Origin: a virus
Virus record (IMG/VR): IMGVR_UViG_3300031857_000542
Coordinates: 1-38,171 of that record
Reading direction: 5' to 3' (one strand)
Length of the DNA stretch: 38,171 nt
How positions within the stretch are numbered: the first letter of the stretch is position 1; every line of letters starts with the position of its first letter. Below are positions 1 to 38,171 of this stretch, one piece after another. The position numbers and the translations under genes are program-made. The notes below the pieces were generated by a model, which had not been told where the DNA came from, searched no databases, and worked only from the letters and a program-made list of their open reading frames with translations.

Positions 1-220
1 ATCTTTGAATTTTATCATTGATTCTAAACCAAAGACCTGTAAGGGATAATTTTACATCTTCTTTTGTTGTTAAAGATGTTCCTACGGAAATATTACCAGG
101 TCCATAGTTTCTTTGTTTTTTACAAAATGTTTCATACATTTCCGATTGAATTTTTTTAAATTCATCCATCATTTCGGGATATACCCTTTCACAAAATTCT
201 ACTGCCGATTCTTCTTTCAT
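1..220 (-). CDS. Probable Nmad1/DUF1599 nucleotide-modification-associated protein (N-terminal part, cut by window edge)
   Basis: Open frame from an ATG at 220 running off the left edge, giving 73 residues. The visible part contains KKQRNYGPGN at about residues 34-43 and GLWFRINDKIQR at about 62-73. This spacing of a [KR]xxxYG turn followed by a helix with RxxDKxxR resembles the Nmad1 (DUF1599) family. That family is predicted from genome context to take part in synthesis or handling of modified phage nucleotides. The assignment is by motif memory only, and the C-terminal part is missing. The gene follows the 95-aa gene with a 15-base gap, so it is probably its co-transcribed neighbour. A plain hypothetical protein is the alternative. 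Confidence 0.6.
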   Translation of the reverse strand, partial: MKEESAVEFCERVYPEMMDEFKKIQSEMYETFCKKQRNYGPGNISVGTSLTTKEDVKLSLTGLWFRINDKIQR

Positions 221-235
221 ATAACCTATTTTTAT

Positions 236-523
236 TTATTTCCAAATTTGCCACCATTTTTTCTTGTTGGGTGGAACACATTGACTGAATGGATTATCAC
301 CAAACGATACTTTATTGTAATATTTTGAAGTCATAATATTTAAAAAAACTTCGTGATACTTTTCAGGTATTGTATCAAAATCCGCAATTATTTTTACATC
401 TAATTCAATTGGTTCTTTTTGCCCATTGATAAGAATCAAAGTTTCTCTTAATTCTACATTTTTAGATGTTTGAATATTTAAGTTTGTTCCTCCACCTAAA
501 AAAATTTCATCTTCTTTTTTCAT
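236..523 (-). CDS. Hypothetical protein, 95 aa
   Basis: Not recognised. Starts with MKKEDEIFLGGG, has a beta-rich middle (ETLILINGQ, IELDVKIIADF) and ends in a basic/aromatic tail, KKKWWQIWK. No signal peptide or membrane helix. It sits 3 bases after the stop of the 120-aa gene and 15 bases before the Nmad1-like gene, so it is part of the same compact run. The plus-strand frame at 113-328 overlapping it is a shadow with no protein-like features. Confidence 0.7.
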   Translation of the reverse strand: MKKEDEIFLGGGTNLNIQTSKNVELRETLILINGQKEPIELDVKIIADFDTIPEKYHEVFLNIMTSKYYNKVSFGDNPFSQCVPPNKKKWWQIWK

Positions 524-526
524 AAC

Positions 527-889
527 TTATTTTTTAGTATCCCAATATCTTTCTCTTACTTTTTTACCAAGTTCTAAATCATTTGGTGTATCTAATATTG
601 TTCTTTCATCTATGGTAATTATATTTCTATTAGTAGAAATATAACACTCTCTACACAATTGACCTGCTCCTTCAACATAACCATATCTAAAATCTATGTG
701 AGTTGTTTTTAAGGTTTCCGTTTTACCGTGACACATAATACATTCTTCATATAAATCATCTGTATTTTGCATAAAATTATATTTTTTGTTAATGTAATCG
801 TAATATAGGTGTTTTTTTCTGTCGCTGTATAAAAAGTAAGCGATGTATATATCAAACCACCATTCTAGCTTTTTTAGTAACTTTTTCAT
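527..889 (-). CDS. Small Cys-rich, probably zinc-binding protein, 120 aa
   Basis: The N-terminal 35 residues are basic and aromatic (LEWWFDIYIAYFLY, residues 9-22). This could be an amphipathic or membrane-touching helix. Two Cys pairs follow: C50-x2-C53 (CIMC) and C79-x2-C82 (CREC), 25 residues apart, as in a treble-clef or zinc-ribbon knuckle. Between them lies the motif RYGYVEGAGQLC (residues 68-79). The start overlaps the end of the 112-aa gene by 38 bases, but no later start keeps the N-terminal helix. I cannot name a function; a DNA- or protein-binding accessory role would be inference only. Confidence 0.7.
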   Translation of the reverse strand: MKKLLKKLEWWFDIYIAYFLYSDRKKHLYYDYINKKYNFMQNTDDLYEECIMCHGKTETLKTTHIDFRYGYVEGAGQLCRECYISTNRNIITIDERTILDTPNDLELGKKVRERYWDTKK

Positions 890-1190
890 TTAACTTATCC
901 TTTAATTTCATCAATAGTGCACAAGTTTCATATTCTTCATATTCAACTAATGTATCAAGTTGTTCATCTAATAGGTCGGAAAATTCTCTACTATCAATTG
1001 AAAGAGTAATAACTAAAACGTTATTTACTACAACTTTTGCGAAATCAACCCTTTTCTTTTTGTATTTAATACCATAATCTACACCTTCGACAATTGCTTT
1101 TGAAATCACTTTTCGGTGTGATTGGAAAACCTCTGTTGGTTCATCCACTTCTATTTCTATTGGTTCAAACTTTTTTATTCTTCTTCCCAT
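852..1190 (-). CDS. Hypothetical protein with UVR-like C-terminal helix, 112 aa
   Basis: The N-terminus is basic, then acidic (MGRRIKKFEPIEIEVDEPTE). The middle is beta-rich (VVVNNVLVITLSI, about 53-65). Residues 74-102 form a charged amphipathic segment with LVEYEEYETCALLMKLKDKL, which resembles the UVR helical hairpin seen in UvrB, ClpC and McsA, a protein-interaction element. That resemblance is by eye and modest. It is followed by a 38-base overlap with the zinc-finger-like gene. Function unknown. Confidence 0.7.
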   Translation of the reverse strand: MGRRIKKFEPIEIEVDEPTEVFQSHRKVISKAIVEGVDYGIKYKKKRVDFAKVVVNNVLVITLSIDSREFSDLLDEQLDTLVEYEEYETCALLMKLKDKLNEKVTKKARMVV

Positions 1191-1213
1191 AAAACTAATA
1201 TAGGAAAATTTTT

Positions 1214-1624
1214 TTAATATTCCAAATTTCCTTCAGTATTAAAACTTTTGAAAACTTTGGTTGGTATTTTTTTATATCCTATATTAGATGTTGTTAATAT
1301 ACAATTACGGAACTCTTCCCAATCAATCATATAAGAGTTATCTATCTGTCCGCCTGTTTTTGACTTAACTACTTCGTTAAGTGCATTTATTGTATATATT
1401 GTATTTGATTGCTTCTTTCTGTGAACGAGTATTGTTTTCCATTCGGAAGGTATTGCTGCTGAACCTTTTTCGACATTAAAAGTAATAAACACTTCTTCCG
1501 GTCTGGTTTTACTTTCCAAAACGAAAATGTTTGGATTAGTTAGAGTGTAGTTGTTGATTATAAATTCGTATGACTTATCTAAACTCTCCTTTGTCGTAAA
1601 TAAGCAAAGTAATTGTGTATTCAT
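1214..1624 (-). CDS. Hypothetical protein, 136 aa
   Basis: Soluble alpha/beta protein without recognisable catalytic residues. The N-terminal half has alternating strands and helices (LLCLFTTKES, NPNIFVLES, EVFITFNV). The C-terminal half contains NTIYTINALNEVVKSKTGG and DNSYMIDWEEFRNCIL. The start codon shares a base with the stop of the 776-aa gene (TAATG), which suggests translational coupling and a linked role. Not assigned to a family. Confidence 0.75.
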   Translation of the reverse strand: MNTQLLCLFTTKESLDKSYEFIINNYTLTNPNIFVLESKTRPEEVFITFNVEKGSAAIPSEWKTILVHRKKQSNTIYTINALNEVVKSKTGGQIDNSYMIDWEEFRNCILTTSNIGYKKIPTKVFKSFNTEGNLEY

Positions 1625-3954
1625 TATTTTTTCTTATTTTTTTCAGCAAAACACTTTCTCATACCATCACTATACTGCATTGTAGTACTTGTTTTAGATG
1701 TTTTGCCCGCTTTTCCTCTATATGTTCTAAACCCGACTTCTTGTGATTGTCCTGTCTTTTTATCTATTGCATAACTAAAAATTTTCATACCGGTCACATT
1801 TCGTGCATTTTGTAATTGCTTTTTTGTTGGATTTGTTATTCCAGCTGATTTTAATTTTTGTATAGCCTCTTTTTCACTAAATTCGTATGTAAATTCTTGA
1901 GTTTCCTTTACAGAAAATTTTTCTTTAAATTCTTGCGTATTTTTTACTCCCATACAATTTCTCAACATTTCACCATTAACCATATCACCACCCATACTCA
2001 TTTCAAAAGATTGTCCCATCATACTATGCATATCACCTTTTTTATATTTTTTTGGTGGATAATCCATTAATGATAAGTGAAATGAATCTATTACATCTTC
2101 GGATTGTGAAAGTGTTCCTAATCCCTTTTTGGTATTTCCAACTTTTACAACTATTCCATCCAAATCTCTAAACATTTTATGATAAGATTCTGCTACCTTT
2201 TTTCTTTGAACACTAACTATACTATTAACATCAATTCCATCTGGTACCTCTTTTCCAGCATTAATGAAATTGGAAGTAAGCATTCCTGATATTTTCATTA
2301 TTACTTTTTGTTGTGCCACACTTCCTTTCCCATCCGCAACTACTTTTCTTAAACTAGCATAAAGACATGCTGTTGTTGGTTTGTTTGGGTTACATCCTTT
2401 TGGTAAGTTTTGAATTATTTCCTTTTTATATCCTTTTTTATCGGTAGTTGCTTCCTTAAAGTTTTTATCCAAATTATTTTTACCACTAGTTAGTAATGCT
2501 AATTGTTCTTTATCACTATATCCTTTACCACCTTTCATAAGATTTCCCGCAACTATTGTATTTCCTTCAGAATATGAATCTTCTATTTTAGAAATATTTT
2601 TAGCATGATTTGCTATAATTGTTCTGGCTCTTTGTGCTTGTTGTTTTGTTAAAACTTTATTCTTTTCAAGTGCATCTACTTGTGTTAATTTATCATTTAT
2701 TTCCTGTGCTAATGTCGAGTTATCTTGAATATCTCCTGTAGAAGTTTTATCTGAATAGAATTTTATTACAACATTCCCCTTATCATCTTGTATAAAAACA
2801 CCCGTATCAGATGGGTTTGCACCTCCACCACCCGCAGCTACGAATGCAATTGCATCACCTTTATCAACAACCGTACCATCTGGCATCATCACTCTTTTTG
2901 CGTTTTTAACCATTTCAATTTGAGCTGCCTTTGATGCATCGGCTCCATAAAAAGTTTCAATTTTTGAATTTTTTGATAACAATCCTTTTGATTGTAATTC
3001 CTGTTTTGTTTGATTTGCTCTATCAAATTTATCTCTTGCAGACCTAGCTGCAATCAATGCTTTAGATGCACACTTATTACTCTTCAAATCATTTGGTAAA
3101 TCTTTAATCACATCTTTAGAATCAGTTTGTTCTTTACCTAAAGCCGTACCACAAAATTGATTAACTAAAACTCTTGTTAATTCTATATCCGATAAATCAG
3201 GAGATTTTTCTAATATTTTTGCACCTTCACCCGAAATGATTTCATTAAAGGCAGAACCTTCGGAACCTGGTGCAGGTTTTTTTCCTGTAGCTTTTTGGTA
3301 TCCTTTGAAACCATATTTAAGCATGTCATTTTTTACCTGATTATCTCCTGTTTTTGCATCACCCATTACAGCACCTCTTTTACCTTTACCATATAAAGCG
3401 TTTGCAACTTTTGCTGCTTTATTTTTATCATCTTTAACTGGCTCTGGCTGTTGAGTGGTTTGCTTTTTTTGTTGGGCCTTCTCGGCACCTGTTAATCCAA
3501 TATCCGCTTTTGGTGCCGCCGGTTTTTCTGATTTTTTAGATAACCCTCCCAATTCTTTATCACTAACACCGGCTTTTTTAAGTAAATTTACGGCCTGGCC
3601 ATATGCAGCCTTTTGACCTGTACTTTTTGAATTTTTATATTGAAGAGCGGATTGAACTGTTATATCATTTCCTGTTTCTGGATTTTTTACTTTTTGTTGT
3701 AATACTTTATCAATATCTGCTATGGGATTTGAAGATGATTTTTTATTTGGTTTTGCTTCTTCAATTTCTTTAAGATATGAGAAATACACTCTTGCTTTTT
3801 GTGCAAGTTCATTCGCATCGGTATATCCATACTCTTTAAGGATGTTTACCAATTCATTTACTTGATGTTCTTTTGTTAAATCTACTATTCCTTCCGGAAC
3901 TCTATAACCTAATTCTAATAGGATATCATCAAAACTATTCATCATTTTGGACAT
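1624..3954 (-). CDS. Large uncharacterised phage protein, 776 aa
   Basis: Not recognised. An acidic helical start (residues 1-70) leads into a Lys/Ser/Pro/Gln-rich linker (about 70-190). A larger globular region of Gly-, Lys- and Asp-rich sequence follows. It includes a glycine run (AAGGGGANPSD) and a segment rich in Met and Gly (MMGQSFEMSMGGDM, about 648-661). Several Cys residues are scattered in pairs (QFCG/NKCA; KGCN/TACL). The C-terminus is very basic (KNKKK). No signal peptide, membrane segment or catalytic motif was seen. A candidate promoter motif lies 21-29 bases upstream and the stop overlaps the next start. It could be a virion-internal or injected protein, or an enzyme of unknown type. 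Confidence 0.75.
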   Translation of the reverse strand: MSKMMNSFDDILLELGYRVPEGIVDLTKEHQVNELVNILKEYGYTDANELAQKARVYFSYLKEIEEAKPNKKSSSNPIADIDKVLQQKVKNPETGNDITVQSALQYKNSKSTGQKAAYGQAVNLLKKAGVSDKELGGLSKKSEKPAAPKADIGLTGAEKAQQKKQTTQQPEPVKDDKNKAAKVANALYGKGKRGAVMGDAKTGDNQVKNDMLKYGFKGYQKATGKKPAPGSEGSAFNEIISGEGAKILEKSPDLSDIELTRVLVNQFCGTALGKEQTDSKDVIKDLPNDLKSNKCASKALIAARSARDKFDRANQTKQELQSKGLLSKNSKIETFYGADASKAAQIEMVKNAKRVMMPDGTVVDKGDAIAFVAAGGGGANPSDTGVFIQDDKGNVVIKFYSDKTSTGDIQDNSTLAQEINDKLTQVDALEKNKVLTKQQAQRARTIIANHAKNISKIEDSYSEGNTIVAGNLMKGGKGYSDKEQLALLTSGKNNLDKNFKEATTDKKGYKKEIIQNLPKGCNPNKPTTACLYASLRKVVADGKGSVAQQKVIMKISGMLTSNFINAGKEVPDGIDVNSIVSVQRKKVAESYHKMFRDLDGIVVKVGNTKKGLGTLSQSEDVIDSFHLSLMDYPPKKYKKGDMHSMMGQSFEMSMGGDMVNGEMLRNCMGVKNTQEFKEKFSVKETQEFTYEFSEKEAIQKLKSAGITNPTKKQLQNARNVTGMKIFSYAIDKKTGQSQEVGFRTYRGKAGKTSKTSTTMQYSDGMRKCFAEKNKKK

Positions 3955-3974
3955 TCTTTTTACTTAATATATGA

Positions 3975-3983
3975 TATAAATAT
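3975..3983 (-). promoter_or_regulatory. Candidate late promoter motif ATATTTATA
   Basis: Exact copy of the recurring nine-base motif (coding strand), 21-29 bases upstream of the 776-aa gene start, in a 35-base gap. Confidence 0.5.
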
Positions 3984-3989
3984 AAAATT

Positions 3990-5261
3990 TTAAGGGATTA
4001 CTTCTAAATCACTATAATTCTTTCCTTCATAAACTCTGACAGGAAATCCTCCACCTTCCATCACCTCTTTAACAATTCGGATTATATCATCCCTTTCAAT
4101 CGGATGTACATCAAATAGTAAGGCATCATAGGTATATAAAATCGCACGGGACATTCTATCACCTAACTTATCCCACAACTGTTCCATCTTCATATAATTC
4201 ACTTCCGTTTCCAGCGCTTGTAGTAGATAGTTGAATACCTTTTGTTCAGTTGCTCCCTCTATTCTACCAAAATGTATTTCTCTTTTATAAAGAGGTGTCG
4301 TTAAGCGGCCGGAAATTACGAACTTTTGGTAAACTTCCTTTATATATTCATCTACTTTACGGAAAAATTCTATACCTCTTGCCGTATCATCCAATCCCCC
4401 ATAAAGATAACGGAATGTTATACCCTTTGCCGTTTCGTAATCCGTTCCGTATAAGTTCGCAAAGTATTGGTGAGCCGAAATATCGGTTGGTAGTTTGAAA
4501 CCAATCATCCCTGCAATCAATCGTATATGGTATGACTCGTAATCGAATTGAAGCAGAGTACCATTTGGAAACCGGCTAACGAATGCTTCTCTACTACCAT
4601 CGGATTTGTTGAGAGCAGAGTAGTTTACACCCATATGCCGGTTGGATGGTCTGCCAGTTATTGTGTATGGATTGTATTGTGTGAATACTATATCACCCTT
4701 TTTGATGTATTGTGGGTCAAACCCAAAACTATCAATAAATTTTTCTCTATCGACTTTTACCCCAGCCCCTTCCAGCCTTCCTAATGTTCGGATTGCTGAT
4801 GAATACTTACGATTGGTGTCCGTTTTAAGATTGAGGTCAGGTAAGGTCTTTAATAATTCATACCATTTCATTAGAGGTATACAATCATTGAGTTCCATAA
4901 AGTCTCTCCTATACCCTCTATAAACCGATTCTGCGAACTCATTAAATATAAATGGTTTCCCATACTCTTCAAAATATAACCACTCAAAATCGAACCCTAA
5001 ATTGCTAATATACCTACTATCTAAAATTATGATATCATTATCAAAAAGTGTATTTATTTCAACTTTTGATAATTTCTTTGCATCAATATGATTAAGATTT
5101 ATAATACCATCTTCCTCATCAGTTCTGTAATAATAGAATGATACACGTGTCCCCAAAGGATGTGCTTTGTGAGAACTCCAAACAGGTACTAATAATTTTA
5201 TTTTGTTACCACCCTTACTAAAAGAAAGTAGGGTAGATTTATCTTCAATCAGATTCATCAT
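3990..5261 (-). CDS. Divergent family-A (Pol I-like) DNA polymerase, no exonuclease domain, 423 aa
   Basis: The C-terminal ~230 residues carry the landmarks of a family-A polymerase core in order. These are TGR (202-204) in an 'ITGRPSN' context and motif A as LLQFDYESYHIRLIA with the metal-binding Asp at 240. A motif-B-like helix has K279, F283, Y287, G288 (AKGITFRYLYG), then QALETEV at 348-354, and a motif C of YTYDALLFD with Asp 379. Motif C is altered: the usual H-D-E triad reads Y-D-A, and motif A lacks the classic SQxE. The N-terminal ~150 residues show no clear 3'-5' exonuclease motifs. At 423 aa it is much shorter than full Pol I (about 900) or T7 polymerase (about 700). It may be active, specialised or degenerate. 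ATGs at 5261 and 5258 are both possible starts. Confidence 0.75.
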   Translation of the reverse strand: MMNLIEDKSTLLSFSKGGNKIKLLVPVWSSHKAHPLGTRVSFYYYRTDEEDGIINLNHIDAKKLSKVEINTLFDNDIIILDSRYISNLGFDFEWLYFEEYGKPFIFNEFAESVYRGYRRDFMELNDCIPLMKWYELLKTLPDLNLKTDTNRKYSSAIRTLGRLEGAGVKVDREKFIDSFGFDPQYIKKGDIVFTQYNPYTITGRPSNRHMGVNYSALNKSDGSREAFVSRFPNGTLLQFDYESYHIRLIAGMIGFKLPTDISAHQYFANLYGTDYETAKGITFRYLYGGLDDTARGIEFFRKVDEYIKEVYQKFVISGRLTTPLYKREIHFGRIEGATEQKVFNYLLQALETEVNYMKMEQLWDKLGDRMSRAILYTYDALLFDVHPIERDDIIRIVKEVMEGGGFPVRVYEGKNYSDLEVIP

Positions 5262-5275
5262 ACCCTACAATATAC

Positions 5276-5284
5276 TAAAAATAT
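5276..5284 (-). promoter_or_regulatory. Candidate promoter motif, one mismatch (ATATTTTTA)
   Basis: One-mismatch copy of the recurring motif, 15-23 bases upstream of the polymerase-like gene, in the 36-base gap after the oxygenase gene. Confidence 0.3.
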
Positions 5285-5297
5285 TTGAAATTTCCAA

Positions 5298-6074
5298 CTA
5301 TTCTCCCCAATGCTTCTTTCTTAATTCGTAAATATCAATTGGTTCTCTTTTCATTTGATTACCAGGTTTGAAATATGCACCCTTCTTCAAATAACCACCT
5401 AAAAAGTTTCTTCTCATTCTTGTAGTATCTCTATTTGGGTCAGAACCATGTACAACGTGTGAATGTAAAAGTGCAACTTGTCCTTTCTTTAAGAAACCTT
5501 CTACTTTGCGAAAATCGTGTCCTTCTGGCATTACACAACTAATTCCTCTCTCACTTCTCCAGTTTGCTGTATTTGTTGCCTTTCTTTCCTCATTATCTTC
5601 CATTGGTAAAACGGGCAATCTATGCGAACCTTCATAATTCCATACTGCTCCGTTTTCAGGATCATGATTATCTAAAGCCAATGCTGTATTAATAATTTCA
5701 TTATGTCCACATCCCGTATAGAATGCATTTTGGTGTTGGTCTCTACCCAATTCACCCTTTGGTTTGAAGTATGCCCAAGTTTGCATTCCGACAACATCAC
5801 CTTCCATAAGGAATTCCATTGCTTCAATCAATTTTGGATGCGCAAATAATTTTGCTAATTTATCTGAAAGTTTATGCGGATACATAAATGGTTCAAACTC
5901 CTGCCATTTTTCAGGTTCTGCTGCATTTCTTTCTAATCTTAATCGGTCTAATTCTGCATTGATTTCATCGACTTCTGATTCTGTAAGTAATTCTAATACT
6001 GTCCAACCTCTATATCTCCAATCAAATGTCATTTGTTGGATTTCTTCGTTGGTAAGATGTTTAAATTTTGACAT
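5298..6074 (-). CDS. Phytanoyl-CoA dioxygenase (PhyH)-like 2-oxoglutarate/Fe(II) oxygenase, 258 aa
   Basis: Length and layout fit the PhyH family. An N-terminal helix region (YRGWTVLELLTESEVDEINAEL) is followed by VVGMQTWAYFKPKGELGRDQHQNAFY (94-119), the 'DNHDPENGAVWNYEGSHRLP' segment (135-154), and the distal strand LLHSHVVHGSDPNRD (202-216) with H209. Arginines at 219, 221 and 222 could hold 2-oxoglutarate. In this family the first metal motif is HxD; here it reads H114-Q-N116, so the carboxylate ligand appears to be Asn. Family members hydroxylate lipids, sugars or small metabolites, and phage copies are of unknown substrate. Possible roles are glycan or lipid tailoring. A 36-base gap separates it from the polymerase-like gene. 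Confidence 0.8.
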   Translation of the reverse strand: MSKFKHLTNEEIQQMTFDWRYRGWTVLELLTESEVDEINAELDRLRLERNAAEPEKWQEFEPFMYPHKLSDKLAKLFAHPKLIEAMEFLMEGDVVGMQTWAYFKPKGELGRDQHQNAFYTGCGHNEIINTALALDNHDPENGAVWNYEGSHRLPVLPMEDNEERKATNTANWRSERGISCVMPEGHDFRKVEGFLKKGQVALLHSHVVHGSDPNRDTTRMRRNFLGGYLKKGAYFKPGNQMKREPIDIYELRKKHWGE

Positions 6075-6116
6075 AACTAAATAACTTTGTTTATAACTAA
6101 ATATAAGATTTTATTT

Positions 6117-6806
6117 TTATTTTTCCAAATTATTTATTTTGGTTTTTATAATTTCAACAAATTCTTTTTTGTAAATTTCTGCAATATGTGAATCGGATGT
6201 GTTTGAAATATCACAATTTCTCCATTTATGTTTTTTAATAAATTCAGATACAACGTATTCATTATCAAATTTTGTAAACGATAATTCTTCAAAAATATCA
6301 TTTATAATTTTAATTTTATTTGTGCTTTTTTCATTAAATAAAATTTCATTTGATTCAACATCATCCCACAAATACCAAATATATTTTACCTTTTTTAATT
6401 CAAATATTTTTTTAAGTAGTCTTAACTCATTTAATAAATTTAAAAACTCATATCGACCATTGTAAAAATACTCTAACCATTTATTATAGTAATCTGCAAC
6501 TATTTTATTATGTTCTTCCGAAAATTCATAATTATTTTTTATAGAATTACCACCATGTAACTTGTAATCTTTCCCAGTTAAATCAAAAAATACATGTTTT
6601 CTATGTAAATAAGTAAATTGTATAATTAATATTTTATTTTGTAAAATATCCCAATTATCATTTAAATACTTTTTTAATTTTTTTAATATTAGTTCATTTG
6701 AAGAACCACCTTCAGCATAACAAACACATTTTATTTCGGAATTCAAATATTTTTGCCAATCTAAAACGGAATGAGAGCAACCAAAAATAACCAATTCATC
6801 AATCAT
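6117..6806 (-). CDS. SGNH/GDSL-hydrolase-like protein, 229 aa
   Basis: The N-terminus LVIFGCSHSV (5-14) places G9-C-S11 after a first beta strand, as in block I of SGNH hydrolases where the Ser is the nucleophile. The C-terminus carries SDSHIAEIYKKEFVEII (204-220), with D205 and H207 in the position of the catalytic Asp/His block, followed by a helix. A strand KILIIQFTYLHR (58-69) could hold the block III residues. Such phage proteins are often deacetylases or esterases acting on glycans, but the similarity is by motif only. The start shares a base with the preceding stop (TAATG). It is strongly Asn/Lys/Ile-rich compared with the tail genes. Confidence 0.6.
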   Translation of the reverse strand: MIDELVIFGCSHSVLDWQKYLNSEIKCVCYAEGGSSNELILKKLKKYLNDNWDILQNKILIIQFTYLHRKHVFFDLTGKDYKLHGGNSIKNNYEFSEEHNKIVADYYNKWLEYFYNGRYEFLNLLNELRLLKKIFELKKVKYIWYLWDDVESNEILFNEKSTNKIKIINDIFEELSFTKFDNEYVVSEFIKKHKWRNCDISNTSDSHIAEIYKKEFVEIIKTKINNLEK

Positions 6807-7177
6807 TATTTATAAAATTGTAAAAGATTTGGTAAATATAATCCTATATTTTTTATCTTATTTGCGGATATTGATATTGCTACTTTGTTTGAGTTTTTTA
6901 CACCCCTATCATCTAATTCTCCTGTATTTTTATATGTAACTTCCAAGGTCCCTCTTATTCTCCATTTCATATCAGTACAAATAAAATTTGGATTTTCTAA
7001 ATAATTATCAAAATCATTTGCGTTTACTTCATATACAAATCCAGATAAATCGGCAGTTTTTGTTACAAAGTATCTTCTAATAAATCCTATTTGATAATCT
7101 TCTTCGGTTGGTGTTGGTATGAAGTTTTTAGGATTTTTAATATTAAATTTTTCAATATTTTTTAATTTAGAATACAT
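6806..7177 (-). CDS. Conserved-looking phage protein, probably tail/baseplate-associated, 123 aa
   Basis: Contains KNPKNFIPTPTEEDYQIGFIRRYFVTK (14-40), a proline-rich turn and RYF pattern I associate with small conserved proteins near baseplate genes in T4-like environmental phages. A beta-rich remainder follows (FVYEVNANDF, WRIRGTLEVTYKN). No catalytic motif, membrane segment or signal peptide. It starts one base after the stop of the 792-aa baseplate protein and overlaps the start of the SGNH-like gene by one base, so it is translated with both. A structural role is inferred from position only. Confidence 0.7.
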   Translation of the reverse strand: MYSKLKNIEKFNIKNPKNFIPTPTEEDYQIGFIRRYFVTKTADLSGFVYEVNANDFDNYLENPNFICTDMKWRIRGTLEVTYKNTGELDDRGVKNSNKVAISISANKIKNIGLYLPNLLQFYK

Positions 7178-7178
7178 G

Positions 7179-9557
7179 TTATTCTTTTTTTATAATTCTA
7201 TGCTGTGCTTCGATTGTAGTTTTCCAACCTTCTGGAGAAACATTATGTTTTGTATTTGTTATTTGAAATACTCCGGTTTGATTATAAATTTCAGGAACAC
7301 CATCTATTTCAAAATATTCACCACAACTTATACCAGATATACCATCTATTTCAATTGTAATATCTATCGGTGCCAATGTACTTTTTGGTTGTATTGTTGC
7401 GTGTAATTTTCCTCTACAAAAATCATCATCTTTGTATATTAAAGTGATGTTTCCACCTTCTTTTTTAAACTTCGTAGATTTTGTTTTTATTATTTCTGAT
7501 AGATTTTCTGCTTCGTTATCTTTTTTTTCTTCATTTGGGTTTACGGCATCTTTTGGTTTTTGTGTTACTTCTTTCCAAGTTTCATTTATTGCTTCATAAT
7601 CTATCTGATTGATTGAATAAAACCCATCGGCATTTGTGTATAATGAAAAATCCACACTTTTGTATGCCGATGCTGGTAATTTTAAATTTTTTATTTCATC
7701 TTTTGGAGTTTTTTTAATAGCAGCCATTAATGCATTTTGTGAATTAAAAACCGTTCTACCTGCCACCAAATCACTCAATTCAAAATTAAAAGAAAAACTT
7801 CTTACATTTGAATTAATCGTACCTGATTTAAATCTATAAATGCTATTCTTCTTTATACTTCCACCAAACATACCGGCCCTAACATCAAATAATGTTGCAC
7901 CCTCACCCAAACTACCATCTTTTATATTACCATATGTTAAGGTATAAAATCCATATCCTGATTGGTTTATCAAATCTAATAATTTAAATAAAAATTCTCT
8001 TCTTGTTCCTGATTTTTGCCATATCTCTACAACCTTAATATAATTAACAAAAATATTTGCAGCATTTCCTAATAACATATCTTTGTTATCTTCCGATGGT
8101 TTTGGAATTGGTGTTCCTTCTGATGTCCATAAATCGTTTATAGGAACGGTCCCATCCATTAATCTTAATTGTAATGCGTTGTTTCCAGAACCTATACTTC
8201 CATCAATTGTTTTATCTGTTGAAAAAGATATCTCTGTTGATTCTTTTTTAGTTACTATAATATTTGGTAATGTTTTGTTTGGAAATATTATATCTTCGCT
8301 CGATGAGATGATACTTTTATGATAAAATATTGGTAAACATTGAATTGGTTTTTTTCCTTCTTTATCTTTATAGTATTCTGGGATATCAAATCTAAATATT
8401 TTATTATCAACATTTCCACCAGTATCTATGATATAATTCATTAATATTTCAACAATAAAGTGAAATGAAATATATGGTTTATTTGATGTAGATGTATCCG
8501 ATTGCTTTTCATTTAATTTACCAAAATTAAATAAGTGATTTTTCCATTTATCCGATGGTGCCATTGATGGTCCTAATAATGGTAAATTCAAATCTGCTGA
8601 AATACTTTCTAAATATTGTTCATACGTTGGCGTTCCTTTTACACTTGTTCCTAACGTTTTTGAGTTTTGTCCTCCTTTGTTAGTTAATGGAATTGCTAAT
8701 GTCATTTGATTCCCTTGTGATATATCAAGATTAATTGTATATACCCCATTTTCATCAACTTCAAAATTAAAATTTATTACTTTACCGGCTACCAAATCGT
8801 ATGTGCCTAACGTTCTTCTAATTTTTAATAAGTATTCAGATAAAGAATCTGTAGTTGTTCTGTAATAATCTTTAAAGGTTTTTACAAATTTTTCGTAATC
8901 AGTTTTGTCAATTAATGCATCTGCAATCCTATTAAAATATTTTCCACCCTTTCCACCCGGTCCGTCTCCATCAATTTTTCCACTTCTTAAAATTCTATCA
9001 AATTGTGGAATTTCATTATTTTGACTTTTATCTCTAATATCCGTTCTCCTATCTATCGAATTATCACCATATTCTACCAATAAATTCATTCCAGGTTTTA
9101 AGAAAAAAATTTCAAACATTTCCAATTGCTTTAAAGTAAAGCATTTTATTGTAAGTTTGGCCGTTTTTAATGTGTTATTTGCTCCATCGGTATCAATATC
9201 TAATCCCTCAATGATTGGTGGTGAAACTCTTCTGTTTGTTTCACCTTCTATTTCAATTTTTTTACCCTTTAAATCATATCCTAAAGATGTTGCTTTTTTT
9301 TCATACAACATATCCGTATTAGAATGATTTGTTATTACACATCCATGATAAGTTGCAGGTGTTTTCGAACCTAATATATCTTTTAATTTTTGTGCTTTCA
9401 GTTCTGGAGAAGATTCTACCGTTGATTTTACTACTTTTGCACCACTTGTAAGCACAATAAATGGAGAAGAAAGATGTTTTAAATTTTTACTAATTTCTCT
9501 TTCTTCAAATACTTCTTTTATCCAAGGTTTTAAAGGTGCTAAATACGGAAATCCCAT
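7179..9557 (-). CDS. Large baseplate hub-like structural protein, 792 aa
   Basis: The N-terminal third has LTIKCFTLKQLEMFEIFFLKPG followed by MNLLVEYGD (about residues 133-163), a pattern of large tail-hub proteins. The C-terminus reads ITIEIDGISGISCGEYFEIDG and then GVFQITNTKHNVSPEGWKTTIEA. The closing strand-turn 'HxVxxxGWxTTI' is characteristic of hub proteins of the T4 gp27 / P2 gpD / VgrG class, where the last barrel contacts the tube. About twice the length of T4 gp27 (391 aa), so extra domains are present in the middle. It follows the LysM-type gene with a 5-base gap. The exact equivalent (hub or wedge) is uncertain. Confidence 0.65.
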   Translation of the reverse strand: MGFPYLAPLKPWIKEVFEEREISKNLKHLSSPFIVLTSGAKVVKSTVESSPELKAQKLKDILGSKTPATYHGCVITNHSNTDMLYEKKATSLGYDLKGKKIEIEGETNRRVSPPIIEGLDIDTDGANNTLKTAKLTIKCFTLKQLEMFEIFFLKPGMNLLVEYGDNSIDRRTDIRDKSQNNEIPQFDRILRSGKIDGDGPGGKGGKYFNRIADALIDKTDYEKFVKTFKDYYRTTTDSLSEYLLKIRRTLGTYDLVAGKVINFNFEVDENGVYTINLDISQGNQMTLAIPLTNKGGQNSKTLGTSVKGTPTYEQYLESISADLNLPLLGPSMAPSDKWKNHLFNFGKLNEKQSDTSTSNKPYISFHFIVEILMNYIIDTGGNVDNKIFRFDIPEYYKDKEGKKPIQCLPIFYHKSIISSSEDIIFPNKTLPNIIVTKKESTEISFSTDKTIDGSIGSGNNALQLRLMDGTVPINDLWTSEGTPIPKPSEDNKDMLLGNAANIFVNYIKVVEIWQKSGTRREFLFKLLDLINQSGYGFYTLTYGNIKDGSLGEGATLFDVRAGMFGGSIKKNSIYRFKSGTINSNVRSFSFNFELSDLVAGRTVFNSQNALMAAIKKTPKDEIKNLKLPASAYKSVDFSLYTNADGFYSINQIDYEAINETWKEVTQKPKDAVNPNEEKKDNEAENLSEIIKTKSTKFKKEGGNITLIYKDDDFCRGKLHATIQPKSTLAPIDITIEIDGISGISCGEYFEIDGVPEIYNQTGVFQITNTKHNVSPEGWKTTIEAQHRIIKKE

Positions 9558-9562
9558 ATAAC

Positions 9563-9862
9563 TTATTTATTTAATTTTTGCAAATCGTTTAATATTTTAG
9601 ATACATTTGAAGGAATTCTTAATTGGATGCCTGGCTCTACATAAAAATTTGCATCATTTATATTATTTGCAGTTGCTATAATCCACCACATAGATGCATT
9701 TTTATAATATTTTTCTGCTAATATATCTAATCTATCTCCCTGTTCGGCTATAATGTATATATCGTTATCGTTTGGTAGAACTTTTGGATATATGGTTGTT
9801 TGCATAAATCTTTTTTTGTTTTTACCTTCCTTTGTATCTGTATAAATGTACCTATTTGCCAT
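9563..9862 (-). CDS. LysM-domain baseplate protein (T4 gp53 / P2 gpX type), 99 aa
   Basis: Residues about 34-85 form a LysM-like module: DIYIIAEQGDRLDILAEKYY, then MWWIIATANN, ending in VEPGIQLRIP. The two tryptophans and the final GxxLRIP strand are typical of the LysM-like proteins linking hub and tube in contractile tails. T4 gp53 (196 aa) has a larger N-terminus; this one is nearer the minimal gpX type. It lies between the tube-initiator-like and hub-like genes, with gaps of 3 and 5 bases, which fits assembly of the baseplate centre. Confidence 0.8.
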   Translation of the reverse strand: MANRYIYTDTKEGKNKKRFMQTTIYPKVLPNDNDIYIIAEQGDRLDILAEKYYKNASMWWIIATANNINDANFYVEPGIQLRIPSNVSKILNDLQKLNK

Positions 9863-9865
9863 TTT

Positions 9866-11245
9866 TTATATTTTGGTAAATAATTTAAAATTTTCTGCTA
9901 AATATTTTTTTACTTCTTTCTTTTTTTCAAAATCAATGGTTGATGCTGTTTTTATACCATTACCATCAAAATTGTAATTAAATCTTTTATCTTTTATAAT
10001 TGGATTTTCAATCACTTTCATACCAAAACTCACATTTATTACCGTTGGATATGGTTTATCATTTGAATCTTCCTCAAAATCATTAAGTGCCCAAGTTGTA
10101 TTATCATCTATACTAACTGATAATGTATCCATTATTCCAAACATATTTTTATAGTATCCATCTATTGTTAAATAAATAAGATTTGGACTAAATGCTATTT
10201 GTGATGTTTTACTATCGGCGTATGTCATTTCCGAAATCATATCATATGGAAACATTAATTCTTTTAAAGAATTTATTTTTGTAATCATTGTAACTTTTTC
10301 CGTTTCATTTGTATAATATAACTTTAATTCAAATTTTATACTTCTTTCTACACCGGTAAATCTATATGTGTTAAACGGTGAACCCACATATTTAAAATTT
10401 TGTACTTCATTTGAAAAATCTTCAGATAATCCACTTATACTACCAGGTAAAAGTATATTATAATCTTTTCCATATGGTTTAATGACAACACTTACTATTC
10501 CGGCTTTATTATTATCTTTTTTCCAATCTTCTAATTTACTATCATATACAATTACAGTAGAATTAATTGAATCATTTGCTGTATCATATGTTTTTGTTAT
10601 ATCTCTTTCTGTTATTCCGGTTTGTGCCAATTCTTCGGGTCTAGTTTTACCCGTATTTGGTGCCGAATCCGTACCATATACTGGTTCGTATTTACTAAAT
10701 ATATAATCTTCATTTCTTAATTTAGAACTTTCCAAATCCTGTGCTGTCCATTGTGGACCATAAGATTTACCAGCATCTGGTTTTTTGAATTTTAATTTTT
10801 CTTTTAATTTATTAATTCCTTTTTTACTACCAAACGTATTTATTGCGCCTGCTGCCAAAGCAGCTGCGGCTCCTAACGGTGAACTTCCTCCTGATTTAAT
10901 TTGTCCAAATATTGAACCAGGCGCAGGTGATTGTTTTATATAATATTTTTCTCCCTTTTCAACTGAATCTCTTAATAAGGCCTGTGTTACGGCAGGTAAA
11001 GTTACCGGTTTTGTTCGTATTCCTTTTGGTTTTCTAAAAATTGTATCTGAAACTCTGTTTGGATTACCCCCAAATGCTCCACCGATTTGGTTTCCAATAA
11101 GGTCTGCCAATCCATCAGGAGAAGATGTAAGTAATGCAGCACCTCTTGGTGCATTTATAATACCTCTGGATTCAATTAAAATTGTACCTGATAATCCATA
11201 AAGGTCTTTTTTTTGACTTTTAAAAAGGTCTCTAATTGTTGCCAT
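9866..11245 (-). CDS. Baseplate / tail-tube-initiator-like structural protein, 459 aa
   Basis: The N-terminal ~180 residues are Gly/Ala/Lys-rich and partly flexible (SSPLGAAAALAAGAI, about 120-134). The C-terminal half is beta-rich: FTGVERSIKFELKLYY, SLKELMFPYD, LIYLTIDGYYKNMFGIMDTLSVSID and YPTVINVSFGMKVIENP. This alternation resembles tail-tube-fold proteins that cap or start the tube, such as T4 gp48/gp54 or LysM-linked myovirus baseplate proteins. Position directly after the tape measure and before the LysM gene supports this. The family is not certain. The motif ATATTTATA is 19-27 bases upstream. Confidence 0.6.
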   Translation of the reverse strand: MATIRDLFKSQKKDLYGLSGTILIESRGIINAPRGAALLTSSPDGLADLIGNQIGGAFGGNPNRVSDTIFRKPKGIRTKPVTLPAVTQALLRDSVEKGEKYYIKQSPAPGSIFGQIKSGGSSPLGAAAALAAGAINTFGSKKGINKLKEKLKFKKPDAGKSYGPQWTAQDLESSKLRNEDYIFSKYEPVYGTDSAPNTGKTRPEELAQTGITERDITKTYDTANDSINSTVIVYDSKLEDWKKDNNKAGIVSVVIKPYGKDYNILLPGSISGLSEDFSNEVQNFKYVGSPFNTYRFTGVERSIKFELKLYYTNETEKVTMITKINSLKELMFPYDMISEMTYADSKTSQIAFSPNLIYLTIDGYYKNMFGIMDTLSVSIDDNTTWALNDFEEDSNDKPYPTVINVSFGMKVIENPIIKDKRFNYNFDGNGIKTASTIDFEKKKEVKKYLAENFKLFTKI

Positions 11246-11263
11246 TTATAGTTTTGTATTTAC

Positions 11264-11272
11264 TATAAATAT
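11264..11272 (-). promoter_or_regulatory. Candidate late promoter motif ATATTTATA
   Basis: Exact copy, 19-27 bases upstream of the 459-aa baseplate-like gene, in the 59-base gap after the tape measure. Confidence 0.5.
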
Positions 11273-11304
11273 TCTAATAAGAAAATTGTGTTAATGTTTT
11301 TTAT

Positions 11305-14300
11305 TTAGTTTACCTTGTGAGGGCCATCACCATTACCACCGCCTGTTAAATCATTATTTGAATTAACTTTGTTTATTGTTTTTGATACTTTTTGTCCATC
11401 TAATAATATTGTAACTTGTCCACCTTCGTTACTATATGCTGCGGTCATAACTTTTAGTAAATCATTAAGTTGTTGTTGCATTGTTGTATCTTGCGTTGGT
11501 AATCCTTTTGCATTAGTAATTGCTTTTGTTTGCAATTGTATTGCTTGAGTTTGTTTTAGAGAGTCCGCTTTAGCTTGGTCAATAAATCCTTCAGTTTTAC
11601 TATTTGTAGGTCCGAATATTTTTTGCAATTGAACGCCCATCAACATTCCAGTTAATCCTCCTGCTAATGCAGAACCTTTAGTAGATGTTCCTGTTGCTCC
11701 AGGTGTTGCTGCCTTTACACCACCACCTGCGGGTGCTGGTGTTGATTTCGGTGCACCTCCCCCACCGGAAGGTGCTGCAGTTGGTGCAGCTGCGGATTTT
11801 ACTGCCTGCGATGTTCCAACTATTGCTGTTGCTTTGGATGTTGTTCCGGCTGCTGTTGGTGCGGATGCTGCTCCACCTCCACCACCTTCTGCTTTGGGTA
11901 CTGCAGAACCTGGTTTACCAAACAATCCTAAAGTATCAACTAAAAATTCACCCAAAAATGTTGGAATGCCTGGGAATAAATCTCCTAACCATCCAAACAC
12001 CGTAGAGCCAAATGTACTTCCTAACATCGCACCAATAGGTCCAAGAAAAGAACCACCAATTGCACCACCTAATATAGAACCAACCAAACTCATTACACTT
12101 CCACCCACATTTTTATACAAATCAGGTAGTGGGCCTTCATTCATAGTTACCAATGCGGAAAGGTCTTTATACATACTAAATCCGCCCAGTGCACTTCCCA
12201 ATGGTCCTGCTACTTTTCCTGCAACCGAACCTAATATTTTTCCTACACCACCTGCTCCACTTACTACTTTGCCCAAAAACTTTTTAGGATTTAGTTTTTC
12301 CCACCAACTCATTTTAGGTGCCGCAATTGGTGCTGCGGCCGGTATCTTTGGTGCGGGTGGCATTGCAGGTGCCGGTGGTGCTGCTGGTGCTGCAATTTTA
12401 GGTGCACCTCCGCCTGTTGGTGCTTTTGGAGCACCTGTTGGTGGTTTTGGTGCTGCTGCAGCAGGGCCTGATGGTGCACCACCTGCAGGTGCTGTTTTAA
12501 CTTGCTGTAATGCCTGTTGAGATGTCATTCCAGGATTTGCAGCTTTTAATTGTGCAACTTGCTGTGCTTTTGTTACAGGTGCTGCAGGTGTTGATGGTGC
12601 TGCAGGTCTTGGTGCTGCATTTGCCATTGCAGCCGTTCTTCTTTGTGCGGAACTTTGTGGTGTTGTTTTTGATTTATTTGTTCTCGTCTTTGTTCTACCA
12701 CCCTTTTTACCCTTTCTACCAGGTACCATACTCATTAAATCACCCAATGCATTTGCTCCGCCTGAAGCGCCAAATGCAAGTAATGCTGGAATTAATTCAA
12801 AGAGAATTGTATTACCTAAATTTGCTAACTCTTTTTGAAGTTCTAATTCTTGTAACTTTCGAGACATGGTTATTTCATTCTCTAACTGTGCTCTACTTAA
12901 ATTTTGCTGTATTTCAAAATCTTCTCTTTTCTTTTTAATATCATCTTCAAACGCCTCTCTATCCATTTTTAGCTGTTCTTCAAATTGTCTTTGGGCCGTT
13001 GCTTGCTCTAATGCAAATTTCTTATTATCTAAAGTTATTTGTCTAGTTGTTTCAGCTGCTAAAAGGTGTTTGTTTGCCGCATGAATACTAGCTTTATCTA
13101 TTTTAGTTGCTGCACTATCCAATGCTTCTGCATCTTTCCCTTTACCTTTTCCAATTTTTGATAAATCGGATATATCCATTCCTGTTGCCTGCTGTAATGC
13201 TTGCTTTTGGAACATATCCATTTGGTTAGGGTCAAGTCCTTGAGCTTTCAATGCTTCCATTGCTCCAGTTGTATCACCTTCTGCAAACTTCATTCGGACT
13301 TCTGAAAGGTCAACTTGCTTACCTAATAATGCGGATAACTGCATTTCTGATTTTATACTATCTTTGTAGTTTAAAACCATATTCTGTCCGGCTTTAGCTA
13401 TTTTTGAGAATGATACACCCAATGATGTCGCATATCCAACTTGTTTTGCCAATGCTTTACCACTACTAATATTCATTTCTAATGCAATCTCACTTGCACT
13501 AGCCATTTCTTTCATTACTGCACCTGGATTAAGGTCTAATTGTTCTGCCATAGCCTTAACACCTTGCATCATATTTGCAGCTGTTCCGGCTGAAACACCA
13601 TCCATTAATTTAAATGATTCAGTAATATTTCCCGCTTCTTCCGCACCAATACCTGCAAATTTTGCAAATACTGCCATATCAGTTCCAAGTTTGGCTGATT
13701 CTTTTCCACCAACACCCATTGATTGTGCAATTGATACCGATGCGTTTGCTATTGCATCTGCACTTATTCCGGCATTTTGTAATTGATTTGCTGCATATCC
13801 TATGCTTGGTAATGCTTTACCAAAATAAGCCATACTTGCTTCACTCTTAAATGTCATTTCTGCTTCCTTCTGCTTATTGGCCATATTAATACCATGCATA
13901 GTAGCTGACATTCTTTGTTGTCTTGCAAAATCTTTTTTAGCGTATTTTTGGTCTACATCGAAACTTTGTTTGGAAAATTCAATATCCGTTTCGAAATTCA
14001 TTTTTGCCAAAGGTCTTTGATATTCATCAAAGTTTTTCCTTTTGAAATCATTCTCAATATCCAAACGGTCTTTTATACCAGGTATTGCTTTCTTAGCTAA
14101 TCCTTTTTCATTTAAAAGTTTACCTGCAGTTGCTGCTAGTCCTGCTAAAGCTGCTGAAAATCCTACTTTTCCTATTTTACTAAATACATCTAATAGTTCT
14201 TTAGCCATAGGCACAGTGCTTCCTATTTGACCTTTTATTTCATCAAAACCACTTTTGATATCAGCGGTTCTTTTATTAACTTTTTCTATTTGTTTACCGA

Positions 14301-15051
14301 AATCTTCTCCACTTTTTACTGCACCATCTATTGCTACTTTTATAGCTTTACCTTGTTGTGATGTAAACTCCATGGATTCTCCAATGCTAACAAATGTTTT
14401 TTTCAATCTCTTCATTGCTTCTGCTGCAGCTTCAGCACTCATTTCTTGTTCAGCAACTGCCCTTTGAATATCTGCAACACCCTTTTGATAATCGGTTTGT
14501 GCTTTTTTAAACTTCTGTATATTAGCAAGTTCTTTATCTGTAATATCTCCCCTTTTGGATAATATACTATTTATTACATCCAATTGCTGTTCTTGTGCAG
14601 CAAACCCTTCCGTAAATTGTTGATTTAATTTTTTATTTTTTTCAAGAGCTTTACCTAAATCATCTAACGATTTATTAACTTGATAGTTTTGTTTTAATTG
14701 TCTTTTTGTACTTTCAAACAATTTTTCGGATTCTTCTAAAAGTCTTTTTTGCTTTTTTTCATTAGCTTCAATTAAACTCCCCTGCTCTTTTAACTTTTTA
14801 TTAATATCAGTAAGTTCTTTTGTCTTTTCTTCTAATATTTTTAAATCATCTTCCTGTTGTTGTGATAAGGCTTTACCTTGTTTTTCAAACTTTGCTCTTT
14901 CTGCATACAATAACTTTAGCTGCGCAAGTTCATTTTTAAGTTGTTGACGTTTTTCGTCTGCTAATTGGGCATTAATCGCACGTTCCTCTTCAAGTCTTTT
15001 TTTTACTTCCTGTAATCGTGCTATCTCCTTTTCAGTATCTCTTGTCGCCAT
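11305..15051 (-). CDS. Tail tape measure protein, 1248 aa
   Basis: The protein sets tail length and is threaded inside the tube. Residues 1-~250 are highly charged coiled coil (Glu/Lys/Gln-rich). About 290-320 is a short hydrophobic Ala/Gly segment. About 330-780 is long helical sequence rich in Ala, Met and Lys, including a Lys/Glu/Gln coiled coil near 690-760. Residues ~797-917 are an Ala/Pro/Lys linker, and ~940-1043 form a strongly hydrophobic Gly/Leu/Phe region that could act on the host membrane. A second Ala/Gly/Pro linker lies at ~1050-1137. T4 gp29 is 590 aa; at about 1.5 angstrom per residue this one implies a tail near 190 nm. Location between tail chaperone and baseplate genes supports the call. 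Confidence 0.92.
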   Translation of the reverse strand: MATRDTEKEIARLQEVKKRLEEERAINAQLADEKRQQLKNELAQLKLLYAERAKFEKQGKALSQQQEDDLKILEEKTKELTDINKKLKEQGSLIEANEKKQKRLLEESEKLFESTKRQLKQNYQVNKSLDDLGKALEKNKKLNQQFTEGFAAQEQQLDVINSILSKRGDITDKELANIQKFKKAQTDYQKGVADIQRAVAEQEMSAEAAAEAMKRLKKTFVSIGESMEFTSQQGKAIKVAIDGAVKSGEDFGKQIEKVNKRTADIKSGFDEIKGQIGSTVPMAKELLDVFSKIGKVGFSAALAGLAATAGKLLNEKGLAKKAIPGIKDRLDIENDFKRKNFDEYQRPLAKMNFETDIEFSKQSFDVDQKYAKKDFARQQRMSATMHGINMANKQKEAEMTFKSEASMAYFGKALPSIGYAANQLQNAGISADAIANASVSIAQSMGVGGKESAKLGTDMAVFAKFAGIGAEEAGNITESFKLMDGVSAGTAANMMQGVKAMAEQLDLNPGAVMKEMASASEIALEMNISSGKALAKQVGYATSLGVSFSKIAKAGQNMVLNYKDSIKSEMQLSALLGKQVDLSEVRMKFAEGDTTGAMEALKAQGLDPNQMDMFQKQALQQATGMDISDLSKIGKGKGKDAEALDSAATKIDKASIHAANKHLLAAETTRQITLDNKKFALEQATAQRQFEEQLKMDREAFEDDIKKKREDFEIQQNLSRAQLENEITMSRKLQELELQKELANLGNTILFELIPALLAFGASGGANALGDLMSMVPGRKGKKGGRTKTRTNKSKTTPQSSAQRRTAAMANAAPRPAAPSTPAAPVTKAQQVAQLKAANPGMTSQQALQQVKTAPAGGAPSGPAAAAPKPPTGAPKAPTGGGAPKIAAPAAPPAPAMPPAPKIPAAAPIAAPKMSWWEKLNPKKFLGKVVSGAGGVGKILGSVAGKVAGPLGSALGGFSMYKDLSALVTMNEGPLPDLYKNVGGSVMSLVGSILGGAIGGSFLGPIGAMLGSTFGSTVFGWLGDLFPGIPTFLGEFLVDTLGLFGKPGSAVPKAEGGGGGAASAPTAAGTTSKATAIVGTSQAVKSAAAPTAAPSGGGGAPKSTPAPAGGGVKAATPGATGTSTKGSALAGGLTGMLMGVQLQKIFGPTNSKTEGFIDQAKADSLKQTQAIQLQTKAITNAKGLPTQDTTMQQQLNDLLKVMTAAYSNEGGQVTILLDGQKVSKTINKVNSNNDLTGGGNGDGPHKVN

Positions 15052-15065
15052 CTATATTTGCGAAA

Positions 15066-15371
15066 TTATTTTTTAGAATATCTTCTATCCAAACATTCTT
15101 CAAGATACTTACTCATAACCCTATATACTTCAGTATCTTTTCTGTTTTTTGTAGGTACATCATAACCAAGTTTTTTTACTCTATTTATAGTATCCATATA
15201 ATTTCTATCCAATCTATCACTAAAATCACCAAATAATCCTGCAAGTTCATCATCATGCTTTGCTAATGTATTAATCCAAGTATCTTCTTTTTCATCTGCT
15301 TTTGCAGCAAAGAAAGAATTTACTAATTTTTTGAGAAATCCAATTTCATCTAATCTTATTTTTTTGGACAT
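15066..15371 (-). CDS. Small helical protein upstream of the tape measure, 101 aa
   Basis: Highly charged, predicted helical: IGFLKKLVNSFFAAKADEKED, LAGLFGDFSDRLDRNYMDTI, VYRVMSKYLEECLDRRY. No known family recognised. Genes in this position, between the tail-assembly chaperone and tape measure, often encode assembly factors or tail-tip components, so such a role is possible. Gap of 14 bases to the tape measure start; ATATTTATA lies 21-29 bases upstream. Confidence 0.75.
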   Translation of the reverse strand: MSKKIRLDEIGFLKKLVNSFFAAKADEKEDTWINTLAKHDDELAGLFGDFSDRLDRNYMDTINRVKKLGYDVPTKNRKDTEVYRVMSKYLEECLDRRYSKK

Positions 15372-15391
15372 GATTATACTTTTATATTTTA

Positions 15392-15400
15392 TATAAATAT
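15392..15400 (-). promoter_or_regulatory. Candidate late promoter motif ATATTTATA
   Basis: Exact copy, 21-29 bases upstream of the 101-aa gene and therefore positioned to drive it together with the tape measure. Confidence 0.5.
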
Positions 15401-15415
15401 AAACCTTTTTGATAA

Positions 15416-15709
15416 TTATCTTCTTCGTACTCTAGAAGATGATGTTGATTTTGATTTAGAAATTATTTTATCGTTTGCTTCCTTTTCTTTCTCCTTTGTT
15501 TCTATCAGTTTGTTCCAATAGAACTCTCTCAAACGTATGGGCATAAAATATACATCATGCCAATTAAAACTCCCGTTGGAGTAATATAGCATTTGAAATA
15601 TTTTATCGTGCAGTATTAGGGAATAATTATTCGGTAGGGTAAAAAAAGTCACTCCCAAAAGGTATAGGGAGCGCCTCCGTTTCGCCCGTATAAGGTGAAG
15701 TATATTCAA
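15416..15709 (-). CDS. Tail-assembly protein in an overlapping frame; start uncertain, possibly made by frameshift from the upstream gene
   Basis: The open frame begins inside the 3' end of the gp26-like gene. Its first ~18 residues (MNILHLIRAKRRRSLYLL) look like shadow sequence; the protein-like part starts near LPNNYSLILHDKIFQMLYYSNG (about residue 25 on). This is followed by FNWHDVYFMPIRLREFYW and a Lys/Glu then Ser/Arg-rich tail. No convincing start sits at that boundary. ATG 15592 would cut into the conserved part and lacks a Shine-Dalgarno; GTG 15652 is possible. The frame is +1 relative to the upstream gene and both run through a seven-T tract (15641-15647). A frameshifted fusion, as in G/GT tail chaperones, is therefore a real alternative. 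Confidence 0.6.
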   Translation of the reverse strand: MNILHLIRAKRRRSLYLLGVTFFTLPNNYSLILHDKIFQMLYYSNGSFNWHDVYFMPIRLREFYWNKLIETKEKEKEANDKIISKSKSTSSSRVRRR

Positions 15710-16442
15710 ATTTAAAATCCAAATCCGGAGTTACCGATGCTATATATTTTCTTAATTCTTTTGAATCTCTAGCTTGTAATCTATTTGATACGAAATTACT
15801 AATATAACCTACATCTCTGTTTCCATCAACCTCTACAAGAACTCGTCTGTATCTTGATGTAATTTCGTTACTTTGTTTCGTAAGTTTTTCTGATGCTTCA
15901 ACATCTTTATTAATTATGTTTTCATCACCATGTGTAAGTAATTTAAACTTTACAGGTATTTTACTATTTGGTAATGTAAAACTAAATTCATTTTTTCTAT
16001 TTAACAAAGAATAATCAATCTCTTTAATTTTAATAACTGAAAGGTCTACAGTCCAATCGATTTCATCATTATATTCCTTATCGGTAACTTTAATTTTATA
16101 TTCAGGACCATATGCTAACATTCTAGCAGCAATTAAAACTGCATTTTTATCACCCAATAAAAGGTCATCTACTTTAACACCTGGCTCAACCAAAATGGAT
16201 TCTAATAACTTTTCAATTACTAAATTCTTTTTAATAAGGTTTGGAGAAGTTAAAATATCTTCTTCTTTTGCTGTTAAAAGTTTAATAGTTACTTCACCTT
16301 TTGCTAATGGTGAATTTTCAGGATAACATAATCCTTTTGATGGTAAACTAATAATTTCAGTTGGAAAATCGTAAGTTTTTGTTTGAGTAGGATTTGTCTG
16401 CCCTAATCCTCTTGTAACCTGTTGTTCAATGCTTTGTTCCAT
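15627..16442 (-). CDS. T4 gp26-like baseplate / tail-assembly protein, 271 aa
   Basis: The signature 'ISLPSKGLCYPENSPLAKGE' (about 31-50), followed by VTIKLLTAKEEDILTSP, matches what I know of the 'T4 bacteriophage base plate protein' family (gp26-like). The protein is soluble, mixed alpha/beta, and ends in FGSDFFYPTE, a common type of ending for this family. T4 gp26 is a 208-aa hub assembly protein. Here the gene lies between tail tube and tape measure, the classic place of tail-assembly chaperones, so it may also serve that role. The last codons cross a seven-T tract that would allow slippage into the next frame. A terminator and a near-copy of the promoter motif lie upstream. Confidence 0.75.
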   Translation of the reverse strand: MEQSIEQQVTRGLGQTNPTQTKTYDFPTEIISLPSKGLCYPENSPLAKGEVTIKLLTAKEEDILTSPNLIKKNLVIEKLLESILVEPGVKVDDLLLGDKNAVLIAARMLAYGPEYKIKVTDKEYNDEIDWTVDLSVIKIKEIDYSLLNRKNEFSFTLPNSKIPVKFKLLTHGDENIINKDVEASEKLTKQSNEITSRYRRVLVEVDGNRDVGYISNFVSNRLQARDSKELRKYIASVTPDLDFKFEYTSPYTGETEALPIPFGSDFFYPTE

Positions 16443-16463
16443 AAATGTTATAACTTTGTTTAT

Positions 16464-16472
16464 TATATATAT
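16464..16472 (-). promoter_or_regulatory. Candidate promoter motif, one mismatch (ATATATATA)
   Basis: One-mismatch copy of the recurring motif, 22-30 bases upstream of the gp26-like gene and just beyond the tail-tube terminator. Confidence 0.35.
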
Positions 16473-16479
16473 CAGTTTT

Positions 16480-16518
16480 TTAAAAAAATAAAAGGGGAAA
16501 CATTACTGCTTCCCCTTT
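16480..16518 (-). terminator. Intrinsic terminator after the tail tube gene
   Basis: On the coding strand AAAGGGGAA (16518-16510), a 10-base loop, then the perfect complement TTCCCCTTT (16499-16491), followed by a T-rich run to about 16480. The 9-bp stem plus U-tract is a standard rho-independent terminator. It lies 23 bases after the tube stop codon and should limit read-through from sheath/tube into the assembly and tape measure genes. Confidence 0.85.
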
Positions 16519-16540
16519 GTATATGTCTATGTAATATAGA

Positions 16541-17029
16541 TTAGTATTCTAAAATCGCGTAATCGTATGCCAAAGTCAATTCGATTGATAATGGGTCATT
16601 TGATGCCCAATCCAATTCACCAAAGTTTGCTGAAGTGATAAACGCACCTTTCAATGTCCACTGCTCAATCTTATCACCAACTGGTCCTAACAAATAGAAA
16701 GTGATATCTTTCTTATAGAACGCTGCGTATCCATCTCTACCGGTCAATGATTCGTGTGATGTTCTAATCCACTCCATTACTTGCTGTGCACCTGATGGTA
16801 CAATTGGGTCATAAAGAGTAATGTTCACATCATCCCAAGTCGATTTACCCTTAATCTTTCTTTTTACATTGATATGGTCTAATTCTACTACTTCTGAACT
16901 GAAAGTTGGTCTACTTGCAGTTTTGATGATATATGATTCGATACCATTGATTTCCATAATGAATCTGTTACCAAGCTTTGGTTCAAAATTCTTATAGAAC
17001 ATTTTGTCAAACTCTAAAATTTCTGGCAT
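16541..17029 (-). CDS. Tail tube protein (T4 gp19-like), 162 aa
   Basis: 162 residues, almost the same length as T4 gp19 (163). Typical order of elements: FYKNFEPKLGNRFIMEINGIESYIIKTASRP (11-41), VELDHINVKRKIKGK, the WDDVNITLYDPIVPSGAQ strand-turn, then EWIRTSHESLTGRDGY, a WTLKGAFITSANFGELDW strand pair and the closing LSIELTLAYDYAILEY. These are hallmarks of the stacked-hexamer tube protein of contractile tails. It follows the sheath gene with a 49-base gap holding an exact promoter motif, and ends before a strong terminator, consistent with high expression. No oddities. Confidence 0.93.
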   Translation of the reverse strand: MPEILEFDKMFYKNFEPKLGNRFIMEINGIESYIIKTASRPTFSSEVVELDHINVKRKIKGKSTWDDVNITLYDPIVPSGAQQVMEWIRTSHESLTGRDGYAAFYKKDITFYLLGPVGDKIEQWTLKGAFITSANFGELDWASNDPLSIELTLAYDYAILEY

Positions 17030-17057
17030 TTTATTTTTATTTTATTTGTTATTCTAT

Positions 17058-17066
17058 TATAAATAT
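17058..17066 (-). promoter_or_regulatory. Candidate late promoter motif ATATTTATA
   Basis: Exact copy, 29-37 bases upstream of the tail tube start, in the sheath-tube gap. Confidence 0.5.
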
Positions 17067-17078
17067 TTACTTTTTAAA

Positions 17079-19379
17079 TTATCCCGCGAAACTTGCACCA
17101 GTTGGTAAGATATTGAAATCAATTTGAATGAATTCAGCTGTCTTTGTTGGTTGTAAGTAGATAGCTCCTTTAAGGATATTTCTATCAATTACATCTGGTG
17201 TATTATTTGTTTCATCCATTACTACTCTGAAAGCGTAAAGACCTTGTCTTTGTTGGATTGATTCTAAATAAGGATTAACAATATTTAAGAATCTATTTCT
17301 TGTTTCAGAAGAGTTTTGTTCGAACACTAAATATTTTGAAGTTGAAGCGATATACTTTCTAACAGTCAATAATAATCTTCTTACGTTGATTCTATCCAAT
17401 GCTGATGGTTTATCTTGTAAAGTTTTCTGACCCCATACTACGATACCTTGTCCAGGGAACTGGCAGATTGGGTTTACTTTACCTTCGTATAATGTATCTC
17501 TTTCAGATTGAGTTACTTTATCTAATACTGAAACTGCTCCTACTAATCCACCTCTATTTAAACCTGCTGGTGCGAACCATTCTGCTGCTACTCTATCGTT
17601 TGCTGCGAATACGCCAGGTAATAATACTGATGGTGGAACTGTGATTAATTTATTTGTATTAACATCAATTGTTTTAATCCAAGGATAGTAAACTGCTGCG
17701 TAGTTTGAATCTACTGATTCAGCCTGTGTTACAGTTGCTGGTATTTTTGCATCAGCGTTTGCCGCATCTGCAATAAAGAATGCATCTGCTCTTTGCTCAA
17801 CCATATCAAGAATTGATGTCCAAACTGAACTATGGTCTGCTCTATTAACATGTGGTGCAACTACCATATTGATATCGTACTCATCTGTGTTAGATAGTGC
17901 TGCAATATGCGTTGCATATGCTGCTTTACCTGCTGTAGTTGATGGTTCTATATCTGCTGCGTTTGTATTTGGTGCATATCCATCAAAACCTTCTTGGAAT
18001 GCAACAATAAATTGTCTTTTTGCTAATTCAGCTGAACCTGTTCCTTCTGAACCACCTAATACTCTACCACAAACAGTATCTAATGAGAATACAGAATTAG
18101 AACCATTACCTGCTCCGTGTGGTATTGGTTTCATATAAATTTTATTGTCAGCATTATTATCTAAATCAATACCACTCATTTTTGCAGCATCTACTACTGA
18201 ACCAGTTGAGAATGTTACTCTTGGTATAAAACTTTCATAATCAGCACTTTTAATAATACTCTTATATGCAGCGTGTGCAAATGGTACTGCCTGTACAGGT
18301 GCTAATGCGTTTACATTTTGTATTCTAATATATTTTGAGTTATTTACCCAATCACCATTTTCTGTTACTTTACCTGTTAAAGAATTTATGCTTCTTTTTC
18401 TATCACCAATTACTCTACTAATATAGTTTGGAGAGTTAGGGTCAAGGTTTACGTTTGAGAAAGTTTCTAATACATTTTTCTTTTTGTCAGTATCATTGAA
18501 AGCTCTTACAACAACATTAAACGTACCATAATCAGTACCTGCTGTTGAGCCTGCTGCTTTTACATTCGTAATTGCAACTTTTACTTTTGTATTAGCTGCG
18601 TTACCTGCTGTAATAGTTTCAATCTGGAAAAGATTATATCTTTCACCTGAAATTAGTTGAGATTGAATATATGGAGTCAATGCTTCACATGCACTACCAT
18701 CACCTGCAGAACCACTAAATTTTTGATTATCTAATACAACTCTACTAACTACAACATTTGATGTAAACGAAGCTGTATAAGCTCCTGTATTTAAACCATC
18801 AGAATTTGATAATGTATAAGAACCTGTGTTAAATAAAAATCCATTTTCTTTAAAGAAAGCGTATGAATATGCAGATTTAACTCCGTATGGAGATGTACCA
18901 AATACTGCTTCAATATCATTAGGTTCTGTTAATTTTAAAGATGCACTTATATTAAATCCAGTTCCTGCTAATTTAAAATCACCACCACCATCTGAATCAC
19001 TAACGCTTATGCCCGCAAATCCAGCTGCACTACCTGATGTGTTGAATAAGATACCCAAAGCACCTGATTGTGAACCCGATGCTGCTATTAATAATAGCGG
19101 TGCATTTTCTGTATATCCTGCAGCTCCTGCTACTCTACAAATTGTTGCCGTTCCTGCTTCTCTTAAATAGTTTTGTACTGCTAATGGGGTATAGTAAGTA
19201 CCATCAACACTACCAAATAATTGTTCGAATTCTGCTTGTGAATTAACAATTGTAGGTACTAATGGTCCTTCTTTAAAAGGTCCAATAAACGCTGCACCAA
19301 TATCAGCAATTCCTTGTTGTAAGAATGAAAGGTCGTTTTCTTTTGTAAATACGCCTGGTGATACTAATTTCTCTGCCAT
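17079..19379 (-). CDS. Tail sheath protein (T4 gp18-like), 766 aa
   Basis: The N-terminus SPGVFTKENDLS and GAAFIGPFKEGPLVPTIVNS then FEQLFG is the standard sheath opening. The C-terminal domain includes RINVRRLLLTVRKYIASTSK, VFEQNSSETRN and FIQIDFNILPTG, the conserved core that forms the handshake mesh around the tube. A long variable Gly/Ser/Ala-rich middle (about 90-350) corresponds to surface-exposed insert domains, and makes the protein longer than T4 gp18 (659 aa). Neighbouring tube and tape measure genes confirm a contractile tail. The motif ATATTTATA lies 38-46 bases upstream. Confidence 0.95.
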   Translation of the reverse strand: MAEKLVSPGVFTKENDLSFLQQGIADIGAAFIGPFKEGPLVPTIVNSQAEFEQLFGSVDGTYYTPLAVQNYLREAGTATICRVAGAAGYTENAPLLLIAASGSQSGALGILFNTSGSAAGFAGISVSDSDGGGDFKLAGTGFNISASLKLTEPNDIEAVFGTSPYGVKSAYSYAFFKENGFLFNTGSYTLSNSDGLNTGAYTASFTSNVVVSRVVLDNQKFSGSAGDGSACEALTPYIQSQLISGERYNLFQIETITAGNAANTKVKVAITNVKAAGSTAGTDYGTFNVVVRAFNDTDKKKNVLETFSNVNLDPNSPNYISRVIGDRKRSINSLTGKVTENGDWVNNSKYIRIQNVNALAPVQAVPFAHAAYKSIIKSADYESFIPRVTFSTGSVVDAAKMSGIDLDNNADNKIYMKPIPHGAGNGSNSVFSLDTVCGRVLGGSEGTGSAELAKRQFIVAFQEGFDGYAPNTNAADIEPSTTAGKAAYATHIAALSNTDEYDINMVVAPHVNRADHSSVWTSILDMVEQRADAFFIADAANADAKIPATVTQAESVDSNYAAVYYPWIKTIDVNTNKLITVPPSVLLPGVFAANDRVAAEWFAPAGLNRGGLVGAVSVLDKVTQSERDTLYEGKVNPICQFPGQGIVVWGQKTLQDKPSALDRINVRRLLLTVRKYIASTSKYLVFEQNSSETRNRFLNIVNPYLESIQQRQGLYAFRVVMDETNNTPDVIDRNILKGAIYLQPTKTAEFIQIDFNILPTGASFAG

Positions 19380-19416
19380 TTTATATAGTTAATTTTTAAA
19401 AATTTGTAATTCTCAA

Positions 19417-19425
19417 TATAAATAT
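19417..19425 (-). promoter_or_regulatory. Candidate late promoter motif ATATTTATA
   Basis: Exact copy, 38-46 bases upstream of the sheath start, in the 70-base gap that separates the adhesion module from the tail module. Confidence 0.5.
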
Positions 19426-19449
19426 AAAGTTTTATTTCAAAACAATAAT

Positions 19450-21177
19450 TTATGGTCGATATGTTGGTTGGAAATAATCATAAACTTGTCCTATTTCAGA
19501 AGAACTCAATTGTCTATTGTAAAACAATACAGGTCCCATTTGCCCATTAAAATAATAATTGTTTTCTGCAAAGTTACCACCAACTTGAATTAATGCGGAT
19601 GTTGTATATGTTTGTGTACCATTTGATACCGTACCTCTAGATGTTTTATCTGTAAATGCTTCGTTTGTTCCGTTAGCTTTTGCGGAATATGTAATCATAT
19701 ACCAAGTATTTGTATTTAAAGTAAATGAATTACTATTAAATTGTATATTTGTTCCATCGTGTATAAAATATGTACCACTACCATTTGAATTCAAATACAA
19801 AGATATTAATCTATTAGCTGTTCCTGATGTAGTTTGTTTATTAAATATTTGGTAATATCCATTTGATGGATGTGATGTAAATCTAACCCAAGCTATAACC
19901 GTATATTCTGATGTATTAAATTGTGTATATCCACCATTGATATTTGTTGTACCATCTTTATACCAAAATTTATTTGTAGATAATGACCAATATTTATCAA
20001 TTCTAGTTGCACCACTATTGTATGTTGGATTACCACCACTAATACCCGCCGCATTCGATACTCCTGCAGGTCTAACACCAGTTCCCCATCCTGTCAAATC
20101 TAACCAATCGGCTGTATCTGAACCCTGATAAGATGATGTTTTTGATGGGTCTAAATACATTCTTAATCCCGATGCTGGTATTGGTGGTTGTGTTGTTGTA
20201 CCTTTGTTATGTGAAATCAATCCATTAGAAATATATACGTCTGCATTTTCTACATTCACAGTTACAATTTCAACATCTTCTCTGATTAATTCAATATTTA
20301 CAACTTCTACTTCCGATTGGTCTTGCATTATTAGTTTATCTCCTGGAAGTATATCACCTACATTTTTAAATTTATATTTGCCAATTTCATTATCCCAAAC
20401 ATATAATGGGTGAGTTTCAGTTGCTTTGATTAATCCATTATTTACTGAAATATATCCTGGAGCAAAATTAAAAGTTAAATCCGAAACCGTTACATTCTGT
20501 TCGTTGCCTGATATTGTATCTGATAGGAAAAATCTCCATTCAACTTGTTCACTTTCAGGGTCTTGAGTTTCATCAGGTAACCCAGTTGGGACCCATGCTT
20601 TTATTTGGTCACCAACATTTAAATCTTCCACATTTACCATATTACCGTTTGCTAATTGAATTTGCGTTCCAAATAATAAACAGAAATCATTTTCATTTAT
20701 TGTATTATAAACATCAACTGCGTATAAAGTTTTTGTCGTTTTTACACCATAATTTGTTGCATTGATATTATAACCATCAGCATATCCCATTGTTAATACT
20801 GCAGATGCTTCTGAATAATTTGATTGTGCAATCGATGCAGGAGTAATTGGTATAATTGTAGGGCCGGTTCCAAATGTATTAGAACCTGTAGTAAAATTAG
20901 AATTATTAAACGAACAAGTAAAGTTTGCTAATTGTTGTTGTACTTTTGAATAGAAAAGTGAGCCGGTTGTTGAAAATGTAAAATTTGCATTTTCTGTTGT
21001 ACTCTCTACAATATATGTGAATGTAGGTGGATTTACTGTTACAGAATCCATTGCAAATCCATCTCTCATCGATGCTTGCACTCCGCCGGCTAATCCTCCT
21101 AAAGAAACTGCTCCAACTCTTGCTGAACCGCTTACTGCTCTATATAAGTTACCTAATGATAAGTTAGTTCTTGCCAT
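19450..21177 (-). CDS. Virion protein with embedded Hint (intein-like) domain and C-terminal LamG domain, 575 aa
   Basis: Three parts. Residues 1-165: Ser/Thr/Asn-rich N-terminal region beginning SLGNLYRAVSGSARVGAVSLG, a pattern I associate with phage virion proteins. Residues 166-324: a Hint domain. C166 starts the block-A-like CLLFGTQIQLANG, T253-E-T-H256 forms the TxxH block-B motif (ATETHPLYVW), LPGDKLI is at 277-283, and the end is VYISNGLISHN with H323-N324. Residues ~337-570: a LamG/concanavalin-like fold (LRMYLDPSKTSSYQG, YTVIAWVRF, GPVLFYNRQLSSSEI). At ~159 aa the Hint part is too small for a homing endonuclease. Residue +1 is Lys325, not Cys/Ser/Thr, so cleavage is more likely than splicing. 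It lies 11 bases after the glycosyltransferase. Confidence 0.85.
   Translation of the reverse strand: MARTNLSLGNLYRAVSGSARVGAVSLGGLAGGVQASMRDGFAMDSVTVNPPTFTYIVESTTENANFTFSTTGSLFYSKVQQQLANFTCSFNNSNFTTGSNTFGTGPTIIPITPASIAQSNYSEASAVLTMGYADGYNINATNYGVKTTKTLYAVDVYNTINENDFCLLFGTQIQLANGNMVNVEDLNVGDQIKAWVPTGLPDETQDPESEQVEWRFFLSDTISGNEQNVTVSDLTFNFAPGYISVNNGLIKATETHPLYVWDNEIGKYKFKNVGDILPGDKLIMQDQSEVEVVNIELIREDVEIVTVNVENADVYISNGLISHNKGTTTQPPIPASGLRMYLDPSKTSSYQGSDTADWLDLTGWGTGVRPAGVSNAAGISGGNPTYNSGATRIDKYWSLSTNKFWYKDGTTNINGGYTQFNTSEYTVIAWVRFTSHPSNGYYQIFNKQTTSGTANRLISLYLNSNGSGTYFIHDGTNIQFNSNSFTLNTNTWYMITYSAKANGTNEAFTDKTSRGTVSNGTQTYTTSALIQVGGNFAENNYYFNGQMGPVLFYNRQLSSSEIGQVYDYFQPTYRP
20206..20682 (-). other. 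Hint (bacterial intein-like) autoprocessing domain
   Basis: Segment coding for C166 to N324 of the 575-aa protein. Visible catalytic set: N-terminal Cys (codon 20680-20682), TxxH histidine 256, penultimate His323 and terminal Asn324. The +1 residue is Lys. This combination is typical of bacterial intein-like domains that cleave at one or both ends rather than splice. Confidence 0.8.
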
Positions 21178-21188
21178 GTATTAATTGA

Positions 21189-22187
21189 TTATAATCCATT
21201 ATAAATATCTAAAAGTTTTTGTTTCCACACCTCTTTATTTGAAAAGTGTTCTATCATCCAATTTTTAAGTTTTTCAAACTCGCTTTTACGGGTTTCGTAA
21301 TCATCTTTACAAATCGTTTCGTAGGTTTGTTTAAATGTTTCCTTGTCAGACGCTTTGTACTTATAATCAAGTGGAACGTGCCATTTTTCATGTAATATTG
21401 GTAATTTACCCCAATCAACTGCTTCAAATATTCCATATCCGAAGGGTTCATATTCAAAACAAGAGTGAGATATCCCCCAATCAAGTCCGTAGAACTTTTC
21501 TTTATGTTTGTAATTAAACGGATATATTTTTGATTTTTCAAATCGGTATCCATATTTTTCTCTATAATATCTTTTAAATGTTTGTGAGTTTGTAAATATA
21601 AATGAATCCAATCCATCAATATATTCTACATTTTTTCTACCTTCTGCTCTTGCTGCAAATCCTATTTTTGTATTATCTTTTATTTCCTTTTTATGTGAAA
21701 ATTCGTAATAATTGGAAATATGATAAAGATTTTCGGTTTGATATGGAAAGTTATACAATCCAACCCAAATTTTACTTTTAATTTTATTAATTAATTCCGT
21801 TTCCCACTCCCAATTTCCATACCAATGTAAATATTGGTCTTTATTCATTTGACCTACCATTGATACTTTTGTCAAATTATGAAATACAATTGAATCTATT
21901 TTTTCTAAATTGTTGTGTATTGCTGTTGTTGGTGTGTAGTGACCATGAAGAATGTGTATCTTTCTTGCACCCTTTAATATTCTATCTATTTCCAATTCAT
22001 TGGTTTCCCAAATATGGTCAATATCAATTGGAAATTGTTCGTAATTATCTGGTTTTTTTCTATGGAAAACTAGAAGTGGCTTTACTTCTAAATAAGGTGC
22101 CACTTCCTCTATCCAATTAGTTACCCATATATCAGCACCGCTGTTGAACCAAGGGCCTCCAGCGGTGGTATAATAAACATCATACAT
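21189..22187 (-). CDS. GT-B fold glycosyltransferase (GT4-like), 332 aa
   Basis: The C-terminal Rossmann half contains the nucleotide-sugar site: GFAARAEGRKNVEYIDG (176-192) with R180, R184 and K185 as likely phosphate ligands. The classic EPFGYGIFEAVDWGKLPIL (247-265) has E247-x7-E255. The N-terminus has the acceptor-side GGPWFNSGADIW loop (10-22). No signal peptide or membrane anchor, so it acts in the host cytoplasm. It is encoded between a giant fibre gene (3-base gap) and the Hint-LamG gene (11-base gap). It most likely decorates fibre or other virion proteins with sugar; DNA glucosylation or modification of host glycans are less supported alternatives. Confidence 0.8.
   Translation of the reverse strand: MYDVYYTTAGGPWFNSGADIWVTNWIEEVAPYLEVKPLLVFHRKKPDNYEQFPIDIDHIWETNELEIDRILKGARKIHILHGHYTPTTAIHNNLEKIDSIVFHNLTKVSMVGQMNKDQYLHWYGNWEWETELINKIKSKIWVGLYNFPYQTENLYHISNYYEFSHKKEIKDNTKIGFAARAEGRKNVEYIDGLDSFIFTNSQTFKRYYREKYGYRFEKSKIYPFNYKHKEKFYGLDWGISHSCFEYEPFGYGIFEAVDWGKLPILHEKWHVPLDYKYKASDKETFKQTYETICKDDYETRKSEFEKLKNWMIEHFSNKEVWKQKLLDIYNGL
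21200..21208 (-). promoter_or_regulatory. Candidate late promoter motif ATATTTATA
   Basis: Exact copy, 23-31 bases upstream of the Hint-LamG gene, embedded in the last codons of the glycosyltransferase gene. Retention inside a coding end argues that it is functional. Confidence 0.5.
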
Positions 22188-22190
22188 TAA

Positions 22191-25100
22191 TTATAACCCT
22201 TTATTTCTACAATTATCTAAATCTATTCTTAATTGTTCAATTTGTAATTGTTGTTCTTTTATACCTTCAATTAATAATGCTACTAATTTATCGTATTTAA
22301 CTGCTTTATATCCACTTTCTCTTGTCTGAACTAATTGTGGTAATACTGCTTCAATTTCTTGTGCGATTACACCCACATCATTTCCTTCGTATCCGTGCTC
22401 AATTTTGTTTTCTTCTTTCCAATCGTAAGTGTTACCACTAATCTTTCTGATTTTGTCGATTGCGTTTTCGATTGGTTTAATATTCTCTTTGAAACGAATA
22501 TCCGAAGATGAGAATGCTACGATATCATTTGTTGCATCAATTCTACCAGCGGTAGCGGATGCTGCCATACCTATACCTAATGAGTTGAATTGAACGTTAG
22601 ATGATGTTGTTACTGCCTGTCCGATTGAAATTGTACAACTATCGCCGGTTGTTGCACTTACCGATACACCAGTACCTGCTGCAATACTTCTAACACCCGT
22701 ATTTGTAATTGTGACTGCACCTGTTGCACCACTTACTGAAATACCACTACCTGCTACATTTGAAGTTACACCGGCATTAGTTAAAGTTACAGACCCACCC
22801 AATGATACCGAACCACCACCACTCATACCAGTTCCAGCAGTTACTGTCACCGAAGAGTTTGCCAATTGTCCGTTTGTAATCGCTGCGGTTCCACTTAAAT
22901 TGGATGTTGTTAAACCACTAATTTGAGATGAACCTGATATAATTCCACTTGCACCTGTGATTGTTGCTAATGTAATTGTGCCTCCAAGTGAAGTAGATGT
23001 TCCTGCAATTGTAATTGCGTTGTTCGTTAAACCAATTGTTGGAGTTGCACCTTCACCTGTATTATTAGAAAGTGTAATGTTAGTTCCTGCTACTAATGAT
23101 GCCACATAGTTACCAGATGTTCTAGTTCCTAATGCAATATCACCAGTTGTTGATGCAACATTGATTTGCGAAGAACCCGAAACTACTCCCACTGCATTTA
23201 ATCTAGTCAAAATACCACTTGCGTAGTTTGTAGTTGCGGTTAAATCAATTTGTGATGAACCCGATACAACAGAATCACCACCTGTATTAAGATATCTACT
23301 ATCAAAATCGGTTGTTAATTGTGATGAACCGGATACTATTCCGCTATTTCCTGTGATTGTTGCTAATGTAATTGACCCACCTAATGATGTCGAAGTACCA
23401 GCTATTGTTATTGCTGAATTACTTAATTTATCATTTGCAATTGAACCCGCTAACATTGCGTTGGTTACTCCACCTGTTGCTACTGAAATAGTTCTAGTTG
23501 TAGAAATATCTCCACCACCTGTTAAACCACTTCCCGCTGTAATTGAAACCGCCGTATGGTCAACGTGTCTATTTGCTGAATATCCGGTTGTTGAATCGTG
23601 TGATACTTGTGATGAACCACTTATAACGGTATTTGAATTTAGTTGAGTTTTAACATCAGTTGCAAAGTTTGTAGTTGAACCTGCAGTAATTTGCGATGAA
23701 CCGGAAACTAAATTTGGAATAGTAATATCGGCAGAACCATTAAATGAAGTTCCGTTGATTGTTCTTGCAGTTTGTAAAGTAGTTGCAGTTGATGCATTAC
23801 CTGTTAATGCTCCTGTAAATCCAGTAGAAGTTACTGAAGTTAATCCCGTTAATGTAGTTGATGATGCTCCTAATGATATTGCCGTTGTACCGATAGTTAC
23901 GGAACTATTAGTTAATTGTGCATTACCGATTCCTGTTACTTGTGATGAACCACTAAATGCTCCAATTGCATTTCCGATAACTGCCGCAGTAATTGAACCA
24001 CCTAATGAAACCGAAGTTCCTGCTATTGTTATTGAACTATTTGTAAGGGAAGCATTCGCAATATTTGAAAGTGTATTTGATGCACCACTTATAGTTTTAT
24101 TTGTAAGTGTCTGTGTACCTGTTGTAGTTGCTATTGGTAATTCGGAACCTAAAGCACCTGCTATCCAATAATCATTTGTTGTATCCCAAAGGAATGAACC
24201 TGATGTTGTAGTTGCTGCTGTTGCATCTCTAACTACTAAACCGGCATTAGTTGCACCAGTACCATTTAATTGAATAATATTATCTGCTATATTAACTACT
24301 GTCGAATCTATTTGAGTAGTTGTACCTTGTACAGTCAAATTACCTTTAACGGTAACATTTGCACCACTTAATCCAAATGCAGTATTAAATGAAGACGTGA
24401 ATGTTTCTAAATTATTAGTATCAATTATTAAACTTGCAGTTGCGGAGTTTAAATTTGATATTGAAGTATCAATTGAGCCCGTTTTTGTAGCTAATGTAGT
24501 AAATCTTGTATCATATGAACCCGTTAAGGTTGCTAATGTAGTAAATCTTGTATTTGCCGAAGCGCTAAATAATTCTAAATTTGTAGTTTCAATTATTAAA
24601 CTTGCAGTTGCGGAGTTTAAATTAGAAACTGAAGTGTTTAATGAACTGGTTGCTGATTGCACTCCTGTAAATTGTCCACTTATTACTGAATAATTTGTAG
24701 TTGCTGTTACATCTACCTGTGATGAACCCGAAACAACTCCAGTACCTTGTAATATTGTAGCCGCAGTAATAGTTCCACCCAAAGCGGTTGATGTTCCTGC
24801 AATAGTAATTGAACTATTTGTAAGAGATGAATTTGCAATACTACTCAATGTATTATTTGCACCACTTATAGTTTTATTTGATAAACTTACGGTTGCTGTT
24901 GGAAAAGAACTTGTATAAGAGTTCAAATTACTAACCGAAGTATTTAAACTTGCGGTTGTCAATTCTAAATTAGAAGTTTCAGTTTCTAAATTACTTAATC
25001 TAGTTAACGCAGATGCAGTATGTGAGTTTAAATTCGAAACTGAAGTATTTAATGAACCTGTTGTAGTTCCTACAGCTGTCATTCTTGTTTCTAAAGATGA

Positions 25101-27446
25101 AGTGTAAGTACCTATTGTATTATGTCTTGTATCGTAAGAACCAGTTAAGGTTGCAAGAGTAGTAAATCTCGTATCTACTGAAGCTGTATAAGTAGCTAAA
25201 GTTGAAGATTTAGTATTTTCCGAAGCTGTAAATGAATTAATATTACTTACTGAAGTGTTTAAACTTGCAGTTGTTAAATTTAAGTTTGTTATTGAAACTC
25301 CTTGTGAATCATTTGTAGTCTTTGCTGCTGATGCTGATGCTATTAAACTTCCACTAACTACACCGATTTCTGTCAACCTTGTATTAACTGAACCCGTATA
25401 AGTTGCTAATGTACTATTTTGAGTTAATTGAGATGAACTAAATGAGTTTAAGTTCGTTACTGAAGTATTTAAACTAGCAGTTGTAGAATTTATGTTTGAA
25501 ACGGAAGTGTTTAATGAACCTGTTGCTGTTGCTACTGTACTCATTCTTGTTTCTAGAGATGATGTGTACGTGCCTATAGCCGTATGTCTTGTATCGTAAG
25601 AACCAGTTAAGGTTGCAAGAGTAGTAAATCTCGTATCTACTGAACCTGTATATGTTCCTAAAGTTGTAAATCTCGTATCATATGAACCAGTTAAGGTTGC
25701 TAAAGTTGTAGATTTAGTATTTTCCGAAGAACTAAATGAGTTAAGATTTGTTATAGAAGTATTAACACTTGCAGAAGTTGTTTCTAAATTTGTAAGTCTA
25801 ACACCAGCTGATGAAGTAAAAGAATTAATATTTATTACTGAAGTGTTTAAACTTGCAGTTGTTAAATTTACATTTGAATTTAAAACAGAAACGTCTACTC
25901 CATCAACGGTTCCTGTTAGTGTAATATTTCCTACAACATCAACTGATTTATTAATATCTAAAGTAGAGTTGGTGTGGTCCCAAAGAATACTTGCATTTGC
26001 ACCACTAATAAAAATACCTGCTCCATTTGCATCAACGGAAGCAGTTGTACCTATTGCTAATTCAATTAGTTTATCTTCAACTAAAAGATTAGTTGTATTA
26101 AGTGTTGTTGTATCACCTTGTACAGTTAAGTTACCCAAAACTGTCAAATCTGCTCCACTTACGGATAAAGCCGTTTTTAGAGAACTTGTATAAGAGTTTA
26201 AATTAATATTTGCTATCGATGCAGCACTTGCTGATGTAATCAAACTACCACTAACTACTCCAATTTCAGTCAATCTTGTAGTAACCGAACCTGTATAAGT
26301 TGCTAAATTACTATTTTGTGTAAGTTGTGAGGAACTGAATAACTCTAAATTTGTAGTTTCAATTATTAAACTTGCCGTTGCTGAATTTATATTTGTTATA
26401 CTTACACCCTGTGAATCGTTTGTGGTTTTTGCTGCAGATGCTGATGTAATCAAACTACCACTAACTACTCCAATTTCGGTTAATCTAGTCAATACAGAGG
26501 AACTGAATAACTCTAAATTTGTAGTTTCAATTATTAAACTTGCAGTTGCGGAGTTTAAATTGGAAACCGATGTATTTAATGAACCTGTTGCGGTTCCTAC
26601 AGCCGTCATTCTTGTTTCAAGAGATGATGTATAAGTTCCTAATGTGGTAAACCTTGTATCTACTGAACCACTATAAGTTCCCAAAGTACCAAATCTTGTA
26701 TCAACCGAAGCGGTATAAGTTGCTAAATTCGATGATTTACTATTTTCGGATGCGCTAAATGAATTTAAATTATCAATCGATACCTGCTGTGATGCGGATG
26801 ATAAATTTAAGTTAGTTATTGAAGTATTAATAGAACCCGTATAGGTTGCTAATGTGGTAAACCTTGTATCTACTGAACCTGTATAAGTTCCTAAATTAGT
26901 AAATCTACCATCAACTGATGCGGTATAAGTTGCTAAATTACTATTTTGTGTAAGTTGTGAAGAACTGAATAACTCTAAATTTGTAGTTTCAATTATTAAA
27001 CTTGCAGTTGTAGAGTTTATATTTGAATTTAGAACCGAAATATCAACACCATCAACGTTTCCGCCGACAGTAATATTTCCACCTATGTATATATCTTTAT
27101 ATTTTTTAGATGAACTACCTAAATCAAATGTATTATCGTTTGAAGGTATAAGTGATGAACTTAAATTTGCAGATACAACAACCGTATCTGCTGTTTGGTC
27201 ACCTATTGTGATGTTACCACCCAATGTAAGATTTCCGTAAACTACCGCATTACCTGAAATTTCTAAAGACGAACCAGAAATTGCACCAAATTGACCTGTA
27301 GCCGTTGCTCCAAACGTTGCTAATGTTACATCTCCTGTATCTAAACCTACTTGTAATGTTCCTAATGTAGTATTTACATATGGTTCTCCGAATGCTAACG
27401 AACCTGATTTCTGTGCGGTTGTCCCACGTCTAAATTTAAGTGCCAT
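22191..27446 (-). CDS. Giant tail fibre protein with Peptidase_S74 chaperone, 1751 aa
   Basis: The N-terminus KFRRGTTAQKSGSLAFGEPY matches the short attachment segment shared by many phage fibres. The central part is long arrays of a 14-residue repeat (consensus like LATYTGSVDTRFTT), interrupted by two beta modules (LTVLGNLTVQGDTTTLNT... and LTVQGTTTQIDST...). From about residue 1050 there is a Gly/Ser/Thr-rich beta region with many 'VSGSSQ' motifs. The last ~105 residues are a Peptidase_S74 domain beginning SSDIRFKENIKPIENAI (S1647), with GVIAQEIEA and YDKLVALLIEGIKEQQLQI coiled coil. The domain helps trimerise the fibre and then releases itself at the SD site. Paralogue of the 1685-aa gene upstream. 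Confidence 0.88.
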   Translation of the reverse strand: MALKFRRGTTAQKSGSLAFGEPYVNTTLGTLQVGLDTGDVTLATFGATATGQFGAISGSSLEISGNAVVYGNLTLGGNITIGDQTADTVVVSANLSSSLIPSNDNTFDLGSSSKKYKDIYIGGNITVGGNVDGVDISVLNSNINSTTASLIIETTNLELFSSSQLTQNSNLATYTASVDGRFTNLGTYTGSVDTRFTTLATYTGSINTSITNLNLSSASQQVSIDNLNSFSASENSKSSNLATYTASVDTRFGTLGTYSGSVDTRFTTLGTYTSSLETRMTAVGTATGSLNTSVSNLNSATASLIIETTNLELFSSSVLTRLTEIGVVSGSLITSASAAKTTNDSQGVSITNINSATASLIIETTNLELFSSSQLTQNSNLATYTGSVTTRLTEIGVVSGSLITSASAASIANINLNSYTSSLKTALSVSGADLTVLGNLTVQGDTTTLNTTNLLVEDKLIELAIGTTASVDANGAGIFISGANASILWDHTNSTLDINKSVDVVGNITLTGTVDGVDVSVLNSNVNLTTASLNTSVININSFTSSAGVRLTNLETTSASVNTSITNLNSFSSSENTKSTTLATLTGSYDTRFTTLGTYTGSVDTRFTTLATLTGSYDTRHTAIGTYTSSLETRMSTVATATGSLNTSVSNINSTTASLNTSVTNLNSFSSSQLTQNSTLATYTGSVNTRLTEIGVVSGSLIASASAAKTTNDSQGVSITNLNLTTASLNTSVSNINSFTASENTKSSTLATYTASVDTRFTTLATLTGSYDTRHNTIGTYTSSLETRMTAVGTTTGSLNTSVSNLNSHTASALTRLSNLETETSNLELTTASLNTSVSNLNSYTSSFPTATVSLSNKTISGANNTLSSIANSSLTNSSITIAGTSTALGGTITAATILQGTGVVSGSSQVDVTATTNYSVISGQFTGVQSATSSLNTSVSNLNSATASLIIETTNLELFSASANTRFTTLATLTGSYDTRFTTLATKTGSIDTSISNLNSATASLIIDTNNLETFTSSFNTAFGLSGANVTVKGNLTVQGTTTQIDSTVVNIADNIIQLNGTGATNAGLVVRDATAATTTSGSFLWDTTNDYWIAGALGSELPIATTTGTQTLTNKTISGASNTLSNIANASLTNSSITIAGTSVSLGGSITAAVIGNAIGAFSGSSQVTGIGNAQLTNSSVTIGTTAISLGASSTTLTGLTSVTSTGFTGALTGNASTATTLQTARTINGTSFNGSADITIPNLVSGSSQITAGSTTNFATDVKTQLNSNTVISGSSQVSHDSTTGYSANRHVDHTAVSITAGSGLTGGGDISTTRTISVATGGVTNAMLAGSIANDKLSNSAITIAGTSTSLGGSITLATITGNSGIVSGSSQLTTDFDSRYLNTGGDSVVSGSSQIDLTATTNYASGILTRLNAVGVVSGSSQINVASTTGDIALGTRTSGNYVASLVAGTNITLSNNTGEGATPTIGLTNNAITIAGTSTSLGGTITLATITGASGIISGSSQISGLTTSNLSGTAAITNGQLANSSVTVTAGTGMSGGGSVSLGGSVTLTNAGVTSNVAGSGISVSGATGAVTITNTGVRSIAAGTGVSVSATTGDSCTISIGQAVTTSSNVQFNSLGIGMAASATAGRIDATNDIVAFSSSDIRFKENIKPIENAIDKIRKISGNTYDWKEENKIEHGYEGNDVGVIAQEIEAVLPQLVQTRESGYKAVKYDKLVALLIEGIKEQQLQIEQLRIDLDNCRNKGL
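22194..22508 (-). other. Peptidase_S74 intramolecular chaperone domain (1751-aa fibre)
   Basis: Codes for residues 1647-1751. The SSDIRFKENI start shows the conserved S-D-x-R-x-K pattern in which Ser and Lys make the self-cleaving dyad. GVIAQEIEAVLPQLV and a terminal coiled coil follow. Cleavage is expected before the Ser of 'SD' (codon 22503-22505). Confidence 0.85.
22501..22547 (-). repeat. 47-bp exact repeat, copy 1
   Basis: Identical to 27778-27824. Both copies encode GRIDATNDIVAFSSSD at the border of fibre body and S74 domain in the two giant fibre genes. Confidence 0.85.
24450..27020 (-). repeat. 42-bp / 14-residue tandem repeat region in the 1751-aa fibre
   Basis: Degenerate repeats of 14 residues, e.g. 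LATYTGSVDTRFTT, LGTYTGSVDTRFTT, LNSATASLIIETTN, LELFSSSQLTQNSN. Positions 1, 4, 8 and 12 are hydrophobic, giving 14 residues per four turns, as expected of a trimeric helical or mixed shaft. Blocks are interrupted by a beta module at about 25,850-26,200. Confidence 0.75.
26332..27005 (-). repeat. Three exact 44-bp copies within the fibre repeat region
   Basis: Identical 44-base blocks at 26332-26375, 26500-26543 and 26962-27005, encoding the ASLIIETTNLELFSS step of the shaft. Identity at DNA level, including third positions, points to recent duplication or gene conversion. Confidence 0.8.
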
Positions 27447-27485
27447 CTAGTTTACCTTCTTTTTAGTACGTTATTGTATAATATT

Positions 27486-27494
27486 TATAAATAT
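27486..27494 (-). promoter_or_regulatory. Candidate late promoter motif ATATTTATA
   Basis: Exact copy, 40-48 bases upstream of the 1751-aa fibre gene and immediately after the stop of the 1685-aa gene. An AGAAGG Shine-Dalgarno-like sequence lies just before this start, one of the few in the window. Confidence 0.5.
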
Positions 27495-30400
27495 CTATTT
27501 ACTTTCCAATTCTTTTACTTTCGCTGATAATTCTTTAATCGCTTCAATTAAAAGTGGAACAATCTTATCATATTTTACTGCTTTATATCCATTTTCACGA
27601 GTTTGAACTAATTCTGGTGCAATTGCTTCGATTTCTTGTGCTATTACACCAATATCATGTCCTTCATATCCATGCTCTATTTTATTTTCCTCTTTCCAAT
27701 CAAATTCATATCCACCAACACTTTGTATTTTTTCTAAAGCATTTTCTATTGGTTTGATATTATCTTTAAATCTTTTATCCGAAGATGAGAATGCTACGAT
27801 ATCATTTGTTGCATCAATTCTACCGGTAGTACCACTTGCGGCCATTCCAATTCCTAATGAAGCAAATTGAACATTAGATGAAGTTGATACTGCTTGTCCT
27901 ATTGCTATTGTTGGTGTTGTACCTTCACCACTATTATTTGTTATAGTTACACCAGTACCCTCTACCAATGATGCAACATAACTGCCAACGGTATCAGTTC
28001 CAAGTAAAACGGAATTATTTGCGATTGTTGCAACACCATTTGAACCGATTGTAATATCACCACTTACACCTGAATATACTTGTGAAGAACCTGAAACAGT
28101 TCCTGCTGGTAATAATGGAGTTACTTGCGCTGCTCCACTTACTATGCCCGATGGTATGCCACTCAACGATGAATAAGTAATTTGAGATGATCCTGAAACT
28201 ACTCCTGTTCCACCCAATATTGTTGCTGCAGAAATCGAACTACCCAATGAAACGGAAGTTCCTGCTATTGTAATCGCATTATTTGTTAAGCCGATTGTTG
28301 GGGTTGCTCCTTCACCACTATTATTAGAAAGTGTAATGTTAGTTCCCGCTACCAAACTTGCAACATAATCGCCCGTTGTATCAGTTCCTAATGCTACTGA
28401 ATTTGCTGCGATTGTTGCAACACCATTTGAACCGATTGTAATATCACCACTTACACCTGAATATACTTGCGAAGAACCTGATATGACCGTATTACTATTA
28501 AGTTGTGTTTTAATGCCTGTTGCCCAATTTGTAGTTAAAGTGGCATCTATTTGAGATGAACCTGATACAACGGAATCTCCGCCTGTATTTAGATATCTAC
28601 TATCGAAGTCAGCTGTTAATTGGGATGAACCAGATACTATTCCTCTACCTGTAGTTTCATATATTCCACCCAATTGACTTGAGCCTGAAATTATTCCAGA
28701 GTTACCTGTTATAGTTGCTAAAGTAATGGTTCCACCTAATGATGTAGAAGTTCCTGCTATTGTTATTGCTGAATTTACTAATTGTGCATTTGTTATTCCC
28801 GTTACTTGTGATGATCCCGAAATTAATCCAGCTGGTAATAATGGTGTTATCTGCGAACTTCCACTAACTATACCTCTACCGGTTGTTTCATATATTCCAC
28901 CCAATTGTGCAGAGCCTGATAATATTCCACTATTTCCGGTGATTGTTGCTAATGTGATAGTTCCACCCAAAGCGGTAGAAGTTCCTGCTATTGTTATTGA
29001 GCTATTTGTAAGAGATGCGTTGCCAATATTAGTTAAAGTATTACTTGCACCACTTATTGTTTTATTAGTAAGTGTTTGTCCTAATGTTCTTAAAACTACA
29101 TCATCTTCAGAACCTAAAGGACCTGCTATCCACTTATCGTTTGTAGTATCCCATAATAATGAACCAGATACTGTCGTTGCTGCTGTTGCATCTCTAACTA
29201 CCAAACCACCATTAGTTGCTCCTGTACCATTAAGTTGAATAATGTTATCACCTATATTAACAGTAGTCGAATTTATAGTAGTTGTTGTTCCTGCAACAGT
29301 TAAATCACCATTTATAGTAACATTTTGTCCTGAAACTCCAATAGCCGTTTTAAGAGATGCCGAATATGTATTTAATTCTGCAATTGAAACACTTGCTGCA
29401 GATGCTGAACTAATCAATGAACCCGAAATAGTTGCTAATGCAGTATTTTGAGTTAATTGCGATGAACTGAATGAGTTAATATTTGAAACTGAAGTATTTA
29501 AACTTGCAGTTGTTGAATTTAAATTAGTAATTGAAACACCTTGCGTATCGTTTGTTGTTTTAGTTACTGATGCTGATGCAATTAAACTACCAGTTACAAC
29601 ACTAACTTCTATCAATCTTGTTTCAACCGAACCTGTGTAGGTTCCTATTGTAGCAAATCTAATTTCATATGAACCCGTTTCACTTTCTGTAATCCAACTT
29701 CCACTTACACTTTCTATTGCATTTAATCTATTTACTAAACTTGCTGTTGATTGTGATGCGGTAAATGAATTTAAATTTGATATAGATATTTGGTGATTAG
29801 ATGCTGATAGTATTAAACTACCTGTTACTACACCGATTTCAGTTAATCTTGTATCTACACTTCCTGATTTGGATTCTAAATTATTTAATCTTCCATCTTG
29901 TGTATCATTTGTAGTCTTTGCTGCTGATGCTGAAGTGATTAAAGAACCACTAACAACTCCAATTTCTGTAAATCTAGTATCATATGAACCTGTTAAGGTC
30001 GCTAATGTAGTAAATCTTGTATTAATATTAGAAAATTGAGATGATACGTTTCCAGGATCAACAGATGCTGTCAATGTATTAAACTCTGAACGTAAAGCTG
30101 TGAACGATGCAGTCAACGTAGATGATGATATGAATAAACTAGCCGTTGCATCGTTTAGTTTGGAAATACTAATATCTTGTGCATCATTTGTAGTTTTTGC
30201 GTTTGATGCTGAAATTATTAGTGAACCCGTAACAACTCCTATTTCTGTCAATCTCGTATTAACTGAACCAGTATGAGTTGCTAAATTACTATTTTGTGTA
30301 AGTTGTGATGAACTAAATTCATTTAAATTAAGTATAGATGAACTGAAACTTGATGATGCAGATTCTAAATTATCAAGTCTACTATCAACAGAAGTAGAAA

Positions 30401-32552
30401 AAGTTCCCTGTAAATATGATGCAGTTGATTCCAATGCCACAACTCTGTTCTCATGGTTAGATGCAGTTGATATTAATGAACCACTAATAGTTGCTACTGC
30501 TCCAAATCTTGTTTCAAAAGATGATGCTGAATTAATTAAACTTCCAGATACTACACCAATTTGAGTCAATGTTGTATTTACTGAACCTGTATAATTTTTT
30601 AAATCATCAAATTTAGTATTTATCGAACCTGTATAAGTTGCTAAATCAGAATCTTTAATAAGTTGTGATGAACTAAATTGATGTAAATGCCAAACACTTG
30701 TAGAAACTGCGGATGCTGATGCTATTAAGCTTCCTGATACTACACCTATTTCGGTTAATCTATTATTTATAGAACTTGTTACATTTGCTAAAGTTGCATT
30801 TCTTGTTTCAAAAGATGATGCTGATGTTATTAAACTTCCACTTACAACTCCTATTTCGGTTAATCTAGTATTAACTGATCCAGTATATGTTGCTAAAGTT
30901 AGATTTCTTGTTTCAAAAGATGATGCTGAATTAATTAAACTTCCTGATACTACACCTATTTCTGTTAATCTTATATCAACACTTCCTGATTTATATTCTA
31001 AATTAGTTAATCTATTAGTTACCGATGATGAATAAGATACTACACTTGCACCATTTAAACCAACTAATGTAGATGAACTTATTGAACCAATGATTCCCAA
31101 GTTAGTATTAAATAAAACTCTAGTATTTGAGTTATCCCAACTCATTGTTACGTTTGCACCTGCTATTTGAACACCTGCTCCATCTGCTTCTGCCGATGTT
31201 GTTGAACCACTTGCCAAAGTTAATGTTTTATCTTCAACAATTACTTCGTTTGTATTAAGTGTGGTTTGTGTTCCTTGAACCGTCAAATTTCCATAAACAG
31301 TCAAATTTTGCCCACTCACATCCAACGCAGTTTTAAGTGATGCGGTATAATCATGAACCGAAGCACTACTAACTTCAAGTGCAGTTAATCTACTATTTTG
31401 ATTTGTATTAGTAGTATCATTGGAACCGGTATAACTTGCTAATGTAGACCATCTTGTATCATACGAACTTGTTACACTTGCCAATGTTGTATTTCTTATT
31501 TCTAACGATTGGCTAGTTTGATTTAGATACCAAACACTTGTAGAAACTGCAGATGCTGATGCTATTAAGCTTCCACTTACAACTCCAATTTCAGTTAATC
31601 TTGTATTGACAGAAGCTGTATAAGTTGCTAAAGTTGCACTTCTTGTTTCAAAAGATGATGCGGATACTATTAAACTTCCCGATACTACCCCAATTTCTGC
31701 CAATCTAGTATTAACTGATCCAGTATAAGTTGCTAAATCAGAATCTTTATTAAGTTGTGATGAACTAAATAATTCTAAATTTAAAACAGAAGTATTTAAA
31801 CTTGCAGTTGTTGTATTTAAGTTTGAAACAGAAGTATTTAAACTTGCAGTTGTTAAATTAATACTAGCAGTTGCTGTATTTAAATTTGAAACGGAAGTGT
31901 TTAAACTTGCAGTTGTTAAATTTAAGTTTGAAACGGAAGTATTTAAACTTGCCGTTGTTAAGTTTAAATTTATAATGTTTACATCTTGCAAATCATTTGC
32001 TGTCTTTGCAGTAGATGCAGATGCAATCAATGAACCCGTTATAGTTGATATAGCGGAATCGTATGCAGAAAAACCATCTGTACTTCTTAATACTATTTGT
32101 GATGAACCCGATACAATTCCAGAAGGTAATAATGATGGTATTTGTGCCGAACCTGATATTACACCATTCGTTGCAGCTATTGCTCCTGATATAGATGTTG
32201 CGTATACATTAGACCAGTATGCATCTGTTGAACCAACATTTCTACTACCTTGTGGTATTAAATTTGTTGTAAATACACCTATTGATTGAATTGTATCACC
32301 TGCTGCTGAATCTCCTAAAATAATATTACCATCAATTCTAACATTATTTGTAAAATATGCGTTTGATGCGGTTATATCTCCTGTTAATCTAATATTTCCA
32401 TTTGCAGGTACATTTAAAGGTAATAATGTAACTGCGTTTCCTGAACCGCTTCCGAATTGAATAGAACCACTACCTTGATGTAAGTATAATTCCGCATCGG
32501 CAATTGTTGAATAATTTGAAGTACCTTTTCTTAATGTAAATATAGCTGCCAT
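27495..32552 (-). CDS. Giant tail fibre protein with Peptidase_S74 chaperone, 1685 aa
   Basis: The N-terminus MAAIFTLRKGTSNYSTIADAELYLHQGSG is a fibre attachment segment. Residues ~150-1000 are dominated by 14-residue repeats (NLTTASLNTSVSNL and LATYTGSVNTRLTE types, often followed by IGVVSGSLIASAS). Two beta modules occur: LTVYGNLTVQGTQTTLNTN (~430) and VTINGDLTVAGTTTTINST (~1080). Then comes a 'VSGSSQ' beta region to ~1570. The last 96 residues are a Peptidase_S74 domain starting SSDKRFKDNIKPIENAL (S1590), with GVIAQEIEA and a short coiled coil. Same architecture as the 1751-aa protein, with near-identical C-terminus but different N-terminus, so the pair are paralogues, perhaps occupying different sites on the baseplate. 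Confidence 0.88.
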   Translation of the reverse strand: MAAIFTLRKGTSNYSTIADAELYLHQGSGSIQFGSGSGNAVTLLPLNVPANGNIRLTGDITASNAYFTNNVRIDGNIILGDSAAGDTIQSIGVFTTNLIPQGSRNVGSTDAYWSNVYATSISGAIAATNGVISGSAQIPSLLPSGIVSGSSQIVLRSTDGFSAYDSAISTITGSLIASASTAKTANDLQDVNIINLNLTTASLNTSVSNLNLTTASLNTSVSNLNTATASINLTTASLNTSVSNLNTTTASLNTSVLNLELFSSSQLNKDSDLATYTGSVNTRLAEIGVVSGSLIVSASSFETRSATLATYTASVNTRLTEIGVVSGSLIASASAVSTSVWYLNQTSQSLEIRNTTLASVTSSYDTRWSTLASYTGSNDTTNTNQNSRLTALEVSSASVHDYTASLKTALDVSGQNLTVYGNLTVQGTQTTLNTNEVIVEDKTLTLASGSTTSAEADGAGVQIAGANVTMSWDNSNTRVLFNTNLGIIGSISSSTLVGLNGASVVSYSSSVTNRLTNLEYKSGSVDIRLTEIGVVSGSLINSASSFETRNLTLATYTGSVNTRLTEIGVVSGSLITSASSFETRNATLANVTSSINNRLTEIGVVSGSLIASASAVSTSVWHLHQFSSSQLIKDSDLATYTGSINTKFDDLKNYTGSVNTTLTQIGVVSGSLINSASSFETRFGAVATISGSLISTASNHENRVVALESTASYLQGTFSTSVDSRLDNLESASSSFSSSILNLNEFSSSQLTQNSNLATHTGSVNTRLTEIGVVTGSLIISASNAKTTNDAQDISISKLNDATASLFISSSTLTASFTALRSEFNTLTASVDPGNVSSQFSNINTRFTTLATLTGSYDTRFTEIGVVSGSLITSASAAKTTNDTQDGRLNNLESKSGSVDTRLTEIGVVTGSLILSASNHQISISNLNSFTASQSTASLVNRLNAIESVSGSWITESETGSYEIRFATIGTYTGSVETRLIEVSVVTGSLIASASVTKTTNDTQGVSITNLNSTTASLNTSVSNINSFSSSQLTQNTALATISGSLISSASAASVSIAELNTYSASLKTAIGVSGQNVTINGDLTVAGTTTTINSTTVNIGDNIIQLNGTGATNGGLVVRDATAATTVSGSLLWDTTNDKWIAGPLGSEDDVVLRTLGQTLTNKTISGASNTLTNIGNASLTNSSITIAGTSTALGGTITLATITGNSGILSGSAQLGGIYETTGRGIVSGSSQITPLLPAGLISGSSQVTGITNAQLVNSAITIAGTSTSLGGTITLATITGNSGIISGSSQLGGIYETTGRGIVSGSSQLTADFDSRYLNTGGDSVVSGSSQIDATLTTNWATGIKTQLNSNTVISGSSQVYSGVSGDITIGSNGVATIAANSVALGTDTTGDYVASLVAGTNITLSNNSGEGATPTIGLTNNAITIAGTSVSLGSSISAATILGGTGVVSGSSQITYSSLSGIPSGIVSGAAQVTPLLPAGTVSGSSQVYSGVSGDITIGSNGVATIANNSVLLGTDTVGSYVASLVEGTGVTITNNSGEGTTPTIAIGQAVSTSSNVQFASLGIGMAASGTTGRIDATNDIVAFSSSDKRFKDNIKPIENALEKIQSVGGYEFDWKEENKIEHGYEGHDIGVIAQEIEAIAPELVQTRENGYKAVKYDKIVPLLIEAIKELSAKVKELESK
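27498..27785 (-). other. Peptidase_S74 intramolecular chaperone domain (1685-aa fibre)
   Basis: Residues 1590-1685 with the S-D-x-R-x-K start (SSDKRFKDN), KEENKIEHGYEG and GVIAQEIEA shared with the other fibre, and YDKIVPLLIEAIKEL coiled coil. Expected to cut itself off after trimer folding. Confidence 0.85.
27778..27824 (-). repeat. 47-bp exact repeat, copy 2
   Basis: Identical to 22501-22547; lies at the same protein position in the paralogous fibre. Confidence 0.85.
28021..28082 (-). repeat. 62-bp exact repeat, copy 1
   Basis: Identical to 28408-28469; both encode the SGVSGDITIGSNGVATIA step of the distal beta region in the 1685-aa fibre. Confidence 0.8.
28408..28469 (-). repeat. 62-bp exact repeat, copy 2
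   Basis: Identical to 28021-28082, 387 bases away in the same reading frame. Confidence 0.8.
29440..32000 (-). repeat. 42-bp / 14-residue tandem repeat region in the 1685-aa fibre
   Basis: Same repeat type as in the 1751-aa fibre. The most regular stretch, near 31,780-31,980, consists of successive LTTASLNTSVSNLN units. Interrupted by a beta module near 31,080-31,340. Confidence 0.75.
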
Positions 32553-32572
32553 CTAATGTCTTTTCTGTTTTG

Positions 32573-32581
32573 TATAAATAT
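32573..32581 (-). promoter_or_regulatory. Candidate late promoter motif ATATTTATA
   Basis: Exact copy, 21-29 bases upstream of the 1685-aa fibre gene in a 31-base gap. Confidence 0.5.
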
Positions 32582-32583
32582 CA

Positions 32584-33231
32584 CTAATCATTAAAATCCA
32601 AATCTATTATCTGTGCTGTGGCTAATTGTAAAAATATATCCGCAATTGAGCGGTTTGGTATGTTGTTACCATCTATACTTTCCAATGTTGCAGATGATAA
32701 ATCTGCAGGTGGTAAATTTGTTAACGAACTACCATCTCCAACAAAAGATGTAGCTGTTATACTTCCTGTAACCGATATAGACCCTGTAAATATGTGTGTA
32801 TCTGTTATCGTATCACCAAAAGATGTAGAACCACTTGCAAACTGCGTGGTCATATTAGTTACCGAAGAACTAATAATCAATTGTTGCGCTACAATATTTC
32901 CTCTTACTAATAAATTTGAACCCGTTATATCACCTAAAACATCAATATCACCATTTGTAATAATATCTCTAGATACAAATAGGTCTCTACCTATATTTGC
33001 ATCTTGAGTTAATACCAATTCACCAAATGAACCGGTTTGAGTAAGTGTAATTGAACCTGTGGTTATAGAATCAGTTGTTACTAACGACTGAATAGACTCA
33101 ATCGAACCTGAACGTTTGAGATATACCTTACCATCGTAGGTATTTATTGCAATTTCTCCCAAATTAAGTGAACCCGTATCTGGTACCTTACCTGGTAACG
33201 CAGAACGTTTCAGTACGATTGTTTGTGACAT
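32584..33231 (-). CDS. Small tail-fibre-like structural protein, 215 aa
   Basis: The N-terminus IVLKRSALPGKVPDTGSLNLGEIAINTYDGKVYLKR (4-39) is the attachment/head segment found in many T4-like fibre and whisker-like proteins ('GEIAINTYDGKVYLK'). The middle is short beta repeats (ITTGSITLTQTGS, ITNGDIDVLGDITG, FTGSISVTGSITATSF). It ends with VGDGSSLTNLPPADL, a fibre turn, and a short tail. It lacks the 14-residue repeats and S74 domain of its neighbours, so it may be a connector or short fibre. Preceded by a terminator, a motif variant and a palindrome, so it likely begins a transcription unit. Confidence 0.8.
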   Translation of the reverse strand: MSQTIVLKRSALPGKVPDTGSLNLGEIAINTYDGKVYLKRSGSIESIQSLVTTDSITTGSITLTQTGSFGELVLTQDANIGRDLFVSRDIITNGDIDVLGDITGSNLLVRGNIVAQQLIISSSVTNMTTQFASGSTSFGDTITDTHIFTGSISVTGSITATSFVGDGSSLTNLPPADLSSATLESIDGNNIPNRSIADIFLQLATAQIIDLDFND

Positions 33232-33264
33232 ATTTAGTCTATTCTAAAGTTATATAACGACTGG

Positions 33265-33278
33265 GTAGTATATACTAC
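33265..33278. promoter_or_regulatory. 14-bp perfect palindrome, possible operator
   Basis: GTAGTATATACTAC, a perfect inverted repeat, lies 34-47 bases upstream of the 215-aa gene and 3-4 bases downstream of the promoter-like motif at 33282-33290. The position suits a repressor or activator site; no protein is known for it. Confidence 0.35.
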
Positions 33279-33281
33279 TTT

Positions 33282-33290
33282 AATAAATAT
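33282..33290 (-). promoter_or_regulatory. Candidate promoter motif, one mismatch (ATATTTATT)
   Basis: One-mismatch copy, 51-59 bases upstream of the 215-aa fibre-like gene, between the terminator at 33301-33325 and the palindrome. Confidence 0.35.
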
Positions 33291-33297
33291 ACCATAT

Positions 33298-33325
33298 AAA
33301 ATAAAAACCCTTCCGAAGAAGGGTC
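33298..33325 (-). terminator. Intrinsic terminator after the 839-aa fibre gene
   Basis: Coding strand: ACCCTTC, loop TTCG, GAAGGGT, then a TTTTATTTT run. A 7-bp perfect stem closed by the very stable C(UUCG)G tetraloop plus U-tract, 25 bases after the stop codon at 33350. Textbook rho-independent terminator. Confidence 0.92.
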
Positions 33326-33349
33326 TTTAAATTATTTATTTATTTTTTA

Positions 33350-35869
33350 TTAGAAAGAACCACCATCAATTACATTACTCATTACAAAATCAGTACCATT
33401 CCATTGTACTAAATCACCGTTTGTTGATGGTGCTGCAACAAAATCTAAATTGCCAATTGTACTTCTAAATGCTAATCTTTTTGAAGAACCAAATCCAGGA
33501 ACATTAACAGATGCCGTTACTGCTGATGCGCTAATTGGAATGTTTGCAGTCCATGCATTTGGTGTAGAATCGTATGTAAACGTTGCGTTTGCTCCTATTA
33601 CTTCTATTCCTGCTCCATTAGCTGCGGTAGCGTTTGCTGAACCACTTGCTAAAGAAATTAATTTATCCTCAACTACTAATTGTGTAGTGTTTAATGTTAC
33701 CGTATTACCTTGTACAATCAAATCACCACCAACTGTCACATTATTTGAAGTAGTTAAACTTCCAAAAGTAACATTATTTGTAGTACCCACACCCTGTATA
33801 GTTCCACTACCTTCTAATGTGGTAATTCTATTACTTAAAGAACCCGTTGTAGTTGCTAATGTACTGAATCTAGTTTCAACCGATGCAGTATATGTACTTA
33901 ATGTAGAATCTTTACTTAATTGAGAACCGCTAAATGTATTTAAATTTGTAATAGAAACATTTGCCGCAGATGCCGATGTAATTAATGAACCACTAACTAC
34001 TCCAATTTCTGTCAATCTAGTATTAACTGAACTTGTATAAGTTGCTAATGTAGTATTTTGAGTTAATTGGGAACTACTGAATGAATTTAAATTTGTTATA
34101 GAAACTCTATCAGCAGATGCCGAACTTATTAACGAACCACTTACTACACCAATTTCGGTTAATCTTGTATTTACAGAACCCGTATAAGTTGCTAATGTTG
34201 AATTTTGTGTTAATTGTGAACCTGTAAATGTTCCTATACTTGTTAATTGTGTAGAAACGGAAGAACTATATGCAGTTACATTTCCAATACCACTAATAGA
34301 ACCACTAATTACACCTGCACCATTAACATAAATTGAAGAACCTGAAGTTAAGTTCAATGAAGAACTATTTGTCAAATTCATATTTGCATCATTAACTGCT
34401 ACGGCGTTATTAAAGTTTACCGTACCACTTACAAAAAGTGATGCACTTATAGTTTGATTACCAACAAATGTATTTGAACCTGTAGTTGCGTATGATCCTG
34501 TTAATGCTTCTAAACCCGCAACTCTACTACCAACAGAACCACCGCCACCTAATGATGCTTCAATTGTATCGATTCTACTCTCATGGTCAGATGCTGTAGA
34601 TATTAAAGAACCTGTTATGGTTGCTAATGTACTATTGAATGTAGAAAAATTAGTAGTATTATAAACATTTATTTGAGATGATCCTGAAACTACCGAATCA
34701 CCACCTGCTAAAAGAATTTTACTTTCCGCATCCTTTACACCCGCCTTCCAATAATCGTTTGTAGAATCCCATAGTAATGAACCACTTGCTGTATTTGGTG
34801 CGGTCGGGTCTTTAACTAATAAACCACCATTTGCTACACCACTACCATTCAACTCAATAATATTATCACCCAATTGAATTGTAGTAGAATTTACTGCTGT
34901 AGTTGTTCCTGCAACGGTTAGGTTACCATTAATAGTAACATTTGCTCCACTTAAACCAAATGCAGTACTAAATGATGATGTAAAGTTTTCAAATCTTGTT
35001 AATTGATTTGATGCTGATGAAATTAATGAACCAGTTACTACACCAATTTCGGTTAATCTAGTATTAAGCGAACCTGTGTAAGTTGCTAAAGTTGAATCCT
35101 TATCTAATTGAGAACCACTAAATGTATTTAAATTTGTAATAGAAACTCTATCAACTGATGCGGATTGAATTAATGAACCAGTCACTACACCAATTTCGGT
35201 TAGTCTTGTATTTAGTGAACCTGTGTAAGTTGCTAAAGTGGAATTTTGCGTTAATTGAGAACCGCTAAATGTATTTAAATTTGTAATAGAAACATTAGCT
35301 GCAGATGCTGATAATATTAAACTTCCACTAACTACTCCAATTTCTGTCAATCTAGTACTAACTGAACCTGTATAAGTTGCTAAATTTGAATCTTTATTTA
35401 ACTGGGAAGAACTAAAAGAATTTAAACTAGCTGATGCTACTTCCAATGATGCAACTCTATCACCAATACCCGTTCCTCCGCCTCCACCAATTGAAGATTC
35501 AACAGCATCTAATCTACTATCAACCGATGCAGAGAATACAGAAATGTTACCAACTAAATTTGGAATATCATTACTTCCCTCACCCAATAAATAAAGAGTG
35601 GAACTACCACTTGCATAGTAAGGAACACCCTTTACCATTCCATTATATGTTCCTGCAGCAAAAGTATTTGGTGCATTATCACCTATAAGAAATCTGTTTA
35701 CGGCCTGAACGGAACCACTTTCTGGTACTGCAAATACTATCGAAGTTCCATTTGTTGTTGTTAGATTCGATGAACCCGAAGCTATGATTATTTCACCTTT
35801 TTGAAGTGAAGCTGTGACTGCTGATAGTGCTTCTAAACTACCACGTCTGTGTTTAATTATTTGCGCCAT
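33350..35869 (-). CDS. Tail fibre protein, 839 aa, without S74 domain
   Basis: The N-terminus MAQIIKHRRGSLEALSAVTASLQKGEIIIASG is the shared attachment segment. About 70-130 holds a Gly-rich part (SSIGGGGGTGIGDRV). Then come 14-residue repeats (LATYTGSVSTRLTE, followed by IGVVSGSLILSAS), a beta module VTINGNLTVAGTTTAVNST (~300), more repeats, and a second module VTVGGDLIVQGNTVTLNTT (~720) with AANGAGIEVIGA. The C-terminus FVAAPSTNGDLVQWNGTDFVMSNV is a small beta tip instead of an S74 chaperone. Clearly related to the two giant fibres, so a half-length member of the same family, possibly the proximal segment of a jointed fibre. Motif 38-46 bases upstream, terminator downstream. Confidence 0.85.
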   Translation of the reverse strand: MAQIIKHRRGSLEALSAVTASLQKGEIIIASGSSNLTTTNGTSIVFAVPESGSVQAVNRFLIGDNAPNTFAAGTYNGMVKGVPYYASGSSTLYLLGEGSNDIPNLVGNISVFSASVDSRLDAVESSIGGGGGTGIGDRVASLEVASASLNSFSSSQLNKDSNLATYTGSVSTRLTEIGVVSGSLILSASAANVSITNLNTFSGSQLTQNSTLATYTGSLNTRLTEIGVVTGSLIQSASVDRVSITNLNTFSGSQLDKDSTLATYTGSLNTRLTEIGVVTGSLISSASNQLTRFENFTSSFSTAFGLSGANVTINGNLTVAGTTTAVNSTTIQLGDNIIELNGSGVANGGLLVKDPTAPNTASGSLLWDSTNDYWKAGVKDAESKILLAGGDSVVSGSSQINVYNTTNFSTFNSTLATITGSLISTASDHESRIDTIEASLGGGGSVGSRVAGLEALTGSYATTGSNTFVGNQTISASLFVSGTVNFNNAVAVNDANMNLTNSSSLNLTSGSSIYVNGAGVISGSISGIGNVTAYSSSVSTQLTSIGTFTGSQLTQNSTLATYTGSVNTRLTEIGVVSGSLISSASADRVSITNLNSFSSSQLTQNTTLATYTSSVNTRLTEIGVVSGSLITSASAANVSITNLNTFSGSQLSKDSTLSTYTASVETRFSTLATTTGSLSNRITTLEGSGTIQGVGTTNNVTFGSLTTSNNVTVGGDLIVQGNTVTLNTTQLVVEDKLISLASGSANATAANGAGIEVIGANATFTYDSTPNAWTANIPISASAVTASVNVPGFGSSKRLAFRSTIGNLDFVAAPSTNGDLVQWNGTDFVMSNVIDGGSF

Positions 35870-35906
35870 ATTTTAGTTATTCTCCGTTAATTATAGTTAT
35901 TCAATG

Positions 35907-35915
35907 TATAAATAT
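35907..35915 (-). promoter_or_regulatory. Candidate late promoter motif ATATTTATA
   Basis: Exact copy, 38-46 bases upstream of the 839-aa fibre gene, in the 60-base gap. Confidence 0.5.
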
Positions 35916-35929
35916 AAATTTTTTTCCGT

Positions 35930-36373
35930 TTACCATTCTCCCTGGTCTATAATATTTGATTGTGCACTTCCACTAACGTATGGGTCTGCTGGTGGTACAC
36001 TACCCGTAACTAAATAAATTTGACCTGGAACTACCGTATCATTTTCTCCATCTATACTTCCTGTTAGATTTGTCGCATCTACTACTGCCATAGCTCCACT
36101 AACAACCAATGAATATTTGTCAGCATTTTCAGTTGAAATTGTTAAGTTTTTTATTGTTGAACCATCTAATTGTGCAGCCCCTGATATTACACCATCTGGT
36201 AAAACTGCAGCAATATTATTAACTACAACATTTACGATTGATGCTGAAAGAATTGTTGCTGCAGATTCGCTAACAACATTTTGAACAGATTGGCTAAAAT
36301 TTGCTCCTACTTGTGCAGCAGTGTCTAATGATGAACCACTTTCTATTTGTTTTAATCTTATTAAGTTTGCCAT
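35930..36373 (-). CDS. Small fibre-associated structural protein, 147 aa
   Basis: The N-terminus MANLIRLKQIESGSSLDTAAQVG resembles the attachment segments of the neighbouring fibres. The middle is Ala/Ser/Val-rich (SVQNVVSESAATILSASIVNVVVNNIAAVLP, about 30-60). It contains 'GVISGAAQLDGS', the same turn (VSGSSQ-like) that recurs in the fibres, and ends in DPYVSGSAQSNIIDQGEW. It is therefore probably a small fibre or collar component of the same family. Start chosen at the ATG directly after the motif at 36378-36386. Confidence 0.75.
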   Translation of the reverse strand: MANLIRLKQIESGSSLDTAAQVGANFSQSVQNVVSESAATILSASIVNVVVNNIAAVLPDGVISGAAQLDGSTIKNLTISTENADKYSLVVSGAMAVVDATNLTGSIDGENDTVVPGQIYLVTGSVPPADPYVSGSAQSNIIDQGEW

Positions 36374-36377
36374 ATCC

Positions 36378-36386
36378 TATAAATAT
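36378..36386 (-). promoter_or_regulatory. Candidate late promoter motif ATATTTATA
   Basis: Exact copy in a 21-base gap, only 5-13 bases upstream of the 147-aa start. If it is a promoter, the transcript would be nearly leaderless or start inside the gene; this copy is the outlier in spacing. Confidence 0.4.
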
Positions 36387-36394
36387 CCAATTTG

Positions 36395-37132
36395 TTATAA
36401 TCCGAAACGTGATTTAGTTGCATTGTGGTTTTGTAAAATTTCTGCTGCAGTTAATACTCTATTATATATCATTATTTCAGATATACTTCCGTTGTATGGA
36501 TAGTTGCCCGTTGGACTTAAACCACCACCTGTAAATGCTGAACGTCCAATCCAAACTTCTTGTGAATTTGAAATTGTTCCTGTTAAAGTATCCGAAACAT
36601 TTCTAACCTCAACACCATTAACATATAATCTTAATGTTGAATCATTTCTTGTAAACATTACATTATACCAATTTCCATTATTATAATTTGTTAAAACCGA
36701 AGTTACACTTACGTTTTCTCCTCCTGATTGTGCTACATCTCCAACAATAGTTCCTCCATTTAACCATATTCTATAATTCCAAGGCCAACCTGCAGTTGTT
36801 TCTTTTGATAATATCATTTTGATTCCGGCTGCAGAAGATTTAAACCATGCACCAACTGAAAATTCTTCCGATGCTAAACTTTGATTGGTATCTACATAAT
36901 GAGTTGCACCATTAAATGTCAAAGTTCCACCACCGTCTGCAGAATACCCTGTTCCATTTACAAGAGTTGTAGTGTAAGCATTGTTTGATAAATCTGTCCA
37001 AGAAGTTCCTGAACCAGGATATGAAGTTATATTACCAGCATTTAAATATAATTGTAAATTTTGGGTTACAATTCCTAATACTGAATTGGTATTAGGCGTT
37101 ATATTAAATCCGTTTGAAAATTGTATTCCCAT
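36395..37132 (-). CDS. LamG / concanavalin A-like lectin-domain protein, 245 aa
   Basis: Almost the whole protein is one LamG-type jelly-roll. The start LQLYLNAGNITSYPGSGTSW then TDLSNNAYTTTLVNG is typical of the LamG_3 type. The core strands are LTFNGATHYVDT, FSVGAWFKS, WYNVMFTRNDSTLRLYVNGVEV, and the signature end is ISEIMIYNRVLTAAEILQNHNA. Such domains bind carbohydrates and are common in phage adhesins. The 36 residues before it are a short attachment segment (MGIQFSNGFNITPNTNS). Encoded among fibre genes, so a receptor-binding or capsid-decorating role is likely. It shares fold and key motifs with the end of the 575-aa Hint protein. Confidence 0.85.
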   Translation of the reverse strand: MGIQFSNGFNITPNTNSVLGIVTQNLQLYLNAGNITSYPGSGTSWTDLSNNAYTTTLVNGTGYSADGGGTLTFNGATHYVDTNQSLASEEFSVGAWFKSSAAGIKMILSKETTAGWPWNYRIWLNGGTIVGDVAQSGGENVSVTSVLTNYNNGNWYNVMFTRNDSTLRLYVNGVEVRNVSDTLTGTISNSQEVWIGRSAFTGGGLSPTGNYPYNGSISEIMIYNRVLTAAEILQNHNATKSRFGL

Positions 37133-37133
37133 T

Positions 37134-37772
37134 TTACTTAAATTTTCCTATAACATAAATATCATTTACAGTTACAGAATCATAATCTATGTAGTTATCC
37201 AACAAAGTTATTACAACATTTCCGTTTTGTTCTTTTACGGTATAGTGACCAGGAACGTGTAGTCCATAAACTAATATTTCAAAATTTTCTGGAGATGCTC
37301 CCTCTGTTCCGTAATCCAATGATGAACTATAAATTGTTAGAGTACCAAATCCTGTATTATCAAATGCATCAATTGATTTTCTTATACTTCTACCACTAAA
37401 TTTTAAAATCTCATTATGAAAATCCGATATTTTATTTTTATTATTTACTAATTTGGTAGGATTTGGATTGGATTTATTATTTGAATTAAATTTTGTAGGT
37501 ATTGTTGTATCAAATGATGCTGTGTATCTGTATTGGATTGATGCGCTTATTTCTTGTAAAGATTGTGCATTTAATATTGGTTTACCATTTATATCAACTT
37601 GGTATGGATTTCCGTTTTCATCTCTACCATCAAATGAACTTGATAGTGAAGTTTGTATAAAATAATCACTTAATGCATTATCTACATAACCAGAACCACT
37701 CAAATTATTTAAATTAATTTGTTTTAAAACTCTATTAAGTTTTCTAGCATTTGAATTAAATTGTTTAAGCAT
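37134..37772 (-). CDS. Hypothetical virion-associated protein, 212 aa
   Basis: Not recognised. The N-terminus is basic and helical (MLKQFNSNARKLNRVLKQINLNNL). The middle contains a phage-fibre-like ENGNPYQVDINGKPILN segment and an Asn/Lys-rich linker (NSNNKSNPNPTKLVNNKNK, about 116-134). The C-terminus is beta-rich and ends VTVNDIYVIGKFK. It overlaps the upstream 109-aa gene by 8 bases and is followed by the LamG gene after one base, so all three are co-translated. Structural role inferred from position. Confidence 0.7.
   Translation of the reverse strand: MLKQFNSNARKLNRVLKQINLNNLSGSGYVDNALSDYFIQTSLSSSFDGRDENGNPYQVDINGKPILNAQSLQEISASIQYRYTASFDTTIPTKFNSNNKSNPNPTKLVNNKNKISDFHNEILKFSGRSIRKSIDAFDNTGFGTLTIYSSSLDYGTEGASPENFEILVYGLHVPGHYTVKEQNGNVVITLLDNYIDYDSVTVNDIYVIGKFK
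37154..37162 (-). promoter_or_regulatory. Candidate promoter motif, one mismatch (ATATTTATG)
   Basis: One-mismatch copy inside the last codons of the 212-aa gene, 22-30 bases upstream of the LamG gene. Confidence 0.3.
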
Positions 37773-38094
37773 ATTGTTCTATATCACCGGTTACCTCAAT
37801 ATAATCATCATTTTCTAATGTATATTGAAATTGATTTTTTATAAATTTAAAAATCAGGCCATTTTGTCCTTGTTCAACAATATAATCATCCGCTCCTATA
37901 TATTGTGTATTTATAATAACTCGTATTCTATTTTGATTTGTTCTATTTTCTATTTCTCTCAATATATCCACAAATCTCCAACCCTTTGCTTCCCAAATAG
38001 AATATATTGGATGATTTAAATCTTTTGGTGTTAATTCAGCATCACCCAATTTTCTACTTATCTTTTGGGTTATATCTAAAAGTGTTCTTTTCAT
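37765..38094 (-). CDS. Hypothetical virion-associated protein, 109 aa
   Basis: Not recognised. A helical start (MKRTLLDITQKISRKLGDAEL) is followed by DLNHPIYSIWEAKGWRFVDILREIENRTN and a beta-rich end (RVIINTQYIGADDYIVEQG, YIEVTGDIEQYA). Its start shares a base with the preceding stop (TAATG) and its end overlaps the next gene by 8 bases. The order suggests a set of small connector, neck or fibre-attachment proteins. Confidence 0.7.
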   Translation of the reverse strand: MKRTLLDITQKISRKLGDAELTPKDLNHPIYSIWEAKGWRFVDILREIENRTNQNRIRVIINTQYIGADDYIVEQGQNGLIFKFIKNQFQYTLENDDYIEVTGDIEQYA

Positions 38095-38171
38095 TATACA
38101 TCTATAAATTTACCTGTTATAGAAATTTCATCACCACTATCAACTGTAAATCCTAAATTTCCAGAATTAAA
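38094..38171 (-). CDS. C-terminal end of an upstream gene, cut by the window edge
   Basis: An open frame entering at 38171 encodes 25 residues (start FNSGNLGFTVDSGDEISITG, end KFIDV), followed by TAA that overlaps the next ATG by one base. The composition is beta-rich and resembles the ends of the following two proteins. Too short to name; it shows that the operon continues to the right. Confidence 0.6.
   Translation of the reverse strand, partial: FNSGNLGFTVDSGDEISITGKFIDV

Follow-up and report, generated by a model that had tools for sequence, protein, structure and literature searches.

Background

Hint domains are known as inteins; Hedgehog, toxins and secreted bacterial proteins carry them as well. 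The ciliate BUBL loci, which are eukaryotic, carry bacterial intein-like (BIL) domains that flank ubiquitin-like domains. Type-A BIL domains end in His-Asn and lack a nucleophile at the +1 position; a thioester is formed at their N-terminus and cyclisation of the Asn cuts their C-terminus (PMC4031507). They are also able to ligate by aminolysis, with cleavage dominating (PMC4031507). In the PT-HINT polymorphic toxins, a constant N-terminal part is followed by a Hint domain placed directly before an exchangeable C-terminal domain (PMC3482391). Tail-region proteins ending in a Hint domain with a Cys start and a terminal HN exist in jumbo phages, including Erwinia phage Y3 (gp110), NCTB and Yersinia phage fHe-Yen9-02, and the Hints of the Y3 gp110 and NCTB tail proteins are annotated as intein. 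No reported function for the jumbo-phage tail-region Hints was found in the literature, and a search of the open-licence literature for Hints of phage tail proteins led to inteins of terminase or ribonucleotide reductase and to toxins alone, with no functional study of a phage tail Hint.

In this study, we analyzed a Hint-bearing protein encoded on the IMG/VR virus record IMGVR_UViG_3300031857_000542, the window being the whole stretch of 38,171 nt. The original prediction, made from the DNA letters, had described a phage adhesin with an embedded, probably non-splicing Hint domain in front of a LamG lectin domain. Predicted structure, profile searches and surveys of relatives were employed, focusing on the fold, conservation, genomic context and probable chemistry of the domain.

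Results and discussion

Organization of the protein

An open reading frame with C166, a TxxH motif (H256), H323-N324, K325 at the +1 position and a LamG domain behind them was present, with every one of these residues at the position originally predicted. The features are listed below.

19450..21177, minus strand: whole gene for the N-domain, Hint and LamG protein; open reading frame of 575 aa, homologues found
20683..21177, minus strand: N-terminal domain (N-domain), residues 1-165; conserved throughout the relatives
20206..20682, minus strand: Hint (type-A BIL-like) domain, C166-N324; from Foldseek, profile search and PHROG 38766
20680..20682, minus strand: Cys166, predicted thioester former; invariant in 140 of 140
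20410..20412, minus strand: His256 of the TxxH motif; invariant in 140 of 140
20206..20211, minus strand: His323-Asn324, predicted Asn-cyclisation site; invariant in 140 of 140
20200..20205, minus strand: Lys325-Gly326 (+1, +2); K in 237 and G in 235 of 238 distinct homologues
19453..20199, minus strand: LamG (concanavalin-A-like) C-terminal passenger, residues 327-575; Pfam PF13385 at 416-562

The stretch from C166 to N324 comprises 159 residues, and its TxxH motif reads T253-E-T-H256. The LamG family PF13385 matched residues 416-562 with an E-value of 2.5e-13 (50.9 bits against a gathering threshold of 27.6), and in the AlphaFold2 model the N-domain is mostly beta with short N-terminal helices. 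A free-standing LamG protein (PF13385, E 1.4e-21) with no Hint attached is encoded at 36395-37132 (minus strand) of the window, so LamG also occurs without a Hint in the same phage. At 5298-6074 (minus strand) of the window lies a gene whose product resembles, by eye, a phytanoyl-CoA dioxygenase-type protein.

Fold of the Hint domain

Single-sequence Pfam matches to Hint families were all below the gathering threshold (Hint_2, E 0.02; PT-HINT, E 0.025; Intein_splicing, E 0.11), while PHROG 38766, named virion structural protein, matched residues 146-326 with an E-value of 1.4e-8. An AlphaFold2 model of the 575-aa protein was built from 71 aligned relatives and had a mean pLDDT of 86.4, with most of the Hint region at 86-94; the low-confidence spots include residues 157-163 and 326-329, which border both predicted cut sites. 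When the Hint part of the model was compared with the PDB by Foldseek, BIL domains came first, at E about 1e-9: the best match was the Clostridium thermocellum BIL domain 2lwy (TMt 0.82, 3.1 A, 22% identity), the second was Tetrahymena BUBL1 BIL2 (6y75/6tmm, TMt 0.73-0.76), and inteins came after these. A profile of 63 Hint segments (A5), run against the PDB, led to the same two domains, with E-values of 5.8e-10 for the C. thermocellum BIL and about 2e-9 for Tetrahymena BUBL1 BIL2. The embedded Hint domain of the original prediction is thus borne out; it is secure despite the sub-threshold Pfam scores, and its closest fold, as modelled, is that of the BIL domains.

Three other kinds of match were discarded. 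An AXH (PF08517) match on the Hint fell under the cut-off and was taken for chance beta similarity, sortase-like phmmer matches had E-values above 0.1 and were considered to be chance, and the trans-sialidase that headed the overall Foldseek results, with a global TM of about 0.3 and an rmsd of 20 A, was taken for a LamG-type match rather than a whole-protein one.

Distribution and conservation

Scans of IMG/VR revealed hundreds of relatives of the N-domain plus Hint protein, and no cellular relatives were found in GTDB contigs. Judged from these sequences, the family is kept in many related aquatic phages; rather than a peculiarity of a single adhesin, it is a large and broad phage family. 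Among 140 distinct N-domain plus Hint proteins, whose identity over the N-domain and Hint drops to about 35%, the residues C166, H256, P257, H323, N324, K325 and G326 were found to be invariant, and T253 was T in 131. In a set of 71 diverse sequences, four of the five catalytic residues predicted beforehand fell among the ten invariant Hint columns (hypergeometric P 4e-5); the fifth, T253, lay outside them and was T in 67 of the 71. Within the LamG-bearing group, mean pairwise identity was 72% for the Hint, 70% for the N-domain and 60% for LamG.

Against circularity, a search was run with the N-domain as the only query, and 80 loci were retrieved. All 80 carried a Hint with a C-terminal His-Asn and none was an empty allele (an N-domain without Hint), which argues against a selfish intein. 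Three members of this set were labelled 'HNIT', which likely marks an additional HN within their FN3-like domain rather than another +1 residue (compare L361). In a set of proteins of FN3 type retrieved without use of the HN motif, HN^KG (His323-Asn324^Lys325-Gly326 in the window) was kept in 24 of 24. Sampling bias of the pattern scan as the source of the HN^KG invariance was therefore ruled out, because it holds in scans independent of the motif.

Exchange of the C-terminal passenger

A total of 238 distinct sequences were classified by the segment that follows HN^KG, among which 142 were LamG-sized, 76 were FN3-sized, 17 were of at most 12 aa and 3 were of 13-30 aa. A single 'noHN' label among the 238 (L105) was an alignment offset, the protein of the same contig having HNKG. 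LamG-like passengers comprise about 220-257 residues and FN3-like passengers about 100-110, the Pfam fn3 match of the latter being weak and sub-threshold (E 0.0012), and minimal tails have 4-12 residues. Five of the minimal-tail relatives (L310-L313 and L360) instead have an insertion of about 170 residues in the N-terminal part, ahead of the Hint.

As originally predicted, the +1 residue is not Cys, Ser or Thr: it was Lys in 237 of the 238 sequences, the lone exception being a Thr in a paralogue, and +2 was Gly in 235, with variation from +3 on. Other Hint proteins of the same phages may carry Val, Ala, Thr or Gly at +1. Since Lys-Gly stays constant while the residues from +3 onward vary, it behaves as part of the Hint module and not of the passenger; read from the alignments, the module boundary is at HN^KG and the passenger is exchangeable. 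The codons for H-N-K-G vary synonymously, which rules out a DNA-level constraint on HNKG and indicates that selection acts on the protein. A further Hint, encoded on the minus strand of L184, ends in AHN^KGG and is fused to a long tail-protein-like sequence, and thus has Lys at +1 in a different context.

Neighbouring genes

The neighbours of the gene in the window are as follows.

16541..17029, minus strand: tail tube protein (gp19-like); beyond the tail sheath gene
17079..19379, minus strand: tail sheath protein; next gene downstream of the Hint gene
21189..22187, minus strand: GT-B/GT4-like glycosyltransferase; directly upstream of the Hint gene, conserved partner
22191..27446, minus strand: long fibre with a C-terminal Peptidase_S74 chaperone domain (PF13884, E 3.4e-17)

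Both neighbours named in the original prediction, the S74 fibre and the glycosyltransferase, were confirmed, and the order S74 fibre, glycosyltransferase, Hint protein, tail sheath and tail tube is found in the close loci. The upstream gene product has a GT-B fold, with Foldseek matches to tll1591, BshA, WaaG and PimA (E 1e-10 to 1e-6) and an invariant EPFG motif; a profile search of the PDB gave nothing usable for it, and its identity comes from the predicted structure. Of the 175 cases that could be tested, 174 have its gene next to the Hint gene. In L098 the reading frames of both the glycosyltransferase and the tail sheath are broken into two pieces, possibly by sequencing errors. We infer an adhesin role and a virion location for the Hint protein from its domains, this gene order and the name of PHROG 38766.

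A glycosyltransferase homologue also adjoins an unrelated fibre protein ending in a Hint (HN^KH) in a 484-kb phage. In L339 and L371, a homologue lies within a cluster of several glycosyltransferase genes with no Hint protein nearby, so the link between Hint and glycosyltransferase is strong, not absolute. That cluster sits beside Thr-rich, mucin-like repeat proteins, and its gene content suggests glycosylation of phage surface proteins.

Other Hint proteins of these phages

Several distant phages encode a second Hint protein upstream of the glycosyltransferase, often with the ending HN^VHxK. A second, different Hint protein has this position in L310, L311, L312, L313, L316 and L381, several times with the form ...YGGGGC...HN^VHxK-stop. 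Those at L317:2304-3008 and L400:3214-3918, also upstream of the glycosyltransferase, end in YFANGYLCRQ/CHQ without His-Asn; they are putative natural variants in which the site of C-terminal cleavage is lost and Cys1 kept. Separate proteins with two or three tandem Hints, showing motifs such as ..THN^CFPAGT.. and ..VHN^FKYSGGS^CFVAGT..VHNK-stop, were recorded elsewhere in genomes of the same phages, at L467:1318-3621 (a 245-kb close relative, G001) and L468:1218-2552 (G006). No relatives of the L084 Hint protein were found in IMG/VR.

Comparison with known Hint systems

The phage domain shares with the type-A BIL of C. thermocellum (2lwy) the Hint fold, an N-terminal Cys, TxxH, a C-terminal His-Asn, the lack of Cys, Ser or Thr at +1, and modular neighbours. 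It differs in its near-invariant Lys-Gly at +1 and +2, its linked glycosyltransferase gene and its setting: BILs lie in hypervariable regions of variable, non-conserved bacterial proteins, whereas the phage Hint sits in a conserved tail-module protein in all members, and every relative has the conserved pair of N-domain and Hint. As this feature is contextual rather than mechanistic, we call the domain type-A-BIL-like and not a plain member of the class. The ciliate BUBL BIL domains (6y75, 6tmm) are a close structural match as well (TMt about 0.75), but a ubiquitin-like domain was not seen in the phage protein. Unlike in the PT-HINT toxins, the C-terminal part is LamG or FN3-like and not a toxin, and no immunity gene was seen, the next gene encoding the tail sheath. 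Inteins have Cys, Ser or Thr at +1 and a sporadic presence with empty alleles, and the phage Hint has neither. In contrast to Hedgehog (Hog), it has a terminal HN and is followed by LamG, an FN3-like domain or nothing, with no sterol-recognition region. The jumbo-phage Hints, in turn, have unrelated, often collagen-like N-terminal parts, T, A, V or K at +1, and no exchangeable passenger.

Proposed mechanism and alternatives

Because the active site is invariant, self-processing is predicted to be likely, and the sequence record makes it very probable that the Hint is functional machinery and not a parasitic element. The reading that we favour, with somewhat better than even confidence, is an active, type-A-BIL-like autoprocessing on both sides of the domain whose conserved purpose would probably be the processing or activation of the N-domain C-terminus. 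After folding, Cys166 would attack the Phe165-Cys166 bond and form a thioester, and Asn324 would cyclise, cutting the Asn324-Lys325 bond; the Hint would thereby be excised, so that the C-terminus of the N-domain would be processed and the C-terminal part would begin with Lys-Gly. As in type-A BILs, mostly cleavage products would be expected, together with a smaller share of N-domain ligated to Lys325. The description 'probably non-splicing' is too strong, as type-A BILs are also able to splice by aminolysis, even if cleavage is their dominant outcome (PMC4031507). Release of LamG as the general purpose did not survive the comparison: the same N-domain and Hint bear an FN3-like domain in some relatives and only 4-12 residues after HN in others, in which cleavage on the C side would free almost nothing. 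Since the Hint and the Lys at +1 persist with two unrelated passengers or with almost none, LamG release is not the whole purpose, and the persistence without a lectin makes processing of the N-domain C-terminus the more likely one; separation of the passenger would be a consequence in the LamG-bearing phage.

Pure cleavage does not explain the conservation of Lys at +1, and this conservation speaks for net ligation, in which the Hint would splice out and the N-domain would be joined to Lys325-Gly-LamG through the alpha-amine or, more unusually, the side chain. Lys and Gly are held at +1 and +2 while the passenger is swapped or missing, V, A, T or G may occupy +1 in other Hints of these phages, and type-A BILs are able to splice without Cys, Ser or Thr there (PMC4031507). 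However, cleavage products dominate in the type-A BILs studied (PMC4031507), and if splicing were seamless, it would be difficult to account for an ever-present Hint that lacks empty alleles, except where timing is important. We regard net ligation as an unlikely outcome.

Capture of the N-domain thioester by a nucleophile on another molecule (an amine of a virion protein or a sugar), with the C-terminal part only flanking, is considered improbable; it would operate by analogy with Hedgehog or the ciliate loci in which BIL domains accompany ubiquitin-like domains. The minimal relatives, stopping so soon past HN, place the conserved event on the N side; Tetrahymena BUBL1 BIL2 is the second-best BIL match, and the glycosyltransferase adjoins both the Hint gene and the unrelated Hint fibre protein of the 484-kb phage. 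Against this, there is no known acceptor and no Hedgehog-type sterol-recognition region, and the glycosyltransferase, which in L339 and L371 has no Hint protein nearby, may do no more than add sugars to virion proteins or receptors. Similarly doubtful is a version in which Lys325, as a working residue of the Hint, would accept the N-domain from the Cys166 thioester through its side chain or freed alpha-amine. The constant tail protein would in this way be welded to a receptor-binding domain that can be exchanged, or to a short tag, and the neighbouring glycosyltransferase might assist.

A catalytically silent Hint retained as a structural spacer is very improbable, as the catalytic residues are invariant at only about 35% identity while most of the domain varies. 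A selfish mini-intein that lost its homing endonuclease and lies in the adhesin by chance would account for the Hint fold and the intein-like motifs, but it is scarcely credible for a domain present in every N-domain relative found, with no endonuclease, with Lys rather than Cys, Ser or Thr at +1 in all but one Thr-bearing paralogue, and with a passenger swapped at its border.

Conclusions

No paper on this phage family, its invariant Lys at +1 or the glycosyltransferase link was found in the open-licence literature. Such a family would answer the question of how a BIL domain serves its bearer. The Lys at +1 makes ligation without Cys, Ser or Thr testable and may be of use in protein engineering; if true, lysine-dependent welding would add a new class to Hint chemistry as well as to virion assembly. 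With a complete Hint site, an invariant +1 Lys and ends of lectin or FN3-like type that can be exchanged, these phages would be able to mature or swap their receptor-binding parts at the protein level.
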